Source: Lachnospiraceae bacterium
Lineage (GTDB): Bacteria; Bacillota; Clostridia; Lachnospirales; Lachnospiraceae
Assembly: GCA_021770245.1 (NCBI GenBank)
Contig: JAETRI010000025.1
Span: forward strand, 1-51,370
Direction of reading: 5' to 3'
DNA length: 51,370 bases
The translations under genes and the position numbers were made by a program. The notes below the pieces were generated by a model, which was not told where the DNA came from, did no database searches, and saw only the letters and a list, made by a program, of their open reading frames with translations. Shown here in pieces: positions 1-51,370 of the stretch. Every line of letters starts with the position of its first letter. Position 1 is the first letter of the stretch.

Positions 1-1
1 C

Positions 2-202
2 CAGGCGCTGAAAAATCATTATTATCTGATTCAGATCGGCCATATGATAGCGCAGGTAATGGAGGCATGGAAGAAGGTGTGGGAGAAAGCAGGGAAAAGC
101 AGGGAGCAGAAACACCGGAGGTTGCTGGAATCCATGAAGGGAATCCGACTGAAGGAAATACAGGAGGAATGGGAAGAAAGAATCCAGATACGGTTTTCAT
201 AA
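2..202 (+). CDS. C-terminal tail of a probable transposase, cut by the window edge
   Basis: The frame is open from the first complete codon and ends in TAA at 200-202, giving 66 residues with no start in the window. The readable part begins with ALKNHYYLIQIGHMIAQ and continues as a basic, helix-rich tail. In clostridial DDE transposases a similar C-terminal pattern (a 'K-N-H-Y-L' helix followed by basic helices) is common, so I infer the end of an insertion-sequence transposase. No inverted repeat or target duplication marking the right end of an element could be identified downstream. The assignment is by resemblance only and the family is not resolved. Confidence 0.4.
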   Translation, partial: QALKNHYYLIQIGHMIAQVMEAWKKVWEKAGKSREQKHRRLLESMKGIRLKEIQEEWEERIQIRFS

Positions 203-710
203 AAGAATCCAGGAAGGGGGTGGTGAGGAAGCTGGCGGGACAGGTGAACAGGAAGCAGAAAAAGGACACAGGGATTTTATGTGCCAAAAGGCACAGGCGT
301 GACCAGAGAGTTCCGCAGAGCAGGAATCCCGGGGTGTACAGGAGAAGGAATGTATATTTAAGCGTCAGAGCTGGTCATTCCGGCAGTCTCTTTATTTTTT
401 CCTGCATGTGTGCTATCATTTTCCTATCCGCAATCATCTAAAAAGCATATCAGGGCTCTTTTTCTCAAAAGTAGTAAATTGGTAGTAAATTCTGTTTAGA
501 ATCTTGCGGAAATGCTGTAAAATCAAGGGATTTAAGCATTACTATATACATTTAATTAAATGCTATTTCTCAAATCTTCTCTGAACCTTTCAAAGCTTGA
601 TAAGAACAACCATGCCTGTTGAGTAATCATAGAAAGGTATCCTCATTATATCAGCGGACGGGCAGCGGTGCAACCGGAACGGCATCAGCCTCAGGACAAA
701 CGCATGGAGG
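203..710. other. AT-rich spacer without a convincing gene
   Basis: About 500 bases between the transposase tail and the end of glgB. Positions 450-650 are clearly more AT-rich than the rest of the window. No open frame looks like protein. At its right end, 689-706 carries a CCTCAGGACAAACGCATG string that recurs on the opposite strand near 31.9 kb, and GGAGGTTAGTGCG at 707-719 resembles the Shine-Dalgarno end of the family-B leader repeat seen before the hydrolase at 48.97 kb. These look like remnants of the dispersed repeats. Confidence 0.4.
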
Positions 711-2558
711 TTAGTGCGCCGCCCGCTTTATCAGGTACACCCCGCTAAAAGCCGGAAGATCCAGGACGAGGCGGCCGGCCGCGGCTTTCCCGGCCGCATT
801 CGTTCCCTTTTCCTCTTTTTCCCCGGTACTGCTTCTGCCTTCTTTTCCCTTCGGGCCATATACGGTTCTGCCGCCGTAAATATCCCTGTCGCTGTCCAGC
901 AGGACTTCGTATTTTCCCTCCGGCACCTTAAGCACAAACCCGTCATGGGCCCGGTCGGAAAGATTGAATACGGCCGCGATCTCCTCCTTCCCGTCCGTGC
1001 GAAGGAAGGCATAGATGCAGTCCGCCTCTTCGTGGCAGTCCAGCCAGCAAAACCCTTCCCTGGCATAATCCTTTGCCCAGAACGCCGGATGCGCAAGGTA
1101 GAGATGATTTAGGTCTTTCATGAAATGCCGGAACGCATCATGGGCGGGATAGGAGGCCAATTCCCAGTCCAGCTCCCGCTTCTCGTCCCACTCCCGGAAA
1201 TGTCCCAGCTCATTTCCCATGAAATTCAGCTTCTTGCCGGGATGGGCATACATGTACATATAGAGCGCCCTGGCCTGGGGAAACTTCGTTTCATATTCCC
1301 CGCTCATCTTCTGCATGACGGTAGCTTTCCCATGTACCACCTCATCGTGGGAAAGCGGCAGCAGATAGGTTTCGTCATAATAATACATCATGGAAAAGGT
1401 CAGCCTGTGATAATCCCTGCTGCGGTATCCCGGCCCTGTCCGGAAATAATCCAGGGTATCGTTCATCCAGCCCATATCCCATTTATAATCGAACCCCAGA
1501 CCGCCCTCTTCCACGCTCTTCGTCACACCGGGAAACGAAGTGGAGTCCTCCGCCGCGAGCAGGATTCCCGGATGGCGGCCCTTCAGCCCCCGGTTCATCT
1601 CCTTTAAGAAATCCACCGCATTTCCGTTCACGCCCCGTTCCGGGCGGCCCTGCCAATAGATCATATTGCTGATGGCGTCCATCCGCAGCCCGTCCATATG
1701 GTATTCTTTCAGCCAATAATCCGCACAGGACTGCAGGAAGCTGCGCACTTCGCCCCGTGAGTGCATGAAATTCCGGCTCCCCCACTCGCTGCTGCCCACA
1801 TCGCTGTTGGGATATTCATACAGCGCCGTGCCGTCATACTCAGCCAGCGCATAGTCGTCCACCGCAAAGTGCACCGGCACAAAATCCAGGATGATCCCGA
1901 TTCCGCTTCGATGCAGCAGATCCACCATCCGCTTTAACTCGTCCGCCGTGCCGTATCGTGCCGTCGGGCTGTAGAACCCGGTTCCCTGGTATCCCCAGGA
2001 CTCGTCGCAGGGATGCTCTCCCAGAGGCATCACCTCCACATAATTATAGCCGTATTCCTTCAGATAAGGGATCAGCTCCTGCGCCAGCTCGTCGTAGCGG
2101 TACCAGTCCTCCGCCTCCGGCCCCTTTTTCTTCCAGGACCCCACATGCAGCTCATAGATGTTAAGCGGCCTGTCCTTACCGCTGCCCCTCTTTTTCATCC
2201 AATCCCCGTCCCGAAAACGGTAGCTGCCCATATCCCGGATGATGCTGGCATTATGGGGCCGAAGCTCCATCCCGAACCCATAGGGGTCGCAATGGTCGAT
2301 GAAGGAACCGTCCCGCCGGTAGATCCTGTATTTATACATCTGCCCCTCGCGGGCCTGCGGAATGCGGCACTCCCAGAAATTCCGGTCATGCACCCGATCC
2401 ATGGCCGTCTCCTCCCAGCCGTTCCACTCCCCGATCACCGAGATCCTCTCCGCCGCCGGAGCAAAGGTACGAAATACCGCCCCGTCCGGTCCCGGCCTGC
2501 AGCCCAGATACTCATATGCATCGAAAATCTTTCCCGTATAAAATCCGTACAAGTCCAT
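711..2558 (-). CDS. glgB: 1,4-alpha-glucan branching enzyme (GH13)
   Basis: Makes alpha-1,6 branches in glycogen by cutting an alpha-1,4 chain and transferring the piece; a cytoplasmic enzyme. An N-terminal CBM48-like module (about residues 15-120, GEWNGW) precedes the GH13 barrel. Visible catalytic residues are the nucleophile Asp in GLRMDAISNM (about 294), the acid/base Glu in LLAAEDST (about 337) and the third Asp in LSHDEVVHGK (about 405). The all-beta C-terminal domain carries a low-complexity Lys/Glu/Gly insert near residues 570-590. At 615 residues it is family length. I start at 2558 because GGAGG lies five bases before that ATG; the ATG at 2570 is part of that ribosome binding site. 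No other glycogen gene is in the window, so it stands alone. Confidence 0.95.
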   Translation of the reverse strand: MDLYGFYTGKIFDAYEYLGCRPGPDGAVFRTFAPAAERISVIGEWNGWEETAMDRVHDRNFWECRIPQAREGQMYKYRIYRRDGSFIDHCDPYGFGMELRPHNASIIRDMGSYRFRDGDWMKKRGSGKDRPLNIYELHVGSWKKKGPEAEDWYRYDELAQELIPYLKEYGYNYVEVMPLGEHPCDESWGYQGTGFYSPTARYGTADELKRMVDLLHRSGIGIILDFVPVHFAVDDYALAEYDGTALYEYPNSDVGSSEWGSRNFMHSRGEVRSFLQSCADYWLKEYHMDGLRMDAISNMIYWQGRPERGVNGNAVDFLKEMNRGLKGRHPGILLAAEDSTSFPGVTKSVEEGGLGFDYKWDMGWMNDTLDYFRTGPGYRSRDYHRLTFSMMYYYDETYLLPLSHDEVVHGKATVMQKMSGEYETKFPQARALYMYMYAHPGKKLNFMGNELGHFREWDEKRELDWELASYPAHDAFRHFMKDLNHLYLAHPAFWAKDYAREGFCWLDCHEEADCIYAFLRTDGKEEIAAVFNLSDRAHDGFVLKVPEGKYEVLLDSDRDIYGGRTVYGPKGKEGRSSTGEKEEKGTNAAGKAAAGRLVLDLPAFSGVYLIKRAAH

Positions 2559-2570
2559 AATAACCTCCAT

Positions 2571-2640
2571 TTCGGAGCGTTTACGCGACAGGGCATGCCT
2601 TCAAAGCTATTTGCGGCGCTCCGGCACAAATAGCCCTGCA
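2571..2640 (-). repeat. Family F leader repeat before glgB
   Basis: The outer ends TTCGGAGCG and CGCTCCGG can pair to close a stem over the element, and the stretch GCGACAGGGCA lies just inside. A second copy with the same order of blocks lies before lysC at 33481-33565. Both end a few bases before the ribosome binding site of a minus-strand gene. Function unknown; identified by eye from the two copies. Confidence 0.55.
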
Positions 2641-2690
2641 CCCCTCTGTGATCCCTCGGGCAGCGGCCGGACCGAAGAGGGGCGCAGGGC
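2633..2690. repeat. GC-rich hairpin, family D-like
   Basis: GCCCTGCACCCCTC at 2633-2646 pairs with GAGGGGCGCAGGGC at 2677-2690 with one mismatch. The GGCCCTGCG.CCCCT core resembles the long hairpins at 25.3 and 32.0 kb. It lies in the glgB leader, with no U-run on either side, so a terminator role is unlikely. Confidence 0.45.
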
Positions 2691-2762
2691 CCTCCCACAA
2701 TTGGCATACCTTCTGCATAACATTTAATTGACTGCCGTCGTTTATTCTGTTAGAATCATCTT

Positions 2763-2806
2763 AAAACAAAACTTCCCGGCAGGCTATCATCAATCCCGCC
2801 GGGAAG
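2763..2806 (-). terminator. Candidate intrinsic terminator, minus strand
   Basis: A perfect 9-bp stem (CTTCCCGGC at 2772-2780, GCCGGGAAG at 2798-2806). Read on the minus strand it is followed at once by TTTTGTTTTAA. It would stop transcription reaching the glgB region from the right, or act as an attenuator in a long glgB leader. No minus-strand gene ends directly before it, since the TetR gene runs the other way. Confidence 0.55.
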
Positions 2807-2918
2807 TAAAATAATTTACTTTTTATGGAAACTGTCTAAAAACACCTGGCCCATCCGGGGGCATTCCTCCTAGAAGAAGTGGAACGCGCCCTGTCGGAGG
2901 GCAGAACGGACATGACCG

Positions 2919-3464
2919 ATGGATCTGAGAATTCAACGCACAAGGACAAATATTCAAAATGCCTTCATAGAACTGCGCTCCAGAAAGCCCATTGAAAAGA
3001 TCACCATAAAGGAGCTTTCCGAACTGGCCTTTATTAACAAAGCCACGTTTTATCAACACTATCACGATATCTACGATCTGGCCGAATCCATGGAGGACGA
3101 ACTGATCGACAATATCATCGGTTCCATCCCCCATCCCGATACCCTGCTGGATCGTCCGGGGCGTGCCACGGTGGAAATCTTCCAGGCCTTTCAGTCCCAA
3201 ACCCGGCTTTTATATATCCTTTTCTCCGGGAGCAGGCGAAGCGTCCTGGTCACCAAAATAGAGGAACGGATCCGTGACCTGGTGATGCGCAGCCATTCGG
3301 AGTATGAAAGGTGCGCGGAAAAGGAAATTCTGCTCACCTTTGCAATCCAGGGCTCTTTTCATGCCTTCTTAAAGCACGGCGGGCAGGAACCCGAAAGGGT
3401 GATCCAAACCCTGGCGGAATACACGCAGAAAATGATAGCGCCCGGCGGAGAGGCTACTCCATGA
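2919..3464 (+). CDS. TetR/AcrR-family transcriptional regulator
   Basis: A 181-residue regulator. Residues 7-50 form a TetR_N helix-turn-helix of the divergent type: RTRTNIQNAFIEL, then KITIKELSELAFINKATFYQHY with the typical 'ATFYxHY' recognition helix. The remainder is a helical ligand-binding domain with no recognisable ligand signature. The ribosome binding site before 2919 is weak. Its 3' end overlaps the end of the convergent DUF3006-like gene by 11 bp. No adjacent plus-strand partner or efflux pump indicates its target; divergent glgB is the nearest possible target. Confidence 0.85.
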   Translation: MDLRIQRTRTNIQNAFIELRSRKPIEKITIKELSELAFINKATFYQHYHDIYDLAESMEDELIDNIIGSIPHPDTLLDRPGRATVEIFQAFQSQTRLLYILFSGSRRSVLVTKIEERIRDLVMRSHSEYERCAEKEILLTFAIQGSFHAFLKHGGQEPERVIQTLAEYTQKMIAPGGEATP

Positions 3465-3627
3465 TCCGGTACTGCAGGAATTCATACAAAAGCCTCGTGC
3501 CCTCCCTGATTTCCGGCGGCAGAAGAGCGCGGGCGACCAGCTTTAATTCCCCGTCCTCCTCGTCCGTCCTTCTCAGGTTTGCATAGTCTCCGTCCAGGCT
3601 TTCCACAACATACTCAAAGCTCTTCAT
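3454..3627 (-). CDS. Small DUF3006-like protein
   Basis: A 57-residue acidic protein starting MKSFEYVVESLDGDYANL and containing LLPPEIREGTRLLYEF. The pattern (hydrophobic start, 'G-D-Y-A', then 'LP..I.EG..L') matches the small beta-rich DUF3006 family, whose role is unknown. Its start lies inside the last codons of the parvulin gene (14-bp overlap), which suggests translational coupling; AAAGGG touches the start codon, so there is no well-spaced independent ribosome binding site. It is the last gene of the minus-strand series and runs 11 bp into the convergent tetR gene. Confidence 0.6.
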   Translation of the reverse strand: MKSFEYVVESLDGDYANLRRTDEEDGELKLVARALLPPEIREGTRLLYEFLQYRIME

Positions 3628-4768
3628 CCCTTTGCGGCTGCCGGAGCGTCCCTGCAGCCTGCCTCCTTCCGAAATATTCCTGGTACAGCTCAAAGAATCC
3701 TTCATGCCTTTCCCAGTCTCCCCGCGGCAGGGCAACGGAAGCCCAAAGCTCCTCGTTCAAGTTTCTGGCCAGGGAGGCCACAAAGGCGTCGTATTCCTGT
3801 TCAAACACCTCGTCCTTGCGTTTTTCCGCGATCTTTTGCTTGTTTCGGTCCGTTTCTTCCCGGTTGAAGGTGCTGATACATTTGATTACCTCGTATCCCC
3901 GGGAGGTTTCCACGACCCCGCTGATCTCTCCCTTGGCCAGGTTGAAAGCTGCTTCCTCAAAAGCCGCCTCCATTTCTCCCTTGCCGAAGGAAAGCGTCCC
4001 CTGGGAAACGTCGCTGTATTTCTCGATCAGGGATTCGAAGGCCTCACCCTCCGCCGCGGCACGGCAGACTTCCTGGGCCCGGTCGTATTTCTGCCGCTTT
4101 TCTTCCTCCGACAGAGGCGTGAGAGTGCCGTCCGCATTTTCCGTTGCCGTCCGGAGCAGGACATGCTGCACCGTGATGGTGCGGGCCTCGTCGTCGCTGA
4201 TTTCCGGATCCAGGTCCTGAATGATTTCCCGATAAACCTTATCTGCCAAAGCGTAGTCGCGGTACATGCCTTCCAGCGTCTCCCGGGAGATGCCCAGGGC
4301 CTTCTGTTCCTCCTCGCCCGTCAGAGCGAAATAGGCCTCCGCCGCCCTGGCCGCCGTCTCTTCCTCCTGGGCGGAGAGGGCGATTCCACGTACGTCGGCC
4401 AAGAGGGTCATGGCTTTGATCTGGGAAATTTCCGCCAGCACCTTTTCTTTCAGCCTTCCCTCCAGTTCCCCTTCCGCTCCTGCATGGTCCCAGATTTCCG
4501 GCCCGTATACCGCCTCGTACCGGCTGCGTTCCGTATCCAGGTAGACCATAATCTCCGCCCGGCTGCAGGAAGCATCCTCCAGGCGGAATACCTCGTCGAC
4601 CCGGAAACCGGTGGTTAAGACGATTTTCACCGGTTCCTCTCTGCCCGACGCGCCCCCGAAACCGTCCGCCGGGCCGCAGCCCGCGGTAAAGGCCGCAGCC
4701 AGGACTGCCGTCCACAAAGACAGCAGCCGCCTTACGGCGCCCCACCCGGCGCGTCCGATGTTTTCCAT
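3614..4768 (-). CDS. Peptidyl-prolyl isomerase lipoprotein (parvulin/PrsA/SurA type)
   Basis: Probably an extracytoplasmic folding catalyst anchored by lipid. Residues 1-30 form a lipoprotein signal (RRLLSLWTAVLAAAFTAGC). A helical SurA-N-like region follows (about 90-200). The parvulin PpiC domain spans about 215-320: ITVQHVLLRT, then FESLIEKYSDVSQ, LSFGKGEM and the end motif SRGYEVIKC. The C-terminus is helical. At 384 residues it fits PrsA-like foldases. The start at 4768 is chosen because GGGAGC precedes it; that site is the end of repeat A1. The frame stays open further upstream only because it reads through repeats. It lies 230 bp after the FAD dehydrogenase and overlaps the DUF3006-like gene. 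Confidence 0.85.
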   Translation of the reverse strand: MENIGRAGWGAVRRLLSLWTAVLAAAFTAGCGPADGFGGASGREEPVKIVLTTGFRVDEVFRLEDASCSRAEIMVYLDTERSRYEAVYGPEIWDHAGAEGELEGRLKEKVLAEISQIKAMTLLADVRGIALSAQEEETAARAAEAYFALTGEEEQKALGISRETLEGMYRDYALADKVYREIIQDLDPEISDDEARTITVQHVLLRTATENADGTLTPLSEEEKRQKYDRAQEVCRAAAEGEAFESLIEKYSDVSQGTLSFGKGEMEAAFEEAAFNLAKGEISGVVETSRGYEVIKCISTFNREETDRNKQKIAEKRKDEVFEQEYDAFVASLARNLNEELWASVALPRGDWERHEGFFELYQEYFGRRQAAGTLRQPQRDEEL

Positions 4769-4772
4769 GTTT

Positions 4773-4986
4773 GGCTCCCATCTGCGCGCCTTGGCGCGCA
4801 TACAAATCAGGGGGAGTGAAAGATTTGAAAAATCTTTCACTCTTATACCCATGCCTTTCCCGTTTTGGGTCTTCCCAAAACGGGAATAGGCCCAAATCCG
4901 TAAGATTGAAAATTTTAAATTTTCAATCTTACACCCCATGCCCGCTAATGCGGGCACAAATTCAATAGTATGAAAGCGTACTTCTT
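4773..4986 (-). repeat. String of six hairpin modules ending in a family A Shine-Dalgarno cassette
   Basis: In transcription order on the minus strand: (1) an AGTATGAAAG hairpin, 4960-4986; (2) GCCCGC/GCGGGC, 4938-4953; (3) AAGATTGAAAA/TTTTCAATCTT, 4902-4930; (4) CCCGTTTTGGG/CCCAAAACGGG, 4858-4882; (5) GTGAAAGATTT/AAATCTTTCAC, 4815-4839; (6) TGCGCGCC/GGCGCGCA, 4783-4800, followed by GATGGGAGC as ribosome binding site of the parvulin gene. Modules 3 and 4 (4844-4930) recur almost identically at 47699-47784 (family E). Module 6 is copy A1 of family A. Confidence 0.7.
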
Positions 4987-4998
4987 TCATACTTCTTC

Positions 4999-6405
4999 TC
5001 ATTTCCGCTCCATCGCTTTCAGAATGCTTCTCGCCACGCTGAGCCCGTTGGCGGAGGCCTGCTGCAGCCCCCTCGTCACTCCGGCCCCGTCCCCGATGGC
5101 GCGCAGCCCCTGCACGCTGGTCTCAAAATCCCGGTTCACCACCACCCGGTTGGAATAGAATTTCACTTCTACGCCGTATAGAAGCGTTTCGTCGCTGGCA
5201 AGTCCGGGAGTCACCTTGTCCAACGCCTCTATCATCTCCGCGATGTCCACCATGATACGGTGGGGGAATACCAACGACAGATCCCCGGGCACCGCATCCT
5301 TCAAGGTGGGAATCAGGTTATTTCGGGCCAGCCGCTCTTCCGTCGTCCGTCTTCCTCTCTTAAAATCTCCGAAGGTCTGTACCAGGATTTTCCCTCCGCA
5401 GAGCATATTGGACAATTCCGCTATTTTACGTCCGTATTCAATCGGTGTGCTGAATGGCCTGGTGAAATTTTTGGAAACCAACAGCGCGAAATTCGTATTG
5501 CTGGTCTTATACTCCTGCGACTTGTAAGCGTGGCCGTTTACCACCGCCAGTCCGCCTTCATAGTACTCCGTGGCCACCTCTCCGGAAGGGTTGGTGCAGA
5601 AGGTACGTACCTTGTCGTCAAAGGTGGGCGTATAGAAAATCAGCTTGGCTTCGTAGAGATTTTCGTTTAAAAACTGCATAACCTCGTCGCGCACCTCCAC
5701 CCGGACGCCGATATCCACGGTTCCCGGCGTGGTCTCTATGCCGATATCCGCACACCGGTCCTTGAACCAATCCGCTCCCTCCCGGCCCACGGCGGCCACG
5801 ATCTCCTTCCCGTAATAGCGGTCTCCGGAGCCGGTTACGATGCCCACCGCCCTTTGATCCTCCACCAGGATTTCTTCCACCATGGTGTGAAACAGCATAG
5901 TGACCCCGGCATCCTCCAGATGCTTTTGCAGCCTGGAATAAATCTTGTACCCCTCCTCCGTTCCCAGATGGCGGATGGGGCACTCCACCAGCTTCAGATT
6001 GGCGTTAATGGCCTTTCTGCGGATTTCCCGGATCTCTTTTTCCTTATCCACCCCGTACACCCGCTCGTCCGCGCCGAACTTCAGATAAACCGCATCCGAT
6101 TCCGCGATCAACTCTTTCGCTTCCCCATACCCCAATATCTGAGGCAGATTGCCGCCCACATCCGTGGACAGGGAAAGCTTTCCGTCCGAAAACGCTCCCG
6201 CACCTGCAAAGCCCGTGGTGATGGAGCAGGGCTTACAGCCCACGCAGACCTTTGTCTTTCTCTTCGGGCATTCCCTCTTTTCAATGGGACGTCCCTTTTC
6301 CACCATCAAAACCCGAAGGTCTTTTCTCTTTTCCATCAATTCATAGGCACAGAAAATCCCGCCCGGGCCTGCGCCGATAATGATCACATCAAATTTATTT
6401 TCCAT
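4999..6405 (-). CDS. FAD-dependent dehydrogenase (COG2509-like)
   Basis: A 468-residue flavoprotein. The N-terminus has a dinucleotide-binding motif (VIIIGAGPGGIFCAYEL, residues 7-23) and the acidic end of strand 2 (VEKG). A four-cysteine stretch, ECPKRKTKVCVGCKPC (about 45-60), precedes FAGAGAFSDGKLS, and a C-terminal FAD motif reads LRAIGDGAGVTRGLQQA (about 435-452). These are hallmarks of the COG2509 'uncharacterised FAD-dependent dehydrogenase' family; substrate unknown, cytoplasmic. The start is supported by TAGGAG eight bases upstream, supplied by repeat A2, which also holds the stop codon of the preceding PHP gene. Confidence 0.88.
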   Translation of the reverse strand: MENKFDVIIIGAGPGGIFCAYELMEKRKDLRVLMVEKGRPIEKRECPKRKTKVCVGCKPCSITTGFAGAGAFSDGKLSLSTDVGGNLPQILGYGEAKELIAESDAVYLKFGADERVYGVDKEKEIREIRRKAINANLKLVECPIRHLGTEEGYKIYSRLQKHLEDAGVTMLFHTMVEEILVEDQRAVGIVTGSGDRYYGKEIVAAVGREGADWFKDRCADIGIETTPGTVDIGVRVEVRDEVMQFLNENLYEAKLIFYTPTFDDKVRTFCTNPSGEVATEYYEGGLAVVNGHAYKSQEYKTSNTNFALLVSKNFTRPFSTPIEYGRKIAELSNMLCGGKILVQTFGDFKRGRRTTEERLARNNLIPTLKDAVPGDLSLVFPHRIMVDIAEMIEALDKVTPGLASDETLLYGVEVKFYSNRVVVNRDFETSVQGLRAIGDGAGVTRGLQQASANGLSVARSILKAMERK

Positions 6406-6409
6406 ATCC

Positions 6410-6448
6410 GGCTCCTATCTGCGCTTTGGCGCACGTATAAATCAGGGG
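6410..6448 (-). repeat. Family A leader repeat, copy A2
   Basis: On the minus strand it runs CCCCTGATTTATACG, then the small hairpin GCGC/GCGC, then AGATAGGAGC, ending five bases before the FAD dehydrogenase start. The TGA in CCCCTGATTT is the stop codon of the PHP gene, so the repeat fills the gap exactly from stop to ribosome binding site. Confidence 0.7.
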
Positions 6449-7257
6449 TTCATCCGCCCTTCCCCTTCCGGGAAGTCCGCCGTCTCCCCATCCATGCGGA
6501 TCCCCCTCCGGGAATACCACGCTTCCCGGTCCTTAAGCAGATAATCTTCCCCGCCTTTCACCGCACGGACAAAATCCGCCCCGTCCTTGATCCGCCGGGG
6601 AAAAGCCATTCCCCCGCCCAAAAGGCGTATGCTGTGCACATCCGACCCCGCCGTCATCGGAAGGCTGTGGACGGCGGCGTATTCCCTGGCCTGTTGGTCC
6701 GATTCCCCATTATGGCCCGAGGCCGTAAGCGGGTTGGTATGGCTGGCATTGACTCCCTCCACCCCGTCCACTGCCTCCGGAAACAGACGGATCCGGGGAA
6801 TATACGCTTCCTTTCGGAACGGATGGGCATGGATCACCATTCCGCCCGCCTGCTTTACGATCGTATGCTGCCTCTCCACGTCCGCCTCCCGCAGCTCGGG
6901 ATGATCCGCCAGCCATTCCGGCGTTAAGCCATAGATCAGAAACTCCGTCCCCTGATAGCCGGCCTCCCATCCGAAAAACACGTCCAGGCCGATCCTCTCA
7001 CCCATCCTCCCGGCATCCCGGTACCCTTGCGCAAACCGCTCCACCCATTCCCGCCAGGGAAGGCTGCGGTCCGCCGCCGTATTCCCTCCCCAGTTATGAT
7101 CCGTCACAAAAATCCCCGTATAGCCGGCCTTCTTACAGGCCTCCGCCACTTCCGCCCCCGTATTCCTACCGCAGGCACTCCCCTGGGAGGTATGCAGATG
7201 GGTTTCATACAAATAGGGAAACCGCTTCCCGATCTCTTCCGTAAACAGCTGCTTCAT
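6442..7257 (-). CDS. PHP-domain phosphoesterase
   Basis: A 271-residue protein with polymerase-and-histidinol-phosphatase metal motifs in order: ETHLHTSQGSACG (about 20), FVTDHN (about 48), MVIHAHPFRKE (about 140) and TAGSDVHS (about 202). The family hydrolyses phosphoesters using a bi- or trinuclear metal centre; the substrate here is not evident. The start at 7257 follows GGAGCGAGGC; upstream codons in the same frame are promoter sequence. A consensus promoter lies 43-71 bases before the start. It leads the series with the FAD dehydrogenase and the parvulin gene. Confidence 0.82.
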   Translation of the reverse strand: MKQLFTEEIGKRFPYLYETHLHTSQGSACGRNTGAEVAEACKKAGYTGIFVTDHNWGGNTAADRSLPWREWVERFAQGYRDAGRMGERIGLDVFFGWEAGYQGTEFLIYGLTPEWLADHPELREADVERQHTIVKQAGGMVIHAHPFRKEAYIPRIRLFPEAVDGVEGVNASHTNPLTASGHNGESDQQAREYAAVHSLPMTAGSDVHSIRLLGGGMAFPRRIKDGADFVRAVKGGEDYLLKDREAWYSRRGIRMDGETADFPEGEGRMNP

Positions 7258-7299
7258 GCCTCGCTCCTTTGCCGCCTGTACAGGCCTGTTCCTGATTTG

Positions 7300-7328
7300 A
7301 TTATATGCATATCCCCCAATAAAGTCAA
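7300..7328 (-). promoter_or_regulatory. Sigma-A promoter for the PHP-FAD-parvulin series
   Basis: On the minus strand TTGACT (7328-7323), a 17-base spacer and TATAAT (7305-7300). It lies between the terminator of the glycerophosphodiesterase gene and the PHP start. Confidence 0.8.
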
Positions 7329-7349
7329 ATACGGATGAAAACCGCGCAA

Positions 7350-7437
7350 AACGGATGAACGGCCCTGCAGCCCCTACGCCACCCCCGTCCGGCCCTGCGG
7401 CGCATGGTGGTCCATCGGGGACACGCTTTCGCTCAGC
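7350..7437. repeat. Truncated copy of the long GC-rich hairpin (family D)
   Basis: Read on the minus strand it contains GCTGAGCGAAAGCG followed by GTCCCCGATGG and CACC, the same order as the right half of the large hairpin at 48.66-48.69 kb, then GCCGCAGGGCCGG and a GGGCTGCAGGGCCGTTCATCCGT-like arm related to 25.3 kb (string split across the arm). Only one arm is present, so this looks like a decayed or partial element. It directly follows the glycerophosphodiesterase terminator. Confidence 0.5.
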
Positions 7438-7485
7438 AAAAAAACATCCGGGGAAAGCAGTCTGCATGTACTGCTTCCCCGGATG
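7438..7485 (-). terminator. Intrinsic terminator after the glycerophosphodiesterase gene
   Basis: CATCCGGGGAAAGCAG (7445-7460) pairs with CTGCTTCCCCGGATG (7471-7485) over 15 bp with one bulged base. On the minus strand the stem is followed by seven U (7444-7438). It lies 20 bases past the stop codon. Confidence 0.88.
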
Positions 7486-7505
7486 CTCCTTCTATCGCTG
7501 CCGCC

Positions 7506-8195
7506 TTACGCATGCAGGCCCATCTCCTGCAGGATCGCCGTGACCTCTCTGGGATTATTGCAGGTGACCAGTGACGCGCCGCATTCTCTGGCCAGCCAGG
7601 CGCAGTAGAGAATGTCATAGGGATCCCTGCCGTCCGTCTCCCCAAGGAGCGATTTGGGGTAATACCCATGGAGACTGTATCTTCCCTCATATTTATCATG
7701 GATATACCACAACAGCCTGGCGCTGAACGCATTCAGCACGCATCGGTCGGCGAGTCCGTATCCTTCGATCAGGGAGATAGTCCGATCCGCCGTTTCGTAA
7801 GCCCTGCTCTCGTTTCCCGGCACAGGATACTCCTTCAGCTCGAAATCATAGAGCATACCGGGATACCCCTTCCCCAGCTCCAGAAATTCTTCCAGCAGGG
7901 GAACCCTTTCTCCGCAAAACTCCTCTCCCCGTCTGCATCCCGCATCCAGGGAACGGATCTGGGAGAGGGTCATCTCCCGGATCGCGCCGCTGCCGTCCGT
8001 GGTACGGTCCACGGTCAGATCGTGCATAATAACCAGTTCACCGTCTTGGGACATCTGCACATCCAGTTCTATCATATCGATGCCCGCTTCCATGGTATCC
8101 CGGAAGGAAGCCATGGTATTCTCCGGAAAATGTGCCGGATTGCCCCTGTGTCCTGCCACTAAGATACCTGTTTGTGTTCCTTTTCGCTCCATCAT
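7506..8195 (-). CDS. Glycerophosphodiester phosphodiesterase (GDPD)
   Basis: Hydrolyses glycerophosphodiesters, such as deacylated phospholipids, to sn-glycerol 3-phosphate and an alcohol. The 229 residues carry the GDPD signature: GHRGNPAHFPENTMASF (about 15-31, catalytic His16 and the metal-binding Glu), IELDVQMSQDGELVIMHD (catalytic His about 58) and FELKEYPV. No signal peptide, so cytoplasmic like UgpQ. GGAGCAGGAT precedes ATG 8195, within repeat A3. It follows the HAD phosphatase gene, and the Ugp-like importer diverges just beyond, which supports a role in glycerophospho-compound use. Confidence 0.9.
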   Translation of the reverse strand: MMERKGTQTGILVAGHRGNPAHFPENTMASFRDTMEAGIDMIELDVQMSQDGELVIMHDLTVDRTTDGSGAIREMTLSQIRSLDAGCRRGEEFCGERVPLLEEFLELGKGYPGMLYDFELKEYPVPGNESRAYETADRTISLIEGYGLADRCVLNAFSARLLWYIHDKYEGRYSLHGYYPKSLLGETDGRDPYDILYCAWLARECGASLVTCNNPREVTAILQEMGLHA

Positions 8196-8200
8196 ATCCT

Positions 8201-8229
8201 GCTCCTATCCGCCCGCTTTGGCGGGCACT
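8201..8229 (-). repeat. Family A leader repeat, copy A3
   Basis: GCCCGC/GCGGGC hairpin (8211-8226) followed on the minus strand by GGATAGGAGC, which serves as ribosome binding site of the glycerophosphodiesterase gene. The CCCTGATTTGTATG part seen in other copies is missing or diverged. Confidence 0.55.
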
Positions 8230-8271
8230 CTCTTTGTACGATACGGCGCCCTGCTTTCTTAAAGCCTGCCC

Positions 8272-9000
8272 CTATAGTAACCGTTCCAAATATCTCGGGG
8301 TATCATGATAATCATCTATACACTGGAACGGGATGTCGGACAAGTATACATCCTCATCATTCCCTCCCAGGCCGTAATCATCTCCGAAGTACAGGACTTC
8401 GTCATGGCTGAACCGGTTCTGTCTGCAGTACAGATCCAGGGCGTGCAGCTTGGCGTATGGATGGGGAACGATATCGAAGGAAGAGGAGCCTCCGATATAG
8501 ACCTTATATTCCGGAAACATATCTCTGACCTGGGCGTAGACCTTCCTTCTTTTTATCCGGTCCGGATCATAGGCCAGTTTGTCGGCAATAGACGCCTCGG
8601 TTCCCAGAATGGGAAACGTGAGCATTCCGCTCTCATGGATCTCAATGGTTTCTCCCTTATAGGGAAAATACCCCAGCATCTTTCTCAGCTCATTTGCCCT
8701 GGCGACGGCAAGCTCGGTATTCACCTCCACCTTCCGGTCACTTTGCAGGATCAGGACGGTTTCCGATGCTTCCTGTTCCACATCGGCAAACTGCATGCCG
8801 TAATTTCCGATGATTTGAATAGGAAAATTCTCCATTTGAGTGAAAATACGGCGGCAGGATCCGGCCCCCACCATCAACAGCTTATATCTTTCCCTTGACC
8901 GCATCAAGAGCTCCCTGCATTCCGGAGAGAGCGGGGATTTGTGCTGTGTGAGTGTTCCGTCCAGGTCAAAAGCAAGAACTTTTGGGCCATGTGTGTCCAT
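8272..9000 (-). CDS. HAD-IIB hydrolase, phosphomannomutase-like
   Basis: A 242-residue haloacid-dehalogenase-fold phosphatase or mutase. Motif I is LAFDLDGTLT (about 9-18, nucleophile and acid Asp), motif II lies in LLMVGAGSCRR, and motif IV is LYFGDDYGLGGNDEDVY near the C-terminus, close to the FGD...GGND pattern of phosphomannomutase-type HAD-IIB proteins. Substrate unknown; the neighbours suggest a sugar or glycerol phosphate. AGGGAGGG precedes the start, and a consensus promoter lies about 80 bases upstream, back to back with the importer promoter. Confidence 0.8.
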   Translation of the reverse strand: MDTHGPKVLAFDLDGTLTQHKSPLSPECRELLMRSRERYKLLMVGAGSCRRIFTQMENFPIQIIGNYGMQFADVEQEASETVLILQSDRKVEVNTELAVARANELRKMLGYFPYKGETIEIHESGMLTFPILGTEASIADKLAYDPDRIKRRKVYAQVRDMFPEYKVYIGGSSSFDIVPHPYAKLHALDLYCRQNRFSHDEVLYFGDDYGLGGNDEDVYLSDIPFQCIDDYHDTPRYLERLL

Positions 9001-9080
9001 AGATGTCTACCCTCCCTGTTTGCGAAAGAAAGCGAAATATTCGTAATCAATTCATAAGATCCGAATTGCAATTTCATACA

Positions 9081-9109
9081 AGTATAAAAGCGGAATTCGT
9101 AAAAGTCAA
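9081..9109 (-). promoter_or_regulatory. Sigma-A promoter for the HAD and glycerophosphodiesterase genes
   Basis: On the minus strand TTGACT (9109-9104), 17 bases, TATACT (9086-9081). A short palindromic stretch, GAATTGCAATTTC (9063-9075), lies just downstream and could be an operator; that part is speculative. Confidence 0.75.
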
Positions 9110-9183
9110 CCAGGAATAATAGCCAATTTATATTAATTTTTTTTATAAAACATTACCAAAACATCATTTTTCAACAAAATGCA

Positions 9184-9212
9184 TTGACATAGGGAGGTAC
9201 GAAAGTTATAAT
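9184..9212 (+). promoter_or_regulatory. Sigma-A promoter for the ABC importer
   Basis: TTGACA (9184-9189), exactly 17 bases, TATAAT (9207-9212): a perfect consensus. The leader to the first start codon is about 160 bases. Together with the minus-strand promoter at 9081-9109 this 380-base gap is a divergent control region; no other gene is seen in it. Confidence 0.88.
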
Positions 9213-9380
9213 CGAATAAAACAAGGCAGGGGAATTTCGAAAGAAACGTAAATTTAAGGGCAGAACCAAGGGGATATCTTCGGATAAGCGTTCTACGCCA
9301 AACGAAGGGAAATATCTGGCGTGGCGGGTTTCCTGCCGCGCCGGCCTGCCATAGGAATTTTGGATGAAAGGGAGGCAATC

Positions 9381-10271
9381 ATGAAACAAAACGCACGTCT
9401 CGTTAAAAAAATGAAACCTTATCTCATGGTGACGCCGGCGCTCATCGGCATCCTGGTTTTTACCATCTATCCCGCCATCAAGCTGATCCATCTGAGTTTC
9501 ATGAATACCAACATGCTGAATCCTGCGGCCAGCAAATTCGTGGGTTTGGATAATTATAAGAAAGTATTCGCACGGCCGGATTTCTATAAGTCCCTGTCCA
9601 ATACCTTTATCTACACGATTGCCGTGGTCTTTCTCATCACGGTATCCGCACTGCTATTGGCGGTATGGCTGCATGAGAAGGACAGCAAACTGAACCAGCT
9701 GGTACAGGCGACCGTTTTTCTGCCCCATGTGGTATCTATTGTATCCATCGCCCTGGTCTTCAAGTGGATGATGGAACCCAACTTCGGCCTGTTCAACTTC
9801 CTGCTCCGGAAAATGGGGCTGCCGACCTCCTCCTGGCTTTCGGGTTCTTCCACGGCCATGGCCTGTGTAATTGCCATCTCCCTTTGGAAAGCGGTGGGCT
9901 ATGATGTCCTCATCCTGCTCGCGGCGCTGCGCAGCGTCCCCACATCCATTTACGAAGCTGCCAGACTGGACAATGCCAATAAGGTGGTCATGTTTTTCAA
10001 GATCACTCTGCCCATGATCTCTCCCCAGCTGTTCTTCACTCTGATCATCCGTACGATCAGTTCCTTTAAGGTATTCGATACCGTACGCATCCTCACCCAG
10101 GGCGGTCCCAACAACGCCACGGTTACCATGGTCTACAGTATCTATACCGAATCCCTGATGAGCCTGCGGATCGGTTACGGTGCGGTATACGGCGTTATCC
10201 TGCTCATCATCGTAGGTCTTCTTACGGTCGTATATTTCAGCGGATTTTCCAAGAAGGTCTTCTACCAATAG
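9381..10271 (+). CDS. ABC sugar-type permease, UgpA/MalF-like
   Basis: First membrane subunit of a carbohydrate-uptake-1 importer, 296 residues with about six membrane helices (the first at about 18-40, MVTPALIGILVFTIYPAI). The permease EAA loop reads YEAARLDNANKVVMFFKITLP (about 203-223), which couples to an ATPase. GGGAGG seven bases before ATG 9381 fixes the start. The next permease follows after 61 bases and the binding protein after that; no ATPase gene is present, so a shared MsmK-type ATPase elsewhere is likely. The closest match in overall pattern is UgpA of the sn-glycerol 3-phosphate importer. Confidence 0.88.
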   Translation: MKQNARLVKKMKPYLMVTPALIGILVFTIYPAIKLIHLSFMNTNMLNPAASKFVGLDNYKKVFARPDFYKSLSNTFIYTIAVVFLITVSALLLAVWLHEKDSKLNQLVQATVFLPHVVSIVSIALVFKWMMEPNFGLFNFLLRKMGLPTSSWLSGSSTAMACVIAISLWKAVGYDVLILLAALRSVPTSIYEAARLDNANKVVMFFKITLPMISPQLFFTLIIRTISSFKVFDTVRILTQGGPNNATVTMVYSIYTESLMSLRIGYGAVYGVILLIIVGLLTVVYFSGFSKKVFYQ

Positions 10272-10290
10272 GAGCGATAATTTCCAATCT

Positions 10291-10328
10291 CTTTGATTTG
10301 TATGCGTGCCCTGCGCGCAGATAGGAGC
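10291..10328 (+). repeat. Family A leader repeat, copy A4
   Basis: GATTTGTATGCG, a degenerate GCGTGCC/GCGCGC hairpin, then AGATAGGAGC, ending four bases before the second permease start. This is the only clear plus-strand copy of family A; it has the same orientation relative to its gene as all the others. Confidence 0.65.
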
Positions 10329-10332
10329 AATT

Positions 10333-11157
10333 ATGCAGATGAAGAAAAAGCTTATAAAGATCGGCGGAGTGCTCATGAAATGCCTTCTCCTGTTTATATT
10401 CGGATGGCCTTTTTTCTGGCTGATCTCCACATCCCTGCAGACGGTGGAAGAGGTGAATCGGGTAACGCCCACCTTTTTCCCGGCGGTCCCCCAGTTCATC
10501 AATTACGCGGAAGCCTGGGGCAATAATATGTGGATCTATCTGAAGAATTCCCTCATTGTGGTGGTGGGCAGTATCCTGATCCAGCTGGTGGTAATGGTCC
10601 CTGCGGCGTATGCCTTTGCCAAGCATGAATTTAAAGGAAAGAAACTCCTGTTTGGCAGCGTGCTGATCGCGCTGATGATGCCCACCCAGATCACCTTCCT
10701 TCCCATCTACCTGATGATGTCGGACTGGGGCGTGATCAATTCCCTGATCCCATTGATCCTGCCTGCTATGACGAATGCGTTCGGTATTTTCCTTCTCAGG
10801 CAATACTTTATGCAGATAGATAACGAGCTGTTGGAGGCGGCGAAGCTTGACGGAGCATCGGAAGGGAGGGTGATCATGCAGATCATGGTGCCCCTGTCCA
10901 AGCCTGCGTTTGCCACGATCATTTTGTTCTGTTTCGTAGGAACATGGAATGATTATTTTTGGCCGCTGGTCATGACGAATCTGGATGAGTTCAGGACACT
11001 TCCTGTGGGAATCGCACGCCTTTCGGAAATGGAGGGAATGCACAACTGGCATGTGGTGATGGCAGGCAATGTAATCCTGGTCCTTCCCATCATTTTGGTG
11101 TATCTGTTTGCATCGAAACAGATTATGCAGTCCTTTGCCCACGGCGAGATTAAATGA
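10333..11157 (+). CDS. ABC sugar-type permease, UgpE/MalG-like
   Basis: Second membrane subunit, 274 residues, about six helices. The EAA loop is LEAAKLDGASEGRVIMQIMVP (about 176-196). The start at 10333 follows TAGGAG from repeat A4. Pairs with the upstream permease to form the channel. Confidence 0.88.
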   Translation: MQMKKKLIKIGGVLMKCLLLFIFGWPFFWLISTSLQTVEEVNRVTPTFFPAVPQFINYAEAWGNNMWIYLKNSLIVVVGSILIQLVVMVPAAYAFAKHEFKGKKLLFGSVLIALMMPTQITFLPIYLMMSDWGVINSLIPLILPAMTNAFGIFLLRQYFMQIDNELLEAAKLDGASEGRVIMQIMVPLSKPAFATIILFCFVGTWNDYFWPLVMTNLDEFRTLPVGIARLSEMEGMHNWHVVMAGNVILVLPIILVYLFASKQIMQSFAHGEIK

Positions 11158-11230
11158 ACACAGGCCGCAAAGGCCCAAAATGCTTTTACACTGTTGCCAC
11201 GAGGTAACATCATCGGAAAGGAGATATGTT

Positions 11231-12595
11231 ATGAAGAAGAAACTGACAGGCGTTTTATTAAGCGTTTCCGTGCTGGCGGCAGCACTTGCCGGATGCGGTA
11301 AGAGCTCCGCTCCCGCCCAGGAACCCGCATCTACGGCCGCGGATACACAGCAATCCGAGGCAGCCCCCGAACCTTCCGAGGAACCCGGGACCTCTGAGGC
11401 CGCCACGTCCTCGGAGGGGAAGACGACCGTGCAGTTCTGGCACGCCCTGTCCGGCACCAACGGGGAACTGGTGGACCAGCTGGTGGCTGATTTCAACAGC
11501 TCCCAGGATGCGGTGGAAGTAGTTGCCACTTTCCAGGGAAGTTATGCAGAGGCGGCCGCAAAAGCGGAACAGGCAATCTATGCGGGCAACGCGCCCGATA
11601 TTCTCCTGGTAGCCCAGGATAATGTGGGCAGGCTTGCCACGAACGGTGTTTTCGCGGATCTTCTCCCCTTTATGCAGAAAGACGGCATCGACGACAAGGA
11701 CTTCGTGGAAGCCTTTGTACAGGATGCTTACTATGACGGCGCTCTGGTGGACGTACCCTTCGGCCGTTCCGCGCAGATCCTCCACATCAATAAGTCCATC
11801 CTGGACGAAATGGGCTGTGCGGTTCCCACCACATGGGATGAATTAAAGGAAGTGGCCCTGAAATGCACAGTGGTGGAAGGTGGCGAGACCAAACAGTACG
11901 GACTTGCCATACCCTTTGACCAGTGGCAGCTGTTCGCACTCGTCCAGCAGGCAGGCGGACATTTCTTCAACGAAGACGTAACCGGCCTGGGCTGTGTGGA
12001 AGACGGCACGGCGAAGGAAGCTTTCACGTTCCTGCGGGAGCTGCAGGATGCGGGCGCGCTCTATTATGCAGATCCTGCCAACGATCAGACAGGCTCGCTG
12101 TTCACTTCCGGCAGTGCGGCCATGATGATCAATTCCTCCGGCGGCATCACTTCCAACACCGCCAATATCGGGGATTCTTTTGAATATGTAGTTTCTCCTC
12201 TGGTAAAGGGTAAGATCGCTTCCATGCCCACCGGCGGATGCGGTTTCGGTATCCTTGCCGCCAGCCAGAACCAGGAAGCCGCATGGGAGTTCGTGAAATG
12301 GTATATCCAGGATGAAAAGGGCGGCCTTGCTTTCGTACTGGGATCCGGATATCTGCCTTTCACCAAGACCATGGCCGAATCTTCTGCCATCCAGGAGCTT
12401 TGGGGCCGCAACGAGAACTACAAGATCGCCTATGAAGCCCTTGCGGACGGCGACGACAGCTACCGTATCGCCAATCTTACGCCGGTGATCACGGAGTTCC
12501 GCACCTGCATCCAGGCCATCATGCTGGATAAACAGGATATCGACGAGTCCCTGGCCACCTTCAGCGACTCCGTAGATGTGATTCTAAACGAATAA
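11231..12595 (+). CDS. ABC importer substrate-binding lipoprotein, UgpB-like
   Basis: A 454-residue lipid-anchored solute-binding protein. The signal with lipobox LAAALAGC (about 15-22) is followed by a Ser/Glu/Pro-rich linker (25-60). The binding fold starts TTVQFWHALSGTNGELVDQL and contains NSSQDAVEVVATFQGSYAE, AGNAPDILLV and DVPFGRSAQILHINKS, a pattern close to UgpB. I infer sn-glycerol 3-phosphate or a glycerophosphodiester as ligand, supported by the divergent GDPD gene, but a sugar cannot be excluded. AAAGGAGATATGTT precedes ATG 11231. A strong terminator follows. Confidence 0.85.
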   Translation: MKKKLTGVLLSVSVLAAALAGCGKSSAPAQEPASTAADTQQSEAAPEPSEEPGTSEAATSSEGKTTVQFWHALSGTNGELVDQLVADFNSSQDAVEVVATFQGSYAEAAAKAEQAIYAGNAPDILLVAQDNVGRLATNGVFADLLPFMQKDGIDDKDFVEAFVQDAYYDGALVDVPFGRSAQILHINKSILDEMGCAVPTTWDELKEVALKCTVVEGGETKQYGLAIPFDQWQLFALVQQAGGHFFNEDVTGLGCVEDGTAKEAFTFLRELQDAGALYYADPANDQTGSLFTSGSAAMMINSSGGITSNTANIGDSFEYVVSPLVKGKIASMPTGGCGFGILAASQNQEAAWEFVKWYIQDEKGGLAFVLGSGYLPFTKTMAESSAIQELWGRNENYKIAYEALADGDDSYRIANLTPVITEFRTCIQAIMLDKQDIDESLATFSDSVDVILNE

Positions 12596-12686
12596 AGGGC
12601 GGTATCCCGGACGGCCGGACAGTCAAAGGTATCCGTCTGCAGGATATCTATGGCCGGATGGATATCTGCCGTGAGCAAGCTTTTGA

Positions 12687-12727
12687 CAGGGTCTGTGCAG
12701 CCAGTGCACAGGCCCTGCCTTTTTTTT
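12687..12727 (+). terminator. Intrinsic terminator of the ABC importer operon
   Basis: CAGGGTCTGTGCA (12687-12699) pairs with TGCACAGGCCCTG (12705-12717) with one mismatch, followed by eight T. Confidence 0.9.
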
Positions 12728-12782
12728 GCCCGTAAAACGGTTTTCCCGGCAGAGGTGCCGCGGCAAACAAAAACTTGATCGG

Positions 12783-12855
12783 AATGCCCGCCAGGGCGGG
12801 CGGATGGGGATTAGGTGCGCTGCCGCCAAGGACACGGCATGAAAGGATTAGTATA
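12783..12855 (+). repeat. Family A/B composite leader before the MgtC-like gene
   Basis: A GCCCGCC/GGGCGGGC hairpin with GATGGGGATTAG (family A-like) is followed by GTGCGCTGCCGCC, GACACGGCATGAAAGGATTAGT (split: GACACGGCATG, AAAGGATTAGT), the family B end module, then TATA and the start codon. The AAAGGA is the ribosome binding site. Confidence 0.6.
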
Positions 12856-13578
12856 ATGGTACAGATCATTTATGTGGGCAGGATCCTGCTCGCCGCCTGC
12901 TGCGGCATCGTCATAGGATGGGAACGTCAAAACCGGGGAAAGGCTGCCGGGATCAGAACGCATTTCATCATCTCTGTCGCTTCTTCCCTGATGATGATTA
13001 TCTCAAAATACGGTTTTTATGACGCTCTCGGTACGGCCGGCACCTCCGTAGACGTGTCCAGAGTGGGAGCCGGCATCCTGGCAGGCGTGGGACTGATGAG
13101 CGGCGGTCTGGTTATCACACAGAAGCGGGGCGTATCCAGCGGTATCACGACGGCAGCGGGGATCTGGGCCACCGTGGCTCTCGGCATGTCCCTGGGCGCC
13201 GGAATGTATGTGACGGGACTGTCCACGACCCTTCTGATTCTGTTGGGACAGATCCTGATGCACAGAGATATCCATCTGGCCAAACACCTGTGGAGGGGCC
13301 AGGTGGACTTCCTGATCCCGATAGCCGACGGACAATGCACGCAGGAAGCGACCGGCCCTACCGCCCTTACGGTCTCGGATGCCGTAGAGCGTGCCATGGA
13401 TGAGATCGCCGCAGGCCTGGAAAAGCACGGCATCGAAATCATCAGCATGAAATATGAACTGAGAAACAAGAATACCGTGCATCTGAGAATTGTCTTCGCC
13501 GCAGCCCTCAAGGCGGACCGAAAAGAAATGGCGAAGCACTTAACCCAGATCCCCTACCTGTATTCCTATGAATTCTGA
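12856..13578 (+). CDS. MgtC/SapB-family membrane protein
   Basis: A 240-residue protein. The first about 140 residues form four or five membrane helices with family motifs GIVIGWERQNRGKAAGIRTH (about 17-36), SRVGAGILAGVGLMSGGL and TTAAGIWATVALGMSLGAG. The soluble C-terminus (about 150-240) looks ACT-like (ISMKYELRNKNTVHLRIVF). Known relatives modulate magnesium homeostasis or membrane potential; the exact role here is unknown. The start follows the family B Shine-Dalgarno module. It converges on the GNAT gene with a shared terminator. Confidence 0.85.
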   Translation: MVQIIYVGRILLAACCGIVIGWERQNRGKAAGIRTHFIISVASSLMMIISKYGFYDALGTAGTSVDVSRVGAGILAGVGLMSGGLVITQKRGVSSGITTAAGIWATVALGMSLGAGMYVTGLSTTLLILLGQILMHRDIHLAKHLWRGQVDFLIPIADGQCTQEATGPTALTVSDAVERAMDEIAAGLEKHGIEIISMKYELRNKNTVHLRIVFAAALKADRKEMAKHLTQIPYLYSYEF

Positions 13579-13647
13579 GGGATTTTTCTCCCGTATGACC
13601 CACACCAATGATACCCCTAACAATTCGCGAAACGGACAGGCAGGCGC

Positions 13648-13698
13648 AAAAAAAAGACAGGGAAAACCGCCCCGAACGGCGGCGTTCCCTGCTTTTTT
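13648..13698. terminator. Bidirectional intrinsic terminator
   Basis: CAGGGAA (13658-13664) pairs with TTCCCTG (13685-13691), with an inner CGCC/GGCG stem. Six T follow on the plus strand and eight A precede, giving a U-run on each strand. It serves the convergent mgtC-like and GNAT genes. Confidence 0.85.
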
Positions 13699-13731
13699 GT
13701 CCCGTCTTTTTTGTTCCGAAATCCCTCGGCA

Positions 13732-14166
13732 TCACAGCCATTGGATAAAAGCCGTTTTATCCTTTCGGTTGTAGCCCGCCTTCTCGTAAAACCGAAGCGT
13801 GCTTTCCGATTTGGAGCCGGTTAGCAGCATCATTTTATAGCAATCCTCCCGCAGAGCGATTTCTCTCGCATATGCCAGGCATGCCGAAGCAAGCCCCCTC
13901 TTCCTATGCTTTTCATCCGTGACCACATTTTCAATCAGCGCATAGGGCCTCTGGGCATGGGTCAAATTAGGGACAATCACGCACACGCAGGAGGAAACGA
14001 TTCTGCCCGCTTCCTCGGCCACAATGATATGATGGGATTCGTCGCCGAGGATTTTATCCCAGATCTTCCTGACCCGTTCATTCTCCTCCGGCATCGGATT
14101 CCCATGAAGCTGCGTATACAGCCTCATCAAATCGCCAAAATCATCCTTTACGATTTCTCTGACCAT
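13732..14166 (-). CDS. GNAT-family N-acetyltransferase
   Basis: A 144-residue acetyl-CoA-dependent acetyltransferase. It has the N-terminal REIVKDDFGDLMRLY strand-helix, the core ALIENVVTDEKHRKRGLASAC with the R/Q-x-x-G-x-G/A acetyl-CoA loop as RKRGLA (about 92-97), and the end strand STLRFYEKAGY. Acceptor substrate unknown. Its ATG shares one base with the TGA stop of ilvE (TGATG), so the two are translationally coupled. Confidence 0.85.
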   Translation of the reverse strand: MVREIVKDDFGDLMRLYTQLHGNPMPEENERVRKIWDKILGDESHHIIVAEEAGRIVSSCVCVIVPNLTHAQRPYALIENVVTDEKHRKRGLASACLAYAREIALREDCYKMMLLTGSKSESTLRFYEKAGYNRKDKTAFIQWL

Positions 14167-15191
14167 CAGAGGATTCTGCGGATCCAGCCTTCCGGCCCCG
14201 CGATCCTGCCCATCTGGATTCCGGTTAAGGTGTCGTAGAGCTCCTTGATCACCGGCCCCATTTCGTCCATACCGCTGGCAAAGCAGATATCCCTGCCGTG
14301 ATCCACCACCTTGCCCACGGGGCTGATCACCGCCGCAGTACCGCAGAGCCCGCATTCCGCAAAGTTCTCCAGCTCGTCCAGGCGTACCTGGCGCTCCGTT
14401 ACCTCAAGGCCCAGGATATCCCTGGCCACGGTCACCAGAGAACGCCTCGTGATGGACGGAAGGATGCTGTCCGATTTAGGGATTACGATCCTCTTATCCT
14501 TATCCACAAACAGGAAGTTTGCGCCGCCCGTCTCCTCCACATAGGTTCTCGTAGCAGGATCCAGGAACATATTCTCGTCAAAACCGTTCGCGTGGGCCGT
14601 CACTCCCGCGTGCAGGCTCATGGCATAATTCAGGCCCGCCTTGATATGGCCCGTACCGTGGGGAGCCGCCCGGTCAAAATCGCTGACGCACAGGGTTAGA
14701 GGCTTGGCGCCGCCCTTGAAATAAGGGCCCACCGGGGTTACAAATACCCTGAACTGATACTCCTCCGCCGGCTTCACGCCGATAACCGGGGAACTCGCGA
14801 ACATATAGGGACGGATGTAAAGGGTCGCTCCGCTGCCGTAGGGGGGAACCCATGCGGCATTGGCCTTCACCACCTGATCGATGGCTTCCAGGAATCTCTC
14901 CTTGGGAAGGGGCGGCATCTCCAGGCGTTTCGCGCTGTCGATCATGCGCTCCGCATTCAGGTCCGGACGGAAGGTAACGATGTGTCCCTCCTCCGTTGTG
15001 TATGCCTTCAGCCCCTCAAAGATTTCCTGACAGTATTGCAGAATGCCCGCGCATTCGTTCAGCACGATCTGGGGATCCTGCGTCAGAAAACCTTCCTGCC
15101 ATGCACCGTTCTTGTAGTTTATCACATAACGTTGATCCGTAATGTGATAGGCAAAACCGATATTGGCCCAGTCGAGATTTTTCTTTTCCAT
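14166..15191 (-). CDS. ilvE: Branched-chain amino acid aminotransferase
   Basis: A PLP enzyme interconverting branched-chain amino acids and their 2-oxo acids. The 341 residues follow the larger, mitochondrial-like class: QEIFEGLKAY (about 57-66), RPDLNAERM, GSGATLYIRPYMFAS, the PLP lysine in GHIKAGLNYA (about 191-200), YVEETGGANFLFV (about 221) and CGTAAVISPVG. The start at 15191 is chosen because GGGAG lies eight bases upstream at the end of repeat A5. It is cotranscribed with the GNAT gene from a promoter inside the end of the AGE gene. Confidence 0.92.
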   Translation of the reverse strand: MEKKNLDWANIGFAYHITDQRYVINYKNGAWQEGFLTQDPQIVLNECAGILQYCQEIFEGLKAYTTEEGHIVTFRPDLNAERMIDSAKRLEMPPLPKERFLEAIDQVVKANAAWVPPYGSGATLYIRPYMFASSPVIGVKPAEEYQFRVFVTPVGPYFKGGAKPLTLCVSDFDRAAPHGTGHIKAGLNYAMSLHAGVTAHANGFDENMFLDPATRTYVEETGGANFLFVDKDKRIVIPKSDSILPSITRRSLVTVARDILGLEVTERQVRLDELENFAECGLCGTAAVISPVGKVVDHGRDICFASGMDEMGPVIKELYDTLTGIQMGRIAGPEGWIRRIL

Positions 15192-15197
15192 TACTCC

Positions 15198-15231
15198 AAC
15201 TCCCATCTGCCCGCCTTGGCGGGCATATAAA
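15198..15231 (-). repeat. Family A leader repeat, copy A5
   Basis: TATATGCCCGCC..GGCGGGCAGATGGGAG on the minus strand, with an 8-bp TGCCCGCC/GGCGGGCA stem (15208-15225). GGGAG is the ilvE ribosome binding site. Confidence 0.7.
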
Positions 15232-15358
15232 ACAAGCTCATGAAATCCATGATTTCACCCCGGTTCTCATCCTCCCGCTTCAGCGGACGGACCGATCGGG
15301 ACTGCCTCCTGCGTACCACGGCCTTTCCTCTACCGGCAGCCGCTTTATCATCGAACCT

Positions 15359-15386
15359 ATTATAGCACCAATCCGGAGAACGTCAA
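15359..15386 (-). promoter_or_regulatory. Sigma-A promoter for ilvE
   Basis: TTGACG (15386-15381), 16 bases, TATAAT (15364-15359), overlapping the last codon of the upstream AGE-family gene. The leader of about 160 bases to ilvE holds a CGGGTGAAAT-type hairpin (GAAATC/GATTTC, 15243-15258) and repeat A5. No T-box consensus was found in it. Confidence 0.78.
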
Positions 15387-16621
15387 AGATTTTTTTGTTT
15401 TACCGCAACGGCTATGGAAAGCTCCGGCGCATAATAAGGGATCAGCATGGCCTGCAGCGCATGATAGAGATCGGATTTTCCGGGCCATACGGTGCCGAGG
15501 AGCCGGTTGTTTTGGTCCAGCTGGTGGAACCAGGAGCCGTTTACATGATCCAGCACACAGTTGTCCAGGTATTCCATGAAGCGGGCATAATCCTGCGCGT
15601 ATTTTTCCTTCCCCGTCACGCGGAAAAGGATGGCCGAGGTATTGATGGCCTCCGCCAGGGTCCAGTGCATCCGGTCGTGCACCACCGGTTCACCCTTCCA
15701 GTCGGTGGTATAAACGATTCCCGGCGCTCCGTCTCTGTCCCAGGCATCGGAAACGGCCCTGTTATAGAGATTCTCCGCCGCCGCTATGTATTTCTGCCGT
15801 TCTTCTCCATCCTCCCGATAGGTGGAAAGCGCCCACTGGGTAATCAGCCTTGCCCATTCGATCCCGTGTCCCGGGGTGGCGCCGTAGGGTTTGAACGGAT
15901 CGTCCGGTTTCTCTCTGTTGCATTCCAGATCCGCGACCCAGTCCTTCGTGAAATGTTCCGGGATCCTCCACTCGTTCGCGGACGCCCAACCCAGCACATG
16001 ATCTATGATGCGTCCGGCCCTCACCCGGTATTTTTCATCCTCCAGCACGTCCGCCGCGGCCAGGAACGCTTCCACCGTATGCATATTGGCGTTCAGCCCG
16101 CGGTAATCGTCCAGAACCGTGAACTCCGTATTCCAGGTATCGCAGGACAGTCCTTCTTCTTCGTTCCAGAAGCGCAGGTCATACAGCTCCAGGGCTTCCT
16201 TCAGAAGCTCCCCTGCCCCGGGGCGGCCCGCCAGCTTGGCGGAGGATGCCGCCAGGATTACAAAAGCATGGGCATAGCACTGCTTGGTGGGAAGGACTTT
16301 CCCGTCCGCGGTCAGGCCCGCATACCAGCCCCCGTTTTCCTTATCGTGCAGTTCTCCCGCAAGGCCCTTCAGGGCCGCATCCACCAGCGCCTCGCTCCCC
16401 TCATGGCCCAGGAATGTACCCAGGCTGTAGACATGGGCCATCCGACAGGTAATCCAGGTTTCCCGGCTGCGTTCCTTCCAGGGTGTCCCGTCGTCTCCCA
16501 GATAATAGGAGCCCCCCTGAGGCGACGGGAACCTGTGTCCGAACGCCAGCAGCCCGTCCCGGACTTCCTCCAGGAATTTCCTGTTTTCTTCCGCGTCGAT
16601 CTGATACTTCCGCTCTGACAT
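15383..16621 (-). CDS. AGE-family sugar epimerase/isomerase, YihS-like
   Basis: A 412-residue (alpha/alpha)6-barrel protein of the N-acylglucosamine 2-epimerase superfamily. Motifs include TWITCRMAHVYSLG (about 54), DYRGLNANMHTVEAFLAAADV (about 173-193, active-site His), TPGHGIEWARLI (about 248, active-site His), HWTLAEAINTSAIL (about 322) and SWFHQLDQNN (about 366). The pattern is nearest to YihS-type aldose-ketose isomerases (mannose or sulfoquinovose). No sulfoquinovose pathway genes are nearby, so a mannose/fructose/glucose isomerase is at least as likely. AGGAGAGGAG before 16621 sets the start; in-frame codons upstream are repeat B1. Confidence 0.8.
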   Translation of the reverse strand: MSERKYQIDAEENRKFLEEVRDGLLAFGHRFPSPQGGSYYLGDDGTPWKERSRETWITCRMAHVYSLGTFLGHEGSEALVDAALKGLAGELHDKENGGWYAGLTADGKVLPTKQCYAHAFVILAASSAKLAGRPGAGELLKEALELYDLRFWNEEEGLSCDTWNTEFTVLDDYRGLNANMHTVEAFLAAADVLEDEKYRVRAGRIIDHVLGWASANEWRIPEHFTKDWVADLECNREKPDDPFKPYGATPGHGIEWARLITQWALSTYREDGEERQKYIAAAENLYNRAVSDAWDRDGAPGIVYTTDWKGEPVVHDRMHWTLAEAINTSAILFRVTGKEKYAQDYARFMEYLDNCVLDHVNGSWFHQLDQNNRLLGTVWPGKSDLYHALQAMLIPYYAPELSIAVAVKQKNL

Positions 16622-16650
16622 GTCTTTCTCCTCTCCTTTTATGGTTCGAC

Positions 16651-16772
16651 CTAATCCTTTTATGCCGCGTCCTTTGCGGCTGCGCAACATGAATCTTCGA
16701 TTCATGTCTGAGAAATCGCGAATGCGGTTTCTCATCTGCGATTCAATTTGGGCCGCCTGCAGTTCAATTTAC
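16651..16772 (-). repeat. Family B leader repeat, copy B1
   Basis: Contains GAGAAA-CCGCATTCGCG-ATTTCTC (hairpin, 16708-16735), the perfect palindrome CATGAATCGAAGATTCATG (16688-16706), TGCCGCAAAGGACGCGGCA (hairpin, with the strand reading GCGCAGCCGCAAAGG..GGCATAAAAGGATTAG) and an unpaired GCCGCCTGC/GCAGGCGGC block near 16755. It lies in the leader of the AGE-family gene, about 25 bases before its own ribosome binding site. Confidence 0.7.
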
Positions 16773-17094
16773 GATTGAAAAATAAGCTTATTTAGAACAG
16801 TTCAGTCACCCCGCAGGCCCCCGTCCGCCGGGACACACAGGGAAGGATCCCGCCGGAAGCCATCTGCCGCTTTGGTGCTGCTTCTTAAGCTGATGTGAGC
16901 GGCTTCCTTGCGAATGCGGCGTTGTCCGACGAGCGCAGCGAGGAGTTTAGCCGCATTCGCAAGGTCCGAAGCCGGGAACAACGGCTTTAGAAGCAGCCCA
17001 AAGGGGCGGCGGGCTTCCGGCGGGATCCTTCCCTGTGCGTCCCGGCGGACGGGGGCCTGCGGGGTGACTGAACTGTTACGCTTATTTTTCAATC
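16773..17094. repeat. 322-bp near-perfect inverted repeat (long hairpin element)
   Basis: Outermost arms GATTGAAAAATAAGC (16773-16787) and GCTTATTTTTCAATC (17080-17094). Main arms of 66 bp, 16796-16861 and 17012-17077, differ at one position. Inner helices continue with GCTGCTTCT/AGAAGCAGC, GGCTTC/GAAGCC and the perfect 14-bp CTTGCGAATGCGGC/GCCGCATTCGCAAG (16907-16920, 16950-16963) around a loop with GACGAGCGCAGCGAGGAG. It starts inside the last codon of folA (its right arm holds the TGA stop) and has no coding capacity. Confidence 0.85.
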
Positions 17095-17589
17095 TGTCTT
17101 TCTTTTCCTCTCATATTTCACGAAATGATAAGTGGTATCGAAATAGCTGTGTTCTTCACTGTCCGCCGTGACCTCCCATTCTCCCGAACGTTCCAGATCG
17201 GGGAAATAGGCGTCCGCCTCGTAGGCCCTGTCGATCCGGGTCACATGGGCGGTATCGCAGTAGGGAAGAAGCTGCCGGTACACGCTGTCCCCCCCGATCA
17301 CATACACGTCCCTGCTGTCGTAGTCCTTCAGCTTCTCCAACAGCTCTTCCACCGAATGGACGACGATGCCGCCCTTCACCCGGTAGCCCTCATTCCGGGT
17401 CAGGATCACGTTGGTTCGGCCCTGCAGAGGCATACCGCCCGGGAAGGTATCCATGGTCTTTCTTCCCAGCACCACCACTTTCCCCAGGGTTTCCTGGCGG
17501 AACATCTTGTGATCCGCAGGGATCCGCACCAGCAGATCCCCACGGCAGCCGATTGCCCAATTCTCGTCCACAGCTACGATTATATTCAT
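17089..17589 (-). CDS. folA: Dihydrofolate reductase
   Basis: Reduces dihydrofolate to tetrahydrofolate with NADPH. The 166 residues show MNIIVAVDENWAIGCRGDLL (1-20), IPADHKMFRQETLGKVVVLGRKTMDTFP with the conserved substrate-binding Asp in IPAD (about 25) and LGRKT, and VYVIGGDSVY (about 95, NADPH-binding GG). ACAGGAG precedes the start. The stop codon lies in the outer arm of the 322-bp inverted repeat. It follows thyA, the enzyme that generates dihydrofolate, with a 278-base gap filled by repeats. Confidence 0.95.
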   Translation of the reverse strand: MNIIVAVDENWAIGCRGDLLVRIPADHKMFRQETLGKVVVLGRKTMDTFPGGMPLQGRTNVILTRNEGYRVKGGIVVHSVEELLEKLKDYDSRDVYVIGGDSVYRQLLPYCDTAHVTRIDRAYEADAYFPDLERSGEWEVTADSEEHSYFDTTYHFVKYERKRKTD

Positions 17590-17656
17590 TCCGTTTACTC
17601 CTGTTCATGCATTATGATACCGACCGGCCTGCCGCACCCCGAAGCGGCTGCACACG

Positions 17657-17868
17657 AATCCTTTCATGCCGCGTCTTTTGCGGCAGCGCAACATGAATCT
17701 TCGATTCATGTCTGAGAAATCGCGGATGCGATTTCTCATCTGTAATTTTATTTGGGGCGCTTACAGCACTCTAACCGACATGCCGCGCTTTTCGCGGCAA
17801 TCGGATTTGGGCCGCCCGCGGCACAAATCCGGGTGTGAGAAATAGGCCATCGGGCCTATTTCTCACAC
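17657..17868 (-). repeat. Family C and B repeats between thyA and folA (B2, C3)
   Basis: Next to the thyA stop is a perfect 16-bp family C hairpin, GTGTGAGAAATAGGCC/GGCCTATTTCTCACAC (17833-17848, 17853-17868). A GGATTTGGGCC...CGCGGCACAAATCC block follows, then GAGAAATCGC/GCGATTTCTC (17713-17737), the palindrome CATGAATCGAAGATTCATG (17692-17710) and the GACGCGGCATGAAAGGATT end module (17658-17676). The same order is seen at B1, B3, B4 and B5. Confidence 0.75.
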
Positions 17869-18716
17869 TAGATTGCCACCGGGATATCCCTGATCTGCTC
17901 CCCGGGCACATAGCCCTCCAGGTGCACGTCGTCCCTCGTGAACCGATAGAAATCCTTCACCTCCGGGTTCAGCCAAAATCGGGGTGCCGGGCCCGGCTGC
18001 CGGCCGATCAGTTCCCGCACCAGAGGTACATGCCGGTCATAGATATGGGCATCCGCGATCACATGCACCAGCTCCCCTGCCTGCATATCGCAAACCTGCG
18101 CCAGCATGTGCACCAGGACGGCGTACTGCACCACGTTCCAGTTATTGGCGGTGAGCACATCCTGGGAACGCTGGTTCAAGATGGCATTCAGGGTAAGCCG
18201 GTCCTCTCCCGCCCTTTGGGTAACGTTAAATGTCATGCTGTAGGCACAGGGATAGAGGTTCATCGCATGCAGATCCTGATGGACATAGAGATTCGTCATG
18301 ATACGCCTGCTGAACGGATTGTTTTTCAGGTCATAGATCACCCTGTCCACCTGATCCATCCAGCCTTCCTTATACTGATGCTTCACCCCCATCTGATAGC
18401 CGTAGGCTTTTCCGATGGATCCGTCTTCGTCCGCCCATTCGTCCCAGATATGACTGTTCAGATCCCGAATATTATTGGACTTTCTCTGCCAGATCCAGAG
18501 CATCTCGTCCGTAGCGCTCTTTATGGCCGTCCGACGCAGGGTCAGAATGGGAAATTCCCGGCGCAGGTCGTATCGGTTGACCACACCGAACTTCTTTACG
18601 GTATAGGCAGGCGTTCCGTCCGCCCACTTCGGCCGTACCTTCTCCCCCTGCGTGCTCGTCCCGTTTTCCAGGATATCCCTGCACATCTCGATAAAGGTAA
18701 TATCCGCCTGACTCAT
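17868..18716 (-). CDS. thyA: Thymidylate synthase
   Basis: Methylates dUMP to dTMP using methylenetetrahydrofolate, producing dihydrofolate for FolA. The 282 residues contain the folate/substrate region KWADGTPAYTVKKFGVVNRYD, IWDEWADEDGSIGKAYGYQMG (about 90-110), the catalytic Cys157 in NLYPCAYSMTFNVTQR (PCHW in most enzymes; here PCAY), NQRSQDVLTANNWN (about 187, dUMP contacts) and HIYDRHVPLV. GGAGGATTAGT directly before ATG 18716 comes from repeat B3. dcd at 47.8 kb and glyA at 38 kb belong to the same thymidylate pathway but are not adjacent. Confidence 0.95.
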   Translation of the reverse strand: MSQADITFIEMCRDILENGTSTQGEKVRPKWADGTPAYTVKKFGVVNRYDLRREFPILTLRRTAIKSATDEMLWIWQRKSNNIRDLNSHIWDEWADEDGSIGKAYGYQMGVKHQYKEGWMDQVDRVIYDLKNNPFSRRIMTNLYVHQDLHAMNLYPCAYSMTFNVTQRAGEDRLTLNAILNQRSQDVLTANNWNVVQYAVLVHMLAQVCDMQAGELVHVIADAHIYDRHVPLVRELIGRQPGPAPRFWLNPEVKDFYRFTRDDVHLEGYVPGEQIRDIPVAI

Positions 18717-18835
18717 ACTAATCCTCCATGCCGCGTCTTTTGCGGCACCGCAACATGAATCTTCGATTCATGTCTGAGAAATCGCGGATGCGATTTCTCA
18801 TCTGCAATTCCATTTGGGCCGCCTGCGGCTGCGCC
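18717..18835 (-). repeat. Family B leader repeat, copy B3
   Basis: Order on the minus strand: GCGGCCCAAATGGAATTGCA, GAGAAATCGC/GCGATTTCTC hairpin, palindrome CATGAATCGAAGATTCATG, TTGCGGTGCCGC, AAAAGACGCGGCATGGAGGA, TTAGT and then ATG of thyA. The Shine-Dalgarno sequence is part of the repeat. Confidence 0.8.
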
Positions 18836-18856
18836 GCCGTTATGCAGCCCAAGCCG

Positions 18857-20458
18857 TTATTGCCACTTGTCGCACAGCCTGTTGATCTGATCCGCCAGCT
18901 TCGCCAGGTCCTTGTTCGCCATACCCTGCATCCCCTGAACCATGACGAGCAGACGCTGGGCCGCCGCCTCCAGTCTCGCAAAAACGCTGTTGGCAACGGA
19001 TGCTTTCGCTTTCTTCTTCACCGGGACGGGTATTGCATCGTACTCGTAGCAGTTGTCGATCAGATCGAACTTGGTCCCGCTGTAGGGCGCATCCGCATCA
19101 TAGCCGTACTCCCTTTCCAGGCACTCCACAAAGGCCTTGCACTCACTGTCCTCCCCATGTACCACGAAAACCTTCCATGGTTTATGTTCAAAACCGCCCA
19201 GCCAGCGGATCAGTCCGTCCTTATCCGCATGACCGGACAGACCCTTAAACGAGAGGATTCTCGCATTCACGTCCACGGGCTCCCCGAACAGCTTCACGCT
19301 CTTCGCCCCGTCCAGAATCTGCCGGCCCTTGGTACCGACGGACTGGTATCCCACGAAGAGAATCGTGCTTTCCTCCCGCCACAGATTATGCTTCAGGTGA
19401 TGCTTGATCCGGCCGGCATCACACATGCCGGAGGCCGAAATAATCACCTTAGGCTCTTCGTCAAAATTGATCGCCCGGGATTCGTCGCTGGTGATCGTCA
19501 GCTTCAAGCCCGGGAAGGAAATGGGGTTGATCCCCTTCTTCACCAGTTCTATGGCTTCCTCGTCAAAGCATTCGTCGATGTTTCGCCTGAAAATTTCCGT
19601 CGCCTCCACGGCCAGTGGACTGTCCACATAGACGCTGAAGTTCCCATACCCTTTTACCAGGCCCTCTTCCTTGACCTGCCTCATGAAATACAGGATTTCC
19701 TGGGTACGCCCCACCGCAAAGGAAGGAATCACCAGGTTTCCGCCCCTGTCAAAGGTTTCCTGGATCGCTCTGGCCAGATAATTCACGTAATCCGGCCTGC
19801 CCCCGTCATGGTAACGGTTGCCGTAGGTGGATTCCACGATCACGTAATCCGCATCTTTGGTAAAGGCCGGTTCCTTGATCAACGGCTGCCCCAGGTTTCC
19901 CACATCCCCGGAAAAACACAGCTTCCGCTTTCTGCCGTCTTCCTCCGCCCAGACCTCAATGCTGGCGGAGCCCAGCAGATGGCCGATATCCGTGAATCGA
20001 ATCCGGATTCCCTCACAGACCTGTATCTCCTTCTGGTAGGAACAGGGAACCAGCAGGCTGATCGCGCCTTCCGCATCCTCCATGGTATAGATCGGCTCCA
20101 CCTGGCGGATTCCCGAATTTCTTTTTCCCTTCCGGGAACGCCACTCAGCCTCCTGCATCTGGATGTGTGCGCAGTCGCGCAGCATGATATCGCACAGCTC
20201 GGCCGTGGCCGTGGTAGCGAAAATCTTTCCGCGGAATCCCTTCGCATACAGAAGCGGCAGCATTCCCGAATGGTCCACGTGGGCATGCGTGAGGAATACA
20301 TAATCGATCATCGCTTCCGGTACCGGAAGCGGTACGTTCTCGAAAACGTTCACCCCCTGCTCCATCCCGTAGTCCACCAGGATATGTTTCCCTGCCGCCT
20401 CCAGATAATGGCAGCTGCCCGTCACTTCGTGATCCGCACCAACAAAGACTAGTTTCAT
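18857..20458 (-). CDS. Beta-CASP metallo-beta-lactamase RNA nuclease
   Basis: A 533-residue protein built as a metallo-beta-lactamase domain (1-200), a beta-CASP insert (about 210-390) and an RMMBL tail (about 390-460). Metal ligands are visible in YVFLTHAHVDHSGMLP (about 55-70, HxHxDH), DIGHLLGSASIEVW, CFSGDVGNLGQP, VIVESTYGNRYH, IISASGMCDAGRIKHHL and LSFKGLSGHADKDGL. It resembles CPSF73-like bacterial proteins of the YSH1 class rather than RNase J. AGGGGAGAGGGC precedes ATG 20458. An extended -10 promoter lies about 210 bases upstream. Confidence 0.88.
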   Translation of the reverse strand: MKLVFVGADHEVTGSCHYLEAAGKHILVDYGMEQGVNVFENVPLPVPEAMIDYVFLTHAHVDHSGMLPLLYAKGFRGKIFATTATAELCDIMLRDCAHIQMQEAEWRSRKGKRNSGIRQVEPIYTMEDAEGAISLLVPCSYQKEIQVCEGIRIRFTDIGHLLGSASIEVWAEEDGRKRKLCFSGDVGNLGQPLIKEPAFTKDADYVIVESTYGNRYHDGGRPDYVNYLARAIQETFDRGGNLVIPSFAVGRTQEILYFMRQVKEEGLVKGYGNFSVYVDSPLAVEATEIFRRNIDECFDEEAIELVKKGINPISFPGLKLTITSDESRAINFDEEPKVIISASGMCDAGRIKHHLKHNLWREESTILFVGYQSVGTKGRQILDGAKSVKLFGEPVDVNARILSFKGLSGHADKDGLIRWLGGFEHKPWKVFVVHGEDSECKAFVECLEREYGYDADAPYSGTKFDLIDNCYEYDAIPVPVKKKAKASVANSVFARLEAAAQRLLVMVQGMQGMANKDLAKLADQINRLCDKWQ

Positions 20459-20666
20459 GCCCTCTCCCCTTTCGTGTTTTTGTCCGTGTGCCCTGCCCCT
20501 CTTTCCATGCACCCTCCTATACGGCTCCATATGCCGCAGGGCTGCCTGCCGCCCCGCACACGGCATTATCGCATCCTGTATGGTTTCAGTATATCATGAA
20601 TCGGAAATTCATGATCGTCATCCGCCGCTCATCGAGCATGCGGGCACGCTTTCCTCACTAATATTA

Positions 20667-20675
20667 ATTATAACA
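20667..20675 (-). promoter_or_regulatory. Probable extended -10 promoter for the beta-CASP nuclease gene
   Basis: TGTTATAAT on the minus strand (20675-20667), a TGnTATAAT element, just after the end of the ABC exporter gene. No good -35 hexamer is visible at 16-18 bases. Confidence 0.55.
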
Positions 20676-20696
20676 CAATCCGGCGCATACCGCCAT

Positions 20697-22469
20697 TTAT
20701 TTCAGCAAATCGGCCGTGGTATAAAATTTGTGGTAAATCCCCTTCTTCTCCATCAGCTGATCGTGGTTCCCTTCCTCCACGATCCCTTCCTCCGTAAGCA
20801 CCAGGATACGGTCGGAATTCTTGATGCTGGACAATCGGTGGGCAATGGTCAATGTGGTCCGGCCCTCCGACAATCTGGACAGTGACTTGGCCACGGCGAA
20901 CTCACTTTCGTTATCCAGCGCCGAGGTAGCCTCATCCAGAATAATAATGGGAGGATTTTTTAAAAAGACCCTGGCAATGCTGATGCGCTGCTTCTGTCCG
21001 CCGGAAAGCTTCACCCCGCGCTCTCCCACATAAGTATCATATCCGTCCTTCAGCTCCATGATGAACTCATGGGCCCCCGCCTGCCTGGCCGCATCCTCCA
21101 CCTCCTTCCGGGTTGCGCCGGGCCGTCCGTAGGCAATATTCTCATAGACCGTCCCGGAGAACAGATATACATCCTGCTGTACGATCCCGATGTTTTTGCG
21201 CAGGCTCTTTAATGTGAAATGCTTGATATCCTGCCCGTCGATGGTAATACGTCCTGCCGTCACGTCGTAAAACCTGGGAATCAGGTTGCACAGCGTGGTC
21301 TTCCCGCCGCCCGAAGGCCCCACGATCGCCAGTTTTTCTCCCTTATGGATGGACAGATCCAGGTTGGTGAAAACGATGTTATGGTCGTCCGGGTATTCAA
21401 AGCTCACGTTCTCAAAGGTGATCTCTCCCGAAGGTATTCCCATTTCCACCGCATCCGGCTCGTCGAAAATCTCGATGTCGGCGTCCATGATCTGCAGGAA
21501 GCGTTCGATTCCCGTCATTCCCCGCTGGAACTGCTCCGCGAATTCGATGATCCGCCGGATGGTGGCGATCAACGTGGTCACATAGAGCATGAAGGCCACC
21601 AAATCCCCCGGTGCGATTATCCCCCGTATCATGAAAAAACCGCCTGCCACGATCACGGCCAGATACATGATCCCGTCGAACATTTTCACCGTGGTATGGA
21701 ACAAGGCCATATATTTATAGGTTTCCTTTTTAATATCGAGGAATTTCCCGTTATCCGTCTCGAACTTGGCATTTTCCATTTCCTCGTTGGTGAATGCCTT
21801 TACCACCTTCTGTCCCAGCAGGCTGTCCTCGATCCGGGCATTCAGTTCACCGATCTGGTTCCTCTGCTTGCTGAATGCGGCGCGCATACGGAAATTCAGG
21901 GTCATGCACACCCATGCCATAATGGGTACGAAGACGAACACTAAAATCGTGAGCGGAAGGTTGATCTGGGCCAGGATCAGAAAAGAAATCAGCGTCTTGA
22001 TCCCTGCGATGAAAAATTCTTCCGGACAGTGATGGGCGAACTCCGTCACGTCGAACAGATCGTTGGTAATGCGCCCCATGATCTGTCCTACCTTGGTATT
22101 ATTATAGTACGTATTGGACAGCTTCTGCAGATGGTTGTAAGCGTCCCGCCGCATGTCCGTCTCGATCTTTGCCCCCATCACGTGGCCCATATCCGACATA
22201 TAGTAGCTGGCAAAGCAGTCAACCACCCGCAGCAGGAAATACAAAAAGCCCAGTCCCGCAATGGTCTTGATGGACAGGGCTGCCAGGTCCTGCAGCCCTT
22301 CATTGGTAATGTAGCGCATGATCAGCGGCAGCACCAGCTCGCATACCGTGGTCAGAGCCGCACAGAACAGATCCAGATATAAGGTAGCCCTGTATTTCTT
22401 AAAATAGGGTGCAAAGCGCTTCAGCAGTTCTTTTGTTCCATATTGTCTTAGATTCATCGTTTTCGTCAT
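20697..22469 (-). CDS. ABC exporter, fused membrane and ATPase domains
   Basis: A 590-residue half-transporter of the MdlB/MsbA type, acting as a dimer in the membrane. Six membrane helices lie in residues 30-310 (ABC_membrane). The ATPase has Walker A VGPSGGGKTTLCNL (about 380), the Q-loop GIVQQDVYLFSG, signature VKLSGGQKQRISIAR, Walker B PPIIILDEATSALD and the switch His in LTIAHRLSSIK. Cargo unknown. AGGAGG touches the first ATG (22469), and the next Met codon, at 22457, is 13 bases past it, so the exact start is uncertain. It lies downstream of the LCP gene, separated by tandem repeats A6 and A7. Confidence 0.9.
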   Translation of the reverse strand: MTKTMNLRQYGTKELLKRFAPYFKKYRATLYLDLFCAALTTVCELVLPLIMRYITNEGLQDLAALSIKTIAGLGFLYFLLRVVDCFASYYMSDMGHVMGAKIETDMRRDAYNHLQKLSNTYYNNTKVGQIMGRITNDLFDVTEFAHHCPEEFFIAGIKTLISFLILAQINLPLTILVFVFVPIMAWVCMTLNFRMRAAFSKQRNQIGELNARIEDSLLGQKVVKAFTNEEMENAKFETDNGKFLDIKKETYKYMALFHTTVKMFDGIMYLAVIVAGGFFMIRGIIAPGDLVAFMLYVTTLIATIRRIIEFAEQFQRGMTGIERFLQIMDADIEIFDEPDAVEMGIPSGEITFENVSFEYPDDHNIVFTNLDLSIHKGEKLAIVGPSGGGKTTLCNLIPRFYDVTAGRITIDGQDIKHFTLKSLRKNIGIVQQDVYLFSGTVYENIAYGRPGATRKEVEDAARQAGAHEFIMELKDGYDTYVGERGVKLSGGQKQRISIARVFLKNPPIIILDEATSALDNESEFAVAKSLSRLSEGRTTLTIAHRLSSIKNSDRILVLTEEGIVEEGNHDQLMEKKGIYHKFYTTADLLK

Positions 22470-22496
22470 TCCTCCTGTTTACGTGCAGCACGCATT

Positions 22497-22622
22497 CAAT
22501 CTTGCTCCCGTCCGCGCGCATAGCGCGCACTCTATTCAGGGAGATTGAAATTTTAATTTCAATCTTGCTCCCGTCCGCGCGCATAGCGCGCACTCCATTC
22601 AGGGAGGTTGAAATTTTAATTT
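22497..22622 (-). repeat. Two tandem 63-bp family A units
   Basis: 22497-22559 and 22560-22622 are direct copies differing at about two positions. Each contains, on the minus strand, AAATTAAAATTTCAA, CTCCCTGAAT, GTGCGCGC/GCGCGCGG hairpin and ACGGGAGCAAGATTG. The LCP gene ends inside the distal unit (its TGA is at 22624-22622). A third partial start of the unit is seen at 22623-22636. Confidence 0.85.
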
Positions 22623-24061
22623 CAATCTTGATCCCCATAGAGTTCTTTGCGCAAATATTCCCTATTTTTTTCAAAATCCACCTGCAGTACGGCCATACCC
22701 CGGATATCCGCGTTGGAATAGGTACCGTTTAAAGGGATGCTGTCCTGCACGACCTCATAGGTGAGCAGCCGCCCTGCCTGCAGGCCGATCTGCATGCATT
22801 CCATCTGCGTTAAATTCGTGGTGAGGTTGGGAAACAGCCCGTCTGCCAGTCCCTTCGGATTCTTCACCGCAGCCACGGGAAGCCTTTTTAATACCTCGGA
22901 GAGCACTTTCCTCTGCCGCTCCGTCCTGCCGAAGTCCGTACCGATATACCGGTTCCGGCTATAAGCCAGGGCCTGAGCCCCGTTTAAATGGATGAGTCCG
23001 CTCAGAGAAGTGTCCAGATAATCCGTGTCAATGGGCATGTCACGCAGCAGATTGTATTCGTTCAGATAGGCGTTGACCCACTCCACCTCCTCGCTGCTCA
23101 GCTCCAGTTCCACGCCTCCCACCGCGTCCACCAGGTTTGCAAAAGCTTCGAAGTTCACCACCACATACCGGTTCACCCGGATTCCGAAATTCACCTGAAT
23201 GGTCTCCAGCAGCAGCTCCGGCCCGCCGAACGCATAGGCCGCATTCAGCCGGTTTCCCTCGTGGCCGGGAATCTCCACATACATATCCCTGAGCAAAGAA
23301 GTCATATGCACCGTTCTGGTCTTATTGCTGATGGAAAGCAGGATCATGGCATCGGAACGTCCCTCGGCACCGGCGTCCCTGGAATCGCTCCCGATCAGGA
23401 GGACGGAAGTCACTCCGTCGCTCTTGACAGGCTTTCCCGCCAGGGAGGACGCCTCCTCATACCGCATCTTCCCGTATACCAGACCCACCAGCAGATACAT
23501 CGCCCCCAGGCATACCGCGGCAAGAAGCGCCAGGATGAGCAGAAGCCGCCCGAGTACGGATTTCTTCTTTTTCTTTTCCTTTTTTTGATTTTTCATTCCG
23601 TCCTCCGTTCTGCCGGCCGCCTGCCGGCCGCTTCGGGGCCCTTTTCCCCGGATAAATCCGCTTTCCTGCGCCTCCCTGTCGTATGACGCTTCCTCGTACC
23701 GGGCCGCAGCGGTTTTTCTATCTTTGCGGTATTTTGGCCCGGGCCGGGCGTCTTCAAAATATCCTCTGCCCCTCTCCTCTTTATCATACAAATCAGGTTC
23801 GGATTCTTCCTCTTCATCATACATATCCGATTCGGATTCCTCTTCTTCATCATACGTGTCGGACTCGATTTCCTCCCCTTCGTAATAGGCATCCGGCCCG
23901 GGCTCCATCTTCCGGTTATATCCATCCTCCTCCGGAGCCTCTCTACTCTCATAAAAGCCGCGGGCCTTTCTGTCCCTTTGGCCCTGCCCTATCTCCCGAT
24001 CCAGGAACCCTTCCAGCCCCTTTTGAATCCGTTCCATCTCGTTTTTTGCATCTCTTCCCAT
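22622..24061 (-). CDS. LytR-CpsA-Psr (LCP) family cell-wall ligase with long acidic tail
   Basis: LCP enzymes attach polyprenyl-linked glycopolymers to peptidoglycan outside the membrane. Residues 1-155 form a hydrophilic cytoplasmic tail with an 11-residue acidic repeat (YDEEEESESDM, YDEEEESEPDL, YDKEERG, about 70-98). A Lys-rich stop (157-167) and one membrane helix (about 170-196) follow. The LCP domain begins VTSVLLIGSDSRD and shows RSDAMILLSISN, TSLLRDMYVEIPGH, RLNAAYAFGGPELL, AVGGVELE and YSRNRYIGTDFGRTERQR, with the conserved Arg/Asp residues that bind lipid phosphate. GGAGG precedes ATG 24061, but a second ideal GGAGG lies before Met156 (23596), which would give a standard 324-residue LCP protein. 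Confidence 0.88.
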   Translation of the reverse strand: MGRDAKNEMERIQKGLEGFLDREIGQGQRDRKARGFYESREAPEEDGYNRKMEPGPDAYYEGEEIESDTYDEEEESESDMYDEEEESEPDLYDKEERGRGYFEDARPGPKYRKDRKTAAARYEEASYDREAQESGFIRGKGPRSGRQAAGRTEDGMKNQKKEKKKKKSVLGRLLLILALLAAVCLGAMYLLVGLVYGKMRYEEASSLAGKPVKSDGVTSVLLIGSDSRDAGAEGRSDAMILLSISNKTRTVHMTSLLRDMYVEIPGHEGNRLNAAYAFGGPELLLETIQVNFGIRVNRYVVVNFEAFANLVDAVGGVELELSSEEVEWVNAYLNEYNLLRDMPIDTDYLDTSLSGLIHLNGAQALAYSRNRYIGTDFGRTERQRKVLSEVLKRLPVAAVKNPKGLADGLFPNLTTNLTQMECMQIGLQAGRLLTYEVVQDSIPLNGTYSNADIRGMAVLQVDFEKNREYLRKELYGDQD

Positions 24062-24191
24062 ACGCCTACCTCCACGCCGTACTCCCGCAGTCCTTCGGTG
24101 AAGGCTGCGGATATGGTTTCCCACCCGCCAATCGGTCGGTTCTCCCACGGCATAAACCGCCGGTTCTGCCCGCCCCGGTTTTCAAACGCAT

Positions 24192-25103
24192 TTATGGCAT
24201 GACGAGCAGGAGCACGGTAATGCAGATTATGCTGATCACGATGGACAGGGAATTCATGGCGCTGGACAGCTCCACGTCTCCCCCGAGTTCCCCGGTATAG
24301 GCAGTCGCCACACTGGATACCGGCCCAAAGGCAATGATCGCCAGAGCCTGCCGGATCTCCGGCCCAAAGGGAGCCAGGAAATAAAAGCCTAGGCACAGCA
24401 CCAGCGCCGTAGAATACCGGAGAGCCAGCATTTTCACCAGCCTGGCCAGCTTGCTTTGATCCAGCCGGATTTCAAAGCCGATTCCGATCATCAGAAGTGC
24501 CAGAAAAGGGTTGGCATTCCCCGCCGTATTCGCAAAGGTTAAAAGCAGCTCCGGAAGCCTCCAGTGCAGCAGCACCAGAACGGTCATCAGCAGATAGGAA
24601 TCAAAGGGAAGGGAAGAAAATAAGGTCCTTACCATGCTCTTTGCCGACACCTTTCCGCCGTTTCCCTGGATCGCCGACGCGATACTGTAGGTAAGCCCGG
24701 TACACATCACCGCATTTCCCGTGTCAAACAGGCTGCAGGCCGCGAATCCCACCGGTCCCAGGAAGCTTTGCACGAAAGGCAGCGTGAAATTCCCGATATT
24801 ATAACCCGACGCATTGATCACGCCGAAAGCCTTTTCCTGCCTGCTCCCCTTCCGATTCAGCAGATAGCCCAGCGCCACATAAACCATGTTACAGGCAAAC
24901 CCTGCCACGCACAGAATCAGGAGAGAAACATCGATGGTAATATTGCTGAAATTGGAGATGATCGCACAGGGCAGGGTGATTTTTACCACGATCCTGGATA
25001 GAATATAGAAATCCTTTAATTCAAAAAAGGACATCCTTTTCAGAATATATCCCATTGCAATGATGCCGACAAAGGCCAGCGCTCTTGCCAATACGCTCCA
25101 CAT
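24192..25103 (-). CDS. AEC-family (auxin efflux carrier-like) transporter
   Basis: A 303-residue integral membrane protein with about ten helices in two five-helix halves. The N-terminal half has SRIVVKITLPCAIISNF and NASGYNIGNFTLPFVQSFLGP; the C-terminal half has AIIAFGPVSSVATAYTGELGG. These match the Mem_trans (AEC) family, which moves carboxylates such as malate or auxin-like acids; the substrate here is unknown. The start at 25103 is preceded by GAGAGGG. A consensus promoter lies about 125 bases upstream. It precedes the LCP gene by 130 bases. Confidence 0.88.
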   Translation of the reverse strand: MWSVLARALAFVGIIAMGYILKRMSFFELKDFYILSRIVVKITLPCAIISNFSNITIDVSLLILCVAGFACNMVYVALGYLLNRKGSRQEKAFGVINASGYNIGNFTLPFVQSFLGPVGFAACSLFDTGNAVMCTGLTYSIASAIQGNGGKVSAKSMVRTLFSSLPFDSYLLMTVLVLLHWRLPELLLTFANTAGNANPFLALLMIGIGFEIRLDQSKLARLVKMLALRYSTALVLCLGFYFLAPFGPEIRQALAIIAFGPVSSVATAYTGELGGDVELSSAMNSLSIVISIICITVLLLVMP

Positions 25104-25227
25104 GTTCCCTCTCATTCTGCCGCGCCAGACAGCTTTCCTGCCGGGAAAACCCTGTGCCCGATGCCAAAGTCTCCCCCGAAATCTTTCCGTTTTCCGGCCG
25201 TCTTACCCGGACGGCCCCATGGGCATC

Positions 25228-25256
25228 ATTATAAAGGGAAGGCGGAGGATTTTCAA
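25228..25256 (-). promoter_or_regulatory. Sigma-A promoter for the AEC transporter
   Basis: TTGAAA (25256-25251), 17 bases, TATAAT (25233-25228). The leader contains a GGCCGTC/GACGGCC hairpin (25195-25216). Confidence 0.75.
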
Positions 25257-25278
25257 GTGCTGCCTTTCCGACGGCACG

Positions 25279-25401
25279 GCAAACGCATGAATGGCCCTGC
25301 GGCCCCTGCGCCACCCCTGCCCGTCCCCTCTGTGATCATCTCACGCGCTGCGGGGACGGGCAGGGATGGCGCAGGGGCCGCAGGGCCGTTCGTGCGTTTG
25401 C
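25279..25401. repeat. Long GC-rich hairpin, family D
   Basis: Arms of 50 bases (25279-25328 and 25352-25401) are complementary at 47 positions, and the other three can form G-U wobble pairs on one strand. Recognisable blocks are GCAAACGCATGAA, GGCCCTGCGGCCCCTGCGCC and GACGGGCAGGG. The loop is 23 bases. It sits between the promoter of the AEC gene and the 3' end of the fucosidase gene. No U-run follows, although a role as an RNA barrier for the fucosidase transcript is possible. Confidence 0.85.
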
Positions 25402-25434
25402 GGTATTCTCACCCGGATGGCATCCGAATACCCG

Positions 25435-26751
25435 TCATTCCTCCTTTAGGAAGATCTCCACCACCGTATCCTTTTCATCCGGCAGCGGATAGCAGTCCGA
25501 TGCATCCGAATCGAAGAAAAAGAACGCGTTTTGGCCGAATTCCTTGAGATTCCAGTAAGAGGCTTCTTTGATCACGGAGCCGTCGCGCAGCAGGCGCATT
25601 TTGTCGATCTTCCCGGCCATTTTCCCCAGGCAGATCGCTCCTGCCTGTTCCTCCATGACGTGGGCGTACAGCAGGTTTTGGCGCCGGGTAAAGCGTCCCC
25701 ATTCCGGCTTGGGAAGTCCTGCATAACCGCATCCGTAGATGCTTCTGCCGTTTTTCTTCATCCATTTCCCCACTTCCTTCAGGATTTCCACCGCTTCCTC
25801 CGGGATTTCGCCCGTCGCATCCGGGCCCACGTTGAGAAGGAGGTTTCCTCCCTTACTGACGCACTCCACCAGCATGTGGATCACCATCCTGGCGGACTTA
25901 TAATGGTGGTCATGGGCGGCATACCCCCAGTGGTTGTTCAGGGTGATACAGGATTCCCAGGGGACGGGATTCCCGTCCTCGTCCCGCATCCCCTCCGGAG
26001 GGATCATCTGTTCCGGCGACACGAAATCTCCGGAATAGGAGGTGGGATTGCCGGTAAGGATGGATCCCGCATCCTCTCCGCTGCCTTCCAGACGGTTGTC
26101 GATGATCACATCGGGCTGAAGGGAACGCACCATCGCGATCAATTCCTCCGCCCTCCAGGTGTCGGCCCTCATTTTATCATAGGAAAAGTCGAACCACATG
26201 ATATCCAGTTTCCCATAGTTGGTCAGAAGCTCCCGCACCTGGCCGAACAGGTAGGTGAGATAGCGGTTAAAATCCCTGTTTTCATTCGAGCATTCGGGAT
26301 GGTTCCGCATGGGATGATGCATGTCGCCGTAGTGCGGATAGTCCTCATGTCTCCAGTCGATCACGGAATAGTACAGTCCCACCCGGATGCCCTCCGCCCG
26401 GAACGCGTCCAAAAACTCCCGCACCAGATCCCGGCCGCAGGGGGTATTGGTGGATTTAAAATCCGTCAGGCTGCTGTCGAACAGGCAGAAGCCGTCGTGA
26501 TGCTTCGCCGTCAATACCGCATACTTCATCCCGGCCTCCTTCGCCAGCCGGGCCCATTTCCTGGGATCGTAGTTTTCCGCACTAAATTCGTCCCGATAGG
26601 GCTCGTACTCCTCCTTCGTCAGCTCTTCCATGCTCCGGATCCATTCGTTCTTTGCCGGAATGGCATACAGCCCCCAATGAATGAACATCCCAAAACGGGC
26701 ATCCCGATACCATTCTGTCCTTCTCGTTCTCTCTTCCACTATTTGATTCAT
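25435..26751 (-). CDS. Alpha-L-fucosidase (GH29)
   Basis: Releases terminal L-fucose from glycans. The 438 residues start with the GH29 entry EWYRDARFGMFIHWGLYAIPA (about 12-32), then YAVLTAKHHDGFCLFDS (about 84) and IRVGLYYSVIDWRH. The catalytic nucleophile is the Asp in LDIMWFDFSYDKM (about 200), followed by the C-terminal GGNLLLNVGPDATGEIP (about 305). No signal peptide is visible, so a cytoplasmic or unconventionally located enzyme. AAAGGATTGGT from repeat B4 precedes ATG 26751. Last gene of a presumed operon with the transglutaminase-like protein and the hexosaminidase. Confidence 0.93.
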   Translation of the reverse strand: MNQIVEERTRRTEWYRDARFGMFIHWGLYAIPAKNEWIRSMEELTKEEYEPYRDEFSAENYDPRKWARLAKEAGMKYAVLTAKHHDGFCLFDSSLTDFKSTNTPCGRDLVREFLDAFRAEGIRVGLYYSVIDWRHEDYPHYGDMHHPMRNHPECSNENRDFNRYLTYLFGQVRELLTNYGKLDIMWFDFSYDKMRADTWRAEELIAMVRSLQPDVIIDNRLEGSGEDAGSILTGNPTSYSGDFVSPEQMIPPEGMRDEDGNPVPWESCITLNNHWGYAAHDHHYKSARMVIHMLVECVSKGGNLLLNVGPDATGEIPEEAVEILKEVGKWMKKNGRSIYGCGYAGLPKPEWGRFTRRQNLLYAHVMEEQAGAICLGKMAGKIDKMRLLRDGSVIKEASYWNLKEFGQNAFFFFDSDASDCYPLPDEKDTVVEIFLKEE

Positions 26752-26910
26752 ACCAATCCTTTCATGCCGCGTCCTGCGCGGCTGCGCAACATGAATCTTC
26801 GATTCATGTCTGGGAAACCGCGAATGCAATTTCTCATACTTCATTCAATTTGGGCCGTCCGTGACACAAAATGTGATTGAGAAATAAGTCTGACGGCTTA
26901 TTTCTCAATC
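26752..26910 (-). repeat. Family C and B repeats between the transglutaminase and fucosidase genes (C1, B4)
   Basis: C1 is a perfect 14-bp hairpin, GATTGAGAAATAAG/CTTATTTCTCAATC (26875-26888, 26897-26910). The TAA in its distal arm is the stop codon of the transglutaminase-like gene. Then ATTTTGTGTCACGG..CCAAATTGAAT, a degenerate GAGAAATTGC.. hairpin, the palindrome CATGAATCGAAGATTCATG (26790-26808), GCGCAGCCGCG, and GCGGCATGAAAGGATTGGT before ATG. Confidence 0.78.
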
Positions 26911-29765
26911 TGCGTGCAGCAGGCCGTTTCCGTATCCGCCGCCTCTTCCCTCAGGCGCAGCAGTTTCAGGATCATTTCGCCGGCCCCCACATGATATCCC
27001 GCCACGCCGTACACGCCCACCATGTCCGGGCTCACCAGCACCGCCAGCGGCAGCCTGCCCGGTTCCAGATACATCCTGCGGGCCAGGGCTTCCGTCTTTC
27101 CCCCGAAATCGTCCAAAAAGAACCGGGCCGTGCCCACCCTGCTCAGAATCCGGGCCAGGATCGGATTTTCCCGGACGCGGTAAGAGGCGGCCACAAAGTA
27201 CAGGCCCGCTTTCCGCTTCGCATATTCCTCCCCGTTTTGGTCGATTTCCGCCAAAATATGCTCCGTGGGTTCCTCGTCCTCCCCGAGCCAGAGAAAAAGT
27301 CCGTCCCTGTCCTTCACCAGGCCGGAAATCGGGCAGTCCGTCCCGTCCTCTCCTCTCAGCGCGAAATCGGAAATCCTGTGGGCGGTAAAAAGGTCCGAAG
27401 GGGCGGCCTGGGCCAGTTTAAGTCCCACTTCCCTGCGTTCTCCCTCCTTTAGGGAAAAAATCATCTGTTTTGCCAGGATATTGCCGCAGGGAAGCCGGTT
27501 GGCTGTTAGTATCCGATATTGCCCCGGCAATACGGACAGGACCCCGTCCGTCCCCTCCCCCGCCTTATCCGTAAACAGGGTTTTCCAACCCGTATCTTCC
27601 ATCCGGGCCAGCGTCCAGTTCTCCCGATAGGACCATCTCGTTTCGTCCGCTTGGCGCACACATATTTCGCTCCTGCGGTTTTCCCGGCCCAGGGGGATAA
27701 AACCGCCTGCCGAAGACGCTCCTTCCCGGACCCAGGCCTCCGGCACCCCGTCCCCCATGCCCAGCCTTGCGGGAATCCCCAGCGTCCTCAGAAGCTGCAC
27801 GCAGACCGTCCTTTGGGTGAGCTCGCTCCCATAGCCGCTCTCCAGCGCGGCGCGCGCGGACGAAACCAGCTCCCCGTACTCCGTCCTTTTATCGGAGCGG
27901 ATCCTTTCTTGTACCAGCCTCCAGGCCAGAAACGGATCACGCCGGATTTCCTCCCCGGCCCAGGGCAGCGGGCGGCCTGCCGCCAAAACCGACGATACGT
28001 CTTCCGCTCCGTCCCCGGCCTTCCTTTCTGCCCGCATCTTACGGACACTTTCCCGCACATCCTCCCGTCCCAGCCATTCCAGCAGGAATGCCCGGTGCGG
28101 CCGAAGCATCTCGTTGCGTACCCGCGGACAGAGGACGAACGGGATGGCAAGCCCGCTCTCCGGGACGTCCGGCCGGGACGGAGCGCACGGGCATGCATCC
28201 GCCGGGATGTCCGCACGGGGCGGAGCACACGGGCATGCGTCCGCCGGGACATCCGTCCGAGGCGGAACGCACGGGCACGCATCTCCCGGGACGTCCGTGC
28301 GGGGCGGAGCGCACAGACACGCATCCGCCAGGACGTCTGCCGTAACGTCCCGCCAGTCCTTCTCCCGCAGGCAGGCGAGCAGCGCCGTTTTCCGTCTTTT
28401 GGTCCATCCCTCTCCTGCAGGGCCCAGGAGGAAGCCGGCGATTTCCGCCTGGTTTCCGCGGGAGCCTTCCAGGATCTTGAGACACGTCTCCCTCTCCTGT
28501 CCCTCCAGGCCGGCCGCAGCCCGCTCCGCCAGGGCGGGATCGAAGATCCCGCCTTCCTTATCCCGGCGCAGACGCGCGGCCCGTTCCGTCTTTTCGGCCT
28601 TTCTGCGGATTTCCTCCTCCGGCCGCCCGGCCACAGATCCGTCCGCATCCCCGGGGGCCAGGATGACCAGATCTTCCCACGCGTCCGTCCCTTCCGTTCG
28701 GAAACCGCCTTTCCTGCGATCCTCCAGCCGGACGACACATCCACGCCCCTCTCCCGCTTCCGCCATGCATTCCCCGTACAGGCTTCCCCTGCGCGCCGTC
28801 ACGTGCAGGCTGCCCCTTCCCGTTCTGAAAAGGCAGCTCCCGTCCCGCCCCGTCCTCAGGAAAGCGATCTCCCCGAAAGCGGCTTGGTTCATCACTTCAA
28901 AGCCTACCCGGGCATCCTCCAGGGGCTCTCCCCCGGGGCCGTACACCGTCACCCGCAGATCGCAGGCCGCAGCATACCGATCCAAATGGTTCAGGCTGCA
29001 GGATAGATCTTCTCCCCGGGAAACGATCCCGTTTTCCTCCTTCGGTTCCACGGGAAGCATCCATCGGGAACGCACCAACATGGCCCGGGAAGCCGCCCCG
29101 GTAAACCAGCCCCGGTTCACCGCCGCTTCCGGTTCGCAGGCGCCCAGGAAGACCCATTTCCCGTCACACCAGGCTTCCATCCAGGCGTGATTGTCGTCGC
29201 AATGGGACCATAACGGCACGTATACCTGCCTCGCCGGGATCCCAAGGCTCCTCAAGACCGACACCGCAAAGGCGGACTCCTCCCCGCATCTTCCGAAGGC
29301 GGAACGATATACGCAAAGCGGGCCGGCAGTCCGCTCGTCCGTGGAGCGGTAAGTTACCTGGGAAGCGCACCAGTCGTTGACCCAGAGCACGGCTTCCTCC
29401 ATCCCCGTCCCGGAGATCCGATCTTTTAATTTTTCGTAAAAAAAGGCCCGATGCTCCGTCAGATCCTCATCGTTGACCCGATGGTACAGGACATCAGCCG
29501 CAAACACTTCCTCCGGGACCCTTCCCGCAAACGGGCCGTTTTCCCATAAAAACGCGCCGTGGCGCGCAAAAGAAAGAAACAGCGCCGGAGAATAATCCAG
29601 CGCATCGCAAAGGGGCATGGAGGCGTACAGGCACTTCAGCGCATCCCTCGCCGGCTCCCCGCACCCGTCAAGCGCCTCAGATACTTCCTCCGCCTTTTTT
29701 CCCATCCTTCTCATCTGTTCCCGGAAGGGAGTTTCCAGTTCTTCCATCCATTCCCGCGTAAACAT
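26898..29765 (-). CDS. Large transglutaminase-like protein with Cys repeats and thioredoxin-like tail
   Basis: 955 residues, no signal peptide. The papain-like core spans about 145-225: FGRCGEESAFAVSVLRSLGIPAR (Cys160), HCDDNHAWMEAWCDGKW (His193) and FLGACEPE; the last stretch replaces the usual Asp and matches a known family variant. Around 285-360 lies a CarboxypepD_reg-like beta domain (LRVTVYGPGGEPLEDARVGFE). Residues about 474-530 hold four to five 14-residue repeats of the type DVPADACPCAPPRT. At about 650-690, TVCVQLLRTLGIPARLGMGDG resembles the Cys helix of a second, degenerate transglutaminase core. The end (about 860-945) looks thioredoxin-like without a CXXC. GGAGGGAGGACGG before 29765 sets the start. 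It lies 17 bases after the hexosaminidase stop. Substrate unknown. Confidence 0.8.
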   Translation of the reverse strand: MFTREWMEELETPFREQMRRMGKKAEEVSEALDGCGEPARDALKCLYASMPLCDALDYSPALFLSFARHGAFLWENGPFAGRVPEEVFAADVLYHRVNDEDLTEHRAFFYEKLKDRISGTGMEEAVLWVNDWCASQVTYRSTDERTAGPLCVYRSAFGRCGEESAFAVSVLRSLGIPARQVYVPLWSHCDDNHAWMEAWCDGKWVFLGACEPEAAVNRGWFTGAASRAMLVRSRWMLPVEPKEENGIVSRGEDLSCSLNHLDRYAAACDLRVTVYGPGGEPLEDARVGFEVMNQAAFGEIAFLRTGRDGSCLFRTGRGSLHVTARRGSLYGECMAEAGEGRGCVVRLEDRRKGGFRTEGTDAWEDLVILAPGDADGSVAGRPEEEIRRKAEKTERAARLRRDKEGGIFDPALAERAAAGLEGQERETCLKILEGSRGNQAEIAGFLLGPAGEGWTKRRKTALLACLREKDWRDVTADVLADACLCAPPRTDVPGDACPCVPPRTDVPADACPCAPPRADIPADACPCAPSRPDVPESGLAIPFVLCPRVRNEMLRPHRAFLLEWLGREDVRESVRKMRAERKAGDGAEDVSSVLAAGRPLPWAGEEIRRDPFLAWRLVQERIRSDKRTEYGELVSSARAALESGYGSELTQRTVCVQLLRTLGIPARLGMGDGVPEAWVREGASSAGGFIPLGRENRRSEICVRQADETRWSYRENWTLARMEDTGWKTLFTDKAGEGTDGVLSVLPGQYRILTANRLPCGNILAKQMIFSLKEGERREVGLKLAQAAPSDLFTAHRISDFALRGEDGTDCPISGLVKDRDGLFLWLGEDEEPTEHILAEIDQNGEEYAKRKAGLYFVAASYRVRENPILARILSRVGTARFFLDDFGGKTEALARRMYLEPGRLPLAVLVSPDMVGVYGVAGYHVGAGEMILKLLRLREEAADTETACCTQIEK
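28178..28345. repeat. 42-bp tandem repeat inside the transglutaminase-like gene
   Basis: Four direct copies of about 42 bp, each with a GGGCATGCATCCGCCGGGA-like core and a GGGGCGGAGC block, encode the 14-residue unit DVPADACPCAPPR. The copies differ by scattered substitutions, mostly changing only one residue per unit, so the array is old or under selection. In-frame length change by slippage would leave the protein intact. Confidence 0.85.
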
Positions 29766-29782
29766 CCGTCCTCCCTCCGGCC

Positions 29783-31084
29783 TCACTGAGCCAGCGTATC
29801 CTTGTACTTCACCCGATAAATCCGTCTGAGGGAATCGTTCACCCTGTTCTCGTCGATTCTCCCGTCGCGTACCGCCGCGACCACGCCCTCATAGGCCTGC
29901 ACGAAATCCTCCGGCATCAGAATCATATCCGCTCCCGCCTTCAGCGCCTTGACGGCCGCTTCGTCCGAAGCGTAATAGGACGATATGGCCGCCATATCCA
30001 TAGCGTCCGTAATGACGATTCCGTCATATCCCAGCTGTTCTCTCAGGATCCCCGTGATGATCTCCTCATTTAGGGAAGCAGGAAGGGAATCCCCGCCCGT
30101 AAGGCCCGGCGCGCTGATATGCCCCACCATCACCATATCCGTACCGGCGGCGATTCCCGCCTGAAAGGGAAGAAATTCCGCCGCCTGCATTTCCTCCAGG
30201 GTCCGTCCCGTCTCCACGGCCCCCTCGTGGGAGTCGCCTGTCGTATTGCCGTGACCCGGAAAATGCTTCAGACACGCGCTCACGCCGGTCTCCTGCATGC
30301 CCTCCACCGCGGCCTGCACCATCAGGGAAACACCGGCCGGATCGGAACCGAAGGCACGGTCGCCGATCACCGTATTATCCGGATTCGTCTGCACGTCGGC
30401 CACCGGCGCGAAATCCAGATTGAACCCGTATTCCCTCAGATACGTCCCAATCGTCGTTCCCGCGCTGCGGGCCGCTTCCGCATCCCCGATCGACGCCATA
30501 GGCCCCACGTTCTCAAGCCCCAGCGCATCCGCCACCCGCGCCACCCGGCCGCCTTCCTCGTCCACCGCCAGAAAAAGGGGATACTTGGCATACCCGGCCG
30601 TGTTGCCCAGCATTTCCCCAAGCTGCTGTGCGGACTGAATATTTTTGGAAAAATACACCAGGCCTCCCACCGGATACCTGGCCAGCGCATCCCTCGTACT
30701 GTCTCCGGCCTGCACCGCCGTCCCCACTCCCGTGAGGGCCTCCGGCCGGATAATAAAAAGCCCGGCCACCTTATCCTCCAGGCTCATATCCGCTATTGTA
30801 TTATTCACAAGTTCCTCCAGCAGGGCCTCATCCGACACCTCCGGCGCCGTCTCCTCCGGCGATCCCGCCTCCGGTTCCCCTTCTTCCGGCAGGACTTCGG
30901 CTTCCGTCTCCGCGTTCTCCTGCCTCTCCTCCTGCGCACGCTTCTCCTGCATGGCATTGGAGATATGCCTGATCCCGAAAAAAACACCCACGGCGACGGC
31001 CGCCAGCAGGACGGCAGTAATCACATAGGATATGATCTGATTCCTGATCCTTCTTTTTCTTCTCGCTTCTCTCCGGTTCATCAT
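29783..31084 (-). CDS. Membrane-anchored beta-N-acetylhexosaminidase (GH3, NagZ-like)
   Basis: Hydrolyses beta-N-acetylglucosaminides, typically from peptidoglycan or mucin-like glycans. Residues 1-40 give a basic start and a membrane helix (IISYVITAVLLAAVAVGVFF). An acidic Glu/Pro linker (50-90) follows. The GH3 barrel shows FLAVDEEGGRVAR (about 182), LDFAPVADV, the NagZ loop CLKHFPGHGNTTGDSH (about 260-275, His/Asp dyad) and GIVITDAMDMAAI (nucleophile Asp about 347). GGAGG directly abuts ATG 31084; the next Met codon (31081) is equally possible. It is the first gene of the operon, and the transglutaminase-like gene starts 17 bases after its stop. Confidence 0.92.
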   Translation of the reverse strand: MMNRREARRKRRIRNQIISYVITAVLLAAVAVGVFFGIRHISNAMQEKRAQEERQENAETEAEVLPEEGEPEAGSPEETAPEVSDEALLEELVNNTIADMSLEDKVAGLFIIRPEALTGVGTAVQAGDSTRDALARYPVGGLVYFSKNIQSAQQLGEMLGNTAGYAKYPLFLAVDEEGGRVARVADALGLENVGPMASIGDAEAARSAGTTIGTYLREYGFNLDFAPVADVQTNPDNTVIGDRAFGSDPAGVSLMVQAAVEGMQETGVSACLKHFPGHGNTTGDSHEGAVETGRTLEEMQAAEFLPFQAGIAAGTDMVMVGHISAPGLTGGDSLPASLNEEIITGILREQLGYDGIVITDAMDMAAISSYYASDEAAVKALKAGADMILMPEDFVQAYEGVVAAVRDGRIDENRVNDSLRRIYRVKYKDTLAQ

Positions 31085-31197
31085 CCTCCTGCCTTTCCTG
31101 CAATCTTCCCTTCCCCGCCGGGGTAACAGACAAAACCGTTCCCATACCGATACGGCCCGCCGGCCGAACCGTAATCTAACACTACCACAAACAGAAG

Positions 31198-31700
31198 CGG
31201 GTATCAATCTTTTTCTTGATACCCGCTCCTAAACTATGCTGTCCAATGGCCTTACCTCCATTTTCTCCTCTGCGCCTCTTTCCACTCTTTTGGTTTTCTT
31301 TGTACCAGATGTACTGCAACGGTATCCGCCTTTCGGATGTTCTTCGCTGCTAAAGTAAGTGTACTCGCTTCGCATTCGGTTTTCGCATCGTCCTTAAAGT
31401 ATATCTGAATCGTTCCCTTCGAAGATTCCTGCCGTTTCCTGCCAGATTCCCTCAAATCACCGGTTCTCCTATCCCCCGAAGTCCATCTATATAAATTTGG
31501 AACTTATATTAACGGTTACCGACTTGCTATGGGTAGTTCTCCTGCAATTTCCGGTCCTTCTTGACAGAAATCCCTGTCCTCTTCCGGAACCCTTTAAGGC
31601 TCTCTCTATTCAGTTATCTTCCTTATAAAAAACTTATGCTTTCGGCGGTCCGTACCTCCTTTTCTTAGATTTGGTAGTTCTTCCTGTCTTGCTTGTTTAT
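31198..31700 (-). ncRNA. Candidate large structured non-coding RNA, about 500 nt
   Basis: A perfect consensus promoter (31735-31707) fires into 500 bases with no credible protein frame. Base composition is AT-richer and unlike the flanking genes. Many local stems are visible on the minus strand: GACAG/CTGTC (31577-31562), TTCCGG/CCGGAA around it (31590-31549), CGG/CCG (31520-31512), GAATC/GATTC (31427-31405), ATCCG/CGGAT with a GAAA-containing loop (31338-31324) and GTAC/GTAC (31314-31302). The 3' end is an 11-bp hairpin, GCGGGTATCAA/TTGATACCCGC (31225-31198), followed by UUCUGUUUGU. I recognise no RNase P, tmRNA, SRP, 6S or riboswitch core. Size and setting recall the ornate large RNAs (ROOL, GOLLD, OLE) of Firmicutes, but identity is not established. 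Confidence 0.6.
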
Positions 31701-31706
31701 GGGTTC

Positions 31707-31735
31707 ATTATAGTCCCTGCTTCCGTATCTGTCAA
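31707..31735 (-). promoter_or_regulatory. Perfect sigma-A promoter for the candidate RNA
   Basis: TTGACA (31735-31730), 17 bases, TATAAT (31712-31707). Upstream on the minus strand lie A-tracts (AAAAAAAGTC, AAAAAAC; 31739-31760) like an UP element, suggesting strong, rRNA-like transcription. From 31740 to 31855 the DNA is very AT-rich and holds nothing else recognisable. Confidence 0.88.
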
Positions 31736-31855
31736 TATGTTTTTTGACTTTTTTTCTTATTTTGCTCTGTTTTCTGTTTTATACAATTAAAATGCTCTAT
31801 TTATGTGTATATTGTTTAAAATAATTTGAATTTTCAGACAATTTATCCTTCAACC

Positions 31856-32113
31856 GGCCTCAGGGCCGTTCATGCGTTTGTCCTGCAACCGGCCCTTGCA
31901 TAATCCGCCGCAAGCCCCCGGCCAAATTTCCCGGTTAAACGCCGTCTTCGCCGTGGAAGCTGCGGAAAACGAAACGACCGCCCACAGCCCGGAAAGCATC
32001 CGGTGCGGACAGCCGTTTCATTTCGCGCCACAGGAAACGAACAGCCCCGCGGCCTCTGCGCGGAGCCGGGCAGGGACGGCGCAGAGGCCGCGGGGCTGTT
32101 CGTTCGTTTGTCC
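31856..32113. repeat. Family D arms and GC-rich hairpin beyond the end of lysC
   Basis: 31856-31891 carries CGGCCTCAGGGCCG and GCGTTTGTCCTG. The main hairpin pairs 32037-32062 with 32080-32105 over 26 bp (AACGAACAGCCCCGCGGCC, TCTGCGC arms). Its loop GGAGCCGGGCAGGGAC is also found in the arm of the large hairpin at 48.7 kb. The rest (31892-32030) holds no gene that I can support. It could end lysC transcription, although no U-run follows. Confidence 0.7.
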
Positions 32114-32147
32114 TGATTCCATGCGGCTTACGCCAAGCCGCTCCGTC

Positions 32148-33467
32148 TTAGAGCTGGATCAACACGAAAATATTATAAATCGCCCGTATTGCCGCCTCAA
32201 AATCCTCGTTTCTCACCCCGATGATGATGTTTAATTCACTGGAGCCCTGGTCTATCATTTTCACGTTCACATTGGCATGGGCCAGCGCGGAAAAAATCCG
32301 TCCCGCCGTTCCCCGGGTGGACTTCATCCCGCGCCCCACTACGGCGATCAGCGCCAGATCGGATTCGATGTCAATGGTATCCGGATCGGCCAGGCGGTGG
32401 ATCGCGGACACCACCTTCTGTTCCTTATCCATGAACTCGTCCTGGTGGACGAAAACCGTCAGGGTGTCGATCCCGGAAGGAATGTGTTCAAAGGAAATCC
32501 CGTTGTCCTCGAAGGCCTGGAGCACCTTACGGCCGAACCCGATCTCCGAATTCATCATATCCTTTTCAATATTGATGGAGCAGAATCCCCGCTTCCCCGC
32601 GATGCCGGTGATGACAAACCGGGACTTCTGACAGGTGCTTTCCACAATCCAGGTGCCGTTGTCCTCCGGGGCGTTGGTATTCCGGATGTTGATGGGAATC
32701 CCCTCCTTACGCACGGGAAAAATGGCATCCTCATGGAGCACCGTGGCGCCCATGTAAGAAAGCTCGCGCAGCTCGCGGTAGGTAATCGTGTCTATGCCCA
32801 CCGGATTGGGGATGATGCGGGGATCCGCAATCAGGAAGCCCGATACGTCCGTCCAGTTTTCATATACCTCCGCGTGCACCGCCCGCGCCACGATGGAGCC
32901 TGTGATATCCGAACCGCCTCTGGAAAAGGTGCGGATACGGCCGGAAGCATCCGCACCGTAGAAACCCGGAATCACCGCGTATTCCTCCGCTTCCAGGCGG
33001 GCCGCCATCCTCCGGTTGGTTGCGTCCGCATCGAAGTTCCCCGTCTCGTCGAAGACAATCACCTCCGCCGCGTCGATAAAGGTGCATTTCAGGCAGGCTG
33101 CCATAATGATTCCGTTCAGATACTCTCCCCGGGAAGCCGCGTAATCTTTTCCCGCTCCTTCCCTCAGGCGGCGGTCTATCGTATCGAATTCCCCTTCCAG
33201 GGACAGTTCCAGAGAAAGCCCCCGGATGATTTCCCCGTATCTAAGCCGGATCGCCTCCAGTTCTTCCCCGTAGTCCCCTCCTGCGGCCGCCTTGGCCTGG
33301 CAGGCATACAGCATATCCGTCACCTTGGTATCGTCTTTACTGCGTTTTCCCGGCGCGGAAGGGATCACAAACCTTCTCTCCGGATCCGCCCTGATGATCT
33401 CCACCACCTTCCGGAACTGTTCCGCGCTCGCCAGGGAACTCCCCCCGAATTTGACCACCTTTATCAT
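32148..33467 (-). CDS. lysC: Aspartokinase
   Basis: Phosphorylates aspartate, the first step to lysine, threonine and methionine. The 439 residues begin MIKVVKFGGSSLASAEQF (nucleotide-binding KFGGSS), with IIMAACLKCTFIDAAEVI, TFSRGGSDITGSIVARAV (about 203-220, Asp-binding) and YENWTDVSGF. Two C-terminal ACT domains (about 300-439; GITDLxV-type segments read GIDTLTVFVHQDE and LIAVVGRGMKSTRGTAGRIF) point to feedback control by an amino acid. GAGG precedes the start after repeat F2. Last gene in the order pheB-like, hom, apgM, lysC. Confidence 0.93.
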   Translation of the reverse strand: MIKVVKFGGSSLASAEQFRKVVEIIRADPERRFVIPSAPGKRSKDDTKVTDMLYACQAKAAAGGDYGEELEAIRLRYGEIIRGLSLELSLEGEFDTIDRRLREGAGKDYAASRGEYLNGIIMAACLKCTFIDAAEVIVFDETGNFDADATNRRMAARLEAEEYAVIPGFYGADASGRIRTFSRGGSDITGSIVARAVHAEVYENWTDVSGFLIADPRIIPNPVGIDTITYRELRELSYMGATVLHEDAIFPVRKEGIPINIRNTNAPEDNGTWIVESTCQKSRFVITGIAGKRGFCSINIEKDMMNSEIGFGRKVLQAFEDNGISFEHIPSGIDTLTVFVHQDEFMDKEQKVVSAIHRLADPDTIDIESDLALIAVVGRGMKSTRGTAGRIFSALAHANVNVKMIDQGSSELNIIIGVRNEDFEAAIRAIYNIFVLIQL

Positions 33468-33480
33468 CTCTAACCTCGCA

Positions 33481-33597
33481 TTCCGGAGCGTTTTTGCGAC
33501 GGGGCAGCGAGAATCCTCGTCTGCCATCCCGGGAATCTGTGACGCTCCTGCACAAATTCCTGGGTAAAAAAAGCCCATCCGGCTTATTTTTCAATCC
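33481..33597 (-). repeat. Family F and partial family C repeats before lysC
   Basis: F2 (33481-33565) matches the block order before glgB: TTCCGGAGCGTTTTTGCGAC, GGGGCA at one end and ACGCTCCTGCACAAATTCC at the other. Next to it, 33569-33597 is a degenerate family C hairpin (AAAAAAGCC/GGCTTATTTTT). Beyond it, GCGTCCTGTGCGGCGCCGC at 33619 is a family B fragment. Confidence 0.55.
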
Positions 33598-33715
33598 GAT
33601 CTGCACTCCGCGTCCTGTGCGGCGCCGCAGCGGTGGCTGCGGCCGGAAAATCCAACGCAGAAGATGGGCGGACAGCCCGGGAGATCCGGCGGAATATCAT
33701 GCAGCCAGCTCACGG

Positions 33716-34942
33716 CTACAGCCTGTATTCCGGCTGCTTAATTCCCATCAGACGATCCATAAGCACGGGGCCCTCCGGAATAAAATTGCCGCTGAGAATG
33801 GCCTCCGCCTCGTTATAATTCCAATCGTTTTTCTGCGGAGCCGTGCTGTCATAGAGCAGATAGGGCACGCTTTCCGCCGTATGCGTCCGCATGCGGATGG
33901 GCGTGGGATGGTCCGGAAGCACCAGGAGGCGGTATTCCAGCCCGCTGTGATCCAAGCCGGCCACCAGAGGGGCGATCACCCTTTTATCCAGATACTCGAT
34001 GGCCGTCATTTTCTTTTCCACGCTCCCCTGGTGCCCCATTTCGTCCGGAGCTTCCACATGGATATAGGCGAAATCATAGTCCCCGTCGATCAGCGCATCC
34101 AGGGCCGCCCGGGCTTTTCCCTCATAATTGGTGTCCAGGCCGCCGTTGGCGCCTTCCACCTCGGCCACATCCATGCCTGCTCCCACGGCGATCCCCTTAA
34201 GCAGATCCACCGCCGAAATCATAATGCCCTTCATTCCCGTCTTTTCCCGAAAAGAAGGAAGGGCGGGCCGGGTTCCCGCGCCCCAGAACCAGCAGCAGTT
34301 CGCCGGATTTTTTCCCTGCTTCCTGCGCTCGGCGTTCAAGGGATGGTTTTTCAGGATTTCATAGCTTCTTTTCATCATTTCATACAGCTTCCGGTCTCCG
34401 GGGAGGTAGGGCGCGATCTCCCTTCCCAGTACGTCGTGGGGCGGGGTGAGCTCTTCTGCTTCTCCGCCCTCCCAGATCAGGCAGTGCCGGTAGCTGGTTC
34501 CCACATAGAACCGATAGGGAGGCCGGTCCATCTCCTCCATGACAGCCTTAAGCAGGACCGCACAGTCCTTCGTCTCGATCTCCCCGGAGCTGTGATCCAG
34601 AATCCTCCTCTTCTCAAAGGGGATGCCCTCTTCCTCCGAAAGGGTCACGATATTGCACCGCATGGCAATATCCGTATCCTTCATGGGGACTCCGATGCTC
34701 AAAGCCTCCAGGGGGGAACGTCCCGAATAGTACTGCCTGGGATCATATCCCATCACCGAAAGATTTGCCGTGTCCGAACCGGGCTTCATGCCCTTGGGGA
34801 TCGTGCTGACCATGCCGATTTCCGATTTTTTACTAAGCCTGTCGAGCGCAGGGGTTTCGGCGTAGGAAAGGGGGGTCTTCCCCCCCAGTTCCTGTATGGG
34901 CTCATCCGCCATGCCGTCTCCCAGTACAACCACATACTTCAT
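33716..34942 (-). CDS. apgM: Archaeal-type cofactor-independent phosphoglycerate mutase paralogue, probable homoserine kinase analogue
   Basis: A 408-residue alkaline-phosphatase-superfamily protein of the ApgM type. It starts YVVVLGDGMADEP (metal Asp), then KPGSDTANLSVMGYDP (about 53-68, the phosphorylated Ser), SGRSPLEALSIGV, GVGAGMDVAEVEGANG-type segment (AVGAGMDVAEVEGANGG, about 247), FAYIHVEAPDEMGHQG and VLPDHPTPIRMRTHTAESVP (metal His/Asp). In several bacteria an ApgM paralogue fused in gene order to hom and lacking thrB nearby is predicted to be a functional analogue of homoserine kinase; this context is exactly that. I infer threonine synthesis rather than glycolysis. Repeat A8 provides GGGAGC before ATG 34942. 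Confidence 0.85.
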   Translation of the reverse strand: MKYVVVLGDGMADEPIQELGGKTPLSYAETPALDRLSKKSEIGMVSTIPKGMKPGSDTANLSVMGYDPRQYYSGRSPLEALSIGVPMKDTDIAMRCNIVTLSEEEGIPFEKRRILDHSSGEIETKDCAVLLKAVMEEMDRPPYRFYVGTSYRHCLIWEGGEAEELTPPHDVLGREIAPYLPGDRKLYEMMKRSYEILKNHPLNAERRKQGKNPANCCWFWGAGTRPALPSFREKTGMKGIMISAVDLLKGIAVGAGMDVAEVEGANGGLDTNYEGKARAALDALIDGDYDFAYIHVEAPDEMGHQGSVEKKMTAIEYLDKRVIAPLVAGLDHSGLEYRLLVLPDHPTPIRMRTHTAESVPYLLYDSTAPQKNDWNYNEAEAILSGNFIPEGPVLMDRLMGIKQPEYRL

Positions 34943-34946
34943 AACT

Positions 34947-34987
34947 GGCTCCCGTCTGCGCGCAATAGCGCGCATATCAATCAGGGG
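34947..34987 (-). repeat. Family A leader repeat, copy A8
   Basis: CCCTGATTGATATGCGCGC/GCGCGC hairpin followed by AGACGGGAGCC on the minus strand, four bases before the apgM start codon. Confidence 0.7.
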
Positions 34988-35097
34988 GATCTTCTGCCAT
35001 TTGCAGCAATATTACAATATAGAGTCACAATATACAGGATAACTGTTATATATTGTATTGATCTGCTGTTTTGTGGCAGCCACCTTCCCTGCCTCCG

Positions 35098-36303
35098 TTA
35101 TGCATCCACGCGGAGACGGCCCACAAAGCCTTCCAGCGCCTCCGCCTTTTCTCCAAATTCCCTTTCCGTCATAGGTTCCGTGAGGAAGCCGAATTCCCCG
35201 GGTACCCCTGCATCCACCCGGGCCATCCTGCCGAAGAGCCTGCGGACCTCCTCTTCGCTGCCCTCCTTTGCGCGGACGAAGAAGCGCCGGCAGGCGCCGC
35301 CGATATCCGAAAGGGGCTGCTTCTCCTTTTCCCACAGACAGATGATATGCTTCCTGCCGTGCTTCGCGCAGTCGATCACATCGGACACCACCGCGCTGGC
35401 GGTGGGCAGCTTTCCCGCTCCCCGGCCGTAGTACATGGAATCCCCCAGGGTATTGCCGCGGATGAAAATCGCGTTGAACACATCGTTCACGCTGTGCAGC
35501 GGGTTATCCTCCCCCACCAGGAAGGGGGCTACCATGGCATAATACGCGCCGGCCTCATACCGCACGCTGGCCAGAAGCTTGATAAAAAGCCCCATCTTTT
35601 TCGCATACAGGAAGTCTTCCTTTGTGACCTTTGTGATGCCCTCCGTATAGATCTCCTCATAACGGACGGTTTTACCCGTCATCAGCGACGCCAGGATAGC
35701 GATCTTACGGCAGGCATCATATCCCTCCACATCCGCCTCCGGATTGCGCTCCGCATACCCCTTTTCCTGGGCCTCTTTTAAGCAGACCTCAAAATCCGTC
35801 CCTTCCTGGGCCATCTTGGTGAGGATGTAGTTCGTGGTACCGTTCAATATCCCGTCGATCAGTTCGATCCGTTCCGCGGTGAGGGCCACATTCAGCGGCC
35901 GGATCACAGGGATTCCCCCTCCCACACTGGCCTCAAACAGATAATTGCAACGGTTCTGTCTGGCCGTGGCGATCAGCTCCGCCCCGTGGCTGGCCACCAG
36001 CTCTTTATTGGAAGTGCACACGCTCTTTCCCGCCTTTAACGCCTGCATGGAAAACGTAAGGGCAGGTTCGAGACCGCCCATGGTTTCGCAGATAATGGAA
36101 ACTTCCGGGTCGTTCAGGATGATCCTAAAGTCGTGGACGATGCGGTCCTCATAGGCATCCCCGGGAAAATCCCGCAGATCCAGGATATATTTCACATAAA
36201 GCGCCTCTCCGGCCCGCCGGTCGATCACTTCCTTATTTTTCTCGATCACTTCCACCACGCCGCTTCCCACCGTACCGTATCCTAAAACAGCTATGTTTAT
36301 CAT
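35098..36303 (-). CDS. hom: Homoserine dehydrogenase
   Basis: Reduces aspartate semialdehyde to homoserine with NAD(P)H. The 401 residues show MINIAVLGYGTVGSGVVEVI (Rossmann GxGxxG, 1-20), TSNKELVASHG, EASVGGGIPVIRPL (about 144), LNGTTNYILTKM and the catalytic region EKGYAERNPEADVEGYDACRK split as GYAERNPEADVEG and DACRK (about 202-222, catalytic Lys), then the C-terminal ACT domain (about 330-400). GGGAGC from repeat A9 precedes the start. Second gene after the PheB-like regulator. Confidence 0.95.
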   Translation of the reverse strand: MINIAVLGYGTVGSGVVEVIEKNKEVIDRRAGEALYVKYILDLRDFPGDAYEDRIVHDFRIILNDPEVSIICETMGGLEPALTFSMQALKAGKSVCTSNKELVASHGAELIATARQNRCNYLFEASVGGGIPVIRPLNVALTAERIELIDGILNGTTNYILTKMAQEGTDFEVCLKEAQEKGYAERNPEADVEGYDACRKIAILASLMTGKTVRYEEIYTEGITKVTKEDFLYAKKMGLFIKLLASVRYEAGAYYAMVAPFLVGEDNPLHSVNDVFNAIFIRGNTLGDSMYYGRGAGKLPTASAVVSDVIDCAKHGRKHIICLWEKEKQPLSDIGGACRRFFVRAKEGSEEEVRRLFGRMARVDAGVPGEFGFLTEPMTEREFGEKAEALEGFVGRLRVDA

Positions 36304-36308
36304 CTCTT

Positions 36309-36334
36309 GCTCCCATCTGCGCGCTTTAGCGTGC
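36309..36334 (-). repeat. Family A leader repeat, copy A9
   Basis: GCACGCT/AGCGCGC-like hairpin then AGATGGGAGC, six bases before the hom start. A short copy without the CCCTGATTT part. Confidence 0.6.
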
Positions 36335-36356
36335 TTCCCGTCTTCCTGCCTTGAGA

Positions 36357-36800
36357 TTATTCCCTGCCCAATATTTTCACGTTCTTTACGCCCGCTTTTT
36401 CCTCCATGGCTTCCAGCATACCGGAAAACCCGGTTGCCGCCCCGGGCAGCTGAATGCTGATGCTGACGGCCGCCATCCCGTTAATGGGGATACTCTGATG
36501 TATCGTGAGGATATTGGCCCCATAGTCCGCGATCACCTTCAGCACATCCGACAGCAGGCCCGGTTCGTCCTCTATGGACAGCGATAACGTAATCGTCGTT
36601 CCCTGGGCGTTGTCATGCACGGGGAAAATATCGTCCTTATATTTGTAAAAAGAACTCCGGCTGATATCCACCTGCTCCACCGCATCCTGAATGGTAGCCA
36701 CCTTTCCGGACTCCAATAGCTTCTTGGCTTCCACCACCTTCTGCAGGACCTCCGGCACCGCTTTCTGTTTTACAACATAATATTCACTCGCCTTATGCAT
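36357..36800 (-). CDS. ACT-domain protein, PheB/UPF0735-like
   Basis: A 147-residue protein. The N-terminal helical part reads EYYVVKQKAVPEVLQKVVEAKKLL, then a small DNA-binding-like ISRSSFYKYKDDIFPV (about 50-65). The C-terminal ACT domain (about 70-145) reads TITLSLSIEDEPGLLSDVLKVI and ILTIHQSIPINGMAAVSIS. The family commonly precedes hom in clostridia and is thought to sense an aspartate-family or aromatic amino acid. It leads the operon. The start at 36800 is set by family alignment from memory; AAGGG lies very close to it. Confidence 0.8.
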   Translation of the reverse strand: MHKASEYYVVKQKAVPEVLQKVVEAKKLLESGKVATIQDAVEQVDISRSSFYKYKDDIFPVHDNAQGTTITLSLSIEDEPGLLSDVLKVIADYGANILTIHQSIPINGMAAVSISIQLPGAATGFSGMLEAMEEKAGVKNVKILGRE

Positions 36801-36858
36801 ACCCTTTAACCCGCGTTTGTGTCTTTGCAGCGCATACAATTGTTTGCCAACGAAGGAT

Positions 36859-36887
36859 ATTTTAGCATATGCTTTGACGGAAAGCAA
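36859..36887 (-). promoter_or_regulatory. Sigma-A promoter for the pheB-like/hom/apgM/lysC operon
   Basis: TTGCTT (36887-36882), 17 bases, TAAAAT (36864-36859), 59 bases before the start codon. Upstream, CGGC/GCCG (36935-36950) flanked by A/T runs could end the TraX transcript, but its 4-bp stem is weak. Confidence 0.6.
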
Positions 36888-36998
36888 CCCAAAATTCCGA
36901 CAGAATTGTTTTTTTAAGTATACATGGGAAAAATCGGCAGAGAAAAGCCGTAAAAATCCTGCTCCCGTCCGGACCAAGACGCGCAGGCATATCCGGTT

Positions 36999-37772
36999 CT
37001 ACGAAGCGATCAGCCGGCGGATAAACAGAAGCAGAAGAAGATGCAGAGGATAGAAGGCATAGAAGAAATACTTCCCCCTTTTCAGACGCCGCTTCCCGTT
37101 GCATCTATAAATGAAGAAAAATGCCAGGATCACCGGGCACTGTCCCAGGGCCTGTTCCAGCGCAAACGCCGGATCCAGTCCCTGCGACGCCAGGGAAATG
37201 AATTGGGCGGTAAGGAAAAGAACCGGGGTACAGACACACTGAAGGACACGGTCCCGCCGCAGCAGATACAGGGCTGCGATCATCACAATGCCCTTCCAGC
37301 TGTAATCGGACCGTATCAGGCCCGCGGCGAGCATTCCGGCCGCCACAGCCCCGGCTGCGGCTATCTCCTGCATAGCGCGGGGAAGACAGGTCTCCTCCAC
37401 CGCACTGATGGCCGAAAGGGTAATCAGCCCCAGCAGAAGCGTCCAGAACACGTTCTGATATTCCATGGTAAAACCCCGGAAAAAGATATAATCAAAGGGC
37501 AGTTCGGAAAGAACGGCAAACAGGGCGAGGCGCAGGCCGTATCTGAGCCTGCTGCGCGTATACAGAAAGCCCTGTACCAGAAGGAAACAAAACAGAGGGA
37601 AAGAAATGCGCCCGATACCGCGCAGGACGAGATCCGCATAATAAATCTGCCGATAAGCCTCCCTGCTGCCGGTAAAAGAATAGCGCATCAGGTATTCCAC
37701 GATCCCCGCACCGATATGATCGATCAGCATGGCAGCCAGGGCTATTATTTTCAGTGCGTCTTCCGAAAACAT
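36999..37772 (-). CDS. TraX-family membrane protein
   Basis: About 257 residues with seven or more membrane helices. The signature ALKIIALAAMLIDHIGAGIV (about 7-26), then GRISFPLFCFLLVQGF (about 58) and ELPFDYIFF (about 93) are typical of TraX, first known for pilin acetylation in conjugation but widespread on clostridial chromosomes with unknown roles. I place the start at 37772, where GGGGAGCC precedes the ATG and the family usually begins; a longer form from 37859 is possible. It lies downstream of glyA. Confidence 0.8.
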   Translation of the reverse strand: MFSEDALKIIALAAMLIDHIGAGIVEYLMRYSFTGSREAYRQIYYADLVLRGIGRISFPLFCFLLVQGFLYTRSRLRYGLRLALFAVLSELPFDYIFFRGFTMEYQNVFWTLLLGLITLSAISAVEETCLPRAMQEIAAAGAVAAGMLAAGLIRSDYSWKGIVMIAALYLLRRDRVLQCVCTPVLFLTAQFISLASQGLDPAFALEQALGQCPVILAFFFIYRCNGKRRLKRGKYFFYAFYPLHLLLLLFIRRLIAS

Positions 37773-37972
37773 ACCCCGAGGCTCCCCGGATGATATGTGC
37801 GCACCGCACCTTTTTCCCGCACCGGCTCTCTGTCTCTTTCCGCTCTTCTCTGCTTTCATCGTTCCCGTTATCCAGATTCCCCGCGCCTCTTTCCGGCGCT
37901 CCGTCAAGGGAGAGCGTAAAGCACCCTCCGTTTTTAATACTCCTGCAGTGAGTTCCGAACTGATAGCCCTGA

Positions 37973-38059
37973 GGCAGTATCGCAGGTGAGCCTGCGATAC
38001 TGCCTTTAAGATAATGAGTTCGGAAGTTTACTTCCGAACGCTCCGCCTGCGATACTGCC
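37973..38059 (-). repeat. Family G hairpins between glyA and traX
   Basis: GGCAGTATCGCAGG (37973-37986) pairs perfectly with CCTGCGATACTGCC (37991-38004); a third copy of that arm is at 38046-38059. Between them GTTCGGAAG/CTTCCGAAC (38018-38026, 38031-38039). Next to the glyA stop a CCGGAGG/CCTTCCGG hairpin follows. A lone GGCAGTATCGCA is also found at 49930 before the methyltransferase gene. Confidence 0.7.
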
Positions 38060-38095
38060 TCCAAGCATGGGTCCGGAGGTTTCCTTCCGGCCCGT

Positions 38096-39334
38096 TTACT
38101 TCAGCGGATATCGATCCGTCAGCCCTTTCACGATCGCACGCGCTTCGGGGACCTTCTCCTCGCCGCCCTTGATCACCAGGGCAATCGCCTCCGCGATCCG
38201 GTCCATATCCTGTGCGTCCATCCCTCTGGAGGTCACCGCGGGCGTACCCAGACGAATGCCGCTGGTCACAAAGGGGGATTTGGGATCGTTGGGAATCGTG
38301 TTCTTGTTGCAGGTAATGTGGGCCGCGTCCAGCAGCTTTTCCACCGCCTTGCCCGTCAGATCGTAATTGGTCAGATCCACCAGCATCAGATGGTTGTCCG
38401 TACCTCCGGACACGATTTTGATCCCCCTCTCCATCAGTCCCCTGCAAAGCGCCTGGGCGTTTTCCACGATTCCCTTCTGATATGCTTTAAAATCATCTCC
38501 CAGGGCTTCCTTGAAGCATACCGCCTTAGCCGCGATCACATGCATAAGCGGGCCGCCCTGGATGCCCGGGAAAATCGCTTTATTGAAATTATATTTTTCC
38601 GCCGCTTCTTTATTACACAGGATCATGCCGCCCCTGGGCCCGCGCAGCGTCTTATGAGTGGTAGTGGTTACCACGTCCGCATAGGGGATAGGACTCGGAT
38701 GCAGCCCCGCCGCCACCAGGCCCGCGATATGGGCCATATCCACCAGCAGGCAGGCGCCCACCTCGTCGGCCGCCTCCCGGAAAGCCGCAAAGTCAATGGT
38801 TCTGGCGTAAGCCGAGGCCCCCGCAATGATCATCTTCGGCCTGCATTGTCTGGCAGTCTCCTTCATCCGGTCATAATCGATAAAGCCGTCGTCGTTCACG
38901 CCGTAGGGCACCACTTTGAAATATTTCCCGGACATATTCACCGGGCTCCCATGGGTTAAATGTCCGCCGTGGTCCAGGTTCATCCCCATAATGGTGTCCC
39001 CGGGGGTGAGTACCGCGAACTGTACCGCCATATTGGCCTGCGCGCCGGAATGGGGCTGGACGTTGGCATAATCGCAGCCGAAAAGCTTCTTCGCCCTTTC
39101 GATCGCCAGGTTCTCCACCTCGTCCACGCATTCGCATCCGCCGTAATACCGTTTCGCCGGATAGCCTTCCGCATATTTATTGGTGAGCACGCTGCCCATG
39201 GCAGCCATCACCGCCTTACTCACCCAGTTTTCTGAAGCAATCAGTTCGATATGGCTGTCCTGTCTTTCCTGCTCGTCCACTATCGCCTGCGCGATTTCGG
39301 GATCCACCAGCTTTACTTCGTCCAGAGAATACAT
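38096..39334 (-). CDS. glyA: Serine hydroxymethyltransferase
   Basis: Converts serine and tetrahydrofolate to glycine and methylenetetrahydrofolate, the one-carbon donor for ThyA. The 412 residues show [11 protein letters not shown] (about 29-39), [17 protein letters not shown] (about 52-68), [24 protein letters not shown], the PLP lysine in [16 protein letters not shown] (Lys228) and [20 protein letters not shown] precedes the start and a perfect promoter lies about 75 bases upstream. Confidence 0.97.
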
Positions 39335-39407
39335 CGTCTACCTCCCGCATCGGTACCCTTTGCCGCCTTTGGCAGCATGTTAACAGTTTTCACGAAAATA
39401 CAGGCAA

Positions 39408-39436
39408 ATTATAGCATAGTTCATACAGGCTGTCAA
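39408..39436 (-). promoter_or_regulatory. Perfect sigma-A promoter for glyA
   Basis: TTGACA (39436-39431), 17 bases, TATAAT (39413-39408), with an extended -10 TGC. Leader about 70 bases. Confidence 0.88.
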
Positions 39437-39454
39437 AAATGCTGCCCTGCCCGG

Positions 39455-39640
39455 TCACGCCAGCCGACATGCCGCGCCCTGCGCAGGTGTGCGGCGGGAA
39501 ACACGCTGCACCCGAAACGCCGGATGATAGAGCCGAGCCGCGTCCTGCGCGGGTATGCGGCGGGAAACCGCGAATACGGTTCCTCATCTGCGATTCGGCT
39601 TTGGGCCGCCTGCGGCACAAAACCGGGTGCGGGAGACATT
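39455..39640. repeat. Decayed family B fragments between glyA and the lipid kinase gene
   Basis: Two fragments, GACATGCCGCGCCCTGCGC (39467) and GAGCCGCGTCCTGCGCGGG (39534), each followed by TATGCGGCGGGAAAC-like sequence. Then CGCGAATACGGTTCCTCATC, TTTGGGCCGCCTGCGGCAC (39600) and AAAACCGGGTGCGGGAG. Same block order as B1 but diverged, and not next to a start codon. No gene is seen in this divergent 418-base spacer. Confidence 0.5.
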
Positions 39641-39692
39641 CGAAACGTTTTCTGAAGATTCTTATTCTTTTCTTAAACCGGAAAAGCGGCTA

Positions 39693-39720
39693 TTGACTTG
39701 CGGATTTTTTCTGTTACAAT
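39693..39720 (+). promoter_or_regulatory. Sigma-A promoter for the lipid kinase and PAP2 genes
   Basis: TTGACT (39693-39698), 16 bases, TACAAT (39715-39720), 33 bases before the start codon. Confidence 0.72.
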
Positions 39721-39752
39721 ACTTCCTTAGAAATGGGGGGTATGGGAAACAA

Positions 39753-40733
39753 ATGTATTATTTTTTGGTAAATCCCGCTTCTCGCTCGGGGCGGGGGATC
39801 AGGGACTGGGAGCGCATCCGCACTTTTCTGGACGGCCGGGGGGTTCCTTATCAGGTATGCTTTTCCGCCAAGGCCGGGGACATGGCCCGCTTTGCCGAAA
39901 AGCTGAGCCAGTCGGTTCCGGCGGACGGTTCCTGTGTCCATCTCGTCGTTCTGGGCGGCGACGGGGCCGTTAACGAGGCGCTTCAGGGGGTCCGCAATCC
40001 CGACAAAATCCGCTTCAGCAACATTCCGGTCGGATCCGGCAACGACCTGGCAAAGGACATCGGCATCAGCCGCAATCCCCGCAAGGCTCTGGCACATCTT
40101 CTGGATTCTCCCGAGAAACGTCGCATGGATGTGGGCGTCCTTCATTACCACACGGCCTTTCTCCCGGAGGGGAAAACGTTCCGGAAGGTATCCGTACCGG
40201 ACAGACGGTTTCTGGTGAGCAGCGGCATCGGGTTCGACGCGGCCGTCTGCCAGCAGGCGATGGCTTCTCCCTTTAAAAATACGCTGAACCGTCTGGGGCT
40301 CGGCAGGCTCACCTATCTGGGTATCGCACTGCGGCTGTTATTCCGGCCGGGCCGTGCGCGTGCGCAGCTTCTGATGGAGGGCGAAGGGGACGCGCCCCGG
40401 CAGGTTGCGTTAAACCGGCTTTTGTTTATAGCCTGTATGTCCCATTGTTATGAAGGCGGCGGCTTCTATTTCTGCCCCCATGCGGACGACGGGGACGGCG
40501 TTTTGGATCTGTGCACCGTGGACAGCGTTCCCGTGTGGAAGATCCTCCTGGTGCTCCCCACCGCTTTTTTCGGAAAGCACTACCGGTATCGGGGCGTGGA
40601 GAGGCATGCCGCGAAGAAGATACGCATCCGTACTTCCCGTCCTCTTTGGGTACATACCGACGGGGAGGTGGCGGCTATGTCCGACGATATCGCCATCAGC
40701 TGCCGCCGCCAGGTTCTTCGCTTTTATTTTTAA
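39753..40733 (+). CDS. Diacylglycerol kinase-family lipid kinase
   Basis: A 326-residue DAGK_cat protein. It begins MYYFLVNPASRSGRG (nucleotide-binding), then VVLGGDGAVNEALQGV (about 68-83, the GGDG motif) and NIPVGSGNDLAKDIG (about 90-104). The C-terminal beta-sandwich has FLVSSGIGFDAAVC, YEGGGFYFCPHADDGDGVLDLC and LWVHTDGEVAA. The family phosphorylates diacylglycerol or similar lipids on the inner membrane face. ATGGGAAACAA precedes the start with GGGGGG further up. The PAP2 phosphatase follows after 73 bases. Confidence 0.9.
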   Translation: MYYFLVNPASRSGRGIRDWERIRTFLDGRGVPYQVCFSAKAGDMARFAEKLSQSVPADGSCVHLVVLGGDGAVNEALQGVRNPDKIRFSNIPVGSGNDLAKDIGISRNPRKALAHLLDSPEKRRMDVGVLHYHTAFLPEGKTFRKVSVPDRRFLVSSGIGFDAAVCQQAMASPFKNTLNRLGLGRLTYLGIALRLLFRPGRARAQLLMEGEGDAPRQVALNRLLFIACMSHCYEGGGFYFCPHADDGDGVLDLCTVDSVPVWKILLVLPTAFFGKHYRYRGVERHAAKKIRIRTSRPLWVHTDGEVAAMSDDIAISCRRQVLRFYF

Positions 40734-40736
40734 AAC

Positions 40737-40770
40737 GGACCGGGCCGGAATCAAGCTTCCGGCCCGGTCC
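40737..40770 (+). other. Perfect 14-bp intercistronic hairpin
   Basis: GGACCGGGCCGGAA/TTCCGGCCCGGTCC with a 6-base loop begins three bases after the lipid kinase stop. No T-run follows, and a smaller CCGCC/GGCGG hairpin lies before the PAP2 ribosome binding site. It may protect the upstream message or set differential expression. Confidence 0.6.
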
Positions 40771-40806
40771 ACAGGCCGCCTCAGGCGGCGGAATTGAGAG
40801 GGATTC

Positions 40807-41493
40807 ATGAAAACGATCTATGAGAAAAACAAACACCTCCTGCCTTTTGCGTTCTACATGCTGGTATATCTTTCCTGGTTCGCATGGCTGGAGGATCGGT
40901 ATATATGGAGATATCAGGTAATCCACGTTCCCGTGGATGATCTCATTCCTTTCTGTGAACCGTTCGTCCTCCCCTATTTCCTCTGGTTTGCGTACATCCC
41001 GGCGGTGGTCCTGTACCTGGCCTGGCATGACCGGGACGGTTATTATAAAAGCGCCATTTTCCTGTGTACCGGTATGACCGTCTTCCTTGTGGTGTCCACC
41101 CTGTTTCCCAACGGCCATCACCTGCGGCCCGCCGTAATGCCCAGGGACAATATTTTTTCCCACATGGTCATGCTTCTATACCGGACGGATACGCCCACAA
41201 ACCTGTGGCCCAGCATCCACGTGTACAACTCGCTGGGGGCGCACATTGCCTTATGCGGCAGCCAGCTTGGAAAAAGGAGGGGGATACGCCTTTCTTCCCT
41301 GCTCCTGTGTGTCTCCATCGTCCTTTCTACCATGCTTTTAAAACAGCATTCCTTCTTTGATGTGGCGACGGCTTTCGTCATGACGGGAGTGATGTATGTG
41401 CTGGTATACCGCTGTGACCTGTTATACTACCTCAGGCAGTTCCGCTCGGGCATGCGGGAGAGACGTTCCCGCCGGGCGGCCGGTAAATTATAA
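40807..41493 (+). CDS. PAP2-family membrane phosphatase
   Basis: A 228-residue integral membrane protein with about six helices. The PAP2 signature is partly recognisable: NGHHLRP (about 102), LWPSIHVYNSLGAHIA (the PSxH motif, about 133-148) and KQHSFFDVATAF (the H-x-x-x-D motif, about 181-192). The family hydrolyses lipid phosphates outside the membrane. Paired with a lipid kinase it could recycle phosphatidate or polyprenyl phosphate. GAGAGGG precedes the start. A strong terminator follows. Confidence 0.85.
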   Translation: MKTIYEKNKHLLPFAFYMLVYLSWFAWLEDRYIWRYQVIHVPVDDLIPFCEPFVLPYFLWFAYIPAVVLYLAWHDRDGYYKSAIFLCTGMTVFLVVSTLFPNGHHLRPAVMPRDNIFSHMVMLLYRTDTPTNLWPSIHVYNSLGAHIALCGSQLGKRRGIRLSSLLLCVSIVLSTMLLKQHSFFDVATAFVMTGVMYVLVYRCDLLYYLRQFRSGMRERRSRRAAGKL

Positions 41494-41514
41494 TTTTGTA
41501 TACACACCGAACCT

Positions 41515-41549
41515 TTGGGGGAGCGCTTTCGGCGCTCCCCCAATCTTTT
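41515..41549 (+). terminator. Intrinsic terminator after the PAP2 gene
   Basis: TTGGGGGAGCGC (41515-41526) pairs with GCGCTCCCCCAA (41532-41543), followed by TCTTTTA. Confidence 0.85.
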
Positions 41550-41663
41550 ATACAGGATGACGTCATGAACCGGTTATCCCTCTTCCATGGCAGGCTTTGT
41601 TCCGGGCGGGAGACCGATTCCGGAATCGCTTTCCCCCGCAAAACAGAGCCCGGCATGCCCTTC

Positions 41664-43076
41664 CTACTTTGCGCCGTTTCCCGTGAACACCTCGAGCACC
41701 GTTTTAATCAGGATCTTAAGATCCAGGCTCACGGACCAGTTATCGATATACTCCACATCCAGCCTGACGATCTCCTCAAAATCCGTGATATCGCTTCGTC
41801 CACTCACCTGCCACATGCCCGTCAGGCCCGGCCGGAAGCTCAGGCGCTTCTTATGATAGGTTTTATACTGTTCGAATTCGTCCAGCGTGGGGGGCCTGGT
41901 CCCCACCAGGCTCATATCCCCTTTCAGGATATTGATGAACTGGGGAAACTCATCCAGGCTCGTCCTGCGCAGGAATTTTCCCACTCTGGTGATCCTGGGA
42001 TCGTCCTCCATCTTGAACATGAGCCCGTCCATCTCGTTCCGGGCCATCAGTTCCTTCTTGCGCTCCTCCGCATCCACATACATGGAGCGGAATTTATACA
42101 TCCGGAACACCCGGCCGTTACGCCCCACCCGTTTCTGGGCAAAAAACACCGGTCCCGGGGAATCCAGCTTGATTATGGGAAACAAAAACACCGTCAGAAC
42201 CGCCAGCACAAGCGTGCCCACCAGCGCGCCCGCGATGTCCATCCCCCGTTTCAGCAGAAGCTGTCCGAAGGGCATCACCCGGTTGGCATAGGTGATCATG
42301 TGGAAACGCCCGAACTGGGACAGCATGCGCTGGGGCGCCTCCCGCAGCTCCAGCACGGGAATCTGTAGATGGATGGTGAGCCCCATAGCAGCCAGATTTT
42401 CCATTTCCCTAAGCAGCCCCTCCTCCGTCTCCCGGTCCGCGCAGATGATCACCTCGTCCAGAGACGTGCCCAGACAATAATCCACCAGGCCGTCCCTCGC
42501 GGCCACCACAGGGATACCGTCCACGGACCCGGCGTCTCCCGAAAGCAGGACCATCCCCTTGATTTGATAGCTGTAATCCCTGATCCCTCGCATCTCCTCC
42601 ACCAGGGCCCCGGCCTCCTCCTTGGCGGCCACCAGAAGGATCTGCCGCCCCGCCCCGGACATCCGGTAGAACAGAGGCAGGTATTTTTTATAAATCTGGT
42701 GGGCCGCAAACGTGAAAAGCACGTCGATGGCCACAAAATAGAACAGCACCTTCCGGGAATAGGCGTCGATGATCCGCGTGAAATACAGCGCCATCGTCCC
42801 GCCTGCCAGCGTCACCAGGCTCATCTTAAGGACCTCTATGATTTCCTGAAAGGGCCCCCGCAGCAGCATATTCTGATAAAAGTTCTTATAGAGGTTGACG
42901 ATCAGAAAAACCACGAGGAAAATAGCCATCAGGATCCTGATGTCCGCAGGAGAATTCGTTCCCCTGAAGAAGCGTCCGTGCCTGAAATAATTGGCCAGGG
43001 CCATACTGAGCACCAACACGATACCGTCAATGGTAATGATGATCAGGTTCTGCAAGTTCGATTTTCTCTGATACAT
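41664..43076 (-). CDS. Polyprenyl-phosphate sugar-1-phosphate transferase (exopolysaccharide initiation)
   Basis: Starts a surface polysaccharide by moving sugar 1-phosphate from a nucleotide sugar to undecaprenyl phosphate. 470 residues: four membrane helices (about 10-110), a CoA-binding-like domain (about 135-250), a fifth hydrophobic segment (LLKRGMDIAGALVGTLVLAV) and the catalytic Bac_transf domain (about 275-470) with KLDSPGPVFFAQKRVGRNG, FRMYKFRSM, ITRVGKFLRRTSLDEFPQ, FINILKGDMSLVGTRP and RPGLTGMWQVSGRS. AAGGAGCAGAAGAT precedes the start, which overlaps the end of the VanZ gene by 50 bp. No other polysaccharide genes are in the window. Confidence 0.93.
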   Translation of the reverse strand: MYQRKSNLQNLIIITIDGIVLVLSMALANYFRHGRFFRGTNSPADIRILMAIFLVVFLIVNLYKNFYQNMLLRGPFQEIIEVLKMSLVTLAGGTMALYFTRIIDAYSRKVLFYFVAIDVLFTFAAHQIYKKYLPLFYRMSGAGRQILLVAAKEEAGALVEEMRGIRDYSYQIKGMVLLSGDAGSVDGIPVVAARDGLVDYCLGTSLDEVIICADRETEEGLLREMENLAAMGLTIHLQIPVLELREAPQRMLSQFGRFHMITYANRVMPFGQLLLKRGMDIAGALVGTLVLAVLTVFLFPIIKLDSPGPVFFAQKRVGRNGRVFRMYKFRSMYVDAEERKKELMARNEMDGLMFKMEDDPRITRVGKFLRRTSLDEFPQFINILKGDMSLVGTRPPTLDEFEQYKTYHKKRLSFRPGLTGMWQVSGRSDITDFEEIVRLDVEYIDNWSVSLDLKILIKTVLEVFTGNGAK

Positions 43077-43542
43077 ATCTTCTGCTCCTTTTCATCATAC
43101 ACCATAACAGAATAGCGGACAGCAGGTATCCCAGCATACTGAATGCAAAGCTTCCCACACATTCCTCAAAGGCATAATGCCTGCCTTCGATAAAAATTTT
43201 CGCCTTTTCCGTCAGATAGCAGATCGCGGCCAGTACGGCCGCGCTTCCCGCCAGTCGTTTCCACCGCCGTGCCTTTTCAAAGGTAAATTCCGCCGCGCTT
43301 CCCCAGCTTACGCCCAGGGCAAGGAAGAGAACCGCCCTTCCGGTCTGCCGGATCAGATAAATGATCTGCCGGGTTCTCTCCGTATAAACGCCGTCCTCCC
43401 CTTCCCCCGCCACATAGCCCACAAAGGACCGATCCAGGGCCTTCGTAGCATTCCCGTTCTGAAAGGACAGGATGCAGATCAATGCCAGAATGGCGGTAAA
43501 GAACAGCCAGGATACGATCCGCCTACTTTTCTCACGCTCCAT
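43027..43542 (-). CDS. VanZ-like membrane protein
   Basis: 171 residues with about four membrane helices. The family pattern is present: RIVSWLFFTAILALICILSFQNG at the start (split: RIVSWLFFTAILAL, ICILSFQNG), and KIFIEGRHYAFEECVGSFAFSMLGYLL-type end (EGRHYAFEECVGSFAFSMLG, about 118-137), like the 'R..x..D/E...N..G' tail of VanZ. Function unknown, though VanZ confers low-level teicoplanin resistance in enterococci. GGGAGG precedes the start. Its end overlaps the sugar transferase start by 50 bp, suggesting coupling. Confidence 0.78.
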   Translation of the reverse strand: MEREKSRRIVSWLFFTAILALICILSFQNGNATKALDRSFVGYVAGEGEDGVYTERTRQIIYLIRQTGRAVLFLALGVSWGSAAEFTFEKARRWKRLAGSAAVLAAICYLTEKAKIFIEGRHYAFEECVGSFAFSMLGYLLSAILLWCMMKRSRRYVSEKIELAEPDHHYH

Positions 43543-43564
43543 GCCGCCCTCCCTTTCGGGGTCC

Positions 43565-43603
43565 GGAACGCCCGCTCCCTCTGCCGGCCGGGCGTTCCTT
43601 TTT
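43565..43603 (+). terminator. Hairpin with U-run on the plus strand, role unclear
   Basis: GGAACGCCCG (43565-43574) pairs with CGGGCGTTCC (43589-43598), followed by TTTTT on the plus strand. It sits between two minus-strand genes. Possibly a barrier to antisense transcription, or a weak terminator on the minus strand for the dehydrogenase. Confidence 0.45.
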
Positions 43604-43628
43604 CCCCAAAAAAGCTGCCGATTCGTCC

Positions 43629-44657
43629 TTATCTTTCAGGGGAAACGATGTATTTTCCTTTTGAGCGCAGCTCGGGGCTGGCCAGCACCTCCGCCAGCTT
43701 TTCCAGGCCGCATACTTCATATACCATGCTGCTCACATCCAGCCTGCCGCTGTCGATCAGGTCGAGGGCCCGCTTCTGGGTATAGGGATTGATATAGGAA
43801 GCCTTCAGCACCAGTTCCTTCCTGAAGATCTCAAAGGGCTTGATGGCGACCGTTTCATCCGGCTTGGTTAAGCCGAACATCATGACCACCGCCTTGTTTC
43901 CGGCAATGTCGATGGCCTGGGCGATGGTGGAAGGCCGTCCCACGCACTCGATGACCACGTCGGGGGCATCCATCCCCTCCGCCCGCAGGGCTGCCTTCAC
44001 ATCCCCGTGCAGCGGATCGATGCACACGTCCGCCCCCAGCGAACGAGCCACCTCCCGTTTGCTCTCCACGGGCTCCAGCAGGGCCACCCGGGCCGCACCG
44101 GCCAGTCTGGACAGCTGCAGCATCAGAAGGCCGATCATGCCTCCGCCGATTACGGCCACCCGATGGCCGGGCCGGATCTCGCACATATCGATCCCGTGCA
44201 GGCAGCATGCCACCGGCTCCGTCATGGCTCCCTGCTCAAAGGAGGTGTTCTCTCCCAGACGGTACACCTGACGCACATTCACCGCGCAATACTCCGCGAA
44301 ACCGCCGTTTACCGTGGTTCCGTATCCGATCATATGTTCACAATAATGGGCCATACCCTTCCTGCAGGGATCACATGCGCCGCAGTAACAGTTGGGGTCC
44401 ACGCAGACCCGGTCGCCCGGCCGGTAGGCATCCACCTCACATCCCACTTCCTCCACGATCCCCGAAAATTCGTGGCCAAGGATGGTGGGCGGCGTCACGT
44501 CCGCCGCGCCCTGATCCCCCTCATAGATGTGTACGTCCGTGCCGCAGACGCCGCAGGCCTTCACCCGGATCAGGACGTCCGAAGGACCCACCTGGGGCTT
44601 CGGCGCTTCCTCCACGCGCAGATCATGCTTTCCGTAAAATACCGCACTTTTCATCAT
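43629..44657 (-). CDS. Zinc-dependent medium-chain dehydrogenase (polyol/threonine type)
   Basis: 342 residues. The catalytic zinc site is visible as KACGVCGTDVH (Cys38) and GHEFSG (His62, Glu63). The structural zinc site lies in DPNCYCGACDPCRKGMAHYC (about 87-106). The NAD(H)-binding motif is VAVIGGGMIGLLMLQL (about 167-182). The pattern is near sorbitol, threonine and galactitol-phosphate dehydrogenases; the substrate is undefined. AGGAGG five bases upstream supports the start. It is followed by the VanZ gene after 86 bases. Confidence 0.9.
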   Translation of the reverse strand: MMKSAVFYGKHDLRVEEAPKPQVGPSDVLIRVKACGVCGTDVHIYEGDQGAADVTPPTILGHEFSGIVEEVGCEVDAYRPGDRVCVDPNCYCGACDPCRKGMAHYCEHMIGYGTTVNGGFAEYCAVNVRQVYRLGENTSFEQGAMTEPVACCLHGIDMCEIRPGHRVAVIGGGMIGLLMLQLSRLAGAARVALLEPVESKREVARSLGADVCIDPLHGDVKAALRAEGMDAPDVVIECVGRPSTIAQAIDIAGNKAVVMMFGLTKPDETVAIKPFEIFRKELVLKASYINPYTQKRALDLIDSGRLDVSSMVYEVCGLEKLAEVLASPELRSKGKYIVSPER

Positions 44658-44736
44658 TACATCCTCCTCGCTTTTCTTTTTCTATTATGTACCATTTTAC
44701 CGGCAAAGTATCCGAATCCGTAAAATACGCCCGTTC

Positions 44737-46083
44737 TCACGCAGGAGCGCTCCGGTTCCTTCCGTAATTCAGGCGATAGTAACAGACACCGTCCAAAAGC
44801 AGCATCGCACACCAGCCAACGCAGCAGGATACCGGAAAGCTTCGGATCCCCATCCTCCCGGACAGGAGGTAGACGAACAGCACCCGAAAACCGGTCTGCA
44901 GGGCCGTTCCCGCCAGAGTCATTTTCATCATGCCCATTCCCCGGAAATATCCCTGGATACCGTTCGTCAAACCGGGAAGAAAATAAAAGAAAGCCATCAG
45001 CCCCAGGTATCTGCCACCCTCCCTGAGGACTTCCGCCGCCTCCCGATCCACAAACAGCCCGATAAGAACCTCTTTTGCCGCATATACGACCAAAGAGATA
45101 CCGAAGCCGTAGGCCAGCTCCAGCAAAAGCCCCGTGCGCAGTCCCTCCCGGATCCGCTTCGTGTTGCCCGCACCGTTATTCTGGGCGGTGAAAGTAGACA
45201 TGGCATTGGAAATATTGCGCTCCGGCACCAGGGCATAATCGTCGATCCTGGCCGCCGCATTGAAAGCCGCCATCACATCCACGCCCATGGCGTTCACCGC
45301 CCCCTGGATCAACAGGTTCCCGACAGGCTGACAGGCCTGCTGCAGCGCGGTCACGCCCCCGTATCCCAGGGTCTTTTTCAGAAGGGCGCCGTCCATACGA
45401 AACTCCTTCGCCCCGGGCCGCAGCAGGGGAACCCTTTTCCAGATATATCGGATACACAGGGCGGCAGAAAGAGCCTGGGCCGCCACCGTGGTCAATGCCG
45501 AACACACGATGCCGAAATGCAGGCCGCCTATAAGGATCAGATCCGATACCCCATTGAGGACGGATGCGGCCACCAGGAAAATCAAAGGCGTCACCGAATC
45601 CCCCACGCTTTTCAGGGCGGAGGAGAAGGTATTATAAAAATAGGTAAAGGGCATCCCCAGGAAAATCAGCCGCAGATAGATCACGGCGCTCCCCAGGATC
45701 TCTTCCGGCACCTGCAGGCTGCAAAGCAGGGGACGCGCCCCCAGGATCCCCGCTCCCGTGAGAATAAAAGAAAACCAGGCTCCGAACACCGACACCGTGG
45801 CCACCTCTTTTCGGAGGAGCTCCTCTTCCCCCGCTCCGAAAAAACGGCTCATCAGCACCGAAGCCCCCATGCTGATTCCGGAAGTCCCCAGTATGAAAAT
45901 ACTCATCACCGGCCCGGCCGTGCCCACCGCGGCCAGCATATCCTTTCCGATGAAACGGCCCACGATCATGGAATCCACCACATTGTAGGTGAGCTGGAAA
46001 AGATTCCCTAAAATCAACGGCATCGCATAAACTGCCAGCTGCGCGGGGATATTCCCCTCCGTCATTTTCACCGTTCTGGCCAT
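44737..46083 (-). CDS. MATE-family efflux transporter
   Basis: A 448-residue multidrug and toxic compound extrusion protein, twelve helices in two MatE halves. Motifs include MPLILGNLFQLTYNVVDSM (about 20-38), VGRFIGKDMLAAVGTAGP, QQACQPVGNLLIQGAVNA and the second-half ARIDDYALVPERNISNAM. The family exports cationic drugs by sodium or proton antiport. GGGAGG before 46083 marks the start. The YARHG lipoprotein gene ends 40 bases upstream, so the two may be cotranscribed. Confidence 0.92.
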   Translation of the reverse strand: MARTVKMTEGNIPAQLAVYAMPLILGNLFQLTYNVVDSMIVGRFIGKDMLAAVGTAGPVMSIFILGTSGISMGASVLMSRFFGAGEEELLRKEVATVSVFGAWFSFILTGAGILGARPLLCSLQVPEEILGSAVIYLRLIFLGMPFTYFYNTFSSALKSVGDSVTPLIFLVAASVLNGVSDLILIGGLHFGIVCSALTTVAAQALSAALCIRYIWKRVPLLRPGAKEFRMDGALLKKTLGYGGVTALQQACQPVGNLLIQGAVNAMGVDVMAAFNAAARIDDYALVPERNISNAMSTFTAQNNGAGNTKRIREGLRTGLLLELAYGFGISLVVYAAKEVLIGLFVDREAAEVLREGGRYLGLMAFFYFLPGLTNGIQGYFRGMGMMKMTLAGTALQTGFRVLFVYLLSGRMGIRSFPVSCCVGWCAMLLLDGVCYYRLNYGRNRSAPA

Positions 46084-46123
46084 CCGAATCCTCCCTATAC
46101 CCGCTAACGGACATGCCGCGCCC

Positions 46124-47695
46124 TCATCCGTAAAAGGGGAGCCCTTCAAACCAGTCCCAGGAAAAGCCGCCGGTTCCGTCCGGCAGGCGGCATTCGTTCT
46201 CCTCCACGTTCAGCCAGCCGCTCTCCCCCGTGGCCTCTTTTTCCAAAAGGACCCACTCCGACAGGTCGCCGGCGCGGACCACCACCCGGTCGCCCGGCTC
46301 CAGCACCGGGCCCGTTTCCGCCCCTGCACGCTCCGTCAGCAAGGGGATGCGCACCAGCGCGACGGCAGTATTGCCCGCATATTCATAGGAATCCTTCTCT
46401 ATCCGGCACAGTTTCCCGTCCCTTAGCATATATTCCATCTCCAGGGGCTGACACTGGAAATGGGACTGTTCCACAGGCGCGGCGATCCGATCCGGCAGCG
46501 CCTCCAATCCCTCCGGATAGGAACAGATCCGCCCCTGTTCTACGATATCCCCCCGTTCATACCCGTAAAAATCACAGCTGTAATCCGAGCTGGGCCCGTC
46601 CGAAGCCAGCACGATCTGCCACTGCGTCCCGTCCATGGAGATCAGATAGCAGCGGGGACGCAGGTTTATTTCCTCCGCCCGTATACCGGCAGACGCTTCC
46701 CCGGAGGTCTCCGGGAAAATCCGCAGGTCCATCGCCCAGACCTCTTCCTCCTGCTCCTCACAGGTATAGACGATCTGCTCCCTGCTGCCGTCGCCGTCCA
46801 GATCCACCCAGGAACCGGACAGCAGGGCGCGGGCAGACCGGAAGCTTTCGCCGCCTTTGCTGCGGTAATTCATGATTTCTTCGGTTTCCAGTACCTTGCT
46901 TAAGTTGGCCTGCTCCGTTTCGCCGAGCGTATCGTTTCTTGCATCAAACTCCGCCGCATCGTACTTGGGCTCGTACCAGTTCTTCAGGCGGAAAACCGCA
47001 TCCAGGAAGGGATCCGAAAACCGTCTGCCGCGTACGGCATAAATTTGGTTGCGCACGATGGCCAGATCCGTCTGGTTCATCCCCCACAATGTTTCCTCGT
47101 CCACCAGCTCTGCCGACAGATCCGGATAGTAAGGCTCGTCCGCGATCACGTCGAAACAGCACATATAATTCTCCTGAAAGCCGTTGGGATCCAATTCGTC
47201 CCCGCACATCATCAGCTCATACCGGTCCAGCGGATTTCCGTAATCATCCTTCACCTGCAGAAACAGCAGCGCCGTACCGTCCTCCAGCGTCAGATCCAGC
47301 CGTTCCCCCGAAACGTTATAATATCCCGCGTAGCGGATCTCCTCCTGATCCAGATAGGAAAGCGCTTCCTCCAGGGAGATACTCCCCCGGTCAAAATTAA
47401 AAAAACCCGCAGTCCCGCCGTCTTTCTTCTCCCCGGCATCCTCCTGCCCGGTTCCGCTCCCCGCCGACTGTGCGCCCTGCGAAGGCCCGCCTTCCTCCGG
47501 CGTCTCATCCTGCCCCATTGAACCGTCCTGATATACCTGCTGCGAAGCCGCTCCTTCGCCCTCCTGCCGTGCGGCCGCCGCGCAGCCCGCCAGAAACGCG
47601 GACGCCAGCAAAACGGCCAGCAGCCGGCAGGCCCCTGCGCCCGTTTTGCGGCCGCTCGTCCCCATATGTAAAAAAAGCGGACATGCTTTCCTCAT
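46124..47695 (-). CDS. YARHG-domain lipoprotein
   Basis: 523 residues. Signal peptide with lipobox LLASAFLAGC (about 29-38), then a Gly/Gln/Glu-rich linker (40-95). The YARHG domain lies at about 205-260: TDLAIVRNQIYAVRGRRFSD (the canonical Y-A-R-H-G is Y-A-V-R-G here) and NWYEPKYDAAEFD. A region of about 290-520 resembles a beta-propeller-like or SH3-ended tail (GSWVDLDGDGSREQIVYT, and GDRVVVRAGDLSEWVLLEKE). Surface-located; function unknown. AAGGG eight bases before ATG 47695 comes from repeat E1. A later ATG at 47662 lacks a ribosome binding site. Confidence 0.8.
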   Translation of the reverse strand: MRKACPLFLHMGTSGRKTGAGACRLLAVLLASAFLAGCAAAARQEGEGAASQQVYQDGSMGQDETPEEGGPSQGAQSAGSGTGQEDAGEKKDGGTAGFFNFDRGSISLEEALSYLDQEEIRYAGYYNVSGERLDLTLEDGTALLFLQVKDDYGNPLDRYELMMCGDELDPNGFQENYMCCFDVIADEPYYPDLSAELVDEETLWGMNQTDLAIVRNQIYAVRGRRFSDPFLDAVFRLKNWYEPKYDAAEFDARNDTLGETEQANLSKVLETEEIMNYRSKGGESFRSARALLSGSWVDLDGDGSREQIVYTCEEQEEEVWAMDLRIFPETSGEASAGIRAEEINLRPRCYLISMDGTQWQIVLASDGPSSDYSCDFYGYERGDIVEQGRICSYPEGLEALPDRIAAPVEQSHFQCQPLEMEYMLRDGKLCRIEKDSYEYAGNTAVALVRIPLLTERAGAETGPVLEPGDRVVVRAGDLSEWVLLEKEATGESGWLNVEENECRLPDGTGGFSWDWFEGLPFYG

Positions 47696-47698
47696 TTT

Positions 47699-47784
47699 TA
47701 TACCCTTGCCTTTCCCGTTTTGGGTCTTCCCAAAACGGGAATAGGCCCAAATCCGTAAGATTGAAAATTTTAATTTTCAATCTT
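47699..47784 (-). repeat. Family E repeat, second copy
   Basis: 86 bp differing from 4844-4930 by one substitution and one indel: AAGATTGAAAA/TTTTCAATCTT hairpin, TACGGATTTGGGCCTATT, CCCGTTTTGGG/CCCAAAACGGG hairpin, then AAAGGCAAGGGTATA. Here the AAGGG becomes the ribosome binding site of the YARHG gene; in the other copy the equivalent base makes ATGGG. Confidence 0.85.
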
Positions 47785-47817
47785 TTCCCATCTCCTCATG
47801 TCCCTCCCGAACCGCTC

Positions 47818-48372
47818 TCAAAGACGGCTCTTGTCCGCACCGATTTCCCAATCCTGATACACCTTAGAGCCCGTCGCACCGCGCTGCCCCTGATATTTGC
47901 CCCGGTAAGGCTTCTCCGCCGCACCGTCCATCTCGGCAAATACCAGCTGGCCCACCCGCCTGCCCGCTTTCAGCTCTATGGCGCAGCGGTTTGCGTTGAA
48001 CAGCTCCAACGTAATCTCTCCCCGAAAGCCCGGATCCACCCATCCCGCATTCTGAATGAACAGGCCCAGCCTCCCCAGGGAACTCCTGCCTTCCACAAAG
48101 GCAGTCAGGTCATCCGGCAGGCTGAAATATTCCATGGTGGTAGCCAGCACAAACTGGCCGGGAAGCAGGATATAGGTATCCGTTTGGATCGTCTTATAAC
48201 CGATCTCCCTCTCCATGGAGAGGATCCCGGAGGAAATATCCTCCACCACGCTGAAAGTGTTTCCCAGGCGGATGTCCACGCTCGCGGACTGGATCTGCTC
48301 CTGTGTAAGCGGGGAGATCCCCAGCTTTCCTTCTTCCATTCTCTTTCTGATGCCTTTATCCGATAATATCAT
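47818..48372 (-). CDS. dcd: dCTP deaminase
   Basis: Deaminates dCTP to dUTP, feeding thymidylate synthesis by ThyA. The 184 residues contain [10 protein letters not shown] (about 29-38), [37 protein letters not shown] (about 95-113, substrate-binding Arg/Ser), [13 protein letters not shown] (catalytic Glu about 122) and [13 protein letters not shown] near the C-terminus. The start is 48372; ACGGGATCAAACC upstream is part of a variant family A repeat. A consensus promoter lies about 105 bases upstream. Confidence 0.94.
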
Positions 48373-48377
48373 GGTTT

Positions 48378-48421
48378 GATCCCGTCTGCGCGCGATAGCG
48401 CACTCTCAAATCAGGGGAGGT
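48378..48421 (-). repeat. Family A leader repeat, copy A10
   Basis: CCTCCCCTGATTTGAGAGTG, CGC/GCG with GCGCGCAGACGGGATC on the minus strand; the usual GGGAGC is GGGATC here, so the dcd ribosome binding site is weak. Next to it, GAAACGCAGTTTC and GGACCTTTCGCGGTCC hairpins (48423-48470) complete the leader. Confidence 0.65.
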
Positions 48422-48475
48422 TGAAACGCAGTTTCAAGCTCATACCCGTCTGCGGACCTTTCGCGGTCCGTTTTG

Positions 48476-48504
48476 ATTATACTACACCTATCCCTTACTT
48501 TCAA
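48476..48504 (-). promoter_or_regulatory. Sigma-A promoter for dcd
   Basis: TTGAAA (48504-48499), 17 bases, TATAAT (48481-48476). The transcript would start near 48469, so the family A cassette lies within the leader. Confidence 0.82.
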
Positions 48505-48535
48505 TCCGGCTGCGGACAAACCCGGAAAAATTCCC

Positions 48536-48734
48536 AGGCCAACCGCATGAACGTCCCTGCCCGGCTCCGGCAGAACGAGGTGACCGCAGAGGGGACCATC
48601 CAAAAACGCCGGCACTTAGCGAGCCCGTCCTTGGCGAGCTTAGTACCGCTGCGTTTTTGGCTGAGCGAAAGCGGGTCCCCGATGGGTCACCTCGTTCTGC
48701 CGGAGCCGGGCAGGGACGTTCATGCGGTTGGCCT
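48536..48734. repeat. 199-bp hairpin element with perfect 50-bp arms (family D)
   Basis: 48536-48585 and 48685-48734 are perfect inverted copies. Inside, GGGGACC/GGTCCCC and CCAAAAACGC/GCGTTTTTGG form further helices around an apical GGCACTTAGCGAGC...GGCGAGCTTAGTACC. The strip GGCTGAGCGAAAGCG followed by GTCCCCGATGG is also found in the truncated copy at 7.4 kb. It lies between the divergent dcd and hydrolase promoters. Confidence 0.88.
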
Positions 48735-48755
48735 CAGGGAAATCACAAGATGCCG

Positions 48756-48784
48756 TTGTAAATGGCAAAGAACTATTTTATAAT
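48756..48784 (+). promoter_or_regulatory. Sigma-A promoter for the alpha/beta hydrolase gene
   Basis: TTGTAA (48756-48761), 17 bases, TATAAT (48779-48784). A leader of about 195 bases follows, made entirely of family B and C modules. Confidence 0.8.
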
Positions 48785-48809
48785 CAAAAAAGGAGACCGG
48801 TAGATCGCA

Positions 48810-48985
48810 GATGTGCTGCCGCAAAGGACGCGGCATGGAGGGTTAGATTGAAAAATAAGCCCGATGGCTTATTTTTCAATCCCAATTTGTGCCGCAGGCG
48901 GCCCAAATCGAATCGCAGATGAGAAATCGCATCCGCGATTTCTCATCGCGGTGCCGCAAAAGACGCGGCATGGAGGATTAGTGCG
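48810..48985 (+). repeat. Family B and C leader before the alpha/beta hydrolase (B5, C2)
   Basis: GTGCTGCCGC, AAAGGACGCGGCATGGAGGG, TTAG (a first B end module), then the perfect 16-bp C2 hairpin GATTGAAAAATAAGCC/GGCTTATTTTTCAATC (48846-48861, 48866-48881), TTTGTGCCGCAGGCGGCCCA, GATGAGAAATCGC/GCGATTTCTCATC (48918-48947) and a second end module, TGCCGCAAAAGACGCGGCA, TGGAGGATTAG (48951-48981). It lacks only the CATGAATCGAAGATTCATG palindrome. Confidence 0.8.
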
Positions 48986-49819
48986 ATGGAGATTACAATG
49001 ACGGAAAAAACATACGAAACCCGATGCGGTGCCATCCACTATTGGTCCCGCATCACGGATCCGGACGCCGTCACATTGGTTTTTCTGCCGGGGCTGACCG
49101 CCGATCACAGATTGTTTGACAGGCAGATCGAATTCTTTCGGGATAAGCATAATGTCCTTGTATGGGACGCTCCGGCGCATGCCGCTTCTTGGCCGTTTTC
49201 CTTTGATTTCGATTTGGCGGATAAGGCGGAATGGCTCAACGGGATTCTCGACCGTGAAAAAGTGACAAAGCCCGTAATCGTGGGGCAGTCCATGGGCGGC
49301 TATGTGGGGCAGGCTTATGCCCAGCTCTATCCCGATAAGTTAAAAGGGTTTGTCTCCATCGACTCCGCTCCGCTGCAGAGAAGGTATGTGACGGGAGTCG
49401 AGATCTGGCTCCTGAAAAGGATGGAAGCCGTTTATTATTATTACCCTTGGAAATCTCTCCTGAAGTCCGGTTCAAACGGCGTCGCCGTATCGGAATACGG
49501 CAGAAGCCTGATGCGCCGGATCATGGAGGTATATGAAGGCAATAAGAAACGATATTCCCAAATAGTGGGCCACGGCTTTCGGATCCTCGCAGAGGCAATG
49601 GAAAAGGATCTGCCCTATGAAATAAAGTGTCCCGCCTTATTGATCTGCGGCGAAAGGGATCGTGCCGGTTCGTGTATCCGATATAATAAGGCCTGGCATA
49701 AAAACACGAATATCCCCCTCGAATGGATCAAGGATGCCGGGCATAATTCGAACACGGATAGGCCTGAGATCGTGAATCGGCTGATTGAAAACCTGGCCCG
49801 GCAGATATCAGAAAGGTAA
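48986..49819 (+). CDS. Alpha/beta-fold hydrolase
   Basis: 277 residues with an alpha/beta hydrolase core: oxyanion strand TLVFLPGLTADHRLF (about 30-44), WDAPAHAAS, nucleophile elbow VIVGQSMGGYVGQ (Ser about 102), acid Asp in ICGERDRAGS (about 228) and His in KDAGHNSNTD (about 256). No signal peptide; substrate unknown. GGAGG with a 9-base gap precedes 48986; the ATG at 48998 has its own GGAG and may be used instead. The ICMT-like gene follows after 152 bases. Confidence 0.85.
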   Translation: MEITMTEKTYETRCGAIHYWSRITDPDAVTLVFLPGLTADHRLFDRQIEFFRDKHNVLVWDAPAHAASWPFSFDFDLADKAEWLNGILDREKVTKPVIVGQSMGGYVGQAYAQLYPDKLKGFVSIDSAPLQRRYVTGVEIWLLKRMEAVYYYYPWKSLLKSGSNGVAVSEYGRSLMRRIMEVYEGNKKRYSQIVGHGFRILAEAMEKDLPYEIKCPALLICGERDRAGSCIRYNKAWHKNTNIPLEWIKDAGHNSNTDRPEIVNRLIENLARQISER

Positions 49820-49971
49820 CGTCCGCTTGGAACGCTCAGACAGGCCCGGATCTCATGAGTCTGCCTTCAAAAACAGATTGAAAAATAAGCCTGATGGTTT
49901 GAAACTTCGTTTCAGATTCTTTATTGACGGCAGTATCGCAAGCAGGGCCTGAGATGCGCAGGAGGAGAAAA

Positions 49972-50643
49972 ATGACAAAAGAATTGTTGTGTCAAGCCGT
50001 ATCGAAATTCCTATTGGGTGTGGCCGCCGTAGGGGTTCTCCTCTTTCTGCCTGCGGGAACCCTGCGTTATCGGAACGCCTGGCTGCTCATGGGGATCCTG
50101 TTTATTCCCATGTTCTCTGCCGGAATCGTATTGATGTTCAAAAATCCGGAATTATTAAAAAAACGTTTAAATGCCAAAGAGCAGCAGACAAAGCAGAGTC
50201 TCGTAATCAAGTTCAGCGGTTTGATGTTTGTCTGCGGATTTGTCATCGCGGGATTAAGCTTTCGTTTTCAATGGATTATGCTGCCTGATTCGATCTCATG
50301 GGCGGCTGCCGCGTGTTTTCTGCTTTCTTATTTGCTTTATGCAGAGGTGTTAAGAGAAAATACCTACTTGTCAAGAACCGTAGAAGTTCAGCAGGGGCAG
50401 AAGGTAATCGATACAGGCCTATATGGTATTGTCCGCCACCCGATGTATGGCGTAACGTTATTACTGTTCCTTTCCATGCCTTTGGTGCTCGGTTCCGTTC
50501 TTTCTTTTGCCGTTTTCCTCGCATATCCCGTCATTATCGCAGCGAGGATCAGGAACGAAGAAGCGGTGCTGGAAAAGGGATTGGAAGGGTATGCCGGCTA
50601 CAAAAGGAAAGTGAAATATAAAATAATTCCGTTTGTGTGGTGA
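49972..50643 (+). CDS. Isoprenylcysteine carboxyl methyltransferase-like membrane protein
   Basis: 223 residues with about five membrane helices. The C-terminal catalytic region reads DTGLYGIVRHPMYGVTLLLF (about 145-164; RHPxY motif binding S-adenosylmethionine) and IRNEEAVLEKGLEGYAGYKRKV (about 195-216; the E-E...Y..Y motif). It belongs to the ICMT/PEMT family; bacterial members methylate unknown small molecules or lipids. AGGAGG before 49972 fixes the start. The spacer upstream holds a partial C repeat (GATTGAAAAATAAGCC at 49877), a GAAAC/GTTTC hairpin and a lone family G arm. Confidence 0.83.
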   Translation: MTKELLCQAVSKFLLGVAAVGVLLFLPAGTLRYRNAWLLMGILFIPMFSAGIVLMFKNPELLKKRLNAKEQQTKQSLVIKFSGLMFVCGFVIAGLSFRFQWIMLPDSISWAAAACFLLSYLLYAEVLRENTYLSRTVEVQQGQKVIDTGLYGIVRHPMYGVTLLLFLSMPLVLGSVLSFAVFLAYPVIIAARIRNEEAVLEKGLEGYAGYKRKVKYKIIPFVW

Positions 50644-50724
50644 CAGACGGGCCGGGCCTCCTGCACGTCTCCCGGCAGCCCGTCCGCGCCCCGGCCGTTT
50701 CCGTGGGATGTCCGGCCGCAGCCC

Positions 50725-51123
50725 CTAACCTTTTCTCCCGGAACCCTTCTTCAGTTCCTCATATTCTTTCATCTTCTGCCGGAAGTCCTGATCCTCCCGC
50801 AGAGCGGCTTTTGCCGCCTTTATCATATAGGAAAGGACGCGGATCTCATAATCGTTGCAATCCTTCGTGGTTTCCAGGATTTCCTTCTCAAAAGCCGGTT
50901 TGGCGCATAATATGCTGTCGCATAGGATATCGTCCGTGGATACATCCAGCACATTGGCGATATTCACCAGCGTATTCAGGCTGGGGGTACCGCTTCCGGA
51001 TTCCATATTGCTGATATGCACGGTGCTCAGATTCACCAGTTCTGCCAAATGCTCCTGCGACATGGACGCGCGCCGGCGGGCAGATTTAATCCTTTTCCCC
51101 ATTGCTTTGATGTTTACAGCCAT
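50725..51123 (-). CDS. XRE-family helix-turn-helix regulator
   Basis: 132 residues. The N-terminal HTH_3 domain (about 9-66) reads GKRIKSARRRASMSQEHLAE, VNLSTVHISNMESGSGTPSL and LVNIANVLDVSTDDIL. The C-terminus is helical and charged, perhaps for dimerisation. Autoregulation or control of a gene beyond the right edge is possible. GGGAGGG precedes the start. Confidence 0.88.
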   Translation of the reverse strand: MAVNIKAMGKRIKSARRRASMSQEHLAELVNLSTVHISNMESGSGTPSLNTLVNIANVLDVSTDDILCDSILCAKPAFEKEILETTKDCNDYEIRVLSYMIKAAKAALREDQDFRQKMKEYEELKKGSGRKG

Positions 51124-51292
51124 TTCCGCCCCCTCCCTCCCGCATTTCCATAACGGTCCGGCCGTTCCTTCTCCCTTTTACCGGCCTGCCTTTCGGAAAT
51201 CTGCCGGCGGCGTATCCCATAGAAATCGTTTCGATTGGCAGACCATATATTTAACCAGCTCTGACGCTTAAAAATTTTTCGCAAAAAAACCT

Positions 51293-51370
51293 CCCATTTT
51301 ATGGGAAAATGCGGGATAATAGAAGTGACAAAACAAACTATTTCTTCGCACACCCATAAAAGAGAGGAGG
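51293..51370 (+). promoter_or_regulatory. Possible operator, promoter and ribosome binding site of a gene beyond the edge
   Basis: A palindrome CCCAT-TTT-ATGGG (51293-51305), a GATAAT -10-like hexamer (51315-51320) and AGAGAGGAGG at the very end (51361-51370) indicate a plus-strand gene starting just outside. The divergent XRE regulator could bind the palindrome. The -35 is not convincing. Confidence 0.4.

Follow-up and report, generated by a model that had tools for sequence, protein, structure and literature searches.

In the window (the whole stretch of 51,370 nucleotides that was analysed), an RNA unit sits between the genes of an aspartokinase and of a GH3-domain protein, the latter presumably nagZ-like, and all three lie on the minus strand (table 1). 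The original prediction, which did not give the strand, had placed here an AT-richer stretch behind a perfect TTGACA-17-TATAAT promoter, and both observations held: the promoter agrees with the consensus throughout, and the GC content of the RNA stretch is 44%, compared with 55.6% for the window, with only 22 of 1017 windows of 538 nt being equally low. The 125 nt upstream of the promoter are poorer still (24% GC). Between 30900 and 32300, two promoter-like sites matched at least 9 of 12 positions, against a shuffle mean of 1.2. Transcription would start near 31700 and end in a hairpin whose foot overlaps the stop codon of a tiny open reading frame (ORF). In an alignment of 78 sequences (A1), the stem of this terminator was kept while its sequence varied (by eye), and the consensus stem comprised 14 pairs. 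We found no ORF of more than 67 amino acids lying wholly inside the stretch, and the 67-amino-acid frame at 31252-31455 was rejected as a gene (best Pfam match E 0.06, below its cut-off). Directly downstream of the aspartokinase gene, at 32038-32102, we observed a perfect GC-rich inverted repeat with two 24-bp arms (by eye), which is probably the terminator of that gene.

Table 1. Features of the RNA unit and its two neighbours in the window
Feature	Position	Strand	Details
Aspartokinase, upstream neighbour	32148..33467 (range searched 32148-33479)	minus	PF00696, E 7e-32, and ACT domains; predicted start codon
CodY-type operator AATTGTCTGAAAATT	31843-31829	minus	14/15 to AATTTTCWGAAAATT; centre 101 bp before -35
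Sigma-A promoter TTGACA-17-TATAAT	31735-31707	minus	12/12 consensus positions
Predicted transcript, ~510 nt	31184..31700	minus	short form, as in G011
5' element AATCTAAGAAAAGGAGGTACGGACCGCCGAAAGCATAAG, strong Shine-Dalgarno without start codon	31671-31633	minus	logo of 169 loci
3' domain: stem GCAGCG/CGUUGC with inner hairpin AUCCG/CGGAU, then hairpin GUAC/GUAC	31350-31302	minus	consensus fold
Tiny ORF TTG GAC AGC ATA GTT TAG (M-D-S-I-V)	31246-31229	minus	SD GGAGG at 31259-31255
Terminator hairpin	31231-31192	minus	16 pairs including G-U, weak T tract; 3-nt overlap with ORF stop codon
GH3 N-terminal domain protein, downstream neighbour	29783..31084	minus	PF00933, E 5e-79; predicted start codon

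Recurrence in Lachnospiraceae and comparison with catalogued families

The original prediction had considered the RNA either a member of ROOL, GOLLD or OLE or a new class, and had named an Rfam search as its check. With the Rfam 15 covariance models, the whole window gave no match at gathering score, and at E<=10 the RNA region gave three weak matches only, all far under gathering scores. ROOL, GOLLD, OLE, raiA, RNase P, TwoAYGGAY and Clostridiales-1, so far as they are among the 4227 models, did not match at the locus, and no match at gathering score was obtained in 20 of the 80 relatives' loci searched with the same release. A further search of 15 loci found no family inside the RNA; a Clostridiales-1 RNA (RF01699, E 3.5e-28) was observed at L016 2195-2361 on the plus strand, immediately before the G015 copy and divergent from it. 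TwoAYGGAY (RF01731) was rejected, with one match in 12 genomes (77.9 bits, G368:C1:1747049-1747210) away from the RNA locus; at another site, that genome carries five copies of the 5' element in an array. The host gene for 6S RNA lies on another contig (C25), and ARAGORN found no tRNA or tmRNA genes in the window. Membership in the named families thus fell away, and the new class stood: that the RNA constitutes a class of Lachnospiraceae absent from Rfam is well supported.

In the published literature, screened at the level of result listings, we found no description of this RNA, and exact-text searches with five motif forms matched only an unrelated cancer paper. A search by terms within PMC11109978 met none of the genus names tried and no CodY. 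PMC8040213 describes 3161 candidate RNAs of human microbiomes, and a fragment of the RNA may stand among its supplementary candidates.

The promoter, 5' element, fold and terminator all recurred in other Eisenbergiella genomes, the two ends of the RNA recurred in many other Lachnospiraceae genera, and strong matches outside the family were rare. A DNA search matched 21 of 98 genomes including the host, namely 12 of the 13 genomes of the genus Eisenbergiella and nine others, one of which (L020) we took for chance; the genus genome G009 (81% complete) gave no match in this search. With at most two mismatches, a 20-nt pattern taken from the 5' element occurred in 131 of 397 family genomes, and its reversed control was non-zero in 50 genomes (hand count), so that at this looseness roughly 80 family genomes stand above chance. 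The exact pattern occurred in at least 120 stretches of a named genome collection, for which we estimated about two by chance in the whole collection. Among the 80 exact matches listed were one Deltaproteobacterium and one Streptomyces, and the remainder mostly bore Lachnospiraceae-type names, some being named only Clostridiales, Clostridiaceae or bacterium. Blautia massiliensis and Anaerobutyricum hallii were both represented in the records with the exact pattern.

Recurrence of the 3' end was addressed with a covariance model (R1), which was partly built from the 98 relatives, so that those sequences match by construction. At E<=0.001, R1 matched 41 of these 98 (36/60 in the family and 5/38 others), and at E<=1.3e-5 it matched 30/60 and 0/38, respectively. 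In an order-level draw at E<=0.01, 81 of 246 genomes matched, 26 inside and 55 outside the family; the matches in other families were mostly weak (E 1e-4 to 1e-2), and we took those in the 55 genomes for chance terminators. All matches with E<=1e-6 in this draw lay in the family except that in G599, followed outside by G547 (1.3e-5). The strongest outside match, L303 in G599 (2.6e-7), has a MIDEVK ORF at the terminator and hints at a possible wider spread. Within the family, no promoter accompanies the G157 match (E 1.5e-5), which resembles a chance terminator; L020, L311 and L284 were dismissed as chance matches by the look of their surroundings. In the host, the window copy was the sole strong match (E 4e-13; next 0.04).

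For the statistics, 262 loci yielded 185 places in which a promoter lay within 350 nt of the 5' core (at most one mismatch), promoterless places having been excluded beforehand, and 169 remained after removal of near-duplicates; the majority of the loci had been retrieved with the 5' motif, and the conservation of its core is therefore partly due to selection. A promoter check free of promoter selection covered 113 of the 120 loci listed from the named collection, seven lying too near an end. Among these 113, all picked by the 5' motif, 55 promoters were perfect (12/12) and 80 had at most one mismatch, compared with 0.2% and 0.7% in shuffles, and nine loci had none within three mismatches. In a separate set of 80 loci, 45 had a promoter with at most one mismatch and eight had none within three. 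Five loci of genus g241 (L302, L304, L308, L295 and L296) lack the strict 5' element and have a different conserved body, and they keep the promoter, the SD-led tiny ORF (e.g. MEISK) and the terminator.

A phage or plasmid RNA was rejected: the exact 5' motif and one exact 3' motif were both found in 0 viral contigs, no plasmid matched, and the single "phage" match is evidently a bacterial fragment. This scaffold from human faeces (L312; MT837576.1, 1973-6600), labelled "Bacteriophage sp." in GenBank, carries in order an ABC-transporter-like ORF (by eye), a complete copy of the RNA and a gene like the GH3 neighbour; the copy holds the promoter, the start-less SD, an MDSEF ORF and the terminator.

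Fold and conserved ends of the RNA

Including its terminator, the single sequence folded more stably than its shuffles (z = -3.5, 0/100 as stable), and the consensus fold of 12 genus sequences without the terminator was far lower than expected (z = -8.6, 0/60 as low). The covariation check on homologues that the original prediction had proposed gave 101 consensus pairs, of which 16 had both sides changed in at least one of the 12 sequences. Together with the promoter, the terminator and the recurrence in relatives, these folds bear out the predicted discrete structured unit. Considered by part, the 3' domain (z -4.8) folds more significantly than the 5' part (z -2.3, 4/150 shuffles as low), and its pairs were kept through changes, with U-G, U-A and C-G found at one position. 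In the long form, no consensus fold emerged for the middle part (alignment columns 230-500). A middle stretch is absent in the host and in G011 and wholly or partly present in the other ten aligned genus copies, which are longer, at about 650-750 nt. Over 150 loci, the transcript ranged from 152 to 1052 nt with a median of 427, and the RNA body differed strongly between genera in length and sequence. Thus, the earlier description of a large ornate RNA was apt in part only, the common parts being the two ends and not one big fold.

The 5' end holds a strong Shine-Dalgarno sequence without a start codon, as in the STAB-SD elements of Bacilli, near the start of the transcript. Its consensus over 169 loci is AAUYUAAGNAAAGGAGGUACRGACCRCCRAAAACNUAA, of which the core served as the search pattern, so that the flanks alone are free of bias. 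Over 8-10 nt, 132 of the 169 elements matched the complement of the 16S 3' end. The place of the start codon was occupied by CCA, CCG or CCU in 167/169, and nine of 186 copies carried AUG there. The triplet aligned with a stop codon was UAA in 123/169, UAG in 4 and UGA in 1; since UAA dominates over the other stops, this triplet is kept as RNA and not as a stop codon. An outer GG/CC stem was rejected, because C11-C12 stay in the logo although their G partners change. Two to five copies of the element occurred in 20 of 150 RNAs (threshold 12). The array at L142 (G056:C8) mixes start-less elements with AUG versions bearing an ORF of two to three codons (AUG AAA ACA UAA), which suggests that the start-less form was derived from, or was the source of, minimal ORFs.

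The repeats are rich in GGA, with AGGA and ACGGA in the element and arrays of up to five, and the host has CsrA; a CsrB-like sponge for CsrA could be read from these features. The second GGA is not fixed, however, with ACAGA and ACAGU occurring, and 23 of 40 carriers tested, single-contig genomes included, had no CsrA match at E<=0.001 (17/40 matched, 16 of them over the cut-off). As a general role the sponge is thereby largely refuted, and we put its probability close to nil.

At the 3' end, the SD-led tiny ORF of the host starts at UUG, and the corresponding codon is AUG in some relatives, L014 and L017 among them. The ATG at 31261 is in frame and would give MEVRPLDSIV, in a frame common only to the host and G011 among the 12 aligned genus copies. 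With terminators picked independently of ORFs at 165 loci, an ATG with a strong SD and a stop at the stem base was found at 89 (shuffles 2.2, maximum 6); all start types with a strong SD gave 123 (shuffles 6, maximum 11), and a relaxed SD gave 140 (shuffles 18.6, maximum 26). In a set of 150 ORFs, for which the terminator was selected with the ORF in view, the starts were ATG (114), TTG (29) and GTG (7), the stops were TAA (62), TAG (49) and TGA (39), and 84 ORFs had five codons and 40 had six. A few of these (17, 20 and 30 codons) are likely wrong picks and stood outside the codon test, for which a stricter set of 102 ORFs was used.

In this stricter set, GA at codon 2 was followed by C/T (Asp) in 68/73, and at codon 3 GA was followed by A/G (Glu) in 43/44, AG by C/T (Ser) in 19/19 and AA by C/T (Asn) in 15/17; after the same dinucleotides in the RNA body, C/T came next in ~26-30%. 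The choice of the third base thus follows the amino acid, which shows selection on the peptide residues, and the RNA is therefore not simply noncoding, contrary to the original prediction. That the tiny ORF is coding and under amino-acid constraint is well supported by these codon statistics. To our knowledge, it is among the shortest ORFs with conservation at the amino-acid level. The peptides (for example MDSIV, MDEIV, MDNEM, MIEESK and MTEPVK) comprise 35% D/E and 4% K/R (139 ORFs); of the 102, 98 have an acidic residue at positions 2-4, and 46 have two acidic residues adjacent or one apart.

The amino-acid constraint with free third bases and the recurrent early acidic residue would also suit a minimal mRNA, in which a formylated acidic pentapeptide is a signal or ribosome effector and the RNA merely its carrier. 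We consider this very unlikely, as the peptides differ between genera and lack the length needed for an export signal, and this reading offers no account of the conserved fold of the body. A purely structural housekeeping RNA of the ROOL or OLE kind, with the ORF incidental, would account for the strong promoter and the conserved fold; the codon, stop and start statistics and the negative Rfam searches make it highly improbable.

A short ORF beside the terminator, translated to judge by its codons, is also the architecture of a leader peptide, and the unit might attenuate a downstream gene in cis, at the window locus that of the GH3 enzyme on the same strand. A GH3-type gene does follow in the Eisenbergiella copies, in G057 and in MT837576.1 (by Pfam in the window and by likeness of the N-terminus elsewhere). 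Over 150 loci, however, the downstream gene was co-directional in 86, convergent in 57 and unreadable or absent in 7, so that 57 of the 143 loci with a readable neighbour had a convergent gene, and the downstream genes differ. An attenuator of one fixed gene is thus not general, and we regard the cis-acting leader as quite unlikely for the class, although the co-directional genes at 86/150 loci mean that such a role may hold at some of them. The varied neighbours favour action in trans.

A CodY-type box upstream of the promoter

The original prediction had also called the promoter constitutive. Upstream of it we found a box one position short of the CodY-type operator AATTTTCWGAAAATT, and similar boxes recurred in the class. 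In the 155 bp before the -35 element, the best match reached at least 13/15 in 38 of 167 loci (22.8%, compared with 0.9% in shuffles), a ~25-fold enrichment over dinucleotide shuffles. In a slightly wider stretch, at least 12/15 was reached in 84 of the 167 loci, against ~14 of 167 in shuffles, and the other 83 had no such box; by the measure applied to CodY regulons, the host (14/15) and these 84 loci thus carry one. The box centres clustered at ~10, 29, 39, 60, 70, 90, 101, 112 and 122 bp from the -35 element, and the spacing of the 84 sites to the promoter had a period of 10.25 bp (z 51.6), compared with null maxima of 11.7 in 2000 jitters and 6.4 in 100 shuffles. The phase persisted when the nine position clusters of at least three sites were taken as units (R 0.954, 0/5000 in the null) and was weaker when clusters of two sites were included (R 0.771, 56/5000).

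A single helical phase points to a protein acting from one face of the DNA on the polymerase or on another bound protein, and a phased upstream box as a feature of the class is well supported by the positions of the sites. CodY is a fitting candidate for this protein; its gene was encoded in all 40 carrier genomes tested (carriers only). Perfect promoters need no activator, and control through the box may be positive or negative. The promoter is strong as predicted, and with a phased CodY-type box upstream the RNA may not be constitutive.

Regulatory RNAs that act by base pairing usually carry a C-rich anti-SD motif. A trans-acting RNA of this type, such as RNAIII or SR1, with the tiny ORF as an accessory, would agree with the free-standing unit and its variable neighbours; the motif shared here is SD-like instead, and both the length and the sequence of the body differ greatly from genus to genus. 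We therefore hold base pairing in trans to be unlikely, even given the parallel between the putative CodY-type control here and that described for BsrF of B. subtilis (PMC3574147).

Proposed mechanism and related systems

Taken together, we propose a free-standing RNA under the control of CodY, both ends of which engage ribosomes and in which translation of the tiny ORF acts on its own 3' hairpin, a reading that we consider evenly balanced between right and wrong. For the class, we infer the following course. The consensus promoter would make a free-standing transcript, and CodY, sitting upstream on a constant face of the DNA, would modulate the activity of this promoter. The start-less SD would bind the 3' end of 16S rRNA, may park 30S subunits and, like STAB-SD in Bacilli, should protect the transcript against 5' decay. 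At the opposite end of the RNA, ribosomes would synthesise an acidic peptide some five residues long. Because the ORF stop overlaps the terminator foot, a ribosome at this stop would have to cover the terminator base, and translation should affect termination or the stability of the 3' end. The RNA would thus couple the nutrient state (branched-chain amino acids and GTP, through CodY) to the translation status, and would act on its presumed final target in trans or via the small peptide.

A more specific and more tentative version, which we think possible and rather doubtful, is a ribosome-sensing RNA: the 5' start-less SDs would hold small subunits, the pentapeptide ORF would test the state of the ribosome, the outcome would set the lifetime of the RNA and CodY would set its synthesis. 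The early acidic residues of the pentapeptide resemble ribosome-destabilising sequences. According to the MgtL study, acidic residues near the start of a peptide can make ribosomes pause or come off, and acidic residues alone are insufficient for destabilisation (PMC11282234).

If the proposed mechanism is true, one RNA ties nutrient sensing to ribosome status; if the ribosome-sensing version is true, a single molecule informs on both nutrients and the capacity for translation throughout a family dominant in the gut. Lachnospiraceae rank with the most abundant bacteria of the gut, and many of their genera carry the RNA, which has no name in Rfam and whose ORF is smaller than ordinary annotation considers. 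The helically phased CodY-type box offers a direct experimental handle, and some carriers are named strains.

ROOL, GOLLD, OLE and raiA are likewise long structured RNAs in Firmicutes, and they differ from this RNA in that their covariance models do not match it. With dual-function RNAs (RNAIII, SR1 and SgrS) it shares a structured RNA with a small ORF, the coding of which is indicated here by the codon statistics, whereas this ORF is far shorter and fused to the terminator, and no pairing target is known. We know of neither a start-less SD nor a tiny ORF at the terminator in BsrF/SR2 of Bacillus subtilis. That small RNA is activated by CodY, and so resembles the present one in the putative CodY control of a free-standing RNA, and it is 93 nt long (PMC3574147); the comparison here is one of descriptions. 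In Bacilli, transcripts are stabilised by a strong SD that lies close to the 5' end and lacks a start codon (cry and ermC leaders; PMC3997798). Those STAB-SD elements lie in leaders of long mRNAs, whereas the element described here continues into the conserved UACRGACCRCC...UAA and can occur in arrays. Leader-peptide attenuators and MgtL, the latter with intrinsic ribosome destabilisation and EttA, likewise tie a short acidic ORF to the fate of the transcript 3' end (PMC11282234); in contrast, the RNA of Lachnospiraceae has no fixed downstream gene, an intrinsic and not a Rho terminator, and mostly five to six codons.
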